From Rhodothermus marinus (lineage in GTDB: Bacteria > Bacteroidota > Rhodothermia > Rhodothermales > Rhodothermaceae): a stretch of 64,000 nt of DNA. Positions within the stretch are counted from its first letter, which is position 1; each line of letters opens with the position of its first letter. Positions 1-64,000 of the stretch are shown here, one piece after another. Under the pieces are notes generated by a model. The model did not search any database. It was not told the origin of the DNA and saw nothing but the letters and a program-made list of their open reading frames with translations. Position numbers and translations under genes: made by a program. The stretch lies in assembly GCF_009936275.1 (NCBI RefSeq), contig NZ_AP019797.1, forward strand, positions 2,959,890 through 3,023,889. Direction: 5' to 3'.

Positions 1-266
1 ATCATGCTGGCCCGCACCGTGTAGCGGCCGGGCGGCACGTTCAGGATATAATACTGGCCGTCGATGTCGGAGGCCGCGCCCAGCGTCGTGCCCTCGATCG
101 TCACGTTCACGCCGGGCAACGGGTCGCCGGTAGCCGCATCGGTCACCACGCCCGCAATACGTCCCACGTTCTGCGCGACGACGCCCGTCGGCAACAGCAC
201 GAGCAGTCCCAGCACGCCCCACCACCGGGCCGACCGTTTCCGGAAGCCTTCCAGTCCGCTTACCAT
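1..266 (-). CDS. TonB-dependent receptor, N-terminal fragment
   Basis: Only the first 88 codons lie in the window; the gene continues past the left edge. It starts with ATG at 266. Residues 1 to about 32 form a signal peptide: a basic start (FRKRSARRW-like), a Leu/Val-rich core and a VVAQ cleavage site. After it comes a carboxypeptidase regulatory-like (CarboxypepD_reg) beta-sandwich, recognised by GVVTDAATGDPLPGVNVTIE, followed by a D-DGQY-(I)-L-NVPPGRYTV pattern. This domain precedes the plug in SusC-type and related TonB receptors of Bacteroidetes, which import large substrates across the outer membrane. The receptor family is assigned from this domain alone, because the plug and barrel are outside the window; another secreted protein with the same domain cannot be excluded. 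The substrate is unknown. It resembles the start of the receptor at 57585-60590. Confidence 0.7.
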   Translation of the reverse strand, partial: MVSGLEGFRKRSARWWGVLGLLVLLPTGVVAQNVGRIAGVVTDAATGDPLPGVNVTIEGTTLGAASDIDGQYYILNVPPGRYTVRASM

Positions 267-347
267 AGACAGCGTTACGGCTTAACGGTCTTTGCTGCGT
301 GCGCCTGCACCCACGCAAACAGTTAACGGTTACTTTAACGTTGGCAT

Positions 348-377
348 CAAAGTACACGGAAGCCCTTCCTTTTGCAA
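348..377 (-). promoter_or_regulatory. Possible Bacteroidetes-type promoter for the TonB receptor
   Basis: Read on the minus strand, a TTG (375-377) lies 20 bases upstream of TACTTTG (348-354). This approximates the Bacteroidetes sigma pattern TTG-N19/21-TAnnTTTG, one base short in the -7 element. It would give a leader of about 75 bases before the ATG at 266. Three TTAACG(G/T) motifs lie between the promoter and the gene (about 282-340). The rest of the 267-541 gap shows nothing else recognisable. This is a pattern match only. Confidence 0.3.
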
Positions 378-541
378 GCCCTTCCTTCACCCCTTCTTTT
401 CCTTAACACGAATTTCACATTTCTCAATCGTTCCCGAGCGCGACTTCGTCCTGTGCCCCGGGAAGCTGCTTTCGGGAACCCGTGGCTGCATACCTCGCGT
501 TTTTCGCCTGAACGTCGAAAATCAAGCAGCATCTTGCAGCT

Positions 542-1288
542 ATGGCCGGACACAATAAATGGTCGAAGGTCAAGCGTCAGAAAGCGGTTGTCGATGCGCG
601 CAAGTCGAAGATCTGGGCGCGGCTGTCGCGCGACATCATCGTAGCGGCCCGCGAAGGCGGTGGCGATCCGGAGGCCAACCCGCGTCTGGCCCAGGCCATC
701 GAGCGGGCCCGGGCCGAAAACATGCCCAAAGAAAACATCGAGCGGGCCATCAAACGCGGCACCGGCGAGATCCAGGGCGAGGATTACGTCGAGGTCACCT
801 ACGAGGGCTACGCGCCCGGTGGCGTGGCGGTCTTCATCGAAGCGCTGACGGACAACACGAACCGGACCGTCTCGGAAATCCGCCACCTGTTCACCAAGGC
901 GGGCGGTAGCCTGGGCCAGCCCGGCTCGGTGGCCTACCTGTTCGAGCGCAAAGGCGTGATCGAAATTCCGGTCGAGGGCCACGACGAGCTGGAGCTGTTC
1001 GAGCTGGTGGCCGAGGCCGGCGCCGAAGACCTGACGAAAGACGACGATACGTTTGTGGTCACCACGCCGGTCGAGACCTTTTCCGACGTGCTGGAGGCGC
1101 TGCGCAACGCCGGTATCGAGCCCGTCGAGGCGGGACTGCAGCGCGTGCCCACCACCACGGTGACGCTGCCGCCCGAGGAGGCCAAGAAGGTCGTGGCGCT
1201 GCTCGAGGCGCTCGAAGCGCACCAGGACGTGCAGAACGTCTACACCACGCTTAACTTCGACGAGGCCACCCTTGCCGCCATCTCCTGA
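542..1288 (+). CDS. yebC: YebC/PmpR family DNA-binding regulator
   Basis: A 248-residue protein of the YebC/TACO1 family, three-domain proteins implicated in transcriptional control and in helping translation at difficult (proline-rich) motifs. The family signature is at the start: MAGHNKWSKVKRQKAV, followed by KIWARLSRDI, and later the conserved GGSLGQPGSVAYLFERKG block. Length is normal (about 240-250 aa). No strong Shine-Dalgarno sequence precedes the ATG at 542. The stop codon overlaps the start of ruvC by 17 bases, so the two are probably cotranscribed; yebC-ruvC is a widely conserved pair. The exact cellular role of this copy is not visible from sequence. Confidence 0.95.
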   Translation: MAGHNKWSKVKRQKAVVDARKSKIWARLSRDIIVAAREGGGDPEANPRLAQAIERARAENMPKENIERAIKRGTGEIQGEDYVEVTYEGYAPGGVAVFIEALTDNTNRTVSEIRHLFTKAGGSLGQPGSVAYLFERKGVIEIPVEGHDELELFELVAEAGAEDLTKDDDTFVVTTPVETFSDVLEALRNAGIEPVEAGLQRVPTTTVTLPPEEAKKVVALLEALEAHQDVQNVYTTLNFDEATLAAIS

Positions 1289-1847
1289 ACACGCGGACGG
1301 GCTGATCATCCTGGGGATCGATCCGGGCTCGCGCCACACCGGCTACGGCGTGCTGGCCGTCGAGGGCGAGCGGGCGCGTGTGCTGGCCGTCGATGTGATC
1401 CACCTGGACGAGCAGGCGGCGCACCCGCTCCGCCTGCTCCGGCTGTTCGAGCAGCTCGGCGCGATCGTAGAGCGCTACCGCCCCGACGAGTGCGCGCTGG
1501 AGATGCCGGTCTATGGCCGCAATCCGCAATCCATGCTGAAACTGGGACGGGCCCAGGCCGCGGCCATGCTGGCCGTGCTGACGCGCCAGATTCCCACCGT
1601 CGAATACACGCCCAAAGAAGTCAAAAAGGCGCTCACGGGACGGGGCAATGCCACCAAAGAGCAGGTGCGCTTCATGGTGCAGGCCCTGCTCGAACTGCCC
1701 GCCGAGGCGGCCCGCCTGGCGCTCGACGCCTCCGATGCGCTGGCCGTGGCGGTGTGCCACTGGCAACACCGCACGTGCCCGCACGCTCCCCGGCGCTACA
1801 GCAGCTGGGCCCGTTTCCTCCGGGAACACCCGGAGCGGCTCGAATGA
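1272..1847 (+). CDS. ruvC: Crossover junction endodeoxyribonuclease RuvC
   Basis: RuvC cuts Holliday junctions symmetrically, together with the RuvAB branch-migration motor. The RNase H-like fold and acidic catalytic residues are visible: D17 in LGIDPGSRHTGYG, E77 in ALEMPVYGRNPQS, and D152/D155 in DASDALAVAVCH. Length is 191 aa, close to the usual 160-190. The start is taken as TTG at 1272, because no ATG lies between it and the conserved LGIDPG and because it overlaps yebC by 17 bases, which suggests translational coupling. The gene ends 3 bases before the convergent small gene at 1851-2150. No ruvA or ruvB is in the window. Confidence 0.93.
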   Translation: MPPSPEHADGLIILGIDPGSRHTGYGVLAVEGERARVLAVDVIHLDEQAAHPLRLLRLFEQLGAIVERYRPDECALEMPVYGRNPQSMLKLGRAQAAAMLAVLTRQIPTVEYTPKEVKKALTGRGNATKEQVRFMVQALLELPAEAARLALDASDALAVAVCHWQHRTCPHAPRRYSSWARFLREHPERLE

Positions 1848-1850
1848 GCC

Positions 1851-2150
1851 TCAGCGCGACCGTTCGCTGTCGTAGAAATAGCCGCGCTCCTCGTCCCGGA
1901 CGCGCACCACTTCGGCCACCTCGTCCATGTCGAGCTGGCCTTTGCTCATCAGATAGACCAGCTGGGCGATCTGCCGATCCTTGTTGGGCGCCTGATTCCA
2001 CTCGGGATGCGCCTGTTCGATCAGGCTGACCAGGATGCGCAGATACGGATAGCGCTTTTCGGGGGAGTCCAGGCGGGCAATGGCCTGCGCAAACAACTCC
2101 GCATTGCGCCCGACCTGGCGGTCGATGATTTTTTCGCGATAGTAAGTCAT
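1851..2150 (-). CDS. DUF4290-like small protein
   Basis: A 99-residue soluble, charged, largely helical protein without signal peptide. The opening MTYYREKIIDRQVGRNAE resembles the N-terminus of DUF4290, a Bacteroidetes protein family of unknown function (family start: YNTxREKLxLPEYGRN). Typical DUF4290 proteins are about 200 aa, so this is either a short lineage variant or has lost the C-terminal half; it ends with an acidic/Arg tail. It is transcribed toward ruvC (3-base gap between stops) and away from 2359. Function unknown. The family call rests on remembered sequence similarity and is moderate. Confidence 0.6.
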   Translation of the reverse strand: MTYYREKIIDRQVGRNAELFAQAIARLDSPEKRYPYLRILVSLIEQAHPEWNQAPNKDRQIAQLVYLMSKGQLDMDEVAEVVRVRDEERGYFYDSERSR

Positions 2151-2358
2151 CGCTCTACTACTACCTGGCTGAACACATGGTGAGGCCGGGTTTCAGAAAC
2201 CCTGCACACAGACGGGTAAGATGCGTACCGGTGCAAATTACAATGCCCGCGACAAAAGTGCTACGGTCGTTAACAGAAAATTGTGCGAACAGGTTTCTAC
2301 GAACCCGGCCCGCTGCCTCGCGTTGAACAGGGTCGGACATAGCCCATGCTACGGAGCT

Positions 2359-2664
2359 ATGAGCCAGAAGCCAATACGAGAACCTGCGCAAAAACAACGT
2401 CGGGCCAGCCCCTATCGCCTGGAGCTGCTGCCGGTCGTACCGGCCTACCACCGTCGGGCCCGCCGGAAAAAAGAGCTGAAGGAAGGGCAACTGGTCTACT
2501 ATGGGCCGATGCCCCTCTACTACGGCATCGGCGAGGTCAAGCAGGTGGTCGGGTCCTACGTGGCCGTCGATTTCCGGGGCACGGGCCTGCTCGGCGTGCA
2601 CGAAGACGTTCTCTCCGAAGAATACCTGATCCCCATTCCACCCGCCACGCTTCCGCTGTTGTAA
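2359..2664 (+). CDS. Small basic protein with SH3-like C-terminal half
   Basis: A 101-residue protein. The reading frame is open from 2221, but the ATG at 2359 is preferred: ACGGAG lies 3-8 bases before it and the upstream stretch (2221-2358) does not look like protein. The N-terminal 45 residues are Arg/Lys-rich and probably disordered. The C-terminal half (KEGQLVYYGPMPLYYGIGEV...YVAVDFRGTGLLGVHED) has the Gly/Val-spaced pattern of small SH3-like beta barrels such as DUF3553. Nucleic-acid binding is a guess. It lies 74 bases upstream of the ABC transporter genes and could be cotranscribed with them. The divergent gap 2151-2358 shows no clear regulatory element. Confidence 0.55.
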   Translation: MSQKPIREPAQKQRRASPYRLELLPVVPAYHRRARRKKELKEGQLVYYGPMPLYYGIGEVKQVVGSYVAVDFRGTGLLGVHEDVLSEEYLIPIPPATLPLL

Positions 2665-2738
2665 GCGCCGCACCGCTCCTGTATCTTTTCCGGGTCGGCC
2701 CTCGTATCAACGACCGTTCGAAATCAATCGACCGATCC

Positions 2739-3668
2739 ATGCTTGTTGTCGATCAGGTCACGAAACGCTACGGGTCCACCGTGGCGGTTGACCGGGCTTC
2801 GTTCACCGCCGCACCCGGCCGCATTCTGGGCCTGCTGGGACCGAACGGCGCCGGCAAAACGACCACGATCCGGATGATCGCCGCCATTCTGCTGCCCGAC
2901 GAAGGGCGCATTCTTTTCGACGGGCGGCCCGTCGGTCCCTGGAGCCAGGCGCTCATGGGCTACCTGCCCGAAGAACGCGGCCTCTACCGCAAGCTCAGGG
3001 TGGAAGAGCAGCTCGTGTACTTCGGCCGCCTGAAGGGTCTTTCGCTGATGGAAGCCTGCCGCCGGGCCCGCGCCTGGCTGGAGCGGTTCGATCTGGCCCG
3101 CTGGCGCCATCACAAGACCGAGGCGCTCTCGAAGGGCATGCAGCAGAAGCTGCAGTTCATTGCGGCCGTCCAGCACCAGCCCCGCCTGCTCATTCTGGAC
3201 GAGCCGTTCAGCGGGCTGGACCCGATCAATGCGGAACTGCTCAAAGACATCGTGCTGGAGCTGAAAGAGGCCGGCCGCATCATCCTGTTCGCCTCGCACC
3301 ACATGGAGCAGGTCGAGCAGCTCTGCGACGACATCTGCCTGATTGCCCGGGGCCGCATTCTGCTTGCCGGCTCGCTGCGCGAGGTCAAGCAGCGCTTCGG
3401 CCGCAACACCGTCGTCATGGAATTCGACGGCGACGGCGCGTTTCTCGACGCGCTGGCCCGGGAAGGCGCCATTCGGCTGATCAACCGGACGAACCATCGC
3501 GTCGAGCTGGCCCTCTGCAACGGCACGCCGCCCCGCCGGGTCCTGGAAGCCGCCCTGTCTCATGTGCGCGAGCTGTACCGCTTCGAGGTGAGCGAGCCGC
3601 CACTGACCGAGATCTTCAAGCAGGTTGTCGGTTCACCATCCGCTTCGGCTACGTCGTCCCATGGATAA
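2739..3668 (+). CDS. ABC transporter ATP-binding protein, NatA-like
   Basis: A 309-residue ABC ATPase. It has Walker A GPNGAGKTT (34-42), signature LSKGMQQ (130-136, the variant typical of NatA/CcmA-type exporters), Walker B LLILDEP (150-156) and the D-loop SGLDP, then a switch His in FASHHMEQVEQLCDD. The roughly 75-residue C-terminal extension after the ATPase core is usual for NatA/DrrA-like proteins (domain DUF4162). The start ATG at 2739 is chosen because LVVDQVTKRYG begins the standard first strand; the frame is open further upstream but that part is not protein-like. The stop overlaps the permease start by 8 bases (ATGGATAA), so the two are translationally coupled. Substrate unknown; Na+ or drug export is the family theme. 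Confidence 0.92.
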   Translation: MLVVDQVTKRYGSTVAVDRASFTAAPGRILGLLGPNGAGKTTTIRMIAAILLPDEGRILFDGRPVGPWSQALMGYLPEERGLYRKLRVEEQLVYFGRLKGLSLMEACRRARAWLERFDLARWRHHKTEALSKGMQQKLQFIAAVQHQPRLLILDEPFSGLDPINAELLKDIVLELKEAGRIILFASHHMEQVEQLCDDICLIARGRILLAGSLREVKQRFGRNTVVMEFDGDGAFLDALAREGAIRLINRTNHRVELALCNGTPPRRVLEAALSHVRELYRFEVSEPPLTEIFKQVVGSPSASATSSHG

Positions 3669-4950
3669 GATCTGGATCGTTCTGCAGAGCGAATTTCTTC
3701 GGCGCGTGCGCACGCGCGCGTTTCTGCTGACCACGCTGCTGGCGCCGATCCTTCTGCTGGCCATAGCGCTGCTACCCGCCCTGATCGGCTATCTGGGCAG
3801 TCGCGACGCCTCGCGTCATCTGGCCGTGGTCGATTCCACCGGCATGTTGCTGCCGCGCATGCAGGAGCGCGCCCCGGCCACGCTGCACCTGGAAGCCGTG
3901 ACGCTGCCGCTCGACTCGCTGCAGGCGGCCGTTCTGCAGGGACGCTACGACGGGTACCTGATCCTGCCGGCCGCCCTGGTCGAAGGCGACGTCGCGGCCG
4001 AACTCTACGTCGAGAAAAGCCTCGGGCTGAGCTTTCAGAGCCAGGTCGAGCGTCTGATCAACCGGGCCGTGCGGGACGTCCGGCTCGAGCGCCTGCAGGT
4101 GCCGCCCGAACTGGTGGCCGCCCTCCGCGCCGAGGTTCCGCTGCGCCAGTACCGCCTGTCGGAGACCGGCACCGAAGCCGACGGCACCGTGTTTTTCTCC
4201 ATCATCGGCTACCTGATGGGCTTCATCATCTACGGCGCCACGCTGGCCTACGGGAGCCTGGTCATGCAGGGGGTCATCGAAGAAAAATCCAGCCGCGTGA
4301 TCGAGCTGATCGTCTCCTCGGTCCGGCCGTTTCAACTCCTGATGGGCAAGGTGCTGGGCATCGGCGCGATGGGCCTTGTGCAGTTCGTGCTCTGGGGCTT
4401 GCTGCTGGTGGCCGGCACCATGGCGGCCGGCCCCATCATCGCCCATTTTCTCGATCCCCAGCAGCTCAACCTGCCGGCCAACGCCTCCACCCAGGAGCTG
4501 CTGCAGGCGGCCAACATCACGCTGCCGCCCATCGATCCCCTGCTGATCGTCTGGTTCGTGCTGTTCTTCCTGGGCGGCTACCTGATGTACTCCAGCCTGT
4601 TTGCGGCCGTTGGCTCGGCCGTCGAGCAGCAGCAGGACGCCCAGAGCCTCATGCTGCCGCTCATGCTGCTGATCGTGATTCCCATTCTGTTCATTACCTA
4701 CGTCATCGAAAACCCCGGCGCCCCGCTGTCGGTCGGGCTGTCGCTGTTCCCGTTCTTTTCGCCGATCCTGATGATCGTGCGCATTGCCATCGGCAGTGCG
4801 GCGCTGTGGGAGGCCGTGCTGGCCTACCTGCTGCTGGTGGCGGGTTTTCTGGGGGCCATCTGGATCAGCGCCCGCATTTACCGCATCGGCATTCTGTCCT
4901 ACGGCCAGAAGCCCTCGCTGCGCGAGCTGCTGCGGTGGATCCGGGCCTGA
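3661..4950 (+). CDS. ABC-2 type permease, NatB-like
   Basis: A 429-residue inner-membrane protein, partner of the ATPase at 2739-3668. Topology is the NatB/YhaP pattern: one helix near the N-terminus (about 17-40, LLTTLLAPILLLAIALLPAL), a periplasmic loop of about 140 residues, then a block of five or so helices from about 180 to 420. The conserved EEKSSRVIELIVSSVRPFQLLMGKVLG loop, typical of ABC-2 exporters of the NatB class, lies between the second and third helices. The start ATG at 3661 overlaps the preceding stop. It probably exports Na+, a toxic compound or a lipid; the sequence does not say which. Confidence 0.9.
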   Translation: MDKIWIVLQSEFLRRVRTRAFLLTTLLAPILLLAIALLPALIGYLGSRDASRHLAVVDSTGMLLPRMQERAPATLHLEAVTLPLDSLQAAVLQGRYDGYLILPAALVEGDVAAELYVEKSLGLSFQSQVERLINRAVRDVRLERLQVPPELVAALRAEVPLRQYRLSETGTEADGTVFFSIIGYLMGFIIYGATLAYGSLVMQGVIEEKSSRVIELIVSSVRPFQLLMGKVLGIGAMGLVQFVLWGLLLVAGTMAAGPIIAHFLDPQQLNLPANASTQELLQAANITLPPIDPLLIVWFVLFFLGGYLMYSSLFAAVGSAVEQQQDAQSLMLPLMLLIVIPILFITYVIENPGAPLSVGLSLFPFFSPILMIVRIAIGSAALWEAVLAYLLLVAGFLGAIWISARIYRIGILSYGQKPSLRELLRWIRA

Positions 4951-5024
4951 CCGGTTCAACGGAACTTAACGATCGGGCCGTCCTACAACGGAAGGGGCCT
5001 TCGCCACCCTTCTCGCTGGCTGCC

Positions 5025-8000
5025 ATGCGGCTCGGATGTCTTGTGGGGTTGCTGCTGTTTGCTTCGGCCATGCCGGCCGCACAGGCGCAGTACTTCCGCT
5101 TCGGCAAAAACAAAGTCCACTACCGGACGCCCACCTGGTACTACATCCAGTCGCAACACTTCGACATCTACTACTACGAAGGCGGCTACGAGCTGGCCAG
5201 CTTCACGGCCGAAGCCGCCGAAGCCGCCTATCAGGAGCTGGTCGAGCTGTTTCAGTATGAGCTTTCCGGCCGCATTCCCATTCTGGTCTATCAGAGCCAT
5301 CACGATTTCACCGTCACGAACGCGGTCGATCTGCCGGATTACAGCGAGGGCATCGGAGGCGTCACGGAACTGTACAAGAACCGGATCGCCGTGCCCTTCA
5401 TGGGCGACTACCGGGACTACCGCCGGGTGGTTCACCACGAGCTGGTCCATGCCGTACTGAACGACATGTTCTACGGCGGCTCGCTGCAATCCATTCTCCA
5501 GAACAACCTGCAACTGGTGCTGCCGCTCTGGTTCAACGAGGGGCTGGCCGAATACGCCGCGCTGGGCTGGGACACGAACTCCGACATGTACGTGCGCGAG
5601 GCGATCCTGAACGATCACCTCGATTCGATCCCCTACCTGTCGGGCTACTTCGCCTACCGGGGCGGCCAGAGCGTCTGGGACTACATCGCCGAGCAGTACG
5701 GCCGCGAAAAGATCGCCGAGATCCTCCAGCGCGTGCGTCTGACGCACTCGGTGGAGGCCGGCATCCGACAGGCGACGGGCCTCTCGCTGCGCGAACTCTC
5801 GGAGCGCTGGCACAAGGCGCTGCGCGAGATCTACTATCCGGAACTGACCGCCCGCGAGCAGCTCGACGACATCGGCCGACCGCTGCTCACGGCCCGCAAC
5901 GCGGGCTACTACAACACGAGTCCGGCCCTCTCGCCTCAGGGCGACCGCATCGCCTTCATCACGACGCGCAACGGCCTGTTCGACGTGTACCTGGCCAGCG
6001 CCAACGACGGCAAGATCCTGCGCCGGCTGGTGGCGGGCCAGACCAGCCCCGACTTCGAGAGCCTGCGCATCCTGACGCCCGGCCTGACCTGGAGCCCGGA
6101 CGGCCGCTTTCTGGCGCTGGCCGTCAAGAGCGGTCCCACCGACGCCATCGCGGTGATCAACGTCGAGACCGGCGCGCACGTGCGCTACCGCATCCCGGGC
6201 GTCGAGCAGATCCTGTCGCTGGCCTGGAGTCCGGACGGCCGCCGGATCGCCTTCGCCGGAACGCAACGGGCTCAGAGCGACATCTACGTGCTGGACCTGC
6301 AGACCGGCGCGACGATCAACTACACGAACGACGTCTTCAGTGACCACGAACCCGCCTGGCGGCCTGACGGCCGGGCGCTCGTGTTTCACAGCGACCGGGG
6401 GCCCTACGTCGAGCCCGGACGCTACCAGGCCGGTCAGTTCGACCTGACCGCACGGATCTCGCGCGGCTACGACCTCTACCTGCTGCATCTCGATCCAGTG
6501 CGCATCGAACGACTGACCACCACCGAACCCTGGGACGACCGGAGCGGACGCTTCGGCAACGACTCGGATCGGCTGCTGTTCATCTCGGACCGCAACGGCA
6601 TTCCCAACCTGTACGAAAAAGACCTGCGCACCGGAGCCGAGCGGCCGTTGACCGACGTGGTCATGGGCATCCAGCAGGTCTCGCTCTCAGCCGACGGCCA
6701 CAAAGCGGCCGTGGTCAGCCTGCGCGACGGCGTTCCTTCGATCTACCTCATCAAGAACCCCTTTGAGCGCCGTCTGGAGACCGACACGCTGGCGCCCACC
6801 GTCTGGGCCCAGCGGCGTTTGCGCCAGCCATCTCAGCCGGCTCCGGCGCTGGCGCTGGCCTCCGAAGCGCTACGCCAGCGCAACCCCTTCCTGCGCGATG
6901 CCAGCCACACGACGCCGCCGTCCGGCCTCCTGCTGGCCGCCTCCGAACCCGCCGGCAGCAACGGCACCAACGGCCACGGCGAGGCGCCCGACTCCACGCA
7001 TTACGGCACGCTCCGCGTGGACTTCCGCAACTACGTGTTCAGCTCGGCCTTCGACGAGGCGCGTCCGCCCCGGGCCACACCTTCCTACTACAATGCGGAT
7101 CCCTTCGCACCGAAAGACAACGTGGACGAAAGCGGCCGCTACCGTCCCCGGCGGTACCGCCTCTACTTCACGCCCGATCTGGTCTATGGCGCTGCCGGCT
7201 ACGACATGCTCTATGGCGTGCAGAGCGTCACCCAGATGATGTTCAGCGACATGCTGGGCAACCACCGCATCTGGGCCGCCACAAACCTGCTCGTGGACCT
7301 GCGCAACTCCGACTACCTCATCGCCTACAGCTACCTGCCGCGCCGTACCGACTGGACGGTGGCCGTCTACCACGTGGCCCGGCTGCTTCCGGACTACGCG
7401 CTGCGCACGCTCTACCGCTACCGGCACTACGGGTTGAACCTCAGCGCCAGCTACCCGCTCAACAAATTCGAGCGCTTCGACCTCGGCCTGGCCTACATGG
7501 GCGTCAACCAGACCGACATCGGCAACCTGGCGCGGCCCCCGGTCACGCGCACGCTCTTCTATCCGTCCCTCACCTACACGCGCGACGTGAGCGTGCCGGG
7601 ACTGCTGGCACCCATCGGCGGCCATCGGCTGGCCCTGCAGCTCTCCGGAAGCCCCGGCAACCTGCTCTACGGCCGCCAGATCCGCTTCGTGACGCTGCTG
7701 GCCGACGCGCGCACCTACACTTCGTTCGGCCGCGGACTCTACAGTTTCGCCTTCCGACTGGCCGGCGGCGCTTCGTTCGGACCGAATCCCCAGCTCTTCT
7801 ACTCGGCCGGGGTGGAAAACTGGATCAACCGTCGCTTCGACAGCTTCCCGATCGAAGACCTGACCGACTTCGTCTTTGCCACGCCAGTCCTTCCGCTGCG
7901 CGCCACCGACATCAACACGCTCAAAGGCCCCTACTTCGGCCTGTTCAATGCCGAATTCCGCTTCCCGCTGGTCGCCGCTCTGCTGCCGGGTCCGCTTCCC

Positions 8001-8261
8001 ATCCTCCCGCTTTACAACCTGCAGGGCACGGCCTTCCTGGACGCGGGGGCCGTGTGGGGAAGCCCCTCGAACCGCCGCCTGAACCTCTTCCGGCGCGACG
8101 AACACGGCCGCCAGGTGCTCGACGACCTGCGCGTGGCCGGTGGCCTGGGGCTGCGCACCATCCTCCTCGGCTTTCCGTTCCGCTTCGACTTCGCCTGGCC
8201 CTTCGACGGCCGCCGCTTCCTCCACCGACGGTTCTATTTCTCGGTAGGTCTTGATTTTTGA
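5025..8261 (+). CDS. Envelope protein: HExxH protease-like domain, WD40-like propeller, outer-membrane barrel
   Basis: A 1078-residue protein. Residues 1-21 are a signal peptide (VGLLLFASAMPAAQAQ). Residues about 25-280 resemble a peptidase-MA-like gluzincin domain: HHELVH with HELVH at 138-142, followed by WFNEGLAEYAA, which supplies the third zinc ligand in this family. About 285-600 has repeated PD40/TolB-type propeller blades (LTWSPDGRFLAL, LAWSPDGRRIAF, PAWRPDGRALVF, LFISDRNGIPNLYE). About 690-1078 is rich in alternating aromatic strands and ends FYFSVGLDF, with FLDAGAVWG, as in Omp85/surface-antigen barrels. The start at 5025 is chosen for the signal peptide. It would be anchored in the outer membrane with the soluble domains on one side. 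Related proteins occur in Bacteroidetes but their substrates are not known. It follows the ABC exporter by 74 bases. Confidence 0.85.
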   Translation: MRLGCLVGLLLFASAMPAAQAQYFRFGKNKVHYRTPTWYYIQSQHFDIYYYEGGYELASFTAEAAEAAYQELVELFQYELSGRIPILVYQSHHDFTVTNAVDLPDYSEGIGGVTELYKNRIAVPFMGDYRDYRRVVHHELVHAVLNDMFYGGSLQSILQNNLQLVLPLWFNEGLAEYAALGWDTNSDMYVREAILNDHLDSIPYLSGYFAYRGGQSVWDYIAEQYGREKIAEILQRVRLTHSVEAGIRQATGLSLRELSERWHKALREIYYPELTAREQLDDIGRPLLTARNAGYYNTSPALSPQGDRIAFITTRNGLFDVYLASANDGKILRRLVAGQTSPDFESLRILTPGLTWSPDGRFLALAVKSGPTDAIAVINVETGAHVRYRIPGVEQILSLAWSPDGRRIAFAGTQRAQSDIYVLDLQTGATINYTNDVFSDHEPAWRPDGRALVFHSDRGPYVEPGRYQAGQFDLTARISRGYDLYLLHLDPVRIERLTTTEPWDDRSGRFGNDSDRLLFISDRNGIPNLYEKDLRTGAERPLTDVVMGIQQVSLSADGHKAAVVSLRDGVPSIYLIKNPFERRLETDTLAPTVWAQRRLRQPSQPAPALALASEALRQRNPFLRDASHTTPPSGLLLAASEPAGSNGTNGHGEAPDSTHYGTLRVDFRNYVFSSAFDEARPPRATPSYYNADPFAPKDNVDESGRYRPRRYRLYFTPDLVYGAAGYDMLYGVQSVTQMMFSDMLGNHRIWAATNLLVDLRNSDYLIAYSYLPRRTDWTVAVYHVARLLPDYALRTLYRYRHYGLNLSASYPLNKFERFDLGLAYMGVNQTDIGNLARPPVTRTLFYPSLTYTRDVSVPGLLAPIGGHRLALQLSGSPGNLLYGRQIRFVTLLADARTYTSFGRGLYSFAFRLAGGASFGPNPQLFYSAGVENWINRRFDSFPIEDLTDFVFATPVLPLRATDINTLKGPYFGLFNAEFRFPLVAALLPGPLPILPLYNLQGTAFLDAGAVWGSPSNRRLNLFRRDEHGRQVLDDLRVAGGLGLRTILLGFPFRFDFAWPFDGRRFLHRRFYFSVGLDF

Positions 8262-8280
8262 GACGGAACCCGGGATAAAT

Positions 8281-8335
8281 CCCCCGATTTAAAGGGGGCT
8301 GCAAGCGGCCGACCGGAACGGTCGGCGGTTTTTTT
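8281..8335 (+). terminator. Rho-independent terminator after the envelope protein gene
   Basis: A perfect 7-bp stem GCCGACC/GGTCGGC (8308-8314 with 8320-8326) and 5-base loop is followed by CGG and seven Ts (8329-8335). A second GC hairpin, CCCCC...GGGGG (8281-8298), lies just before it. Together they separate the gene ending at 8261 from tig. Confidence 0.8.
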
Positions 8336-8367
8336 AAGCGATCCCGGTAGCGCAATCCTGTCACAGC

Positions 8368-9720
8368 ATGCAAACCGAAATCAAAGAGATCAGCTCGGTC
8401 GAGTACGAACTGACCCTGCACGTTCCCGCCGAAGAACTGCAACCCGAACTGGATCGGCTCCTGCGCCAGATCCGCGCCCGCGTGCCGCTCAAAGGGTTCC
8501 GTCCTGGTAAGGCGCCGCTGTCGCTGGTGAAAAAGCTTTACGGCGACGAGGTAGCCCTGGAGCTGGCCGAGCGCAAAATCCGCGAGGCGCTCGAGCAGGC
8601 CGTGCTCGAACCCGGCACCTACAGGGTGATCGGCCGGCCCCGCGTGCTGCGCCTCGACTACAAACCGGACGCAGACCTGCACGCGGTGCTGCGCTTCGGC
8701 GTGCGGCCCGAATTCGAGCTGAAACCACTCGACCAGGAAACCATCCCGCACCTGGTCCACCAGGTCACCGACGAAGAGGTCGAGGAAACAATCAAGCGCC
8801 TGCAGAAGGAAGAGGCCGAACTGGTCGACCTCCCGGCCGATACGCCGCTGGGCGCCGAGGATTACGCCGTCGTCGATCTGCAGCGGCTCGACGAGGCGAC
8901 GGGCACGCCCATCATCGGCGAAAAAGAAGAAGGCGTCTCGTTCTTTCTCGACGATCCGCGGCTGCGCGAGGAGCTGCGCCAGGCATTGCTGGGCAAAAAA
9001 GCGGGCGAGACGGTACGGGTCGATCTGCCACACGGCGACGAAGAAGCCGGCGAGCCGGCCCACACGCACCGCTACGAGGTGCGCGTGCGGGAGACCAAGC
9101 GGCGTGAACTGCCCGCCCTCGATGCCGAGTTCATCCAGAAGATCTCGCGCGGACAGGTCTCCGACGAAGCCGGCCTGCGCGAGCTGGTCCGCAAAGAGCT
9201 GCAGGCCCGCTGGGATCAGGAATCCCGCGAGCTGCTGGAGCAGGAAATCATGCACCGGCTGCTGACGCTGCACCCGATTCCGGTGCCGGAATCCGCGGTG
9301 GAGATGGTGCTGGATGAATTCGTGGAGGACGTACGTCAGCGCAACAACGGCCGGCTTCCCGAAGACTTCGACGAGACGGCCTTCCGCCATGCCAACCGAG
9401 CGCTGGCCGAGCAGCAGGCCCGCTGGAAGTTCATCTTCGACAAAGTGGTCGAGACCTTCGGCATCGAGGTCACCGAAGAAGACATCCAGGCCTTCTTTGA
9501 AAAGCAGGCCGATCCCGAAAGCGGGCTGAGCGCCGAGCAGTTGCGTCAGTTTTACGAATCGATCCCGGGCCTGATGGGCCAGGTACGCAGCCGCCTGCTG
9601 CACCAGAAGGTGTTCGACACGCTCGCCGAGCAGTTCAAACTGGAAGACCTGGACCGGGAGGCGTACATCGAACGCCTGAAGGCGCAGCGGGAAAGCGCCG
9701 AGGCCCGGAACCCTGAGTGA
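8368..9720 (+). CDS. tig: Trigger factor
   Basis: A ribosome-bound chaperone and peptidyl-prolyl isomerase that shields nascent chains. The ribosome-docking signature GFRPGKAP is at residues 43-50. An FKBP-type isomerase domain follows (about 155-245), and the long helical C-terminal arms make up the rest. Length 450 aa is normal. It lies directly upstream of clpP (55-base gap), the classic tig-clpP arrangement of many bacteria. No clpX follows within the window; clpP ends at a terminator. Confidence 0.95.
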
Positions 9721-9775
9721 AGCGTTCGGTAGGACCGAATGCCTGTCCAACGTCCGCAAACCTGACCCGACAGCA

Positions 9776-10534
9776 ATGTCCGACCGTAAGCTTGTAGAGG
9801 ATTTTCTGAAGTTCTCGCGGAGTCTGACGCTCCCCTCCGGGATCTACAGCGGGCCGTTCCAGCAGTATCCGGTCGGCGCGCTGGTTCCCATTGTGATCGA
9901 ACAGACCACGCGCGGGGAGCGCGCCTACGACATCTTCAGCCGCCTGCTCAAGGAGCGGATCGTGATCATCGGCACGCCGATCAACGACCAGATCGCCAAC
10001 CTGGTCGTGGCCCAGTTGCTCTGGCTGGCCAGCGAGGACTCGGAGCGTGACATCAACATCTACATCAACTCGCCGGGCGGCTCCATCGACAGCGGCCTGG
10101 CCGTCTACGACACGATGCAGTACGTGGCCCCGCCGGTGGCCACGATCTGCGTGGGGCTGGCCGCCTCGATGGGCGCCGTGCTGCTGGCGGCCGGGGTCAA
10201 GGGCAAACGGGCGGCGCTGCCCAACTCCCGCATTATGATCCACCAGCCCTGGATGAGCGGCGTGCAGGGCCAGGCGACCGACATCGAAATTCACGCCCGC
10301 GAGATCCTCAAGATGCGGGAGCGTCTGAACGAGATCCTGGCCTTCCACACGGGCCAGCCCAAGGAACGGATCGCCCAGGACGTCGATCGCGACTTCTGGC
10401 TCAGCGCCCAGGAAGCCAAGGAATACGGTCTGGTCGACAACGTGCTCACGCCCCGGCGCGGCTTCTTCCCGTCGCCGGACGGCCAGGCTTCGGGCGACAA
10501 GGACAAAGGAAAAGACAAAGACAAGGACGCATAG
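9776..10534 (+). CDS. clpP: ATP-dependent Clp protease proteolytic subunit
   Basis: A serine peptidase that forms the two-ring degradation chamber capped by ClpX or ClpA/C. The catalytic triad is visible: S131 in [12 protein letters not shown]156 in MIHQPW, D206 in [20 protein letters not shown]. At 252 aa it is longer than the usual 195-210. The extra length is an N-terminal segment of about 20 residues and a C-terminal tail of about 25 that ends in alternating Lys/Asp ([11 protein letters not shown]). It follows tig by 55 bases and ends just before a strong terminator. Confidence 0.95.
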
Positions 10535-10561
10535 GCTTCGCCTCCTTCGTCATGGCCACGA

Positions 10562-10596
10562 CGGCCTGCTCTCCGGAGCAGGCCGTTTTCTTTTTT
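10562..10596. terminator. Terminator between convergent clpP and kinase genes
   Basis: A perfect 10-bp stem CGGCCTGCTC/GAGCAGGCCG (10562-10571 with 10576-10585), loop TCCG, followed on the plus strand by TTTTCTTTTTT. It terminates clpP. It lies against the stop of the convergent hybrid kinase (10596); no matching T-run is seen on the minus strand. Confidence 0.85.
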
Positions 10597-12494
10597 CAGG
10601 CGCGTGCCTCGTGCAGGACCTGGTGCAACACGGCCGCCAGCTTCTCAGCGGTGTAGGGTTTGTACAGAAAGGCGTGCGCTCCCGCCTGTCGGGCCGCCTC
10701 GGCTCGTCCACCATGAAGCCCGCTGGAGGCCACAACGGGCACGTCCGGCCGGCGCTCCCGGATCGCCCGGATCAGCGCCAGTCCGTCCATCTCGGACATC
10801 ACCAGGTCGGTAATGACTGCGCGAATTTCCGAAGCGTGCGCCTCCAGTTGCTCGAGCGCCTCCCGGCCCTGCGTGGCCGTATAGACGCGGTAACCCAGTT
10901 GCTCCAGCGCCTCGCGGGCGGCCTCCAGCACGAACGGCTCGTCGTCGACGAGGAGCACGCTTTCGCCGGCCCCCCGGTAGGTCGGCACCTCCACGGCGGC
11001 CTCCGCGGCGCGGGCTTCGGGCGCGGCCGGCAGGTAGACCCGGAACGTCGAGCCCCGTCCCGGCTCGCTGTAAACGTTGACGAAGCCACCGTGGCTGCGC
11101 ACAATGCTGTATACGGTCGAAAGCCCCAGCCCGGAGCCCTTACCGACCGGCTTGGTCGTGAAGAACGGCTCGAAGATCTTGTCGAGAATATCGTGCGGGA
11201 TGCCCACGCCTGTATCGCTGACCGTCAGGCAGACGTACGGTCCCGGACGCGCCTCCAGCACGCGCCGGGCGTAGTGCGGGTCCACTTCGACGTTCTCGGC
11301 GGACAGCAGCAACTGTCCGCCTTCGGGCATGGCGTCGCGGGCATTGACGCACAGGTTCATCAGCACCTGCTGGAGCTGTGTGGCATCGCCCTGCACGGGC
11401 CAGAGTTCGTCATCCAGTCGCGTTTCGATGCGGATCGTGCTGGGGAAAGTTTCACGGAGCAGATGGGCGACTTCCTGCACGATGGTGCGCACGTCGAGGG
11501 GGACGCGCTCGCCTTCCACGCCCCGGGCGAAGGCCAGCACCTGACGCACCAGGTCGGCGCCGCGCTCGGCGCTGCGCTGGATCATGCCCAGCGCCCGTCC
11601 CCGCTTTTCAGGATCGAGCGTGTTCTGCGCAAGCATGCGCACGCCCAGCAGGATGGGCACGAACAGGTTGTTCAGGTCGTGCGCCATGCCGCTGACCAGA
11701 CGCCCGATGCTCTCCATGCGCTGCGCCCGGAGGAATTGCTGCTCGAGCTGGCGGCGCTCCGTCACGTCGGTACCGATGATCAGCACCGAACGCGGCCGGC
11801 CGTAGGCATCGCGCACCAGCGTCCATCGGCTCTCCAGCAGGCGATCCTCGCCGTTGTGCCGGTGCACGCGCAGCTCACCGTTCCAGACGCCGTCGGTCTG
11901 CACCGCCTGCATGGCTTCCTGCAGCAGCGCAGCATCGATGCCGTCCAGCACCTCCGGCACCGGCCGTCCCTGCACCGCGACGGCGGGTTTGCCGGTAAGT
12001 TGCTCGGCGCTGCGGTTCCAGTAGATGACGTGTCCGTCCAGATCGACGGCCATGATCACGTCCCGGGCGGCGTCCAGCAGCGCGGCCTGCTCGCGGATGC
12101 GCTCCTCGGCCCGGTGACGCTCGACGGCATAGCGGATCGAGCGCTCCAGTTGCTGCGCGTCGATCTGTCCTTTGATCAGGTAGTCCCAGGCGCCGGCCGC
12201 CATCGCTTCGAGGTCCACCTGCAGGTCGCCCTGGCCGGTCAGTAGAATCACCGGAAGCGTGAGTCCTTCGTTGCGGATCGTGCGGAGCAACGACAGCCCG
12301 TCGTGCGCTCCCAGCCGGTAGTCTACCAGACACACGTCGAAAGGGCGCGCCCGGAGGGCCGCCAGCCCGTCTTCGTAGCTGGCCCGCCAGTGCAGCGTGC
12401 ATTGAATGGTCGTCGCCCGGCTCAGCAGGCGGCGTACGATGTGATAGTCGTCCTCGTCGTCCTCGACCAGCAGGATGTCCAGCGGCGTCGCCAT
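10596..12494 (-). CDS. Hybrid signalling protein: REC-PAS-histidine kinase-REC
   Basis: A 632-residue cytoplasmic protein without membrane segments. An N-terminal receiver (about 5-125) has acidic residues EDDEDD (11-16) and phospho-acceptor D58. A PAS domain lies at about 135-245 (WNRSAEQLTGKP). The kinase core has phospho-acceptor H272 in GMAHDLNNL, N-box NLCVNARDAM, and G-boxes DTGVGIP and GKGSGLGLSTVYSIV. A C-terminal receiver (about 510-630) has D563. The AHDLNN His-box is typical of hybrid kinases that pass phosphate to their own C-terminal receiver. The N-terminal receiver lets another kinase control it, most likely the adjacent PAS kinase at 12949-14835. The gene upstream (single-domain receiver) ends 2 bases before this start. 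Signal unknown. Confidence 0.9.
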   Translation of the reverse strand: MATPLDILLVEDDEDDYHIVRRLLSRATTIQCTLHWRASYEDGLAALRARPFDVCLVDYRLGAHDGLSLLRTIRNEGLTLPVILLTGQGDLQVDLEAMAAGAWDYLIKGQIDAQQLERSIRYAVERHRAEERIREQAALLDAARDVIMAVDLDGHVIYWNRSAEQLTGKPAVAVQGRPVPEVLDGIDAALLQEAMQAVQTDGVWNGELRVHRHNGEDRLLESRWTLVRDAYGRPRSVLIIGTDVTERRQLEQQFLRAQRMESIGRLVSGMAHDLNNLFVPILLGVRMLAQNTLDPEKRGRALGMIQRSAERGADLVRQVLAFARGVEGERVPLDVRTIVQEVAHLLRETFPSTIRIETRLDDELWPVQGDATQLQQVLMNLCVNARDAMPEGGQLLLSAENVEVDPHYARRVLEARPGPYVCLTVSDTGVGIPHDILDKIFEPFFTTKPVGKGSGLGLSTVYSIVRSHGGFVNVYSEPGRGSTFRVYLPAAPEARAAEAAVEVPTYRGAGESVLLVDDEPFVLEAAREALEQLGYRVYTATQGREALEQLEAHASEIRAVITDLVMSEMDGLALIRAIRERRPDVPVVASSGLHGGRAEAARQAGAHAFLYKPYTAEKLAAVLHQVLHEARA

Positions 12495-12496
12495 GG

Positions 12497-12948
12497 TCAG
12501 GTCTCGTCCACGGAAGGAAGCCGCACGATCTCAAACCAGAAGTCGCCCAGCACCTGGAGTGCGTGCACCAGTTCTTCGAAGGTTACCGGCTTGGTGATGA
12601 AGGCGTTGACGCCCAGATCGTAGCTGCGCAGGATGTCGGCTTCGGCGTTCGAGGTGGTCAGCACAACCACGGGGATCCGGCGGAGCACCGGATCGGACTT
12701 GATCTCCTGGAGGGCTTCCCGGCCGTCCTTGCGGGGCATGTTCAGGTCCAGCAGGATCAGCCCCGGACGCGGCGAGCGCTGCGGATCGGCATAGGGCCCC
12801 CGCCGGTGGAGGTAATCCATCAGCTCCTCGCCATCCTCCACCGTGTAGATCTCGTTGCGGAGGCGGCTGCGTTTGAGCGCCCGGATCGTCAGCAGCCGAT
12901 CGTCGGGGTCGTCGTCGGCCAGCAGAATGACAACGGGTTCGGGGTTGT

Positions 12949-12952
<4 letters not shown>
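12497..12952 (-). CDS. Single-domain response regulator, Rcp1-like
   Basis: A 151-residue receiver domain with no output domain. The acidic pocket is DDDPDD (13-18), the phospho-acceptor is D69 in LILLDLNMPRKDG, followed by the conserved T in VLTTSN and K in FITKPV. The insertion after the first helix pair and the HRRGPYAD segment are typical of the Rcp1/CheY-like class that pairs with phytochrome-like kinases with an SHDLQEPLR His-box; exactly that kinase is encoded next door. Its start overlaps the kinase stop by 4 bases (ATGA). It ends 2 bases before the hybrid kinase, so it probably relays phosphate between the two. Confidence 0.9.
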
Positions 12953-14835
<1,883 letters not shown>

Positions 14836-14943
14836 AGGTCCGGGCCTCCCGCACAGCGATTGAACTCCCGAAACTAACGCTGCAGCGGGTCAAATCCACC
14901 CGGCCGGAATGTAATGATCCGTTAACAAGTGTTGACAGCCGGC

Positions 14944-16677
14944 CTACAGCTCCAGGTTCGGATCGATCGACTCGAGCCCTTCCGTCACCTTGCGCAGGAA
15001 GGAGGCCGCCATGGCCCCGTCAATGATCCGATGGTCGTAGGAAAGCGACAGATACATCATGTGGCGGATGGCGATCACGTCGCCGAGTTCGGGGTGCTCG
15101 ATCACCACCGGCCGCTTCTTGATGGCCCCTGTCGCCAGGATGGCCACCTGGGGCTGATTGATGATGGGCGTGCCCATCAGGGAGCCCAGCGAGCCCACGT
15201 TCGTGATCGTGAAGGTGCCACCCTGCAATTCGTCGGGCTGCAGCTGCTTGTTGCGGGCACGCTGCACCAGATCGGCGATGGCGTGGGCCAGACCGACCAG
15301 GTTCTTCTGTCCGGCATCTCGAATGACCGGCACCACCAGGCCCGTCGTGCCCAGCGCGACGGCAATGCCGATGTGGTAATCTTTTTTGACGATAATCCGG
15401 GTGCCCTCGACCGAAGCGTTCAACAGCGGATGCTCCTTCAGCGCCTCGACGACGGCCTGCACGAAGAAGGGAAGATAGGTCAACCGGACGCCCTCGCGCT
15501 GCTCGAAGCGTTCCTTGTTGCGCTCCCGCACGCGCACCAGGTTCGTCACGTCCACCTCGGCAAACGAAGTCACGTGGGCCGAGGTGCGTTTCGAGCGGAT
15601 CATGTGCTCGGCGATGAGCTGCCGCATCCGATCCATCTCGATGATCTCGACGCGGCCTTCCTGGGTGCCCGTCACTACCTGCGGGGCCGGACGCGGCGCT
15701 GCGGGACGCTCCGGTTTCGGAGGCGCCGCCGGACGGGGCTCGGCAGGACGCGCGGCCGGTTGCTGCACGCGCTGCCGCCGCTGCTCCAGGTACTGGAGCA
15801 CGTCCTGTTTCGTGACGCGGCCACCGCGCCCGCTGCCCGGGATGGCGGCCAGCTCTTCGGGCGTCAGCCCTTCCTTTTCCGCAATGGAGCGCACCAGCGG
15901 CGAGTAGAAGCGGCCGTCCGGTCCCCGGCGCGGGATCGGTCCGGCGGCCGGAGCGCCGTCGCCTGCAGGCGCCGGTTGCGGCGCAGGGGTCGGTGCGGGT
16001 TCGGGCTTCGGTTCCGGTGCAGCGGTCGGCTGCGTAGCCGGCTGCTGCGGCACGGCGGCGGCCGGAGCGCCCGTCGCAATGCGGGCCAGGACGGTGCCGA
16101 CGGCCACCGTCTCGCCCTCCGGCACCAGTATCTCCTTGAGCACCCCCGAAGCCGGCGACGGCACCTCCGTGTCTACCTTGTCCGTACCGATCTCCAGCAA
16201 CGGCTCGTCCGCCTCCACTCGATCTCCCGGCTGCTTCAACCACGCCACCACCGTCCCCTCCGTAATGCTCTCGCCCATCTTGGGCATGACCACTTCGACG
16301 ATCTCGCCGCCCGCCTCCGGTGCGGCCTCGGGCTTCGGTTCAGGCTCCGGCGCAGCGGCTTCCGTCTTCGGCGCTTCGGGAGCCGGGGCGGCTTCCGGCG
16401 CGGGCGCAGCTGGCTTCGCTTCGGCGGCCGCTTCCGCCTCCGTTTCGATGACGGCCAGGACGGTGCCGACGGCCACCGTCTCGCCCTCCGGCACCAGAAT
16501 CTCCTTGAGCACCCCCGAAGCCGGCGACGGCACCTCCGTGTCCACCTTGTCCGTGCCAATCTCCAGCAACGGCTCGTCCGCCTCCACCCGATCCCCCGGC
16601 TGCTTCAACCACGCCACCACCGTCCCCTCCGTAATGCTCTCGCCCATCTTGGGCATGACCACTTCGACGCGTGCCAT
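14944..16677 (-). CDS. 2-oxo acid dehydrogenase E2 (dihydrolipoyl acyltransferase)
   Basis: The E2 core of a 2-oxo acid dehydrogenase complex moves acyl groups from E1 to CoA on swinging lipoyl arms. Order of domains in 577 aa: lipoyl 1 (1-77, lipoyl-Lys K44 in GTDKVDTE), Ala/Pro/Glu linker, lipoyl 2 (about 124-200, K167), Pro-rich linker, peripheral-subunit-binding domain (about 258-300, YSPLVRSIAEKEG), linker, catalytic domain (about 345-577) with active-site HRIIDG (H549, D553) near the C-terminus. The two lipoyl domains are almost identical in DNA (see repeat entries). Whether it serves 2-oxoglutarate, pyruvate or branched-chain acids is not decided by the sequence. No E1 or E3 gene is nearby. 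Confidence 0.92.
   Translation of the reverse strand: MARVEVVMPKMGESITEGTVVAWLKQPGDRVEADEPLLEIGTDKVDTEVPSPASGVLKEILVPEGETVAVGTVLAVIETEAEAAAEAKPAAPAPEAAPAPEAPKTEAAAPEPEPKPEAAPEAGGEIVEVVMPKMGESITEGTVVAWLKQPGDRVEADEPLLEIGTDKVDTEVPSPASGVLKEILVPEGETVAVGTVLARIATGAPAAAVPQQPATQPTAAPEPKPEPAPTPAPQPAPAGDGAPAAGPIPRRGPDGRFYSPLVRSIAEKEGLTPEELAAIPGSGRGGRVTKQDVLQYLEQRRQRVQQPAARPAEPRPAAPPKPERPAAPRPAPQVVTGTQEGRVEIIEMDRMRQLIAEHMIRSKRTSAHVTSFAEVDVTNLVRVRERNKERFEQREGVRLTYLPFFVQAVVEALKEHPLLNASVEGTRIIVKKDYHIGIAVALGTTGLVVPVIRDAGQKNLVGLAHAIADLVQRARNKQLQPDELQGGTFTITNVGSLGSLMGTPIINQPQVAILATGAIKKRPVVIEHPELGDVIAIRHMMYLSLSYDHRIIDGAMAASFLRKVTEGLESIDPNLEL
16084..16300 (-). repeat. Lipoyl-domain direct repeat, copy 2
   Basis: A 217-base stretch in the E2 gene that matches 16453-16669 at all but 6 positions by eye (about 97%). 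It encodes most of the second lipoyl domain. Two of the differences are next to each other in a single short region; most are at third codon positions. Confidence 0.9.
16453..16669 (-). repeat. Lipoyl-domain direct repeat, copy 1
   Basis: The partner of 16084-16300, 369 bases away in the same orientation (123 codons, in frame). It encodes the first lipoyl domain almost from its second codon onward. Confidence 0.9.
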
Positions 16678-16761
16678 GGCTATCTGAAGGCTTTACTGTT
16701 CGTTTTCTGCACGTCCGGTAATATAGGCAGCCCTTTCCTCAAATGGGAAAGGCACACGCGG

Positions 16762-17403
16762 CTATTCCTCAACAAGAATTCGCGAAGGCGTAGCCACCAC
16801 CTGCACCGAGTCGATGCCGACGGCCGCCAGCACCGGGACCAGAAGCCGCCGCAGCGCTGCGGCGGCATAGTGACGGGGCATCGGGCTGTCGGTCAGGTAA
16901 GCCTCGGCCTGACGACGCAACGCCGCATTGACCTGGCGAAGCGCTTCCTGCTCCATGCGACGACCGCTACTCCGGTAGAGGCGCGCCCAGCCCACCCGCG
17001 TCTCGATTTCCAGGGCCTCCAGCTGTGGCTCGACGGCCTGAACGGCCAGCGGCGGCAGGACCACTTCTACGACCCGATCCGTACGCAGCCGGATCATCTC
17101 CGGCCGCAGCGCCCGTACGTCGAACCCGTAGTGCACGGTGCCGGGCACGCGCACGCGCGCCGTGGTCGTACCCAGATCGATCCCCAGCCACTCTTTGTGG
17201 CTGCTGGCCTCCACGGTAACCATCACCGTGGCCGTCCCCACCACCAGAAACGAAGCGGGCGCCTCCTGCTGCACCGTGGTCACAACGCGCCGGCGCACCA
17301 CTTCCTCCAGTTGCAGGCGCTGCCACCAGCGCCCGAGCCGGTAACCTGCCCAGAGGCTTCCGGCCAGCAGCAGCCCGATCCCGATCCAGCGCAACCTTCG
17401 CAT
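16762..17403 (-). CDS. DUF4230 family membrane-anchored protein
   Basis: A 213-residue protein. An N-terminal membrane anchor (about 6-22, WIGIGLLLAGSLWAGYRLG) is followed by a soluble domain like DUF4230: alternating strands with ATVMVTVEASSHKEWLGIDLGTTTARVRVPGTVHYGFDV and a helical C-terminal part with an AAALRRLLVPVLAAVG segment. The function of DUF4230 proteins is not known. ATG at 17403 is chosen; a TTG 15 bases upstream is possible. A terminator lies between it and the upstream pyrophosphatase gene, so it may have its own promoter or depend on readthrough. The short gap 16678-16761 separates it from the E2 start on the other side of its stop. Confidence 0.75.
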   Translation of the reverse strand: MRRLRWIGIGLLLAGSLWAGYRLGRWWQRLQLEEVVRRRVVTTVQQEAPASFLVVGTATVMVTVEASSHKEWLGIDLGTTTARVRVPGTVHYGFDVRALRPEMIRLRTDRVVEVVLPPLAVQAVEPQLEALEIETRVGWARLYRSSGRRMEQEALRQVNAALRRQAEAYLTDSPMPRHYAAAALRRLLVPVLAAVGIDSVQVVATPSRILVEE

Positions 17404-17416
17404 CGAACCGTTCAGC

Positions 17417-17451
17417 AAAAAACCCGGCGCCTGAAGCAGACGCCGGGTTTG
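17417..17451 (-). terminator. Terminator after the pyrophosphatase gene
   Basis: A perfect 9-bp stem AACCCGGCG/CGCCGGGTT (17421-17429 with 17441-17449). Read on the minus strand it is followed by a T-run (complement of A17417-17422), as expected for termination of the gene ending at 17470. Confidence 0.85.
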
Positions 17452-17469
17452 CGTTCAGGTTCTCTCGCT

Positions 17470-19566
<2,097 letters not shown>

Positions 19567-19712
19567 AAGCGTCTCCGTCGGATGGCTTTTCGCTTCGGCA
19601 TCATGCTAAGTGCCCAACTTAAAAAAGTTGGCGCGTCAGAAATTACAACGCTGCATTGTTTTTTGAGGAAAAGTGCCCGGCAAGTCCCCGCAAAAAGTGC
19701 GTGAAACTTTGC

Positions 19713-20297
19713 CTACAGCGAATTTTCGATGCGGTTGTATCGATTCATGGCGGCCTCAATGCCCTCGCAGACAAACGTGACGGCGGCCCGGCAGGCCCGC
19801 TCGAGCGCCTCGTCGATAAGGGGCCACTCCTCCTCGGTGAACGGCGAGAGCACGTAATCGGCCTGGCGGCCGCGTTCGAAGTTGCTGCCGATGCCGATGC
19901 GCAGGCGCGGGAAGGCGGTGGTGCCCAGTGCCCGGATGATATCCTCGACGCCGTTGTGTCCGCCTGCACTACCGCCGGGCCGCAGTCGGATGCGCCCGGG
20001 TGGCAGGTGGATGTCGTCGTAGACGACGAGCAACCGCTCCAGCGGAATGCGGTAGTAGCGGACCACCTCGGCTACGGCCGCCCCGCTCCGGTTCATATAC
20101 GTGAGCGGCTTCATCAGGCCGGCCGGACAACCTTCCAGCTGCCCCCATCCCAGCAGCGACGGCCCCTTTTCCGAGCGCCAGGCGATACCGTAGCGCTCGG
20201 CCAGCCGATCGACCACCATGAAGCCGGCATTGTGCCGGGTGTGCGCGTAGCGGGGTCCCGGGTTGCCCAGCCCGACGATCAGGGCGCGTTCCGCCAT
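19713..20297 (-). CDS. pth: Peptidyl-tRNA hydrolase
   Basis: A 194-residue enzyme that releases peptides from prematurely dropped peptidyl-tRNA. Conserved residues are visible: GLGNPGPRYAHTRHNAGF with N12 and catalytic H22, MNRSG, and VVYDDIHLPPGRIRLRPGGSAGGHNG. Length is standard. It is the last gene of the prs-rplY-pth unit, 17 bases after rplY. The 146-base gap to hppA (19567-19712) contains short A/T runs and a CCAACTT/AAGTTGG hairpin near 19613 but no clear terminator. Confidence 0.95.
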   Translation of the reverse strand: MAERALIVGLGNPGPRYAHTRHNAGFMVVDRLAERYGIAWRSEKGPSLLGWGQLEGCPAGLMKPLTYMNRSGAAVAEVVRYYRIPLERLLVVYDDIHLPPGRIRLRPGGSAGGHNGVEDIIRALGTTAFPRLRIGIGSNFERGRQADYVLSPFTEEEWPLIDEALERACRAAVTFVCEGIEAAMNRYNRIENSL

Positions 20298-20314
20298 GGA
20301 TGCGTCCGGCCGCC

Positions 20315-20920
20315 TCAGGCGCTCGTCCCGGTGCCCGCTTCGGCTTCACCTTCCGCGCCTTCCGTTTCCACACCACCCACCTGCGGCGCGGCGATGACCA
20401 CCACGGTCTGGTCCGGGGCGTCCTCGAACTCCAGTCCTTCGAACTGCAGGTCGCCCACGTGGATCGCGTCGCCGATGTCCAGGTTCGAGACGTCGATGTC
20501 GATGTGGGCGGGGATGTCCTTGGGCAGGCAAGTCACCTCCAGCTCGTGCGTCACGATCTGCAGCACACCACCGCGCTGCACGCCGATGGCCGTGCCCACG
20601 ATCTGCACCGGCACCGTCACGGTGACCTTCTCTTCCGCCCGGAGCACCTGGAAGTCGGCGTGCAGGGGCCGATCGGTCACCGGGTGAAACTCCACATCCT
20701 TCAGGATGCAGTCCCAGGTCCTGTCGTTGAGCTGGAGTTTCACCAGGTGCGTTTCGGTCGTGTAGATAAGCGGCCGGAGCTTCGACTCGAGCATCTGGAA
20801 GGGAACGGGCTCCACGTGGTGGCCATAGAGAATGCAGGGAACCCATCCCTCGCGCCGGATGGCCCGAGCAGCCCGCTTTCCGGTCTCCCGCGGTTTGGCC
20901 TCGATGGTAATGGTCGCCAT
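20315..20920 (-). CDS. rplY: 50S ribosomal protein L25, long (CTC) form
   Basis: A 201-residue L25/CTC protein: an N-terminal 5S rRNA-binding L25 domain (about 1-95, KPRETGKRAARAIRREGWVPCILYG) and a C-terminal TL5/CTC beta domain (about 96-185, CLPKDIPAHIDIDVSNLDIGDAIHVGDL). The last 20 residues are acidic (EGAEGEAEAGTG) and probably flexible. It binds 5S rRNA in the central protuberance. It lies 27 bases after prs and 17 bases before pth, the common prs-rplY-pth order. Confidence 0.95.
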   Translation of the reverse strand: MATITIEAKPRETGKRAARAIRREGWVPCILYGHHVEPVPFQMLESKLRPLIYTTETHLVKLQLNDRTWDCILKDVEFHPVTDRPLHADFQVLRAEEKVTVTVPVQIVGTAIGVQRGGVLQIVTHELEVTCLPKDIPAHIDIDVSNLDIGDAIHVGDLQFEGLEFEDAPDQTVVVIAAPQVGGVETEGAEGEAEAGTGTSA

Positions 20921-20947
20921 GGTTTCTATCCTACCGGTTTAGCGTTG

Positions 20948-21898
20948 TTATTCTACAAACAGTGTCGAAACTGACTCGTCCGTGTAGATACGCCGGATGG
21001 CATCGGCAAAGATTTCGGCCACGCTGACCACCTCGATCTTCTCGGAGGGTCGCTTGAGCGGGATCGTGTCGGTAACCACCAGCTTGGTAAGCACCGACGA
21101 CTCGATGCGCTCGTAGGCCGGACCGGACAGCAGCGCGTGCGTGCAGGCCGCATAGATCTCCCGGGCGCCGGCCTCGCGAAGCGCCTTTGCGGCGTTGGTC
21201 AGTGTGCCGGCCGTATCGACGATGTCGTCGATGAGCAGGACGTTCTTGCCTTTGACTTCGCCGATGATGTTGACCACTTCCGCCTCGTTCTGACGGGGGC
21301 GGCGCTTGTCGATCAGAGCCAGGTCTGCCTGCAGCCGCTTCGCATAGGAGCGGGCCATTTTGAGCGCGCCCACATCGGGTGCCACCACCACCAGGTTCTG
21401 GATGTTGAGCCGCTGCACGTACTCGGCGAAGACGGCCGATCCGTAGAGGTGATCGACCGGCACGTCAAAGAAGCCCTGGATCTGCGGCGCGTGCAGGTCC
21501 ATCGTCAGCAGTCGGTCGATGCCCGCCGTCGTGAGCATGTTGGCCATGAGCTTGGCGGCAATCGACACGCGCGGCTGGTCTTTGCGCTCCTGGCGGGCAT
21601 AGCCGAAGTACGGGATGACGGCCGTGATGCGCGCCGCCGAGGCCCGACGCGCCGCGTCGATCATGAGCAACAGCTCGATCCAGTTTTCGGCGCCGGGATG
21701 CGTGCTCTGAATGATGAAGAGGTCGGCGCCGCGGATGGATTCTTCGTAGCGGACGTAGATCTCGCCGTCTGAAAAATTCTTGATCGTCACCTGGCCCAGT
21801 TCCTGACCGTACGCCTCCGCGATGCGGCGGGCCAGCGCCGGATTCGATCGTCCGGCAAACAGGGCTATGGGGCGCTCGTGCCGGTAGCTCGGTAGCAT
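20948..21898 (-). CDS. prs: Ribose-phosphate pyrophosphokinase
   Basis: A 316-residue PRPP synthase, which makes 5-phosphoribosyl diphosphate from ribose 5-phosphate and ATP for nucleotides, His and Trp. It has the metal/substrate signature DLHAPQIQGFFDVPVDHL, the ATP-site region FSDGEIYVRYEESIRGAD, YARQERKDQPR (catalytic flexible loop) and the PRPP-binding LLIDDIVDTAGTL. Length matches class I enzymes. It is the first gene of the prs-rplY-pth unit. tRNA-Gln and a terminator lie upstream, so a promoter is expected between about 21899 and 21939. Confidence 0.96.
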   Translation of the reverse strand: MLPSYRHERPIALFAGRSNPALARRIAEAYGQELGQVTIKNFSDGEIYVRYEESIRGADLFIIQSTHPGAENWIELLLMIDAARRASAARITAVIPYFGYARQERKDQPRVSIAAKLMANMLTTAGIDRLLTMDLHAPQIQGFFDVPVDHLYGSAVFAEYVQRLNIQNLVVVAPDVGALKMARSYAKRLQADLALIDKRRPRQNEAEVVNIIGEVKGKNVLLIDDIVDTAGTLTNAAKALREAGAREIYAACTHALLSGPAYERIESSVLTKLVVTDTIPLKRPSEKIEVVSVAEIFADAIRRIYTDESVSTLFVE

Positions 21899-21939
21899 AG
21901 GGCAGGGACGGGCTTGTGTCCGGGTCGCTTGTTTTCAAC

Positions 21940-21964
21940 AAAAAACCTGCACCGCCGGTGCAGG
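21940..21964 (-). terminator. Terminator after tRNA-Gln
   Basis: An 8-bp stem CCTGCACC/GGTGCAGG (21946-21953 with 21957-21964). On the minus strand it is followed by six Ts (complement of A21940-21945). It lies about 30 bases downstream of tRNA-Gln and insulates it from prs. Confidence 0.8.
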
Positions 21965-21995
21965 AGACAACCACGCAGCAGGCTGCGCGCTGGTG

Positions 21996-22066
21996 CTGCC
22001 CGGGGAGGATTCGAACCTCCACATACGGCTCCAAAGGCCGCTGTCCTACCGTTAGACGACCGGGCA
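21996..22066 (-). tRNA. tRNA-Gln (anticodon UUG)
   Basis: A complete cloverleaf on the minus strand: acceptor TGCCCGG/CCGGGCA, D-arm with GTCTAACGGTAGGAC, anticodon loop CTTTGGA giving UUG, and T-arm GGAGG-TTCGAATC-CTCC. The discriminator base is G. CCA is not encoded directly after it. Length 71. Confidence 0.93.
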
Positions 22067-22170
22067 GTGAAGCGCCGGCGGGCTACGCTTCGGAGAATGT
22101 ACAAGTTAACCCGCCTCGGGCGGTCCAGTCAACGCCCCGGCGTCCGAAGGGATCCGCTTTTGAAGGGCTT

Positions 22171-23352
22171 TCACGGGAGCCGACCGTACTTTCGCAGAAT
22201 CTCCTGCACCCGATCCAGCGGAAGCGCCTCGACCCGTCCCCGGTAGCCTTCCATCGTCTCGGCCCGGAACAGCGCATTGTAGATCGCCTCTTCGGTGGCC
22301 TCCACCACGGCCTGGAAAAGCGGCGACATGCGGTCGTTGGACAGCTCCCGGTAGGTGCCCACGCCGGCCCGACGCTCCGGCGTGCGCCGCACCTCGGGCG
22401 CGGTAGAGAAGGCGATGGCGTAGTCGCCGGAGCCGTTCGTCATGGGCGAGCCGGTTCGCGCTACGCCCAGAAACGCGCGTCGGGCCAGCCGCGTCAGGTT
22501 CCGGTCCGAAAGCGGCGCGTCGGTAGCGATCACGATCATGATGGAGCCGTCGGCCGACGTGTCCTCGACCACCTCTTTCAGATAATAGCGTCCCAGCTCC
22601 TTCCCCACCGGCACGCCCAGGATGTGCAGGATCCCTCCGAAGTTCGCCTGCACGAGCACGCCCACCGTATAGCCGCCCAGCACCTCGGGCAGCACGCGCG
22701 AACTGGTACCGATGCCGCCCTTCCAGCCGAAGGCGATCGTGCCGGTACCGGCCCCCACGTTACCCTCGGACACCGGACCGTCGCTGGCCTGCTCGATGGC
22801 CTGCAGGATGTGCTCGGCGCGCAACACCCGCGCCCGGATGTTGTTCAGAAAACCGTCGTTCGTCTCGCCCACCACCGGATTGACCGAGCGCACGGTTTCG
22901 TTGCCGGGCTGGCGGAGCGTCCAGGTCAGAATCGCCTCGGCCGCCTGCGGCACCGAAAGCGTGTTGGTCAGCATGATGGGCGTTTCGATCTCGCCCAGTT
23001 CGATGACCTGCGTGCTGCCCATGAGCTTGCCGAAACCGTTGCCCACGGCAATGCCGGCCGGCACTTTCTCCTGAAACAGGTTGCCGCCGTGCGGCAGGAT
23101 GGCCGTGGCGCCCGTACGCACCGAATCGCCCAGAATCAGCGTGACGTGCCCCACCCGCACACCGGGTACGTCGGTGATCGCGTTCAACGGTCCGGGCCGG
23201 AAAATACCCGGCGCAATGCCCAGCTCGCGGGCCCGGGGGCGCTCGGCAGACTGGCCCAGCGCCCCTGCGCTCCAGCTCAGCAGCAACACACCGTAAACCA
23301 CTTTGCAGAGGGATCGTTTGACGAAGTGCCTTCCGATTGAATATACTCGCAT
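22171..23352 (-). CDS. P1 (DmpA/S58) family aminopeptidase, exported
   Basis: A 393-residue N-terminal-nucleophile hydrolase. A signal peptide covers about residues 12-34 (VVYGVLLLSWSAGALGQ). The family body follows: ITDVPGVRVGH, GNVGAGTGTIAFGWKGGIGTSSR, then the autocleavage site G269-S270 in ADGSIMIVIATDAPL, which lines up with Gly249-Ser250 of DmpA, where the new N-terminal Ser becomes the nucleophile. DmpA-type enzymes release L- or D-amino acids or beta-amino acids from peptide N-termini. The start ATG at 23352 is the only ATG that gives a plausible signal peptide. The gene is divergent from the racemase at 23386, only 33 bases away. Confidence 0.88.
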   Translation of the reverse strand: MRVYSIGRHFVKRSLCKVVYGVLLLSWSAGALGQSAERPRARELGIAPGIFRPGPLNAITDVPGVRVGHVTLILGDSVRTGATAILPHGGNLFQEKVPAGIAVGNGFGKLMGSTQVIELGEIETPIMLTNTLSVPQAAEAILTWTLRQPGNETVRSVNPVVGETNDGFLNNIRARVLRAEHILQAIEQASDGPVSEGNVGAGTGTIAFGWKGGIGTSSRVLPEVLGGYTVGVLVQANFGGILHILGVPVGKELGRYYLKEVVEDTSADGSIMIVIATDAPLSDRNLTRLARRAFLGVARTGSPMTNGSGDYAIAFSTAPEVRRTPERRAGVGTYRELSNDRMSPLFQAVVEATEEAIYNALFRAETMEGYRGRVEALPLDRVQEILRKYGRLP

Positions 23353-23385
23353 CGTTTGCCCCACAGTCTTTGCCGGAGGTTCTGT

Positions 23386-24150
23386 ATGAAAGATAAAGTC
23401 ATCGGCGTGATCGGTGGGATGGGCCCCTACGCGGGGCTGGAACTGGTCCGCCACATCTTCGACCAGACCATTGCCGCTTCCGACCAGGAGCACCTGCCCG
23501 TCGTGCTGTTTTCGATGGGCGACCGCGTGCCCGATCGGAGCACGTTTCTTTTTGGCAAAACATCCGAGAACCCGGCCTACGCCATTGCCGAGCAGATCCG
23601 GATGGCCGAGTCGGTCGGGGCCGTCGTCGTCGGAATCCCCTGCAACACGGCACACGCCCCGAGTATTTTCAATGTAATCCTGGAAGAACTGGCCCGCACG
23701 GGCAGCCGCGTGCGCGTGCTGCACCTGATCGAGGAGACCGTACGCTTTCTGCGCGAGCACTATCCAGACGTCAAGCGCGTGGGTGTACTCTCGACGCTGG
23801 CCACCTACCGGCTCGGGCTCTACCGGAAAGCCCTGGAAGCCGCCGGCTACGAAGCGGTGATCGCCGACGAAAGCGTGCAGGAGACCATCGTCAACCGGGC
23901 CATCTTCGACCCCTCCTACGGCCTCAAAGCCCAGAGCCATCCGGTCTCCAAGATTGCACGCCAGAGCGTACTGACAGGCATCGAGCACCTGCGCCAGAAA
24001 GGCGTCGAGGCGGTCGTGCTGGGCTGCACCGAACTGCCGCTGGCCGTACCTGAACCGGAGGTGGATGGGATCCCGATCATCGACCCTTCGCTGGCGCTGG
24101 CCCGCGCCCTGATCCGGGAAACCTATCCGGAACAGCTCAAACCGCTCTGA
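23386..24150 (+). CDS. Aspartate/glutamate racemase family protein
   Basis: A 254-residue cofactor-independent racemase. The two catalytic cysteines are visible: C86 in GIPCNTAHAP and C214 in LGCTELPLA, with N-terminal GVIGGMGPYAGLEL. The CNTAH/GCTELP pairing is that of aspartate racemase (RacX/YgeA group) rather than MurI, so the product may be D-Asp or another D-amino acid. The ATG at 23386 is chosen because GGAGG lies 6 bases upstream; the frame is open a further 30 bases. It is followed by a HAD phosphatase after 8 bases (operon) and is divergent from a DmpA-type peptidase. Confidence 0.88.
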   Translation: MKDKVIGVIGGMGPYAGLELVRHIFDQTIAASDQEHLPVVLFSMGDRVPDRSTFLFGKTSENPAYAIAEQIRMAESVGAVVVGIPCNTAHAPSIFNVILEELARTGSRVRVLHLIEETVRFLREHYPDVKRVGVLSTLATYRLGLYRKALEAAGYEAVIADESVQETIVNRAIFDPSYGLKAQSHPVSKIARQSVLTGIEHLRQKGVEAVVLGCTELPLAVPEPEVDGIPIIDPSLALARALIRETYPEQLKPL

Positions 24151-24158
24151 AACCCGCC

Positions 24159-24932
24159 ATGCCATTGCCCGAAGCACTCCGGAACGTGCGCGCGTTCGTG
24201 TTCGACCTGGACGGCACGCTCTACCAGAGTGAGCAGGCGCTGCCCGGCGCCGTCGCGACCGTACGTGCGCTGCAACAGGCCGGCTACGCGGTGTGCTTCG
24301 CCACGAACACCACCTCGAAAAGCCGCCGCCAGCTCGTCGAAAAACTCCGGCGGCTGGGCTTCGAGGCGTCGGCCGACCGGGTGTTCAGCCCGCCCGCCCT
24401 GGCCGGTGCCTTCCTCCGCGCGCAGGGCGCCTCGGCCTACCTGCTGGTACCCGAGGCTGCACTGGAGGACTTCGCGGGCGTTCGGCTGGACGACCATCAC
24501 CCGGACTATGTCGTGGTAGGCGACCTGGGACCGGCCTGGACCTTCGAGCAGCTCAACCATGCGTTTCGTCTGATTCTGGAACACGGGGCCCGTCTGATCG
24601 GCCTGGGCCGCACACGTTACTGGCAGACCGACGCCGGGCTTCAGCTCGATGCCGGACCGTTCATCGCCGCGCTCGAATATGCCACGGGGCGCGAGGCGAT
24701 GATCTTCGGTAAGCCGGACCGGCGCTTCTTCGAGCAGATCTGCGCGGCGCTGGCGCTGCCGCCCGGGCAGGTGGCCATGGTCGGCGACGACATCCGCACC
24801 GACGTCGAGGCGGCCATGCAGGCGAGACTGCGCGGCGTACTCGTCCGCACCGGTAAGTTCCGCCTGTCTGACCTCGAAGGACCGGTGCGGCCCGACGCCG
24901 TGGTCGATTCGGTGGCCGATCTACGTCCGTAG
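24159..24932 (+). CDS. HAD-superfamily phosphatase, NagD/HDHD2-like
   Basis: A 257-residue HAD hydrolase of subfamily IIA. Motif I is VFDLDGTLYQSE with nucleophile D in DLDGT, motif II is CFATNTTSKSRRQL, motif III Lys is in GKPDRRFF, and motif IV is MVGDDIRTDVEAA. A C2-type cap lies between motifs II and III. Such enzymes dephosphorylate small phosphorylated sugars or nucleotides; the substrate is not evident. It starts 8 bases after the racemase, so it is probably cotranscribed with it. It ends 2 bases before the convergent bisphosphate nucleotidase. Confidence 0.85.
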   Translation: MPLPEALRNVRAFVFDLDGTLYQSEQALPGAVATVRALQQAGYAVCFATNTTSKSRRQLVEKLRRLGFEASADRVFSPPALAGAFLRAQGASAYLLVPEAALEDFAGVRLDDHHPDYVVVGDLGPAWTFEQLNHAFRLILEHGARLIGLGRTRYWQTDAGLQLDAGPFIAALEYATGREAMIFGKPDRRFFEQICAALALPPGQVAMVGDDIRTDVEAAMQARLRGVLVRTGKFRLSDLEGPVRPDAVVDSVADLRP

Positions 24933-24934
24933 CG

Positions 24935-25924
24935 CTACGCGACGCCGACGGCCGCGATGGCTTCCAGCACGGCCGCGTGCAGCCGGCCGTTGGAGACCAC
25001 CACGCCCCGGTTTTCGGCCAGCGTCGGCCCCAGGTCGAAGCGCAGCGGCCGGCCGTGGATGTCCGTCACGCGCCCGCCCGCCTCGGTTACGATCAGCGCA
25101 CCGGCTGCGTGGTCCCACACCTTTTCGACGTAGCCGGGCCGCGTGGGCAGCCGCAGGTACAGGTCGGCCTCGCCCCGCGCCACCATGGCGTACTTGGCCT
25201 GGCTGTCGAGTCGCCGGGGTGGCAACGTGATGCCCAGCCGCCGGGCCACCTCGGCCGCCGCGTCGTGCGCGCTGTGCGCCGACTCGAACGACTCGCAGAA
25301 GCGCGCCTGCGCGGGATCGGCCGTCGCGCTCACCTGAATGCGTACGGGTTCCCCTTCTCCGTCCAGCGGCCAGGCCAGCGCGCCTTCGTCCCGTACGGCC
25401 GTGAAGACCACGCCCCGGGGCGCGTCCGTTCCGGGCGTAAGCGGCAGGTTCGGACAGGCCAGCGCGGCCACCTGCACCTGTCCCTCCACGACGAGCGCCA
25501 GCGCAATGGCGTACTGGTCGCCGCGCAGGAAGCCTTTCGTGCCGTCGATCGGGTCCAGCGTCCAGAAGCGCGGCCGATAGGCCGTCAGGTTGCCGCGGTC
25601 GATCCAGGCGCATACCGCTTCGGCCGTGGCCTCGGGCACCAGGCGCCGCACCTCGGCCACGACGCGCTCCAGCAACGCCGCCTGCGCGGGCTCTCGCAGC
25701 GCCGCGCTGTCCTCTTCGGCCATGACCGGATCGTCCGGAAACGCCTCGGCCAGCCGCCTGCAGATGAGCGCCTGGCTGCCGAAGTCGGCCACCGTGACCG
25801 GACTCCGGTCCTTTTTCTCCAGCACATCGGGCCCGATGGCCGCCTGGATGTTGCGGCACAGCACGGCCGCCTCACGTACGGCCGCCAGCGCCACCTCGTG
25901 TTCTGCCGTGAACATGCGATCCAT
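24935..25924 (-). CDS. 3'(2'),5'-bisphosphate nucleotidase
   Basis: A 329-residue Mg-dependent phosphatase of the inositol-monophosphatase superfamily, HAL2/SAL1 type, that converts 3'-phosphoadenosine 5'-phosphate (from sulfate assimilation) to AMP. Motifs: SPVTVADFGSQALI, acidic AEEDSAALR, metal-binding WTLDPIDGTKGFLRGDQYA, and WDHAAGALIVTEAGG. The DGTKGFLRG form and the overall length (about 320-350) favour HAL2/SAL1 over the shorter CysQ. It is preceded by a terminator hairpin (25938-25976) that ends transcription from the decayed gene upstream. Confidence 0.88.
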   Translation of the reverse strand: MDRMFTAEHEVALAAVREAAVLCRNIQAAIGPDVLEKKDRSPVTVADFGSQALICRRLAEAFPDDPVMAEEDSAALREPAQAALLERVVAEVRRLVPEATAEAVCAWIDRGNLTAYRPRFWTLDPIDGTKGFLRGDQYAIALALVVEGQVQVAALACPNLPLTPGTDAPRGVVFTAVRDEGALAWPLDGEGEPVRIQVSATADPAQARFCESFESAHSAHDAAAEVARRLGITLPPRRLDSQAKYAMVARGEADLYLRLPTRPGYVEKVWDHAAGALIVTEAGGRVTDIHGRPLRFDLGPTLAENRGVVVSNGRLHAAVLEAIAAVGVA

Positions 25925-25937
25925 GAGACTGGCTCAG

Positions 25938-25976
25938 AAAAAAACGCCGGGATGCGACAAGATACGCACCCCGGCG
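25938..25976 (-). terminator. Terminator hairpin upstream of the bisphosphate nucleotidase gene
   Basis: A 12-position stem with one mismatch, CGCCGGGATGCG...CGCACCCCGGCG (25945-25956 with 25965-25976), followed on the minus strand by a T-run (complement of A25938-25944). It faces genes coming from the right on the minus strand, i.e. the gene remnant at 26050-26441 and the toxin-antitoxin pair. Confidence 0.75.
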
Positions 25977-26049
25977 CCCGGTTGCTGTGAACCACGTGTC
26001 AACTATCTCGCCCCTGCATGATGTGCGCGCGTTCTGGTTAGCAGATACT

Positions 26050-26441
26050 CTATTGCGAAAGGCTGTCTACCACCGTTACAAAGAAACCTCCGCCCACCGG
26101 CTCGGCCGCCATGTCCAGACGTACAATCAACACCGAAAGCATGTACTCCCCCGGCTCCACATCCACCTTCCACCGAAACACGGCACGTCATAGGTGCCAA
26201 CCGCCCGCTTCGGCAATTTCCAAGAGTACTCCCACCGGTAATTCCACCACGCTACGTGAGGGGTCATGTCCTGATCGGGACACTCCCTGGGACGGAACAT
26301 GCCGTAGTGCACCACCAGCAGCGAGGTTTCTCCTCCACACGCATCGGGTTGGCACCACCCAGACCATATCGATCTCCGTTGCCAGCGGATCCGGACGACC
26401 GCATGCTCTGTGCTAAAGTCCGCAGTTTGCTCATATGCGCC
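26050..26441 (-). pseudogene. Decayed gene with at least two frame shifts
   Basis: No intact gene is found here, but protein-like stretches appear in successive minus-strand frames. About 26400-26345 reads DPLATEIDMVWVVPTR. About 26320-26180 reads SLLVVHYGMFRPRE then a Trp-rich segment (VAWWNYRWEYSWKLPKRA) ending TYDVP. About 26167-26050 reads KVDVEPGEYMLSVLIVRLDM and ends FFVTVVDSLSQ at a TAG (26050-26052). Joining them needs shifts near 26340 and 26175, and there are in-frame stops between them. The terminator at 25938-25976 suits it as the old end of this gene. The family is not recognised. It is directly downstream of the PIN toxin. Confidence 0.5.
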
Positions 26442-26861
26442 TCAAACCTCTGCCGACCCTTCCGAGGCATGCAGTAGATCCCAGAAGCCTCGAGGGTCAA
26501 GAATACGAGGTCGCTCTACAAGGCCAGCGAGATCAAGCAGCTCACGATCTCCGGTCACCAGCACATCGGCATCCCCCGCAATCGCTGCTGCCAGCACCCT
26601 GCGGTCGTTTGCATCCAGCGGCAGGTCCGGCAATGCTTCCGGCGCGGAGACCACCGTATAGCCCCGAAGCAATGCCTCGACCTTTTGCACCGCTTCTTCT
26701 GAAACGTCGAACTTCTCCCGCAGCACGCGCCGCAATTCTTCAAGCACGACCTCTGCCACGATCAGTTCGTGTCGGGTAAGTACCAGACGCACCAGGTCGG
26801 CGCATAGTCCCCGGGTTGCCAGCGCGCTGACCAGTACGTTTGTGTCGAGGAAGACTTTCAC
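26442..26861 (-). CDS. PIN-domain toxin (VapC-like)
   Basis: A 139-residue PIN-domain ribonuclease, the likely toxin of a type II toxin-antitoxin pair. Acidic active-site residues: D7 in FLDTNVLVSAL, E in VVLEELRRVL, then DANDRRVLAAAIAGDADVLVTGDREL with the last aspartates. It belongs to the group annotated as putative toxin-antitoxin PIN proteins (COG1569-like). It starts with GTG at 26861, overlapping the antitoxin stop by 4 bases (GTGA), so it is translationally coupled. Confidence 0.85.
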   Translation of the reverse strand: MKVFLDTNVLVSALATRGLCADLVRLVLTRHELIVAEVVLEELRRVLREKFDVSEEAVQKVEALLRGYTVVSAPEALPDLPLDANDRRVLAAAIAGDADVLVTGDRELLDLAGLVERPRILDPRGFWDLLHASEGSAEV

Positions 26862-27076
26862 GACACCTCGGCAAAAACATCATCGTCGGTCAGATAGCCG
26901 CGCTTTTCTGCCTCTGGAAGAATCCGGCTGCGGAGCGCCTCGAACTCAAGCAAGGCCAGGTAACGCCGGAGCGCCTCGCGCACAATATCGCTGCGCCGAC
27001 GTCCGGACCATTCGCTGGCCTCCTGGAGCTTCTGCGCCAGTTCCTCGTCAATGCGGAATGTCAGGACGGTGCTCAT
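26858..27076 (-). CDS. Ribbon-helix-helix antitoxin
   Basis: A 72-residue protein with an N-terminal ribbon-helix-helix DNA-binding fold: strand TVLTFRIDEELAQKL, then helices SEWSGRRRSDIVREALRRYLALL. The C-terminal part (LPEAEKRGYLTDDDVFAEVS) is expected to wrap the PIN toxin encoded by the overlapping downstream gene. It starts at ATG 27076. A perfect inverted repeat 13 bases upstream is the likely autoregulatory operator. Confidence 0.88.
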   Translation of the reverse strand: MSTVLTFRIDEELAQKLQEASEWSGRRRSDIVREALRRYLALLEFEALRSRILPEAEKRGYLTDDDVFAEVS

Positions 27077-27089
27077 CGCTTACTTCGGA

Positions 27090-27116
27090 AAAGTGTATTG
27101 CGCTGTAATACACTTT
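27090..27116. promoter_or_regulatory. Palindromic operator of the RHH/PIN operon
   Basis: A perfect 10-bp inverted repeat, AAAGTGTATT (27090-27099) and AATACACTTT (27107-27116), with a 7-base spacer GCGCTGT. It lies 13 bases before the antitoxin ATG, the usual position for RHH antitoxin autoregulation. The gap 27077-27171 contains nothing else clear. Confidence 0.7.
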
Positions 27117-27171
27117 ATCCCACTACAAAACTGATTTCGTGTTTCCCTCGCTTTCGTTGCGGTACGCCGCC

Positions 27172-30100
27172 TTATTCCGTCGCGGCGGGCACGGCCACGG
27201 GTGGCAACCGCAGCGCCAGTACGGCTTCGTTGAAGGCCGGTAGTTCGCGTTCGATCACTTCCCGGTAGCGGGCCAGCCAGCCGTCGATCTGCGCCACCAG
27301 CTCGTTTTTGACAGCCACGGCCTGATCCGTGGGGCGGAAGTCGCCCGTGCCCACCACACCCATCAGCGCGGCCAGCTTATTGTTGAGCCGGATCGGGAAG
27401 TTCAGCGGGTCCTGCGGCGCCCGGTTCTTCGTCTGATAGAGCGCCTCTTCCACCTGCGTGAGCTTCTGGATGATGGACCGTCCCTGGCGGCGCAGCGCTG
27501 CGCCCGTCGAGTCGTCCGGCAACCGCCCGATCACCTCCCGAAGGTCCTGCCGGATTTCCCGGATGTGCTTGATCGTACGGTGCACTTCCGAGACCCTGTC
27601 GCGCACCTCCATCAGGAAGGCGAACTGCGCCTGCAAGTCCTCGTCGGTGGCCGTGCTGCGGGGATCCTTGAGCAGTCGGAACGTCTGCTCCTGCACCTGA
27701 TCGCCCACCGTGAGCCGCACCCGATAGGTGCCCGGCGGGGCCAGCGGTCCCCGGAGGCTGGCCGCCCACATGATCAGCCCTTCGAAACCCTCGGCGTCCG
27801 GGTAGCGCATGTCCCAGACGAACCTGTTGCTGCCGGCCCGCACTTCCAGCCGGTCACGCCGCTCCTTCGCGTTGGTGGCGAACGTGCGGATCACGTCGCC
27901 GTCTTCTTCCAGAATCTCCAGCTTCACAACCGTGGCCGTGTCGGGCTTTTCCTTCAGGTAGAAAAAGATCTCCACGCCGGGCGGCGGGTTTTCGCCCATT
28001 CCCGGCGGCGGATCGCCGAAGGTGCCGCCCCGCAACCGGTAGGTGTCTTTCGGTTTGAAGAGGATCACGTCCTGGCGGGCCAGTTCGGGCGTGAGCTGGC
28101 GGAGCACCTCCAGATGATCGAGCACCCAGAAGCTCCGGCCCTGCGTGGCCACGATCAGGTCGGTGCCCTTGACGGCCAGGTCCGTGATGGGCACGATCGG
28201 CAGGTTGAGCTGGAACGGCTGCCAGTGCTCCCCGTCGTCGAAGGAGATGTACAGGCCGCTCTCGGTCCCGGCGTAGAGCAGGCCCGGCCGCTCCGGATCG
28301 GCGCGGATGACGCGCGTGAAATGATTCTCGGCGATGCCGTTGGTGATTTTCTGCCAGGTGCGGCCGTAATCTTTGGTCTTGTAGAGATAGGGCCGGAAGT
28401 CGTCCCACTTGTACATGGTGGCCGCCACGTAGAGGCCGCCCGGGTTGAACGGATCGGGTTCGATGCTGTTGATCTGGATCCACTCGGGCATGATCGACGG
28501 GGGCGGCGTCACGTTCTGCCAGGTCTTGCCGCCGTCGCGCGTCAGGTAGATGAGTCCGTCGTCCGAGCCGGTCCAGATCACGCCGGGCTCATGAACCGAC
28601 TCGGCCAGCGCGAAGATCGTCCCGTAGTACTCTACGCTGGTATTGTCCTTCGTAATGGGTCCGCCCGAGGGTCCCATCTTGGTCGTGTCGTTGCGGGTCA
28701 GGTCCGGGCTGATCTGCTCCCAGCTCTGTCCCTCGTTAGTGGTTTTGAAGAGCACGTTGGCGGCCGCGTAGAGCACGTTGGGATCATGCCGCGAGAACAT
28801 GATGGGGAAGTTCCACTGGAAGCGATATTTCAGATCCCTGGCACCGTGGCCCATGGGGTTGTCGGGCCAGATGTCCACGCGGCGCGACTGGCGCGTGCGG
28901 TGGTCGTAGCGTTCCAGGTAGCCGCCGTAGGAGCCGCCGTAGACGATTTCGGGGTCTTTGGGGTCGGGGGCCAGCCAGCCGCTCTCGCCGCCGGCCGTCG
29001 GCTCCCAGTCGCGTTCGGAGATGCCGGGGCCGTCCGAGCGGCTGTAGATGCGCACGGTCGAGTTGTCCTGCTGCGCCCCGTAGATGCGGTAGGGGAAGAC
29101 GTTGTCGGTCGTGACGCGGTAGAACTGCGCCGTGGGCTGGTTGTAGTAGGTGGTCCAGTTCTCGCCGCCGTCGTAGGTCACCTGGGCGCCGCCGTCGTCG
29201 GCGATGATCATGTGCTGCGGGTTGTCCGGATCAATCCACAGGTCGTGGTGGTCGCCGTGCGGCGTGCGGATGCGCGTGAAGGTGCGACCGCCGTCTTTCG
29301 ACTTCCAGAAGCCCACGTTCAGCACGTAGACGACGTCCGGGTCCTTCGGGTCGGCCACGATGTGGCTGTAGTACCAGGCCCGCTGGCGGAGATTGCGGTC
29401 GTCGTTGACGCGCCGCCAGGTCTTGCCGCCGTCGTCGGACCGAAACACGCCGCCCTCGCGCGCCTCGACGATCGCATAGAGCCGGTTCGGGTCGGCCGAT
29501 ACGGTGATGCCGATCTTTCCGATGGGCGGCTCGGGCATGCCGGGGTTGTGCGTCAGCTCCACCCAGGTGTCGCCGCCGTCGGTGCTCTTCCAGAGGCTGG
29601 AGCCCTCACCTCCGCTTTCGAAGCTGTAGGGCGTGCGCCGGAAGCGCCAGAATGTGGCGTACAGGATGCGCGGGTTCGTCGGATCCATTGCCAGGTCCAC
29701 CGCGCCCGCATCTTCGTTTACGAACAGGACCTGCTCCCAGGTCTTACCGCCGTCTTTGCTCCGGTAGACGCCCCGCTCCCTGTTCGGTCCAAAGGCGTGG
29801 CCCATGACGGCCACGTAGACCAGGTCGGGATTGCGCGGATGGATCACGATGTCACCGATATGGCGGCTATCGGGAAGCCCGATGAACGTCCACGTCTTGC
29901 CGGCGTCGGTCGACTTCCACATGCCGTAGCCGTGCGAGACGTTGCCGCGGATCGACTCCTCCCCACCGCCCACGTAGATCACGTTCGGGTCCCACTCGCT
30001 CACGGCGATGGCGCCGATCGAGCCGCCGAAGTAGCCGTCCGAGATGTTCTGCCACGACTGGCCGCCGTCGGTGCTTTTCCAGACGCCGCCGCCCGTTCCG

Positions 30101-30306
30101 CCGAAGTAGTGCACGAGCGGCTGGCCGCGCACGCCCGTGACGGCCGTCGAGCGGCCGCCCCGGAAGGGGCCGATCATGCGAAAGTGCAGCGTGTCGAACA
30201 GGGCCGGATCGTAGCCGTGGGGCGGCTGCGGCGTCTGTCGCTGCGCCCACACGCCGGGCTCGGGCAACAGCAGAAACGCCAGCAGGAGCAGGAGACCGTA
30301 ACGCAT
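27172..30306 (-). CDS. Secreted VPS10/BNR-repeat beta-propeller protein
   Basis: A 1044-residue exported protein. A signal peptide covers 1-22 (LLLLLAFLLLPEPGVWAQ). The body, to about residue 750, consists of sortilin/BNR-type propeller repeats with the Asp-box pattern S-x-D-x-G-x-T-W many times: KSTDGGQSWQ, KSTDAGKTWT, RSKDGGKTWE, KSTDGGDTWV, RSDDGGKTWR, TRDGGKTWQ, KTKDYGRTWQ. The last 290 residues include an Ig-like beta domain (PPGTYRVRLTVGDQVQEQTF) and helical segments. Such proteins are common in Rhodothermota and often annotated as glycosyl hydrolase or VPS10 domain protein; no glycosidase active site is evident. ATG at 30306 is chosen for the signal peptide. It is alone between the antitoxin operator and the ccm operon. 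Confidence 0.85.
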   Translation of the reverse strand: MRYGLLLLLAFLLLPEPGVWAQRQTPQPPHGYDPALFDTLHFRMIGPFRGGRSTAVTGVRGQPLVHYFGGTGGGVWKSTDGGQSWQNISDGYFGGSIGAIAVSEWDPNVIYVGGGEESIRGNVSHGYGMWKSTDAGKTWTFIGLPDSRHIGDIVIHPRNPDLVYVAVMGHAFGPNRERGVYRSKDGGKTWEQVLFVNEDAGAVDLAMDPTNPRILYATFWRFRRTPYSFESGGEGSSLWKSTDGGDTWVELTHNPGMPEPPIGKIGITVSADPNRLYAIVEAREGGVFRSDDGGKTWRRVNDDRNLRQRAWYYSHIVADPKDPDVVYVLNVGFWKSKDGGRTFTRIRTPHGDHHDLWIDPDNPQHMIIADDGGAQVTYDGGENWTTYYNQPTAQFYRVTTDNVFPYRIYGAQQDNSTVRIYSRSDGPGISERDWEPTAGGESGWLAPDPKDPEIVYGGSYGGYLERYDHRTRQSRRVDIWPDNPMGHGARDLKYRFQWNFPIMFSRHDPNVLYAAANVLFKTTNEGQSWEQISPDLTRNDTTKMGPSGGPITKDNTSVEYYGTIFALAESVHEPGVIWTGSDDGLIYLTRDGGKTWQNVTPPPSIMPEWIQINSIEPDPFNPGGLYVAATMYKWDDFRPYLYKTKDYGRTWQKITNGIAENHFTRVIRADPERPGLLYAGTESGLYISFDDGEHWQPFQLNLPIVPITDLAVKGTDLIVATQGRSFWVLDHLEVLRQLTPELARQDVILFKPKDTYRLRGGTFGDPPPGMGENPPPGVEIFFYLKEKPDTATVVKLEILEEDGDVIRTFATNAKERRDRLEVRAGSNRFVWDMRYPDAEGFEGLIMWAASLRGPLAPPGTYRVRLTVGDQVQEQTFRLLKDPRSTATDEDLQAQFAFLMEVRDRVSEVHRTIKHIREIRQDLREVIGRLPDDSTGAALRRQGRSIIQKLTQVEEALYQTKNRAPQDPLNFPIRLNNKLAALMGVVGTGDFRPTDQAVAVKNELVAQIDGWLARYREVIERELPAFNEAVLALRLPPVAVPAATE

Positions 30307-30373
30307 GGCCGGATCAGGGCTTGGTGCATGTTTCCGGCATAATGTAACCCCTTCCGAAAACAATCGCCAGCAT

Positions 30374-30404
30374 AAAAAACGCGGGCTCCTTGTGGAGCCC
30401 GCGT
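30374..30404 (-). terminator. Terminator of the ccm operon
   Basis: A perfect 11-bp stem ACGCGGGCTCC/GGAGCCCGCGT (30379-30389 with 30394-30404), loop TTGT, followed on the minus strand by a T-run (complement of A30374-30379). It lies 25 bases after the ccmE stop. Confidence 0.88.
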
Positions 30405-30428
30405 CTGACTATGCGCAAAGCAACTTGC

Positions 30429-30869
30429 TTATTCGTTGGGCATGGCCGGCATGCGGGCGGCGTCCGAAGGCGGCCGGGACGGCTGCTGCAAAGCCCGCAT
30501 GTCGTTGTACTTCGAGGGGCATTTCATCAGGATCTCGCGGGCATGGAACACGTCGCCCTGCATGCGCCCCATCACCACGAGTTGTTCGGCATCCTCGAAG
30601 TTGGCCGGCTTGGGATTCGGATACTCGACGCGCCGCACCGTGCCCGCCGCATCCCGCATGTAGAACGTGAACACGTTCCGCGCCGGATCGTAGCGCACGG
30701 GCCGCTCGCGCACCCACTGGCCCACCACGTGTGCCTCGGACCCGCTGGCGGCCGCCTCCTCAAAATTCATGTACCCGCCCACCTTTTCACCAAAGCTCAT
30801 CATCACCAGGGCGAAAAAGCCGCCCAGCAGGACGACGCCGACCATCGTTTTCATCAACCGCTTATTCAT
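30429..30869 (-). CDS. ccmE: Cytochrome c maturation heme chaperone CcmE, Cys-type
   Basis: CcmE carries heme from CcmC to the CcmF ligase outside the membrane. The 146-residue protein has one N-terminal anchor (about 8-25, TMVGVVLLGGFFALVMM) and an OB-fold domain. In the usual protein heme is bound covalently at a His in HxxxY; here the motif is C117-PSK-Y121 (ILMKCPSKYND). The CxxxY form is known from archaea and some bacteria such as Desulfovibrio (the 'System I*' variant). It is the last gene of ccmB-C-D-E and its start nearly abuts ccmD's stop (overlap of 4 bases). A Pro/Met-rich tail of about 25 residues follows the motif. Confidence 0.88.
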   Translation of the reverse strand: MNKRLMKTMVGVVLLGGFFALVMMSFGEKVGGYMNFEEAAASGSEAHVVGQWVRERPVRYDPARNVFTFYMRDAAGTVRRVEYPNPKPANFEDAEQLVVMGRMQGDVFHAREILMKCPSKYNDMRALQQPSRPPSDAARMPAMPNE

Positions 30870-31132
30870 GACGACAACCCCGTGTTGGCTTCCGGGAGAC
30901 GTTCCTGCAACGTGCGTTCCAGGCGGTCAAGTTTCCGATCCGTGCGGAAAATGAACAAAATCAATCCGAACCAGATGATCAGCACGACGGCCAGCACCAC
31001 GTAGAGCTTGTCTTCGGCCAGCATGACGCGCTCGATGCCCTGCGGGGGCTTCGTGGGAACGGCCGCCGTGGCCCAGATCGTATCGTAGGGCGTGGCAATG
31101 CCCGTCGTGTCGGTCAGCGCCTGCAACTTCAT
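30866..31132 (-). CDS. ccmD: CcmD-like small membrane protein
   Basis: An 88-residue protein with one membrane helix (about 42-61, LYVVLAVVLIIWFGLILFIF) followed by a charged helix (RTDRKLDRLERTL), the general layout of CcmD, which stabilises the CcmABC release complex. It is longer than the usual 50-70 aa by an N-terminal periplasmic segment. The assignment relies mainly on position between ccmC and ccmE. It overlaps the ccmC stop by 4 bases and the ccmE start by 4 bases. Confidence 0.75.
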   Translation of the reverse strand: MKLQALTDTTGIATPYDTIWATAAVPTKPPQGIERVMLAEDKLYVVLAVVLIIWFGLILFIFRTDRKLDRLERTLQERLPEANTGLSS

Positions 31133-31857
31133 GATTCTGGCTCCAGCATGGTGGCTTTGCGCATTTCCAGTCGCCGCTCCAGCAGGGCCAGCCGCACCCG
31201 TTGCGTGTAGAGCACCCAGAACAGCCCGATGAACCCGATCACGGCCGGATAGAACACCAGCCGCATGATCGGATGCGTGATGTCGCTGAAAGCCGGATTG
31301 CCCTCGGCGCCCGGATGCAGGCTTTCCATCTGGCGCGGCAGCACGTACAGCAGAAACGGCATCGTGACGAAGGCGAACAGGTTGTAAACGGCCGCCACGC
31401 GCCCGCGCTTTTCGGGGTCCTCGACGGCGCTGCGCAGCACAAAGTAGGCGCCGTAGATCAGCAGCTGGATCAGCACGAAGGACTGCTTCGGGTCGAAATT
31501 CCACCAGAGCGACGTGCCCAGATACCAGGTAAAGCGCGACCAGACGATCCCGGTGGCCAGTCCGAGCAACCCGAAGACGATGCCCACCCGCGCCGCCTCC
31601 CGCGCCCGCAGATCTCGAACGGGATCGCCCGATTGCAGATAGCGCAGCGAGTGGTAGGCCGATACCAGCGCGGCGGCCATCAGCGTGAACCACATCGGCA
31701 CGTGAAAATACAGGTTGCGCGCCGTGTGCTCCAGGATGTGAATGCGGGGAATGCGCAGCAGGAAGGCGCCCAGCACGACGAGCGTCAGCCACACGAAGAC
31801 GGCGTTCCGGATCAGCCGGTAGCGCCGCAGGTTCACGATGTCCGCCGTTTCGGCCAT
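31129..31857 (-). CDS. ccmC: Heme exporter/handling protein CcmC
   Basis: A 242-residue protein with six membrane helices of the heme-handling family. CcmC presents heme to CcmE through its WWD domain, which here reads TSLWWNFDPKQSF between the third and fourth helices, flanked by conserved histidines (HVPMW in the second loop and DITHPIMR in the last). It starts 2 bases after the ccmB stop, and its own stop overlaps the ccmD start. The reading frame is open upstream of 31857 inside ccmB, but the ATG at 31857 fits the family N-terminus. Confidence 0.9.
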   Translation of the reverse strand: MAETADIVNLRRYRLIRNAVFVWLTLVVLGAFLLRIPRIHILEHTARNLYFHVPMWFTLMAAALVSAYHSLRYLQSGDPVRDLRAREAARVGIVFGLLGLATGIVWSRFTWYLGTSLWWNFDPKQSFVLIQLLIYGAYFVLRSAVEDPEKRGRVAAVYNLFAFVTMPFLLYVLPRQMESLHPGAEGNPAFSDITHPIMRLVFYPAVIGFIGLFWVLYTQRVRLALLERRLEMRKATMLEPES

Positions 31858-31859
31858 GG

Positions 31860-32537
31860 TCAGTCCAGCCAGATGTAATCGAACAGAAGTACGGCCGCCG
31901 TGATGACGGCCCCGCCGAAGCCCACGAGCGTCAGCAGTTCGTCGGTGGCCGCCGCCCAGCCCTCGGCCACCAGCAGCGCGCTGCGTGTGGCCTCGACGGC
32001 CGACAGCAGCAGCGGCACGAGCACCGGAAACAGCAGCACGGGCAACAGGGCCCCGCGGCCGCCGGCCGCCCGCGCGATCAGGGCGCTCAGCAGCGTGGTG
32101 GCACCCGCCAGCCCGATCGACCCCAGCACGAGCGTCAGGGCCAGCAGGCCCGGCCAGGCCACCTGCACCCGCAGCAACACGGCAAACGCCCCCACCGCCA
32201 CCAGGTTCAGCGCCAGCAGCAACGCGAAGTTCACCAGCAGCTTGCCGGCATAGACGGCACCTGGCCGCAGGTTGAGCTGGAGCAAAAGCATCGTGCCCCG
32301 CTCCTCCTCGCTGATGAAGGCCCGGCCCAGGCCGACCGCCGCGGCGAACAGCAGCACCGTCCACAGCAGGGCCGCCTGCACACGCGCACTCAGCGGCGTC
32401 GACCCCACCGCAAACGCCATCACCACGAGCGCCCCCAGCGCGAACAGCAGCAGCATGTTGATCGCGTAGCGGGCCCGCAGTTCCAGCTTGATGTCCTTTT
32501 CGAAGACGGCCCAGAATCCGCGCAGCCAGGCCTTCAT
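31860..32537 (-). CDS. ccmB: Heme exporter protein CcmB
   Basis: A 225-residue ABC-2-type permease with six membrane helices, the membrane partner of CcmA in the ATPase that frees holo-CcmE from CcmC. Family features: N-terminal WAVFEKDIKLELRARYAINMLLLFALG and FISEEERGTMLLLQLNLRPGAVYAGKLLVN. ATG at 32537 is chosen over an upstream in-frame ATG because MKAWLRGFWAVFEKD begins the family consensus. It is the first gene of the minus-strand unit ccmB-C-D-E. ccmA is not adjacent and is not found in this window. It is divergent from the gene at 32612 (74-base gap). Confidence 0.9.
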   Translation of the reverse strand: MKAWLRGFWAVFEKDIKLELRARYAINMLLLFALGALVVMAFAVGSTPLSARVQAALLWTVLLFAAAVGLGRAFISEEERGTMLLLQLNLRPGAVYAGKLLVNFALLLALNLVAVGAFAVLLRVQVAWPGLLALTLVLGSIGLAGATTLLSALIARAAGGRGALLPVLLFPVLVPLLLSAVEATRSALLVAEGWAAATDELLTLVGFGGAVITAAVLLFDYIWLD

Positions 32538-32611
32538 ACAAGCAGTCGTTTCGTACCTTCCATGCGAATCGTTCAAAGATACAGGACCGCAGAAGAAAAT
32601 CCGCCGAAGAA

Positions 32612-33619
32612 ATGACCGAAGATCGCATGCTCGGGGCCCTGATGGGCACGGCCGTGGGCGACGCGCTGGGCATGCCCGTCGAGGGCCTCAGCCACACGAA
32701 CGTCCGCACCTACTACAAAGGGATCAAGCAGTACGAGCCGGACCGGCACCGCCGCGATCTGGCGGCCGGTCAGTGGACCGACGACACGCAGTTCACCTTC
32801 GCGCTGACCGAAGCGCTGACCGACTGGCTGCGGGCGACCGATCATCCCGACCGCTTCGACGCGGCACTCGGCGAGCGGCTGGCCGCCGCCTACGTGGCGC
32901 TGCTGCCCGAAGCCCGGCGCTGGGGGCCGACGAGCCGGGCGGCCGTCGAGCGCCTGGCCGCGGGCACGCCCTGGACCGAAGCGGGCGACGCTGCCCATCC
33001 GTCCAACGGCGCCGCCATGCGGGCCGCTCCGCTGGGCGTCTGGTGGGCGGCGCTCGAGGTGCCCTTTGCGCAGGCGCTGACGTTCATCCGGGTCGTGCTG
33101 CAGGTCACGCACCGCCACCCCACCGCGCTGGTGGCCGGCATCGGACAGGCCTTCGCCGTGGCCGAGGTGCTGCGCACGCCGCCGGAAGCGTTCGACCCGC
33201 CGACTTTCTGGAACCGCCTTCTCGAAGCCGTCCGGCAGGCCGAGGCCGAACTCGGCGATGCGTCGGCCGCCTGCTCGCAACGGTTGGCGTTGCTGACCGA
33301 TCACCTGCGCGATTTTCCGCTGGACCTGCAGGATCTCTGCCACGGCACGAGCGCCCGGGCCGACGAGAGCTGGCCCTTCGCCGTGGCGATGTTCGCCCGC
33401 AACCCCGACCTGCTCGAAGCCACGCTGCTGTCGGCCATCAACGTCGGGGGCGACGCCGACACCGTGGGGGCCATGGTGGGCGCCCTGCTCGGCGCCCGGC
33501 ACGGCTGGCAGGCCTTTCCCGAAGCCTGGCGCCGCGAGCTGGAAGCCGCCGATCGCCTCGAAACCACCGCACGCGCCTTCCTTCGGGCCCTGCAGACCGC
33601 CAGAATGGAACCGCACTGA
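32612..33619 (+). CDS. ADP-ribosylglycohydrolase family protein
   Basis: A 335-residue all-alpha protein of the DraG/ARH family, which removes ADP-ribose from proteins or small molecules with two Mg ions. Metal-binding signatures are present: GTAVGDALGMPVEG near the start, GQWTDDTQFTFALTEAL (about 52-68), and INVGGDADTVGAMVGALLGARHG near residue 275. It stands alone: divergent from ccmB and convergent with the sigma factor gene. No partner ADP-ribosyltransferase is seen in the window, so a phage-defence or nitrogenase-type role cannot be claimed. Confidence 0.9.
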   Translation: MTEDRMLGALMGTAVGDALGMPVEGLSHTNVRTYYKGIKQYEPDRHRRDLAAGQWTDDTQFTFALTEALTDWLRATDHPDRFDAALGERLAAAYVALLPEARRWGPTSRAAVERLAAGTPWTEAGDAAHPSNGAAMRAAPLGVWWAALEVPFAQALTFIRVVLQVTHRHPTALVAGIGQAFAVAEVLRTPPEAFDPPTFWNRLLEAVRQAEAELGDASAACSQRLALLTDHLRDFPLDLQDLCHGTSARADESWPFAVAMFARNPDLLEATLLSAINVGGDADTVGAMVGALLGARHGWQAFPEAWRRELEAADRLETTARAFLRALQTARMEPH

Positions 33620-33669
33620 CCAAATCATAGAGAAGTCGGCCTCCCAAAAGATCTTCGTCTCGGGGACCC

Positions 33670-34260
33670 TTATCGGAAATCAGCCAGGGCGGTCCGGAGC
33701 TGGCGGAGCGCCTGGGTCATCTGGTTCTCCACGGTCTTGGGACTGATGCCCAGCACTTCGGCCGCCTCCCGATAGGTCAGGTCCTGCAGAAAACACAGTT
33801 CGAAGACGGCGCGGCGGCGTTCAGGAAGCCGGGCGATCGCTTCCTCGAGCCGCGCCCGGAGCAACGCGACGTCGGTCTGACGGTCCGCTCCCGGCGAGGG
33901 ATCCGACAGCTCCGGCAATGCTTCGTCCGAATTCAGCCGGCGCGTGTTCCGGAAGTGGTTCAGCGCCCGGTTGTGCCCGATTCGAAACAGAAACGCCCGG
34001 AGCGAGCGATTCGGATCGATCTGCGCCCGACGCTCCCAGATGGCCAGAAACGCCTGCTGCACCAGGTCTTCGGCCACTTCCGGTGCGACGCCCATCCGCT
34101 CCAGGTAGTGCAGCAGAAACGCATGATAGCGTTCGAAAAACATGCGGAACGCCTGCTGGTCTCCATTTCGGATGCGCCGGGCCAGTTCGGTGTCGTCGAG
34201 CACGCCGACGGCGCCCTGTCGGGCCAGCAGCAGTAACAGTCCGAGCGTTGCGTCCGTCAT
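33670..34260 (-). CDS. ECF-type RNA polymerase sigma factor
   Basis: A 196-residue sigma-70 family member of extracytoplasmic-function type. Region 2 has AFRMFFERYHAFLLHYLERM and AEDLVQQAFLAIWERR, with RAFLFRIGHNRALNHFRN. Region 4 has a helix-turn-helix near the C-terminus (LPERRRAVFELCFLQDLTYREAAEVLGISPKTVENQM). The form resembles the expanded Bacteroidetes ECF groups. The ATG at 34260 is used; an in-frame TTG further upstream is unlikely. No anti-sigma (FecR-like) gene is adjacent, which is unusual for Bacteroidetes ECFs. The 213-base gap 34261-34473 separates it from the divergent cytochrome gene. Confidence 0.88.
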   Translation of the reverse strand: MTDATLGLLLLLARQGAVGVLDDTELARRIRNGDQQAFRMFFERYHAFLLHYLERMGVAPEVAEDLVQQAFLAIWERRAQIDPNRSLRAFLFRIGHNRALNHFRNTRRLNSDEALPELSDPSPGADRQTDVALLRARLEEAIARLPERRRAVFELCFLQDLTYREAAEVLGISPKTVENQMTQALRQLRTALADFR

Positions 34261-34473
34261 GGTCTTCGCGGCGGTTCCCCCGCCGGGTATCGGCAAAAAC
34301 AGCGCCGGATTGAAGGCGCAGAGCGCCAGGCGCAAGCCATAAACGCGATTTTACAGGCACTTACAAGCCGAATACGACCGGCCTTACTTCATAAACACGC
34401 ACGGGCGTTCGTCAGGTTGTGCATATACTGTTTTGCCGTTTGAACAATTTTCGCACACCTGTCGGAGACGGGC

Positions 34474-35379
34474 ATGGCAAGGACCTTTCGCGTGCTGGGC
34501 ATCGGCCTCGGGCTGATGGTGGGACTGGTGGTGCTCTGGATCGGCGTTGTCTACCTCATTTCCGGCCGCCATCTGCAACAGGAGTACACGCTCCACGCCG
34601 TCAACCTGACGGTGGCCGACGACTCTGCCACGCTGGCGCGCGGTCGCCACGTGGCCACGATCCGGGGTTGCATGGACTGTCACGGCGTGGACTTCGGCGG
34701 CCAGATCTTCATCGACGATCCGATGCTCGGCCGCTTTGCCGGCCCCAACCTGACCCGCGGCGGACGGGGTGCTGTGCTGACCGTGGCCGACTGGGAGCGG
34801 GCCGTCCGCCATGGCGTACGGAGCGACGGCCGTCCCCTGCGCTTCATGCCGGCCATCGAGTACAACCAGCTCAGCGACGAAGATCTGACGGCGCTGATCG
34901 CCTACGTACGCCACCTGTCGCCGGTGGACCGCTCCGATGTGCCGATCCGAATCGGTCCCCTGGGCCGCATGCTGCACCTGACGGGCAACCTGCCGCTGTT
35001 GCTCACCGCCCGGCTGATCGATCACGACGCTCCGCACCGGCCAGCCCCACCCTATGGCCCCACGGCCGAATATGGCGCCTATCTGGCCACTTCATGCGCC
35101 GGGTGTCACGGACCGGGCTTCAGCGGCGGCCCCATCCCCGGCGTCCCGCCCGAATGGCCTCTGGCCTCCAACCTGACGCCCGACCCGGAAACCGGCCTGG
35201 GGACCTGGAGCGAATCCGACTTCATGCGCGCCCTCCGCGACGGCACACGTCCCGACGGTTCGGCCCTCGATGCCCGGTACATGCCCGTACGGTTTACCTC
35301 CCAGATGACCGACGTCGAAATCCGGGCACTCTGGGCCTTCCTCCAGACCCTGCCCTCGACGCCGGAGGGAAATCACTGA
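34474..35379 (+). CDS. Membrane-anchored diheme cytochrome c
   Basis: A 301-residue protein with one N-terminal helix (about 7-29, [23 protein letters not shown]) that is probably uncleaved, and two c-type heme-binding sites: CMDCH (about 67-71) and CAGCH (about 210-214). Each is followed by the usual downstream Met region ([13 protein letters not shown]). This is the architecture of two fused cytochrome c domains as in alcohol or sulfur-compound dehydrogenase subunits or oxidase-linked carriers. GGAG lies about 7 bases before the ATG. It depends on the Ccm system whose genes are 2 kb away. Its electron donor is unknown. Confidence 0.88.
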
Positions 35380-35404
35380 ACCGGGCAACGCTCGCACCCT
35401 GAGC

Positions 35405-35430
35405 GGGCGCACACTTCGGTGTGCCCCTAC
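35405..35430 (+). repeat. Palindromic intergenic repeat, copy 1
   Basis: GGGCGCACACTTCGGTGTGC followed by CCCTAC. It contains the perfect hairpin GCACAC-TTCG-GTGTGC. Closely related copies are at 39177-39202 and, inverted, 39227-39252. The remainder of the 35380-35569 gap shows no other element. Confidence 0.65.
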
Positions 35431-35569
35431 CGCACCCATCTCCCGTGCCTCATTTATCCGGCTGCACGCTTTCTCAAAACGCAAAAAAGCCGGAACCTTT
35501 CTCCACGCCGCGCGAAAGACAGCGGCCCTGCAGCAAAGCGGGCATCTCTTTTCAGACTCAGGACGTGCA

Positions 35570-37396
<1,827 letters not shown>

Positions 37397-37506
37397 ATGG
37401 GCATTCTGTTGCAATACCACGCGGCCATGGCTATATTTTGTAAAGAATGCCCGTGGGTGTACCGATGCCCACAATCAAATACATTGGTCCCTATCGCTTT
37501 TTCTTT

Positions 37507-38589
37507 TAGGACTTACGCAGTTGACCGTGATGATGTAACTTTGGGAGGCACACTGGGACAACGCTTTAGTCTGGGAGGCCAACCGTGAACGCGTCGAAAG
37601 TGGATGAGTTAGATTACATTCATTTCTTGGTTGCGGCCCAACGGGTCTTCACCACCACCGAAGCGGCTCGGATTCGGGCAGGGGAGCTCAACGCCCCGGC
37701 GCATGATGCCTATACGCGTCTGCTGAAGCGGATTCCGCCCGATACGGAAGCCCTGTGGCAGGAGGTGGCCCCCTTTGTCCGGCCAGACCGTGGGGTGTTG
37801 GTGGTGGACGATACCACGCTGGACAAGCCCCATGCTCGGAAGATGGCATGGGTGACACGCCATTGGTCGGGCAAGCACAAGCGGGTGGTCCAGGGCATCA
37901 ACCTGATCTCGCTGTTGTGGACCGAAGGCCAAGCACGCCTGCCTTGCGATTTTCGCCTTTACAACCGGGCAGAAGACGGCCTGACCAAGAATGACCACTT
38001 TCGAGCCCTGCTGCAAACGGCCCATGCGCGTGGCTTTCAGCCCCGGTTGGTTGTCTTTGACAGTTGGTATGCCAGTCTGGCCAACTTGAAGTATGTGCGC
38101 CAGCTGGGATGGGAATGGTTCACGCGTTTGAAAGCCAACCGGTTGGTTTCGGTAGAGGGCGAGCGCCGGAATCGTCCGGTATCGAGTTGGCCGATCCCTG
38201 CTGAAGGTTGTGTGATGCATCTGAAAGGGTACGGCTGGGTGAAGGTGTTCAAGACGGTGACCCCAGACGGTCGCGAGGAATACCGGGCCAGCAGCCGCCT
38301 GGATATGACCCTGGAAGAAACCGCCGCGTATGGCCGGCATGCCTGGCAAATCGAGGTGTATCATCAGGGTCTGAAGCAGTTCACAGGGATCGAACGGGGG
38401 CAATTTCGTGTGGCTGAAGCCCAGCGCAACCACATTGGTTTGGCCATTCGAGCCTTTTTGCGCTTGGAAGTGGCCCGTTTGCAGCGTGGTATCAGCTGGT
38501 TTGAGGCCAAACAGGCCATCCTTCGGGAGGCTATCCGTCATTACTTGGCCTCTCCCTCCCTGATCCTTCATTCAACTGCGTAACTCCTA
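37507..38589 (+). mobile_element. Insertion sequence, IS4/IS701-like, 1083 bp
   Basis: The ends are 18-bp inverted repeats with one mismatch: TAGGACTTACGCAGTTGA (37507-37524) and the complement of TAGGAGTTACGCAGTTGA (38572-38589). The flanks carry a direct repeat TTCTTT (37501-37506 and 38590-38595). Because the next bases are TA on both sides, it can also be read as the 8-bp TTCTTTTA. One transposase gene fills the element, and its stop codon lies inside the right inverted repeat. Both ends and the gene look intact, so the copy may be recent and active. Confidence 0.92.
37585..38583 (+). CDS. DDE transposase (IS4/IS701-like)
   Basis: A 332-residue transposase with an RNase H-like catalytic core. 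First Asp in VLVVDDTTLDKPHARKMAW, second Asp in VVFDSWYASL, and Glu in AWQIEVYHQGLKQF, with the Glu-x6-Lys spacing (E...K) of the IS4 superfamily. The start is GTG at 37585, with GGGAGG 6 bases upstream. Length is normal for a short IS4/IS701-type enzyme and no frameshift is seen. The exact IS family is not certain from sequence alone. Codon use is less GC-biased than the flanking genes, consistent with recent arrival. Confidence 0.9.
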   Translation: MNASKVDELDYIHFLVAAQRVFTTTEAARIRAGELNAPAHDAYTRLLKRIPPDTEALWQEVAPFVRPDRGVLVVDDTTLDKPHARKMAWVTRHWSGKHKRVVQGINLISLLWTEGQARLPCDFRLYNRAEDGLTKNDHFRALLQTAHARGFQPRLVVFDSWYASLANLKYVRQLGWEWFTRLKANRLVSVEGERRNRPVSSWPIPAEGCVMHLKGYGWVKVFKTVTPDGREEYRASSRLDMTLEETAAYGRHAWQIEVYHQGLKQFTGIERGQFRVAEAQRNHIGLAIRAFLRLEVARLQRGISWFEAKQAILREAIRHYLASPSLILHSTA

Positions 38590-38770
38590 TTCTTTTATTC
38601 CGGTGATCGTTCAGAACCCCCGCACATCCATGTCGAGCGGGAAAACAACGTGGCTAAATTCTGGTTAAATCCTGTGCGTCTGCAGACAAGTGGAGGTTTT
38701 CGCCCCCAGGAGATAAGGCGCTTGCAAAGGCTAATCGAAGAGCAGGAACAAGAATTTTTAGCCGCTTGGC

Positions 38771-39094
38771 ATGCATACTTTGGTGATTGAGCGAGGCGTT
38801 CGTGCCCGAGAGGTACAGGTTACCGACGAAGAACTGATCGTCGCGTTGGAAGACGGCCGCACGATCAGCGTTCCGCTGGCCTGGTTCCCCCGGCTGCTGC
38901 ATGGTACGCCCGAGGAGCGGGCAAACTGGCGTTTCATCGGCAACGGGGAAGGCATTCACTGGCCCGAGCTGGACGAAGATATTGAGGTAGCCCATTTGCT
39001 GGCCGGCATTCCTTCTCAGGAAAGTCAACACACCCTCCAGCACTGGTTGCAGCAGCGGCGCCAACAGGCAACTTCACGACAGCGCGAGACATAG
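38771..39094 (+). CDS. DUF2442 protein
   Basis: A 107-residue protein. The core (about 15-80) has the DUF2442 pattern: VTDEELIVALEDGRTISVPLAWFPRL, then GNGEGIHWPELDEDIEVAHLLAG. DUF2442 proteins are small, often encoded next to DUF4160, and have been suggested as antitoxin or regulatory partners. The extra C-terminal part (QHWLQQRRQQATSRQ) is basic and Gln-rich. Its ATG at 38771 overlaps the end of the split DUF4160 frame by 20 bases. Since the insertion lies upstream, its expression now depends on readthrough from, or a promoter in, the insertion element. Confidence 0.85.
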   Translation: MHTLVIERGVRAREVQVTDEELIVALEDGRTISVPLAWFPRLLHGTPEERANWRFIGNGEGIHWPELDEDIEVAHLLAGIPSQESQHTLQHWLQQRRQQATSRQRET

Positions 39095-39176
39095 CGCCGC
39101 CTCTTTGATGATCGGGCTGTCCAGGTTATACAGGTTATACGATTTCCGGGAAATCATTGTGCATATGAAAAAGCAC

Positions 39177-39202
39177 GGGCGCGCACTGCGGTGTGCCCCT
39201 AC
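39177..39202 (+). repeat. Palindromic intergenic repeat, copy 2
   Basis: GGGCGCGCACTGCGGTGTGC followed by CCCTAC; differs from copy 1 (35405-35430) at three positions. It forms an imperfect hairpin. Confidence 0.65.
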
Positions 39203-39226
39203 CGGACAAACGATGACCTTCCTCCG

Positions 39227-39252
39227 CGTAGGGGCGGACCCCTGTGTCCGCC
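39227..39252 (-). repeat. Palindromic intergenic repeat, copy 3 (inverted)
   Basis: On the plus strand GTAGGGGCGGACCCCTGTGT followed by CCGCCC; its reverse complement matches the GGGCG...GCCCCTAC frame of the other copies. It faces copy 2 across 24 bases, so the two together form a larger inverted unit. The surrounding gap 39095-39481 also holds the metH leader. Confidence 0.6.
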
Positions 39253-39376
39253 CGATCATACCCACCGGATCACGTCCGCCACTCGAGGTGTGATACCCTC
39301 CATGCACTGGTAAATCAGCGATTCCATATTATTTCCGCGTCCCTTTTAAACCGTCAGGCATAGCCGGCAACGCTTA

Positions 39377-39450
39377 CCGGCACTTCGCTTCGTGCCGGAC
39401 TACGCGCATCAACGGGAAACGCCCGACAAAGGGGGGCGTTGCATTTTTTT
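39377..39450 (+). promoter_or_regulatory. Structured leader with attenuator-like terminator before metH
   Basis: Three elements precede metH. First, a perfect 7-bp hairpin CCGGCAC/GTGCCGG (39377-39383 with 39392-39398). Second, a terminator-like stem AACGCCC/GGGCGTT (39418-39424 with 39434-39440), followed by GCA and seven Ts (39444-39450). Third, a competing short stem CGGG/CCCG (39413-39416 with 39422-39425) that would break the terminator stem. This is the shape of a transcription attenuator or riboswitch expression platform. No SAM-I, SAH or cobalamin riboswitch consensus is recognised, so the ligand is unknown. Confidence 0.45.
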
Positions 39451-39481
39451 CCGCACAGACCGGTATTTATCGAAAAGACCG

Positions 39482-43192
<3,711 letters not shown>

Positions 43193-43253
43193 AATGTGCA
43201 GGAACTCAGATTGGCGCTTTACGTCCTGTCAGAGAAAAAATCACCACGATGCC

Positions 43254-43562
43254 ATGCGAATCGGTTTGCAAAAAGCCCGCACGCAGCTTTCCCGGCTGGT
43301 AGAACGGGCCCTGCGGGGCGAAGAAGTTATTCTGACGCGTCGGGGTAAAGCAGTAGCGCGGCTGGTACCGATTCAGCACGACGAGCCCGAAATGCGTCCG
43401 GTAGCGCTGCATCGACGCAAACTCACCGCCGAAGAAGTAACCGCTTCGCTGGAAGGCGTTGATCCGGAAACCGTTCCGTGGCATCTCCTGAAGCCCATGT
43501 CTTCACAACTCACGACCGGGGCACCGGAGTGGTCAGGGGCGCTGCGGGGAGCCAGATCGTAA
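43254..43562 (+). CDS. Phd/YefM-type antitoxin without a toxin neighbour
   Basis: A 102-residue protein with the Phd/YefM DNA-binding N-terminus: IGLQKARTQLSRLVERALRGEEVILTRRGKAVARLVPI. The family usually reads (V)x-(E/Q)-AKxxLSxLxxxVxxGEExxITRxGxPVARL. The C-terminal part after about residue 80 (KPMSSQLTTGAPEWSGALRGARS) is not family-like. It runs 53 bases into the 3' end of the convergent kinase gene. No PIN or RelE-type toxin follows, so the partner gene seems lost and the present C-terminus may be accidental. ATG at 43254 is used. Confidence 0.65.
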   Translation: MRIGLQKARTQLSRLVERALRGEEVILTRRGKAVARLVPIQHDEPEMRPVALHRRKLTAEEVTASLEGVDPETVPWHLLKPMSSQLTTGAPEWSGALRGARS

Positions 43563-45498
43563 ACCGGCTGCCCCTGCCGGGCGTGCTCTCGACTTCGATC
43601 CGGCCGCCCATGATCTCCACGAAGCGACGGGCCACAGCCAGTCCCAGACCCAGTCCTTCGTGCGTGCGGCCGATGCCGCTGGAAGCCTGCCAGAACTCGT
43701 CGAATACGTGCGGGAGCGCTGCTTCGGGAATCCCGATGCCCGTATCCTCGACCACAATGCCCACCTGATCCTCCACCTGCCGGAAGCGGACAGTCACCCC
43801 GCCCCGCTCGGTGAACTTGATCGCGTTGTCCAGCAGGTGCTCGACGGCACGTTCGAGCAGCTCCGGATCGGCCCAGACCGCCACACCGGGCGCCTGCTGC
43901 ACCCGAAACTTCAATCCCTTCTGCTCGGCCCGTGCCCGATAGGTGGCCATCAGCGGTCGAAGACGCTCGGGTAGAAGCAGGCGTTCCCGGCCGGCCTTCA
44001 GCGTCTGCGCTTCGAGCTGCGCCAGATCCATGACCTCTTCCAGCAGATGCAACAGCCGCCGCCCCCCATCGGCGATCAGTTGCGCAAATTCGTGAAAGAG
44101 CGTGCCGGGCGCGGCTTCTTCGCGGATCACGTCGGCAAAGCCGATCACCGTCGTGAGCGGCGTGCGCAGTTCGTGGCTCAGGTTGGTGAGCAGCGTCGAT
44201 TTGAGCCGGTTCATGGCCTCGGCTTCTTCACGAGCGCGGATCAGCTCGGCTTCGTGCTGCAGGCGCTCGGTCAGATCGCGCACGATCAGCAGACTTTCGG
44301 CCGAGGCCTCCGACATCAGCGTCGTGCGCGACAGTTCGGCCATAAAGCGCGTGCCGTCGCAGCGGACGGCTTCGAGCTGCACGGGTTCGTCCGTCGTGGC
44401 CGGCACTTCGTTCAGGTCCGGTAGCAGTCGGGCGACCGGCTGCCCGAGGATGTCGGCGGCCCGACAGGCAAAGAGCCGCTCGGCCGTCCGGTTGAAAAGC
44501 GTAACGCGCTGCTCGGCATCCAGCAGCAGAATGGCGTCGCCGGCCTGTTCGAGCACGGCCATCAGTTGCCGCTCGCGCGTCTGCAGCAGCGCCTGCTGGC
44601 GAGCCCGCTCCAGCGCCACGGCGGTCAGATGCGTGGCCAGTGCGACCAGTTCGCGGTCCTGCGCGTCCGGCCGGCGTGGCTCCCGGTAGTAAAGCGCGAA
44701 GGTGCCCAGTACCGTACCGTCGGACGCCAGCACAGGCGTCGACCAGCAGGCCCGCAGGCCATGCGCCAGTGCAAACGCCCGGTAGGGTTCCCAGCGGGGA
44801 TCGGTGGCGATGTCCTCGGTGATCACCTCGGTGCGGTGATAGGCGGCCGTACCGCACGTGCCGGCCGCCGGACCGATCTGCCGGCCGTCGATCGCCCGGC
44901 GATAGGCTTCGGGAAGGCTCGGCGCCGCCCCGTGATAGACGCGATCGCCCCGCAGCATCAGGATGGAAACCAGGGCGCCGGAGGCGCTCTCCGACTCGAT
45001 CCAGCGGGCAATTTCTTCCAGCACTGCCTGCAGCGGTGCCCCTCGTGCCATGCGCTCCAGAATGGCCGCCTTCTGCCGGAGCAGGCGTTCGAAGCGGAGC
45101 TGGCGCCGCCGCGCTTTTTCCTGCTGCCACAACTGCGCGGCCAGTTCGGCCAGCGTTTCCAGGTGTAGCCGCTGCTCGGGCCCGAACCGATGCGGCCGCA
45201 CGTCGGCCAGCGCCAGCACCCCGGCCTCACCCACCGGCACCCCCGCATAGAAGCGCAACCGAGGCACGCCGGCCGCGTCGGTATCTTCCAGCACCAGCGG
45301 CGCCTGTCGCGCCCGCACCTGGGCATCGAGTACGGCCGTGTCGAGCCGAAGCGTCGCGCAGGCTTCCGTTTCCCAGACGTTGTTTTCGAGTTGCAGTCGG
45401 ACACACGGCACCCGGAACGCCCCGGACGCCAGCGTCAGCAAGGAGCGAATGGCGTGCGTAAGCGCATATGCTATAGAAGTGTCAGTCTGTCCTGTCAT
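43510..45498 (-). CDS. GAF-GAF-PAS sensor histidine kinase
   Basis: A 662-residue soluble kinase. An N-terminal degenerate GAF domain (about 5-125, LRFYAGVPVGEAGVLALADV) is followed by a clear GAF domain (about 140-300, GPAAGTCGTAAYHRTEVI, CWSTPVLASDGTVLGTFALYY), then PAS (about 308-415, WNR-like LFNRTAERLFACRAAD). The HisKA domain has H442 in LSHELRTPLTTVIGFADVI. The ATPase has LLDNAIKFTERGG, DTGIGIPE and GLGLGLAVARRFVEIMGG. No output or receiver domain. It is the last gene in a minus-strand series with REC-HDOD (45667), but a 168-base gap (45499-45666) without recognisable signals separates them. Signal unknown. Confidence 0.9.
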   Translation of the reverse strand: MTGQTDTSIAYALTHAIRSLLTLASGAFRVPCVRLQLENNVWETEACATLRLDTAVLDAQVRARQAPLVLEDTDAAGVPRLRFYAGVPVGEAGVLALADVRPHRFGPEQRLHLETLAELAAQLWQQEKARRRQLRFERLLRQKAAILERMARGAPLQAVLEEIARWIESESASGALVSILMLRGDRVYHGAAPSLPEAYRRAIDGRQIGPAAGTCGTAAYHRTEVITEDIATDPRWEPYRAFALAHGLRACWSTPVLASDGTVLGTFALYYREPRRPDAQDRELVALATHLTAVALERARQQALLQTRERQLMAVLEQAGDAILLLDAEQRVTLFNRTAERLFACRAADILGQPVARLLPDLNEVPATTDEPVQLEAVRCDGTRFMAELSRTTLMSEASAESLLIVRDLTERLQHEAELIRAREEAEAMNRLKSTLLTNLSHELRTPLTTVIGFADVIREEAAPGTLFHEFAQLIADGGRRLLHLLEEVMDLAQLEAQTLKAGRERLLLPERLRPLMATYRARAEQKGLKFRVQQAPGVAVWADPELLERAVEHLLDNAIKFTERGGVTVRFRQVEDQVGIVVEDTGIGIPEAALPHVFDEFWQASSGIGRTHEGLGLGLAVARRFVEIMGGRIEVESTPGRGSRFTIWLPAAPLTTPVPRS

Positions 45499-45666
45499 AC
45501 CGACCCCCCAGTGTCTGGCCTCGCATCCTCGCGCTATCCCCGAGGGGCACTACAGGCGAGCGGTACAACGGACGCAAAGCATAAGGCCGCGGCGACAAAT
45601 CCGCATGCGCAACTCTACGCACAGAAAGGCTCTTCTTTCAAAGTTTTATATTTCTAAATTTTGATT

Positions 45667-46983
45667 TCATTGACGATAGCTACAGGCCAGCTCCTGAATG
45701 GCCCGGCTCCGACTCAGGACGTGCCGCCAGAAGCGCTGAACCGAGCCGTGCGTGGCTTCGGCCAGTTCGCGCAACGCACCCCGGACCGTCGGAGGCAATT
45801 CTTCTGGAGAAAGCTGCGCCAGTAGCTCCCCACTGCAGCCGAACTGAAGGGCCAGCGTGCGCCCGGCCCGGACCAGCAGCGCCAGCAGACGTCCGCGTCC
45901 GGTCGCCCAGCGGGGATCCAGGTGAAAGCGGATGGCTTCGATGAGCAGTTCGGGCATTCCCCAGTCCCGGGCGATGTCGGCGCCCAACTGCGCATAGTTC
46001 AGCCCGAACGTGCGCACCTCGTCGTCCGGCGAGGGCGCCTGCAGCCACTGACTGCCGCCCTGCAGGTTCGTTTTCCAGAGCGAGATGTATCGCTCCGGGG
46101 CACTGCTGAGAAAGACCAGACGACCGAGCTGGTGCAGCACCCCGGCCGTAAAGGCCTGTTCAGGCGAGATCTGCTCCACGAGCGCGGCCAGTTCCCGGGC
46201 GAACAGCGCCGTGCTCAGACTCACCTGCATGATGTGTTTGTGGATATGCCGCGCTTCGGGCGTGGTGACCTGCTCGAACGCGTTGGTGACCACTTCGGTC
46301 AGCACCAGATTCCCTACCGGCAGAAACCCCAGCATGGTCACGGCCCGCTCGATGGTGGTCACCTTGTGCGGAAGCGCATAGTAGGCCGAGTTGACATGCC
46401 GGAGCACCCAGGCGGCCGTGATGGGGTCTTCGTGCAGTAGTTCGATGAGCTGTTTCAGCTCGATTTCTTCTTCATCGCGCGAAAGCAATTCCATGACTGC
46501 CGTGATCGTCTCCGGCTGCGGCGGCAACTTCAGTTCCCATTCGGGCAAGGCCAGCCGGGTGCGATCGGGACGGTAGGACGGGTCCAGCACGCGCTGCAAT
46601 ACGCGCAGGAGTTGCTCGGTATGGATGGGTTTGGCCAGGTATTCGTCGAAGCCGGCTTCCAGGAACCGCTCGCGACTGCCCGGCACGGCATAGGCCGTAC
46701 AGGCGATGGCCCGGAGCTGCTGGCCGCCCGGCAATGCGCGCAGTGCCTGAAGCAGATCGACGCCGGTGCGCACCTCGCCCAGATGAATGTCGATCAGCGC
46801 CACGTCGGGCATCTGCTCCTCACAGAGCGCCAGCGCCTCGTCGAAGGAGCCCGCTTCCTGCACCGCCACGTACTTGCGCAGCTGAAGCCGCAACAGCCGC
46901 CGCGCATGCACGTGGTCGTCCACCACCAGGATTCGCGCTTCGGCCAGGCGCGCCTGCTGTTCTTTTTCAGACAGCTCCTCCAT
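45667..46983 (-). CDS. REC-HDOD response regulator
   Basis: A 438-residue regulator. The receiver (about 15-135) has DD at 22-23, phospho-acceptor D65 in VALIDIHLGE, T in ACTAYAV and K in LAKPI. An HDOD domain follows (about 150-350): LPPQPETITAVMELLSRDE, LHEDPITAAWVLRHVNSAYYALPHKVTTIERAVTMLG, then FTAGVLHQLGRLVFLS. HDOD is an HD-related fold without the full catalytic HD pair, used in signalling proteins of unknown output. About 85 C-terminal residues are helical. It is 176 bases downstream of the single-domain regulator gene. Confidence 0.88.
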   Translation of the reverse strand: MEELSEKEQQARLAEARILVVDDHVHARRLLRLQLRKYVAVQEAGSFDEALALCEEQMPDVALIDIHLGEVRTGVDLLQALRALPGGQQLRAIACTAYAVPGSRERFLEAGFDEYLAKPIHTEQLLRVLQRVLDPSYRPDRTRLALPEWELKLPPQPETITAVMELLSRDEEEIELKQLIELLHEDPITAAWVLRHVNSAYYALPHKVTTIERAVTMLGFLPVGNLVLTEVVTNAFEQVTTPEARHIHKHIMQVSLSTALFARELAALVEQISPEQAFTAGVLHQLGRLVFLSSAPERYISLWKTNLQGGSQWLQAPSPDDEVRTFGLNYAQLGADIARDWGMPELLIEAIRFHLDPRWATGRGRLLALLVRAGRTLALQFGCSGELLAQLSPEELPPTVRGALRELAEATHGSVQRFWRHVLSRSRAIQELACSYRQ

Positions 46984-47121
46984 GAATGCCCATTTCTTTC
47001 AGAGTGCGACAAGTCCCTTCGCAGTCAGGCACTAAGTGGGAAATGTCGCCCGCCGGGCGCACTACCAACAGTAGATGTCCTGCAAAGATTTCGTTCCCTC
47101 AAGGCCGTACAGTGTGGTGTT

Positions 47122-47151
47122 GCCTGAAATGGGCTCTGGCCCCTTTCAGGC
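47122..47151. other. Hairpin downstream of the single-domain regulator gene
   Basis: Inverted repeat GCCTGAAA/TTTCAGGC (47122-47129 with 47144-47151), with inner GGGC/GCCC able to pair. No T-run follows on either strand, so it may be a 3'-end stabilising structure rather than a terminator. It lies just past the stop at 47160 in the 46984-47159 gap, which shows nothing else clear. Confidence 0.4.
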
Positions 47152-47159
47152 GGGCCAGG

Positions 47160-47534
47160 CTACTGAACGGGCCGCTCCAGAATGACCTGTACCAGGCGCT
47201 CCAGTACTTCGTGCTTCGAGACGAAAGCGTCGGCTCCTCGCCGGCGAGCCTGGTCCCGGTACCACTCGCTGTCATGCGAGGTGAGCACGATGATATAGGA
47301 GTGCGGCGCGGCCTCTCGGATCTGCGGCAGCACGTCCATTCCACTCTGGCCGGGCATGGAAAGGTCCAGCAGAATCACTTCGGGTTGTAGCGCCTGGCTG
47401 AGGGTCACGGCCTCCTCCGCCTTGTGGGCAACGCCGACGATTTCAATGCGTGGTTCCGTCCCCAGAAAACGAAGCAGGTACTGCACGAAGAGTGGCTGGT
47501 CGTCGATCAGTAAAACCGTGACTGCCTCGGCCAT
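47160..47534 (-). CDS. Single-domain response regulator (NarL-type receiver)
   Basis: A 124-residue receiver domain, acidic pair DD at 11-12, phospho-acceptor D57 in VILLDLSMPGQSG, T in VLTSHD and K in FVSKHE. The sequence is of the NarL/LuxR receiver kind but the helix-turn-helix domain is absent; the gene ends soon after the last receiver helix (ERPVQ). It may compete for phosphate or act by protein contact. It lies 79 bases after the LuxR-type regulator gene. Confidence 0.88.
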   Translation of the reverse strand: MAEAVTVLLIDDQPLFVQYLLRFLGTEPRIEIVGVAHKAEEAVTLSQALQPEVILLDLSMPGQSGMDVLPQIREAAPHSYIIVLTSHDSEWYRDQARRRGADAFVSKHEVLERLVQVILERPVQ

Positions 47535-47613
47535 GGGGTGAAAGAACGCCTTTTTTCAGGAAAAAAGCAAACGGCGCTTTCATCCCCAATACGTAAGATT
47601 ACGGAAAGCGCGT

Positions 47614-48270
47614 TCAGGGCCGGCGCGGCTGGACCAGCCCGCGCTGCACGGCATAGTGGATCAGTTCAGCCTGGCTGTGGATGTCCAGTTTGGCCATCAG
47701 GTTTTCCCGATGCTTTTCGACGGTGCGGGGGCTGATGAAAAGCCGCTCGGCAATCTCGCGGCTGGTGTACCCCTCGGCGGTCAGGTGCAGGATCTGGCGC
47801 TCCCGATCGGTCAGCGTCTCGTAGGGATCGCGGAGGTCCTGCGGCGCTTCGGCCTGCGCCAGCAGGCGTTCCGAAAGCGGCGCACTCAGATAGCGGCGTC
47901 CCTGATAAAGCGCTTCCAGCGCGTGCACCAGTTCTTCTACCGGGCTACCCTTCAACACGTAGGCCATGGCTCCGCTGCGCAGCGCCTCGACGACGTAGGC
48001 GTCGTCGTCGTACATCGACAGCACGAGCACGCGCATCGAGCGCGCCCGCCGCCGTGCCTGGCGGAGCACTTCCAGCCCGTTCAACCCTTTCAGCGAAAGA
48101 TCCAGCAGGAGCAGTCGCGGCTGGTGGGTTTCGATGAGCTGCAGGGCTTCCAGTCCGTCGCCGGTTTCGGCCACGACCTGACATCCCTGCCGTTCCAGCA
48201 GCGTCCGCAGTCCCTGGCGGACGATGGGATGATCCTCGACAATGATGGCTGTCCAGTTATTCCTGTTCAT
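47614..48270 (-). CDS. NarL/LuxR-family response regulator
   Basis: A 218-residue DNA-binding regulator. Receiver (about 6-122): acidic residues ED at 12-13, phospho-acceptor D57 in LLLLDLSLKGLNG, S in VLSMYDDDAYV and K in VLKGSP. A LuxR-type helix-turn-helix lies at about 150-212: LTDRERQILHLTAEGYTSREIAERLFISPRTVEKHRENLMAKLDI. Its start overlaps the end of the kinase reading frame by 4 bases (ATGA), so the two form a NarX/NarL-type pair. The kinase is frameshifted, which matters for whether this regulator is controlled at all. Confidence 0.93.
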   Translation of the reverse strand: MNRNNWTAIIVEDHPIVRQGLRTLLERQGCQVVAETGDGLEALQLIETHQPRLLLLDLSLKGLNGLEVLRQARRRARSMRVLVLSMYDDDAYVVEALRSGAMAYVLKGSPVEELVHALEALYQGRRYLSAPLSERLLAQAEAPQDLRDPYETLTDRERQILHLTAEGYTSREIAERLFISPRTVEKHRENLMAKLDIHSQAELIHYAVQRGLVQPRRP

Positions 48271-50065
48271 AGCGATGCTTCGGTTGAGATCAGACGATCG
48301 GCTTCTTCCGGAAGTGGCAACAGGGCCTTCAGGCGGGTGCCCTGTCCGGGTTGACTTGTGATTTCTAACCGGCCACCCAGCAATTCGATCCGTTCTCGCA
48401 TGGCCGCCAGTCCCATGGATCGTCCGGTGGCAAACGCCTGCTCGGGGTCGAATCCCACTCCCTGATCTTCGACAATCAGCAGAAGTTCCCGATCGGTAAG
48501 CCGGAGCTGCACGGCAACTTCCTCAGTCTGCGCATGTCGGGCCACGTTGGTCAGCGCCTCCTGCACGAACCGGTAGGCCGTCAGCTCGACCAGCTCCGGC
48601 AGCCGAAGCTCGGGCTCCAGCTCGATGTGCAGGTGGACCCTGATACCCGTCTGTTTCTGGTAGCGCTCGATGTAGGCCTGCAGCGCCCCCACCAGCCCCA
48701 GTTCGTCAAGCAGCGGCGGCCGAAGCTGAAGCGTGAGCTGGCGAATTTCCTGGCTGAGTCGGTCGATCAGCGCACGGGCTTCCTGCAGGTTCTGCGCCAG
48801 TGTCTGCTGCGCCTCCGACACTCTGTCTGCGCCATGCCCAGGCAGAGTTGCGCCGAGGTCAGCAGCGCTCCCACCTCGTCGTGCAGCTCGCGGGCAATAC
48901 GGCGGCGTTCTTCTTCGTGGGCCACCAGCAACTGACGCGAAAGCCGGCGCAATTGCGTAAACAGGCGGGCGTTCTGCAACGTGACCGAAGCCAGCGCCGC
49001 CAGCGACTGCAGCAGCGCCCGCTCGTAGGGCGCAAAGGCATCGGCTCGCGTGAAGCTGTCCGCGCAGATCACGCCTTCCAGCGTGTGATCGGTGCGAATG
49101 GGCGCCACCAGCGCCGCCTTCAGGTCGCGAAGGGCCGGGACCGTGCGGGCCTGCAGGGCGGCCGCTTCGACCGGATCCAGCGTATCGACGGTTTCCAGGC
49201 GGGCCATCAGATCGGCCGTAAGCGGCAGCGAAAAGCCCGGCTTCAGGGTTTCGGGCCCCCCATCCTTCTGCGCCAGTACGAACCGATCGCCGCGCCGCAT
49301 CCAGAGCAGCACGGCCTCGGCCGACGGCACGATCTGCCGGACCGTCTTCACCAGCTCGGCCTGCAACCGGTCACAGTCGGTCGTCTCCCCCATGAGCTGC
49401 CGGCTGACTTCCAGCAGGCGCTCCAGCCCCTCGCGATAGCGGGCATTTTCGCGGGCGATACGGTTGCGCTCCGTGACGTCCTGCACGAGCACCAGCACGG
49501 CCGGCCGCCCTTCCCACTCGATCAGGTGCGAGTCGATCTCCACCTCCAGCAGGCGCCCGTCTTTTGTAAGGTGTCGCCAGGGGCCCGAGTGCTTGAAGGC
49601 GCCACGTGGTGCCCAGGCGCTGGCGGCCACCTTCGGACGGTCTTCCTCCGGCCGAATGTCCAGAATGGTCATGCGCCGGAATTCTTCCGGGCTGTAGCCG
49701 TAGAGCACAACGGCCGCCCGGTTCACCGCCAGAAAACGCAGCGTCTCCAGGTCATAGACCCACATGGGCCGGGGGTTGTGTTCGAAGAGCAGCCGGTAGT
49801 TCGCTTCCGATTTCTTCAGCCGTTCGGTCTGTTCTCGCAGCAGCCGCCGCCCCATCTGCATCAGTCCATAGAGCAGCAGGGCTGAGAGCGTCACGAACAG
49901 CAGCCCCTTGGCCATCTGCCAGCGCGTGAGCGTGACCGGATCCACCCCGGCCTGCATCAGCAGGTGATCGGATAGCAGGATCCAGAGCAATCCCACGCTC
50001 CAGTAGATCAACGCGATGCCAGCGGGATCAAGCCAGAAGCGCCATTTTTTTCGTTGCCTGCGCAT
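48267..50065 (-). pseudogene. NarL-partner histidine kinase, broken by a frameshift
   Basis: Two overlapping minus-strand frames make up one kinase. Frame 1 (50065-48767) encodes two membrane helices (about 15-33 and 52-71), PAS (about 88-200), GAF (about 215-370) and the start of the HisKA_3 domain with phospho-acceptor H395 in RRRIARELHDEVGALL. After LGMAQTE it runs into an Arg-rich nonsense tail. Frame 2 (GTG at 48821 to 48267) continues the same domain (SEAQQTLAQNLQEARALIDRL) and gives the HATPase with ALTNVARHAQ, DQGVGFD and GMGLAAMRERI-like motifs. One extra base near 48820-48823 would fuse them without loss. It is either a real mutation, a sequencing error or two coupled proteins. The start at 50065 is ATG. 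Confidence 0.82.
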
Positions 50066-50388
50066 GGGCGCTTGAACAACCGGGCAGAGTGGCCTATTTC
50101 TTTTATCAAATAAAAAATTATGAAAAAATGCAAGCTCTTTTTTTTGAAACGAAGCTGTCCAGAAAGCGCTTCCAACACGGCCTCTTATATGGAATCGCTG
50201 ATGCACCGGAGCATGACGACGTAGCCCTCATGGGCCGAACATAATCCACGGACACGACACGGCGGGCACAGCGGCCCGCCTCTACGGGGTGGAAATGGGG
50301 TCGTTCGTCCGATAGGGGTGCGCCCGGGCTTTCCGCCCGAGAAATAAGGCGCGGTTATGGGTTGCCCCATGATGCCCGGACAATCGCG
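50066..50388. other. Intergenic region with A/T-rich start and palindromic repeats
   Basis: About 50100-50150 is A/T-rich (runs of A and T on either side of TTATGAAAAAAT), unlike the rest of the window, and is probably the promoter region of the minus-strand kinase gene. At about 50262-50285 (CGGGCACAGCGGCCCGCCTC then TAC) and 50311-50341 (on the plus strand GATAGGGGTGCGCCCGGGCT then TTCCGCCCGAG) there are two divergent members of the GGGC...CCTAC repeat family seen at 35405 and 39177, in opposite orientation. No gene is evident. Confidence 0.5.
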
Positions 50389-52826
<2,438 letters not shown>

Positions 52827-52855
52827 AGCACTCCGTTCTCTTTTGATCAGACAGT

Positions 52856-54733
52856 TCAACCGGCAGACATTCCCACCGGCCGGGCGGTTTTCGTGGCATA
52901 CCGCTCCAGATCGCGCGGATAGTCTTCCATGCGATCGTACCAGTTGTATTTCAGGAAAATCGAGCAGGCCACGATCAGCCCGGCGCAGATCAGCAGCTCG
53001 GTGGTGCGTTCCAGTACCAGATAGATCCCGGCGGCCGTCAGCGCCGTCTGCCAGACGATGCCTACGGCCACGTTCAGCATGTCGCGTTTGAAGTTCCGAT
53101 TGGCTTCCAGCTCCGGAAATTCGGCGGCCAGCTTCTCGTGGATCGGCTTCCAGAAGCCCCAGGGCCGCACCTTCAGGTAAAAGTTTTTCAGCACCTCTTC
53201 GTCGTCGGGTGGTGTAAACAGACTGCCCGCAATGCAGCCGATCAGCGAGACGCCCAGGATGACCGGAAAGGTGTAGATGGTCGCCACGAAGGGCATCAGG
53301 GCCGGGACCACCATGGCGGCGATCATCCCGGCCACCATGCCCCAGAAGTACCCGTAGCTGTTGAAACGCCACCAGTGCCACTTGAGCAGGTTCGAAGCCG
53401 TGTAGCCGCCGTAGAGTGCCGCCACGATCCACTGGATGATATCGTTCAGCGAATAGACGAACAGCCCCACGGCCGTGCCGATCACCACCACGAGCAGCGA
53501 GGTGAGGTAGCTCATCCAGACGTAGGTTTTCTCGCTGGCGTGGGGGTTGATGTAGCGCTTGTAGATGTCGTTGACGATGTAGGCCGGGGCCGCGTTGACC
53601 GTCGCCGCATAGGTCGACATGAAAGCGGCCAGTAGCGCGGCAATCAGCAGCCCGGTCAGCCCGGAAGGCACAAACTCGCGCAGCGCAAAGGGCAGCACCA
53701 GTTCGAAATCGACGTTGGAGCCCATCGCGTTGAGTTCGTCGGAGAAGAACACGAGCGCCAGCACGGTCAGCCCCGTCACCAGCATGTAGCGCGGCACGAG
53801 CAACACGACGTTCACGAAGCCGCTCATCTTGGCCGCCTCGCGGGGCGTGCGGGCCGAAAGCACGCGCTGCATGTCGTAGTTGGGTGCCGGACCTGCCATC
53901 GCCTGCAGCACGCCCTTGAAGAGCATCATCATGAAGAAAGCCGAGAACAGCTCCCAGCCGTCGGCGGCAATTTTCTCCTGCGCGGCGGGCATAAGGCGGG
54001 ACCAGTCCAGATCCAGTTTCCAGCCGAAGAACGGATCGAACCAGCCGTCCGGCACCACGGCCGCCACCATCTCCGGTGAGATGCGCTGCATGGCGATGAT
54101 GCCCACGGCCACGCAGCCGATCGTCATGATGAAAAACTGCAGCACTTCGGTAGCCACCACGCTGAACATGCCGCCCTTGACCACATAGATCGTGGTCAGC
54201 GCCGTGATGATCAGACCGTAGAGGTGCATGTTCGTGACCGGATCGTCGGAGAGCTTCCAGGGCAGAAACGTGGCGGCAAACTTGCCGATACCGATGAACC
54301 CGTAGGCCAGAAAGCCGATAACGTTGAAAATGGCAAACAGTACCACGATCAGGTGGGCCAGCTGCGCTCCACGTCCCGTCCCGAAACGAAAGGTGATCCA
54401 CTCGGCACCGGTCATCACCCCGGACCGTCGCAACCAGATCGACAGGTAGACCATCAGGAAGATCTGGTTGAAGACGGGCCAGAGCCAGGGAATCCAGATG
54501 CTTTTCAGTCCATAGACGAAAAGCAGGTAAACCATCCACATGGTACCGCTGATGTCGAACATGCCCGAGGCGTTCGACAGGCTCAGCATGTACCAGGGAA
54601 TGCGGTTACCACCCAGGAAGTAATGACGAATACTGGAAGCCGCGTGCTTTGAAATCCAGATGCCGATCCCGACGGTGATCAGTCCGTAGGCCAGAATGAT
54701 GAGCAGGTCGAGCGTGGTAAGGTGCAATTCCAT
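52856..54733 (-). CDS. Sodium:solute symporter (SSS family)
   Basis: A 625-residue protein with about 14 membrane helices of the solute:sodium symporter family. The N-terminal region ([45 protein letters not shown]) contains the GGR-like FLGGNRIPW and the unwound first-helix motif. The length and C-terminal extra helices resemble the sugar/sialic-acid type (SGLT-like) members. Given the downstream mannosyl-glucose phosphorylase and epimerase, it probably imports mannobiose or longer manno-oligosaccharides with Na+. It lies in one minus-strand unit; the upstream gene ends 134 bases away, with a hairpin in the gap. Confidence 0.9.
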
Positions 54734-54782
54734 GATCCGTTAGCAGCACACTTCGATCGAGATCACCCCGCTGAAAGGGACC

Positions 54783-54833
54783 GGGAGCAGCGACCGGCCC
54801 GGCTTTTACCGTTCCGAGCCGATCGCTGCTCCC
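54783..54833 (-). terminator. Long-loop hairpin between the secreted-protein and symporter genes
   Basis: An 11-bp inverted repeat GGGAGCAGCGA/TCGCTGCTCCC (54783-54793 with 54823-54833) with a 29-base loop that itself contains CGGCCCGG/CCGAGCCG-like pairing. There is no good T-run on the minus strand after it, so it may reduce rather than stop transcription between the two genes, setting their relative levels. Confidence 0.45.
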
Positions 54834-54867
54834 TTTCCCTGTCGCGCACAATGCCACAGACCCGGGG

Positions 54868-57531
54868 TCACTTCAGCAGCGTCATGCGCCGCACCAGTTG
54901 CCCGTCCGGCGTCTCCAGGCGGTAGAAGTACAGGCCGCTCGAGAGTCCCTGCGGCTCGAAGCGCACGGCATGCGTGCCGGCGGGCATTTCCCGATCCACG
55001 AGCCGGGCCACTTCGCGGCCCAGCAGGTCATAGACCACCAGCCGCACCTTGCCCGGCTGCGGGAGCGTGTAGCGGATGGTGGTCGCTTTATGGAACGGGT
55101 TCGGGTAGTTCTGCTCCAGCACGTAGCCTTCCGGCAGTGTGCTGCTTTCGGTCGCCACGATGTCCTGCTCGTAGTAGAGCACGATCACGTAGTCGATCAG
55201 CAGCCCGCCGCTGGCGCTGGTCACGGTGAGCGTGTACGTGCCGGCGCTGAGCCGCACCGTCTTGGAGGCCGTCTGGAACTTGAAGCGTGGCGACTGGGCT
55301 TCGGAGGCCGAGGTCCCCGTGGCCGCCGGGAACGACAGCTCGGCAACCTGCTGCCCATCGACCAGCAGCGCCCCAGTAGCGGCCGCCTCGGCCTGGTAGA
55401 AGATACGGGCCAGGCCGTTACGGACGTTGTCCGGCACTTCCAGCGTCCAGGTCACGCTACCGCCCGCGTCCAGCGAGGCCGCCTGCAGCCCGGAGGGACA
55501 GAAGGCATTCGGATCGTCGCACTCGATGCGGGCGGCAATCAGTTCCTCGGCGTTGGCCGGCGTGAGCGTGGCGACCACCTCGCCCGTGGAAACCTGCACG
55601 ACCTCGACCGAAGAGAACCACTGCCAGCCCCACGACGGTGCAATCTCCAGCGTGTGCTCACCGGCCGTCAACATGAGTGACCCCGCCACCAGATCGCTCT
55701 GGTGGATTTCCACCCATTCCCAGGTATTGGGCTGCAGTTTGAACTTGCACTCCGAGTTCGTGCTGTTCGTCGAGCAGAAGAAGAACTCGCCGTAGGTGTT
55801 CGTATTCCGCAGGCCGACGCCGTCGATCCGGATGTGCTGGCCGCGCTCGGTCTCATTGCCCATGTTCGTCTGCACGCGCAGCATGTACTCGCCGTCTTCC
55901 GGCACCGTGAAGCGCCAGAAGGCCCGACCGCTGCCTTCGAAGAAGAAGCTGGTGAAGCCCTCCACATTGTAGACGGAGCCGTTTTCAATCACACCGTCTT
56001 CACCCTCAACCAGCACCTGATCAACTGGCTGCTCGGGCGCTCCACCGGCCATTTCCTCGATGGCCTGGATGTAGGCATCCCGGTTGGCCAGATAGTTCTG
56101 CAGAGCGTCCGGGAACCAGTTCAGGTCACCCAGCGGCAGCCCGTCGGTCCCGGCGCTTTCCAGTTGCGGATGCGAATAGGAGAAGTCCTCCGGCACCGGC
56201 CAGATGTTGGCCTTCGGATCCGGATCGCGGCCCGGATCCCACACGACCAGCGCCCAGGGCGTGGGCGCTTCGTTGATCCACTGACTGATGAACTGCTGCA
56301 TCAGGTTGTAGACCTCCTGCGTGGTGGGCGCATTGGCGAGCTGCACTTCCAGGTTCGTGTTGTTTTCCATGACCATGCCGTCGTACAGCTCGAACCAGCG
56401 CGCCGTCGTATCGCTCACGAGCGGCTGCGAGCGCACGCCCAGCTGCTGGTGGATCTGGGCCACGGTCGGATCCAGCCACCAGTTGTTGTTGGCCAGCACG
56501 ATGCGCCGGTCCGTCTCCAGCCCGTAGCGCGAGGGGAGCGGCTGGATGCCGAAAATGCCGATATACTCGCAACACTGGCTGAAGTAGTCCGGATCGTTGC
56601 CGGCGCCTACCCAGCTATTGAGACGGTCCTGGTACTGTTGCTCACTTTCACCCTGCCAGAAGGGGTTGATCATCAGGTTGTTTGTCACGTAGGCCCGCTT
56701 CCAGAGGCCGCCCGCGTTGAAGTTGCGGCCGAAGTTCACCAGCGTGTTGTGGTTGAACAGGAAGTACTCGACCGGCGCGGCTTCCGACTGGAACGGGAAG
56801 GAAGTCAAATTGAAGAACGAATTGTTTTCAAAGATGACCGTATCGGCGCCGGCCTCCAGGCGGATGGCGCGGCCTTCCCAGATCTGGGTCGGCCCCACCA
56901 GGTTGCGGAACAGACAGTTCGTGATGATGATGTCGTTGCCTTCGGCCTTGAAGCCGAGGTGATGCCAGTCGTTCCGGTCGAAAACGACATGGTCGAAGAT
57001 GAACTTCGAGTTCTTCGAGTTGATGAGGATGGGTTCGTAGTTGGCCGTCACGCCCGAGTCGTCCTGGCCCATGAGCCACAGATTGCGCAGCTCGAGGCCG
57101 CCGTTGCCATCGCCGCTGCTTTCGATCATGAGCCCGTCCACCGTCCCGTCCTCGCGGCGGAAGCGCTGAATGATGGCCGGACCGCAGTCCTCGGTGCCGC
57201 TCTCCCCACAGACGTTCTCGCCGGTAGCAGCACCTTCCTCGGCGGTCTGGCCGATCAGGCGCAGGTTGAACTCGTTGTTGGAAATGTGCTCGGTGATCCA
57301 GTAGAACCCCCCTCGTTTGAGCTTGTAGATACGCCCCGCCGGACGCTCGGTATCGTTGGCCACCGTGTTGGTCAGGGCGTTCATGATGGGCAGGCCCTGT
57401 TCATCGGCCCACTCCACCACGCACTCGTCCTGATCGGTGGGACAGACCGTGTAGTCCTGGGCCGCAGCCGGCCTCGCGGCTGCCAGCAGTCCCACCAGCA
57501 GGATGCCGGTCAGGTAGTAGCGCGTTTGCAT
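54868..57531 (-). CDS. Secreted beta-helix-like protein with C-terminal secretion tail
   Basis: An 887-residue exported protein of unrecognised specific function. Signal peptide 1-25 (GILLVGLLAAARPAAAQ). About 60-420 looks like a right-handed parallel beta-helix (FIFDHVVFDRNDWHHLGF, IITNCLFRNLVGP, VIFENNSFFNLTSF, NHNTLVNFGRN), the fold of pectate-lyase-like enzymes and phage tailspikes. About 515-790 has two beta-sandwich, CBM-like domains (VEGEDGVIENGSVYNVEGF; GGSVTWTLEVPDNV). The last 88 residues (LEQNYPNPFHKATTIRYTL...GLSSGLYFYRLETPDGQLV) are a FlgD-like/type-A sorting domain of type 9-like secretion. GGAGG precedes the ATG at 57531. Next to a TonB receptor and mannan genes, it may bind or cleave mannan at the cell surface. 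Confidence 0.82.
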   Translation of the reverse strand: MQTRYYLTGILLVGLLAAARPAAAQDYTVCPTDQDECVVEWADEQGLPIMNALTNTVANDTERPAGRIYKLKRGGFYWITEHISNNEFNLRLIGQTAEEGAATGENVCGESGTEDCGPAIIQRFRREDGTVDGLMIESSGDGNGGLELRNLWLMGQDDSGVTANYEPILINSKNSKFIFDHVVFDRNDWHHLGFKAEGNDIIITNCLFRNLVGPTQIWEGRAIRLEAGADTVIFENNSFFNLTSFPFQSEAAPVEYFLFNHNTLVNFGRNFNAGGLWKRAYVTNNLMINPFWQGESEQQYQDRLNSWVGAGNDPDYFSQCCEYIGIFGIQPLPSRYGLETDRRIVLANNNWWLDPTVAQIHQQLGVRSQPLVSDTTARWFELYDGMVMENNTNLEVQLANAPTTQEVYNLMQQFISQWINEAPTPWALVVWDPGRDPDPKANIWPVPEDFSYSHPQLESAGTDGLPLGDLNWFPDALQNYLANRDAYIQAIEEMAGGAPEQPVDQVLVEGEDGVIENGSVYNVEGFTSFFFEGSGRAFWRFTVPEDGEYMLRVQTNMGNETERGQHIRIDGVGLRNTNTYGEFFFCSTNSTNSECKFKLQPNTWEWVEIHQSDLVAGSLMLTAGEHTLEIAPSWGWQWFSSVEVVQVSTGEVVATLTPANAEELIAARIECDDPNAFCPSGLQAASLDAGGSVTWTLEVPDNVRNGLARIFYQAEAAATGALLVDGQQVAELSFPAATGTSASEAQSPRFKFQTASKTVRLSAGTYTLTVTSASGGLLIDYVIVLYYEQDIVATESSTLPEGYVLEQNYPNPFHKATTIRYTLPQPGKVRLVVYDLLGREVARLVDREMPAGTHAVRFEPQGLSSGLYFYRLETPDGQLVRRMTLLK

Positions 57532-57584
57532 GGCCTCCTCCGTGTTTGGGTTGGGATGATGGTCACCTTCCGGGCAATTGTGCC

Positions 57585-60500
57585 TCAGAATCGATAGCGG
57601 AATCCGACGTCGATCGTATAGCCGTAGAGTTCTTTGTAGGCCAGATAGCGGCGCGTAAAGCTATAATCCGGGTCCTGCGTATTCTGGCCGGTGTATTGCT
57701 CGTCGGGCCGGTTATTCAGGTTGTTGAAGTTGGCATAGAGCTCCATGCCCGTCCCGATCTTCTGCCGCACCGACAGGTCGAATCGGGAATAGGGCCCCAC
57801 GAACACGTCGTTCAGCGGCTCACGCGGGTTGACCCAGCTGGCAATGTCGCTCTGGTAGAGGTAAGACAGCCGCGCCGAAAAACCCCGGTAATCGAAACCG
57901 ATGGTCATGTTGAACACGTGGGCTGCCTGTCCCGGCATGCGGCCGGTGCGGGTCGTATCGATGATGGAGTAGATGGTACGCGGGGGACGTCCCGGCAGAA
58001 TCTGCCGCTCTTTGCGGTAGTAGTGATAGGTCGTCTCCGAAAAGCCCCGCGTGTAGTTCAGGCTCAGCACGAGGCCTTTGAGCACGCCGGGCAGATAGGA
58101 GAAGTTGGTCTGCCATTCCAGCTCGTAGCCCCAGTATTTGGCCGGTTCGTCGTTGTTGACCGTGGTCTGGAGCTGCGGGCTGGCGCCGATCAGCCACTCG
58201 CGCGGCACGTTCGTGCCTTCCGGCACGCCGATCACCACCGTATCGCCGTTGACATCCCGGAACAGCTGGGCGGGGAATTCGACCTCGATCAGCAGATCGT
58301 CGATGCGTTTGTAGAAAGCCGAAATTCCAAACAATCCGAAGCGGGAGCTGGCCAGTTGCAGCGTGGCGTCGTAGTTCGTGGCGTGCGAGGGACGCAGCTT
58401 CGAGTTGGCCGCCCAGATGAACGAGCGCCAGGTGTTGATCGAGGTAATCGGTGCGTACTGGTAGTAGTTGGGCCGCGAGATGGTCTCGGTGCGGGCCAGC
58501 TTGACGGCCAGCCAGTCGACCGGCCGCACGTCCAGATGGACCATGGGCAGCCAGAAGATGTTCTCGCGCTCCACCTCCAGTTCGGCCAGATCGGCCGGGG
58601 GCGCGTACACAAATCCGGACGTAACTTCCCGGAAGCGCTGTCCCGTATAGCGCGAGTAGTCCCGCTCGTAGCGAATGCCCGGAATCAGCGTGACGTAGGG
58701 CCCGATCTTGAGCTGGGCCATGACGTAGGCGGCCTGATAGCGTTCGATGCCGTCGTAATCGCGACCCAGCGATTCGATCGTATTGTTCTGGTATTCGGCC
58801 TGGCAGGGCGGTGCCTGCAGCGCCCGCGTCAGTTCCATGAGCAGGTCTTCGTCGGCGATCGGTCCCAGCCCGAACTGCCCCTCGCCGAACTCCCCTTCTC
58901 GTTTGTAGTCCTTCTGGATAAGGGCGATCGGGAGTCCGGGCACGCCGTAGACCGAGTCGGCAATCTGATAGCGCTCCTCCCACTCGGGGCCCAGCGTCTC
59001 CAGCAGACACTGCTCGACCGTATCACTCGGATACCGCAGGCCCTGCCGGCCGTTGCGTTCGCGGTCGAACGTGCGCGACAACCAGCGCAGCTTACCGCCC
59101 AGCTTCACGTAACCCGAAACCCATCCGAAGTGGAACGGCCGCTGGAAATTGGCCTGAATGCCATACTGGTCTTCGTCCAGGCGCTCGGAATCCACCCAGA
59201 TCGAGGTGAGCTGCATGGTCGAATCGTGACGCACCAGACTCCAGACGCTGTCGGGCGAAAGACCGAACAACTCGGCCCGCCCTACGCTCAGCGCCGTGCC
59301 ATCGCGTCCAAACTCCCAGATGTAGTTATGCGGCGACCGACGCCGGGAAATGGTATAGAAGGCCTGTGCATCGTATTTGAAGCTACCCCGGTCCTGCTCG
59401 ATCCCCAGCCCACTGGTGAGAATGGCTGTGCGCGTGTCGTAATCCTCCACACTGGCATCCAGGCTGCCGACCGAAGGGGCATAACGGCGCACAAATACAT
59501 CGTCACGCAGCTCATTGTAGAAAATGTTGCCCTGCAGGCGCCCGTTGGGAATGTTGTAGTCCAGCAGCAGACTGCCGCCCAAACGGCCGCGGAAGACGGT
59601 CTCCTCCCGCAGGTTGAAGCTGTTGAACCGGGGTTCTCGCTGACCGGTCAGCGGATTGATGTCGTCGGCCGTCCAGTTGATGCCCAGTTTGTCGGCGCTC
59701 CGGTTGTAGCGATCCGCGTTGAACGTGGCGATCACGCCCAGCCGCTCACCCAGAAAGCGGTTGCTGGCTGTTCCGACAAGCTTGTAGTTCCCCAGATACT
59801 GCTGCAGCCCGGCATAGCCACCGGTGGCCAGCACGTCGAAATGCCAGCCCGAAGGCGCGCTCCGAAGCCGCAGGTCGATGTTCCCGCCCACGGCATCGGC
59901 GTCCATGTCCGGCGTGATCGCCTTGCGCACCTCGATCCCGTCCAGAATGTTCGACGAGATCAGCGACAGATCGACCTGACGATTGGAAGGATCGGTATCG
60001 GGCAATCGCACGCCGTTGACCGTGACCGTGTTGTATTTGGGCAGCAGGCCGCGGATGGCCACGTTCGTGGCCTCGCCCCCGGAGCGCAGGATCACGACGC
60101 CCGGCAGACGTCCGATCGACTCGGCCGCGTTGTTGTCGGGCAATTCCAGAATGCGGTCGCGCGAGACCACGTTCTTGACCACCACATCCGAGAACTGCTC
60201 GTTGATGGCGGCCAGCTGTCCGGCCACCTGCGCCGTGATGACCACTTCCTGCCCGACAATCCCTTCCCAGACGAGCTGGATGTTGACCTCGACCTCCGAT
60301 GCGCCCTCGGCGACCGTCACGGGCACCTCCTCGGTGCGATAACCGAGGTACGAAATCACCAGCGTATACTGTCCGGGCGCCACGTTGGGAATTACAAACC
60401 GACCATCCACATCGGTGGCGCTTCCCCGCACGGTGCCTTTGATCACGACATTGGCGCCCGGAAGCGGATCACCCGTGTCCCGGTCGGTCACCGTCCCCCG

Positions 60501-60590
60501 GATCACCTGCCCGTGGACCACCCCCACCAGCAGCAACCACATTCCCAGCGCCAGCCAGCGCTTCAGCATCAGACGTTTCCGTGCACACAT
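57585..60590 (-). CDS. TonB-dependent receptor (outer-membrane glycan importer)
   Basis: A 1001-residue outer-membrane protein. Signal peptide about 1-28 (LALGMWLLLVGVVHGQ). A carboxypeptidase-regulatory-like domain follows (about 30-110, RGTVTDRDTGDPLPGANVVI), then the plug (about 140-240, SDVVVKNVVSRDRILELPDN, VAIRGLLPKYNTVTVNGVRLP), and a 22-strand barrel ending ...YGYTIDVGFRYRF with terminal Phe. The PDNNAAESIGRLPGV plug form is that of the TonB/sucrose-type receptors without a SusD partner. No SusD-like gene is present. It is the first gene of the mannan locus (53 bases before the secreted protein). ATG at 60590 is chosen; GTG at 60602 is possible. Confidence 0.9.
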   Translation of the reverse strand: MCARKRLMLKRWLALGMWLLLVGVVHGQVIRGTVTDRDTGDPLPGANVVIKGTVRGSATDVDGRFVIPNVAPGQYTLVISYLGYRTEEVPVTVAEGASEVEVNIQLVWEGIVGQEVVITAQVAGQLAAINEQFSDVVVKNVVSRDRILELPDNNAAESIGRLPGVVILRSGGEATNVAIRGLLPKYNTVTVNGVRLPDTDPSNRQVDLSLISSNILDGIEVRKAITPDMDADAVGGNIDLRLRSAPSGWHFDVLATGGYAGLQQYLGNYKLVGTASNRFLGERLGVIATFNADRYNRSADKLGINWTADDINPLTGQREPRFNSFNLREETVFRGRLGGSLLLDYNIPNGRLQGNIFYNELRDDVFVRRYAPSVGSLDASVEDYDTRTAILTSGLGIEQDRGSFKYDAQAFYTISRRRSPHNYIWEFGRDGTALSVGRAELFGLSPDSVWSLVRHDSTMQLTSIWVDSERLDEDQYGIQANFQRPFHFGWVSGYVKLGGKLRWLSRTFDRERNGRQGLRYPSDTVEQCLLETLGPEWEERYQIADSVYGVPGLPIALIQKDYKREGEFGEGQFGLGPIADEDLLMELTRALQAPPCQAEYQNNTIESLGRDYDGIERYQAAYVMAQLKIGPYVTLIPGIRYERDYSRYTGQRFREVTSGFVYAPPADLAELEVERENIFWLPMVHLDVRPVDWLAVKLARTETISRPNYYQYAPITSINTWRSFIWAANSKLRPSHATNYDATLQLASSRFGLFGISAFYKRIDDLLIEVEFPAQLFRDVNGDTVVIGVPEGTNVPREWLIGASPQLQTTVNNDEPAKYWGYELEWQTNFSYLPGVLKGLVLSLNYTRGFSETTYHYYRKERQILPGRPPRTIYSIIDTTRTGRMPGQAAHVFNMTIGFDYRGFSARLSYLYQSDIASWVNPREPLNDVFVGPYSRFDLSVRQKIGTGMELYANFNNLNNRPDEQYTGQNTQDPDYSFTRRYLAYKELYGYTIDVGFRYRF

Positions 60591-60845
60591 GGGTCTTTTC
60601 ACGAAACCGTTTCTTTCGGCCGCAGAGCCGATTTCAATTAATCAATTTACTTGACTAACGTACTATATACTCAAATTGACGAAATATTGCAAGGCACGAA
60701 ATCCGGTAGGGCTTCCATATTCACAGAATCACAACAAACCGCTCAATTCCCCGTAACGACGAGAAATTATCCGGATCTTTTTAAACAAATGGATTGCTTA
60801 AAGTTTATCTTAGAGGTATTTACAAGCATCGCACGGCACCACGCT
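60591..60845. promoter_or_regulatory. A/T-rich divergent control region of the mannan locus
   Basis: A gap of about 255 bases between the minus-strand TonB receptor and the plus-strand ROK regulator. It is far richer in A/T than its surroundings (60630-60690 and 60780-60825). On the minus strand TTG (about 60690) lies 20 bases before TATATAG (about 60665), a weak promoter pattern for the receptor. Half-sites TCAATT (60632 region) and AATTGA (60673 region) are in inverted orientation and could be operator parts for the regulator. An open frame runs through 60651-60845 ahead of the regulator, but it is probably not coding. Confidence 0.4.
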
Positions 60846-62099
60846 ATGCTGCTGGGCACCAATCTCAAGTACGCCAAGGCCTACAACTTCCGGATCGTGC
60901 TGGAGACGATCCGGCGCTTCGGACCCATCTCGCGGGCCGAAGTGGCCCGTCGCACGGAACTCACGGCCCAGACCGTCTCGAACATCACGCGGGAGCTGCT
61001 CGATATGGGCCTCATCTACGAGGCCGAACGGCTCCGCGACGGCCGCGGCGCCCCTTCGATCCAGCTGGCCATCAATCCCGACGGCGCCTACTCCATCGGG
61101 CTCGACCTGGACCGTGACCACCTGACCGCGCTGCTCGTCGATTTTGCCGGGCAGATCCGCCACCGCATCCATCAGACGCTGGACGGGGCGCTACCGCCCG
61201 ACAAGGCCATGGACCTCCTGGCCCGCACGGCCGAAACGCTGCTGCAGGAAACCGGCCTTCCCCGCGAAAAAGTCTGGGGCGTCGGCGTGGGCATTCCCGG
61301 TCCGCTGGACGTCTCTGAAGACGGCCACGTCACCAACGTGGCCAACCCCAAAGCCTTCCCCGGCTGGCACCGCGTGCCGGTCGTCGAAATCCTGGAGCGG
61401 CGTCTGGAGCTGCCGGTCTTTCTGGAAAACAACGCCACGGCCGCGGCCATCGGCGAACGCTGGTACGGCGCCGGCCAGCACATCGCCACCTTCTTCTACG
61501 TGTTTTTCAGCGAAGGGCTCGGCGGCGGCCTCATCTTCAACGGACAGCCCTACGACGGACATTCTGGTAACGCCGGCGAACTGGGCTACTGCTACCTGCC
61601 GCCCGAGGTGCTCACCGCCGAAGACCTGACCGTCTTCAAAAAACCGCACCTGGGCATCCTCTTCAACGTACCGCGCCTTTACCGCCGCCTCGAGGCGGCC
61701 GGCCACACGGCCCAGAGCCTGGAAGATCTGGAACAACTCTTCCAGGAGAAAAACCCGATCCTGCTCGACTGGCTGCACACAGGCCTGGAACACCTGGCCC
61801 CGATCATCCTGGCCGTCGAGTACATCCTCGATCCCGAGGCCATCTTCTTCGGCGGTCGGCTTCCGGAGCCGATCATGACCTATATTATTGAATGGTTGAC
61901 GCAGCGGCTGGCCGCGCTGCGCATCGAAGAAAAGCCACCGGTGCGGCTGCTGCCGGGCACGGCCGGCGTCGATGCGGCCGCGCTTGGTCTGGCCACACTC
62001 CCCCTCTACATCCAGCTGGCCCCGGGCCTGCACGTGCTGCTGAAGACCGGGGATGGCGAAGCGCCAGCACGCGGACGCGCTTCGAGCGCCGCACGCTAA
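60846..62099 (+). CDS. ROK-family transcriptional regulator (NagC/Mlc type)
   Basis: A 417-residue regulator. Winged helix-turn-helix at the N-terminus (about 10-70: FRIVLETIRRFGPISRAEVARRTELTAQTVSNITRELLDMGLI), then a ROK sugar-sensing domain (about 85-380) with GVGVGIPGPLDV and LENNATAAAIGERW and GLGGGLIFNGQPYDGHSGNAGELGY. The Cys-rich Zn motif of sugar kinases (CxCGxxGC) is absent, as expected for a regulator. ATG at 60846 fits the family start better than the upstream open frame. It is divergent from the mannan uptake genes and is probably their repressor, released by a manno-oligosaccharide or glucose/mannose derivative. Confidence 0.88.
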   Translation: MLLGTNLKYAKAYNFRIVLETIRRFGPISRAEVARRTELTAQTVSNITRELLDMGLIYEAERLRDGRGAPSIQLAINPDGAYSIGLDLDRDHLTALLVDFAGQIRHRIHQTLDGALPPDKAMDLLARTAETLLQETGLPREKVWGVGVGIPGPLDVSEDGHVTNVANPKAFPGWHRVPVVEILERRLELPVFLENNATAAAIGERWYGAGQHIATFFYVFFSEGLGGGLIFNGQPYDGHSGNAGELGYCYLPPEVLTAEDLTVFKKPHLGILFNVPRLYRRLEAAGHTAQSLEDLEQLFQEKNPILLDWLHTGLEHLAPIILAVEYILDPEAIFFGGRLPEPIMTYIIEWLTQRLAALRIEEKPPVRLLPGTAGVDAAALGLATLPLYIQLAPGLHVLLKTGDGEAPARGRASSAAR

Positions 62100-63025
62100 T
62101 CCTCGGGTGCGAAAAGAAACCGGCGCACCTGCGCGACAAAGGCTTCCGCCTGCTCCAGCACCAGCAGGTGTCCGGCTTCGGGGAGCATCACGCCCTGAGC
62201 ATTCGGCAAGCGTTCCAGCGCCAGCCGGAGCATATCGGCCGGAGTTTCGGCGGGGCGGAAGAAGCGATTGGGGATGAGCAGGTCGTTTTCGCCGAAAACC
62301 ACCAGCACCGGGTGTTGCACCTGCGGCAGGTGTTCGAAAACCGGCTCGTCCAGCATGCCGGCCACAGCCCGGGCGTTGGCTTCGGCGTAGGCGCGGAAAT
62401 CCGGACGCTCCTGGATCTGCGCACGCTGGGTCAGCAACCATCCGAACCGATCCGAATTCCAGCGGGCAAAATTGCGCCGGACATTCTGCTCGTAAAGCGC
62501 CGCCGGCATCGAAGCAATGGCTTCGGCCGTAAACAGCGCTTTCAGTTGAGCAGCGGCTTCCGGCGTGAAGGTTTCGATTCCGGCCGGCGCAGCCAGCACC
62601 AGCCGCCGGATGCGATTCGGATGCCGAAGGGCCATCATCAGCGCGACCTGTCCCCCCATCGACAGCCCCACCACATCCACCTGCGCCAGTTCCAGCATGT
62701 CCAGCCAGGCCACCAGCACGTCGGCGTAGAACGAGGGCGTGGCCGGAACGCCATCCTTGTCCGAAAGCCCAAAACCCGGCAAATCCGGCGCCAGCACACG
62801 CGCCTGCGTGGCAAGGCGGGGGATGATTTCCCGCCAGACCGACAGGTTCGTTCCCAGTCCGTGCACGAGCACGACCGGAGGGCCGGGGGTTCGGCTGTCG
62901 TGGTACACCACTCGGTAGTTGCGCACCACGGCGGTATCGAGCCTGTCGGGATAGCCCACAAGCGGCTGGGCCACCGCACCGGTTGCCAGAAGCAGCATCA
63001 TTGCCAGCAGTCCAATCTTTTTCAT
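62096..63025 (-). CDS. Exported alpha/beta hydrolase
   Basis: A 309-residue hydrolase with signal peptide 1-20 (LLAMMLLLATGAVAQ). Oxyanion motif VVLVHGLGTN, nucleophile elbow GLSMGGQ with S122, acidic residue in VFGENDLLIP, and His in EAGHLLVLEQ. This is the epoxide-hydrolase/esterase-like layout with a cap between about 140 and 230. The substrate is unknown; related enzymes are carboxylesterases or haloperoxidase-like. Its ATG overlaps the stop of the acyl-CoA synthetase by one base (TGATG), so it follows that gene in one unit. Its stop overlaps the regulator's stop region by 4 bases (convergent). Confidence 0.85.
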   Translation of the reverse strand: MKKIGLLAMMLLLATGAVAQPLVGYPDRLDTAVVRNYRVVYHDSRTPGPPVVLVHGLGTNLSVWREIIPRLATQARVLAPDLPGFGLSDKDGVPATPSFYADVLVAWLDMLELAQVDVVGLSMGGQVALMMALRHPNRIRRLVLAAPAGIETFTPEAAAQLKALFTAEAIASMPAALYEQNVRRNFARWNSDRFGWLLTQRAQIQERPDFRAYAEANARAVAGMLDEPVFEHLPQVQHPVLVVFGENDLLIPNRFFRPAETPADMLRLALERLPNAQGVMLPEAGHLLVLEQAEAFVAQVRRFLFAPED

Positions 63026-64000
63026 CAGGAGATAAGTTTATGTGACCGTTCGCGAAGCGCCTGTTTGTCGCATTTGCCGGTGGGCCCAAGCGGCAGCGCC
63101 TCCAGAAAAAACACATGGCGGGGCACCTTGTAGCCGGCCAGCTGCGAGCGGCAGTAGCGTTGCACCGCCTCGGCCGTAAGCGTTCGCCCGGGCTTCGGCA
63201 CGACAAAGGCCGCGCCGGTCTCGCCCCATTTCGGATCGGGCACCCCTACCACGGCCGCGTCGGCCACGTCCGGGTGCGCCCGGAGTACGACCTCGATTTC
63301 GGCAGGATAGACGTTTTCGCCACCGCTGATGTACATGTCTTTTTTCCGACCCACCACATAGAAATAGCCTTCCGCGTCTCGCCGCACCAGATCTCCCGTA
63401 TGGAACCAGCCCTCCGCATCGATGGCCTCCGCCGTCGCTTCGGGCCGTTGCCAGTAGCCGGGCGTCACCACCGGTCCCCGCATCAGCAGCTCACCCACCT
63501 CATCGACCCCCACCTCCCGTCCCGTCTCATCGACGATCTGCGCCTCGACGTAAAAATTGGGAAAGCCAATCGAGCCGATCTTGCGAAGGGCATCGTCTTC
63601 GGGAAGCGAGAAGCAGTTGACCCCCACCTCCGTCATGCCAAATCCCTGACGGATAGGAACGCCTTTCTGGTGCCACCGCCGAATAAGGGGCTCCGGCATA
63701 GCCTCACCGCCCACGATGGCGTAGCGAATCGTCCGGAACGATGTCTGTTCAAAGCGCGGATGATCGGCCAGCATCCGGAGCATGGTAGGCACGCCCCAGA
63801 GAATGGTCACGCCCGCCTCGTCACATAGACGAAGAATCTGTTCCGGATCGAAGCGGTCGAGCAGATACGTATGGCCGCCCTTGAACAGAAACGGCGTCAG
63901 GAGCACGTTCCAGCCGCCCGTGTGGTAGAAGGGCGCCGCGTTGAACGAAACATCCCGGCTGGTCAGGTCCAGCCGGTGGATTGTGTTGAACGCATTCCAG
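63025..64000 (-). CDS. Acyl-CoA synthetase / AMP-forming ligase, C-terminal part
   Basis: About 325 codons are visible; the N-terminus lies beyond the right edge. Adenylate-forming enzymes activate a carboxylic acid as acyl-AMP and then, usually, the CoA thioester. Visible motifs: FYHTGGWNVLLTPF, QGFGMTEVG (A5 motif), GELLMRGPVVTPGYWQRP, GWFHTGDLVRRDAEGYFYVVGRKKDMYISGGENVYPAEIE (A7-A8 hinge) and catalytic Lys near the end in PTGKCDKQAL (A10; here PLGPTGK). The form is close to long-chain or O-succinylbenzoate-type fatty-acid ligases; the acid is not determined. It is cotranscribed with the hydrolase (1-base overlap). Confidence 0.9.
   Translation of the reverse strand, partial: WNAFNTIHRLDLTSRDVSFNAAPFYHTGGWNVLLTPFLFKGGHTYLLDRFDPEQILRLCDEAGVTILWGVPTMLRMLADHPRFEQTSFRTIRYAIVGGEAMPEPLIRRWHQKGVPIRQGFGMTEVGVNCFSLPEDDALRKIGSIGFPNFYVEAQIVDETGREVGVDEVGELLMRGPVVTPGYWQRPEATAEAIDAEGWFHTGDLVRRDAEGYFYVVGRKKDMYISGGENVYPAEIEVVLRAHPDVADAAVVGVPDPKWGETGAAFVVPKPGRTLTAEAVQRYCRSQLAGYKVPRHVFFLEALPLGPTGKCDKQALRERSHKLIS

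Follow-up and report, generated by a model that had tools for sequence, protein, structure and literature searches.

The Rhodothermus marinus window analysed here, a stretch of 64,000 nucleotides, contains a gene (5025-8261, + strand) that raises the question of what a chain joining a metalloprotease-like domain, a propeller and an outer-membrane barrel does in the cell envelope, on which side of the membrane its enzyme acts and with which partner. The policing and building of the outer membrane are poorly known in diderms outside Proteobacteria. Translation of the open reading frame gave a single stop-free chain of 1078 amino acids, here called P1, and its start is shared with two relatives (L012 and L019). 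The N-terminus, MRLGCLVGLLLFASAMPAAQA followed by QYF, fits a signal-peptidase-I signal, and inspection of the sequence revealed no lipobox Cys at this end. The translation and the N-terminus agreed with the initial annotation, which had described one 1078-residue chain with a signal peptide. A fusion created by a frameshift or by misassembly was ruled out by the existence of single-frame, full-length relatives of 95-26% identity in many genomes. The features of the gene are the following:

5025..5087, + strand: signal peptide, P1 residues 1-21, predicted cleavage between AQA and Q; pLDDT below 50 over residues 1-24
5088..5876, + strand: gluzincin-type zinc metallopeptidase domain, residues 22-284 (Peptidase_MA_2, domain model, Foldseek matches to M9 and M1 peptidases)
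5436..5450, + strand: HELVH, zinc ligands and catalytic Glu, residues 138-142; H138, E139 and H142 identical in 82/82
5535..5552, + strand: NEGLAE, residues 171-176, with E172 as third zinc ligand; E172 and G173 identical in 82/82
5877..6758, + strand: six-bladed TolB/PD40-type propeller, residues 285-578 (PD40, TIGR02800, Foldseek)
6759..7169, + strand: linker, residues 579-715, disordered at 631-690 by pLDDT, with no POTRA
7170..8258, + strand: Omp85 16-strand barrel, residues 716-1078, C-terminal Phe (Pfam, model, Foldseek)
7896..7907, + strand: Omp85 loop-6 motif, LRAT, residues 958-961; (L/V/I)RG(Y/F/H/W/T) in relatives
8308..8335, + strand: strong intrinsic terminator, 8-bp stem and T-run, dividing the P1 gene from tig

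Three Pfam families matched P1 in the order Peptidase_MA_2 (residues 83-266, 6.3e-12), PD40 (1.3e-21) and Omp85 (PF01103, residues 797-1078, 8e-10), every one above its curated cut-off. The AlphaFold model of the full chain, which had 40 aligned sequences as input, reached a mean pLDDT of 84 and a pTM of 0.84; the signal (1-24), part of the linker (631-690) and residues 985-993 were of low confidence and the rest was confident. The model consists of a helical protease at residues 38-276, a propeller at about 285-577, with six blades as read from the strand list, and a barrel of 16 strands, all within residues 716-1074. Foldseek matched the propeller to TolB (3.7e-13) and the barrel to that of BamA (target TM about 0.6). 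Pfam, model and Foldseek together bore out the claimed fusion of metalloprotease, PD40/TolB-like blades and an Omp85-type barrel ending in Phe, and the full-chain prediction that had been proposed as a check placed a barrel at the C-terminus. P1 scored against the TIGR02800 TolB model (4.1e-36, 124.8 bits) below the equivalog cut-off of 343, and no Tol-Pal genes were recognised beside it in the neighbourhood inspected; TolB proper was ruled out by the score, the barrel and the protease. At least one POTRA domain is expected before the barrel of Omp85 proteins of the BamA, TamA, TamL or PlpD type, and assignment to these types was rejected after zero POTRA matches were obtained among the 40 family members scanned. 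Membership of the Omp85 superfamily is unaffected; the 16-strand C-terminal barrel and the loop-6 (V/I/L)RG(F/Y) motif are both present. By its domain matches and its model, P1 is an exported chain in which a gluzincin protease is followed by a propeller of TolB type with six blades and then by an Omp85 barrel of 16 strands, without POTRA domains.

A related arrangement was described by Heinz and Lithgow, who in 2014 defined the WD40-Omp85 subfamily by a TolB-like propeller and no POTRA and suggested a BamA-BamB-like role for it; P1 likewise has a TolB-like propeller ahead of its Omp85 barrel (PMC4104836). Neither a peptidase domain nor TamB linkage is mentioned in its text for WD40-Omp85 proteins, and the 'Metallo' group defined there is PF00149, the calcineurin-like phosphoesterase family. 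The 2014 survey was the sole match in the literature searched, where no experimental work on the protease-propeller-Omp85 architecture was found. The propeller-barrel part is already known, but neither its union with a conserved zinc protease nor the linkage to TamB discussed below appears to have been reported in that literature.

The residues H138, E139, H142 and E172 of P1 are identical in all 82 aligned relatives, which come from several phyla, and the same is true of Y211 and G214. In the AlphaFold model, HELVH lies on helix 129-150 and NEGLAE on the next one, 168-180, an arrangement that corresponds to the gluzincin pattern (clan MA), where HExxH on one helix is joined by a Glu ligand on another helix downstream. 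Because the four residues are identical in 82/82 relatives, HELVH and E172 are not a chance occurrence, and a degenerate or dead protease was ruled out on the same grounds. The zinc motif and the third-ligand helix reported earlier were thus upheld, and E172 supplies the ligand whose lack had been named as possible counter-evidence. When modelled alone, the protease domain had a pLDDT of 86, and its Foldseek matches were M9 collagenases and M1 aminopeptidases, with a best E of 5e-4 and a TMq of about 0.5-0.6; its profile matched microbial collagenases weakly at the sequence level (E about 0.01). The HExxH helix, the downstream Glu ligand and a similar fold are shared with these gluzincins, but P1 is 10-18% identical to them and has an outer-membrane setting. 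At the other end of the chain, the loop-6 residue R959 was found in 82/82 sequences and G960 in 79/82, with Ala solely in the three Rhodothermus sequences. The invariance of the active-site residues and of the loop-6 Arg across phyla is what one would expect if the enzyme works and the barrel is a genuine Omp85 barrel. Just past the signal peptide, Q22, G27 and N29 are conserved in the 82-member alignment, G27 and N29 being kept in 81/82 relatives. This part of the mature N-terminus (5088-5123, QYFxFGKNxVxY) is among the top conserved stretches of the protein, yet it is outside the Pfam protease model.

These conservation data bear on the role suggested in 2014 for WD40-Omp85 proteins, according to which P1 would be a fusion of BamA/BamB type for the insertion of outer-membrane proteins and its protease would be secondary. 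Although the Omp85 barrel with its invariant loop-6 Arg, and a propeller as in BamB (PMC4104836), would suit such a role, the protease is the most conserved part of P1 (mean conservation 0.59 vs 0.50 and 0.48 for the other parts in the 82-member alignment) and the propeller is of the PD40/TolB type by both sequence and fold. The absence of POTRA from the 40 members also argues against it, as does the presence of POTRA-bearing Omp85 proteins in the same genomes; every genome sampled has several additional Omp85 proteins. We consider this explanation unlikely.

The initial annotation had the protease held by its own barrel either at the cell surface or inside the periplasm. The tether was supported, and the periplasm is favoured over the surface because the enzyme is N-terminal to the Omp85 barrel and because the enzyme domain of PlpD stays in the periplasm. 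PlpD, a patatin-Omp85 protein, was once thought to display its enzyme and was then shown to keep the enzyme domain periplasmic (PMC11116518). Like P1, it consists of an N-terminal hydrolase and a C-terminal Omp85 barrel, but it has a patatin lipase and POTRA where P1 has a zinc protease and a propeller. By this analogy, the barrel of P1 is likely located in the outer membrane and its N-terminal domains in the periplasm. An autotransporter-like display, where the Omp85 barrel would move the protease outside to produce a surface-anchored secreted protease, could be argued from the presence of a protease and an exported barrel on the same chain, the M9 collagenase-like fold and the early proposal for patatin-Omp85 (type Vd). 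However, the very model for the type Vd proposal, PlpD, keeps its enzyme in the periplasm (PMC11116518), and the folded propeller and protease, about 560 residues, would need passage through a narrow barrel. Display at the surface is improbable.

The P1 family is widespread and ancient. Matches were found in 193 of the 296 genomes of the phylum and in 121 of its 139 sampled genera, and among the matches listed the family members are almost always full-length with one open frame. Other relatives belong to Gemmatimonadota, Acidobacteriota, KSB1, Calditrichota and further groups. With a family that spans several phyla the architecture is not unique; an Omp85 barrel with a built-in protease and this distribution represents a large unstudied piece of outer-membrane machinery. 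The Rhodothermus marinus genome has three P1 paralogs with the same four zinc/catalytic residues:

C1:742783: paralog L002
C1:2199289: paralog L003
C1:145966: paralog L004

Pfam matched PD40, Peptidase_MA_2 and Omp85 in L003; PD40 was the sole Pfam match in L002 and L004, but both have the loop-6 motif in the alignment. In the protein tree (82 sequences), obtained by a quick search with no bootstrap and from non-random sampling, a single clade of 60 rows (SH-aLRT 100) holds the ABC-linked and the TamB-linked genes together with others of Bacteroidota type, and the P1 orthologs of Rhodothermales and Balneolia fall together (98). In the same tree L004 is a long branch, L002 clusters with Acidobacteriota/Gemmatimonadota and L003 with KSB1/Calditrichota, a placement that suggests old duplications or transfer.

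Two genes of an exporter, which by synteny are neighbours of P1 in Rhodothermales only, precede P1:

2742..3668, + strand: ABC exporter ATPase (ABC_tran 4.6e-28, DrrA1-3_C 2.3e-12)
3661..4950, + strand: ABC-2 exporter permease (ABC2_membrane_3 2.2e-48)

The gene order in Rhodothermales is yebC-ruvC-small ORF-ABC ATPase-ABC permease-P1-tig-clpP, with additional sequence inserted upstream of P1 at some loci, and outside Rhodothermales the ABC pair is gone. The gap of 74 bases between exporter and P1 given in the initial annotation is exact; the link itself holds within Rhodothermales only, and an ABC-exporter partnership as a general rule was ruled out. The small ORF upstream of the ABC pair (2221-2664), conserved in Rhodothermales, has the core LLPVVPxYHRRARxKKxLxxGxLVYYGP and no Pfam match.

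In Balneolia and Ignavibacteria the P1 ortholog is the last of three closely spaced genes on the same strand, tamB-RNase R-P1. This cluster occurs at 21 loci, a count taken from the best-scoring hits listed that is not an unbiased frequency; 18 of them fall among the 40 genome stretches taken (11 families). PF04357 was above its cut-off in several of the cluster tamB genes, and the others were identified by clear homology to those. The outer flanks vary, with aroK-aroB in Balneolia and rfaE-type genes in part of Ignavibacteria (names read from the sequences, not from a database), and therefore the three genes form a conserved unit. The cluster is absent from Rhodothermales, Kapabacteria-like and several other lineages. 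In the Rhodothermus genome, a TamB gene (TamB2) adjoins RNase R at C1:1457573-1464428, unlinked from P1. In the TamB tree, this TamB2 and the TamBs of the Balneolia cluster are sisters (100/100), and the TamB beside a POTRA-bearing Omp85 falls apart from them (100/100). Balneolia and Rhodothermus also carry such a POTRA-Omp85-linked TamB, and on this ground the P1-linked TamB was rejected as their ordinary one. Since the TamB link is present on both sides of the 60-row clade, it is most simply read as ancestral and lost in Rhodothermales, with which the TamB2-RNase R pair of Rhodothermus agrees. Judged from gene order, TamB and RNase R are the older and wider candidate partner of P1 compared with the ABC exporter, and the clustering of P1 with the gene of TamB, a protein that spans from one membrane to the other, gives a hint that P1 may serve quality control or construction of the outer membrane.

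The partners of TamB elsewhere are the operon-encoded Omp85 proteins TamA, TamL or BamA (PMC4494059), and in Flavobacterium TamL is purified together with TamB and the outer membrane requires TamL for its integrity (PMC12045153). P1 may be comparable to them, as an Omp85 protein whose gene lies with that of a TamB-type bridge in the Balneolia and Ignavibacteria clusters; it differs in its protease and propeller in place of POTRA, in the RNase R gene in between, in not being a lipoprotein and in that its TamB partnership is putative. We hypothesize, with a probability of roughly one half, that P1 is an outer-membrane-anchored, periplasm-facing zinc endopeptidase acting with a dedicated TamB2 bridge, a TAM-like unit with built-in proteolysis. 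The protease and the propeller are likely located under the barrel, in place of POTRA domains; the propeller would recruit or position a substrate or partner, the protease would cut or clear periplasmic or outer-membrane clients, and P1 would be the outer-membrane Omp85 partner of TamB2, the second and dedicated TamB-type bridge. In Rhodothermus, where the two genes are unlinked, the partnership would occur in trans. A tentative extension, to which we give somewhat less than an even chance, is that the two proteins form a translocation and assembly module of a second kind: TamB2 would dock on an Omp85 barrel in which a TolB-like propeller and a zinc protease have taken the place of the POTRA domains, so that membrane bridging is joined to on-site proteolysis.

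Cooperation with TamB2 is weakened because the gene of a cytoplasmic enzyme, RNase R, is interposed, and something else may account for the conservation of the cluster; because the linkage is missing in Rhodothermales, Kapabacteria-like and other lineages; and because, without POTRA, the known docking site of TamB is missing from P1. The several other Omp85 proteins in each genome sampled and the Ala that replaces the loop-6 Gly in Rhodothermus also speak against our preferred explanation. P1 could instead be a stand-alone periplasmic protease for outer-membrane quality control with a BepA/DegP-like role, its barrel serving as anchor and sensor, without a functional TamB link and with tamB-rnr as a conserved housekeeping neighbourhood. 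BepA is a soluble M48 protease with a TPR domain and, unlike P1, is not known to have a barrel or a propeller. Its likeness to P1 is that of a zinc metallopeptidase in the periplasm, where BepA acts on the assembly of outer-membrane barrels (PMC8423444). The complete active site in 82/82 sequences, the interposed RNase R, the paralogs with full active sites within one genome, and the lack of the cluster in Rhodothermales and Kapabacteria, where P1 is found behind ABC-exporter or fatty-acid genes, are all compatible with a stand-alone protease. In contrast, the tamB-rnr-P1 order is retained although the genes on either side of it differ, and it is TamB2 that has no POTRA-Omp85 as a neighbour. 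We regard the stand-alone role as possible but less probable than the TamB2 partnership. The TamB2 partnership, if true, would provide a concrete second TAM and a case of an enzyme replacing POTRA domains.

Two other observations were made around the P1 orthologs. At three Kapabacteria-like loci (L028, L082 and L085) the ortholog comes right after a fatty-acid/phospholipid run that reads as plsX-fabH-fabD-fabG-fabF-rnc. In several Balneolia (L025, L055-L057, L059 and L061) the next gene downstream, which is convergent, is homologous to a type 9 secretion plug protein, with PF17116 matched in L025.
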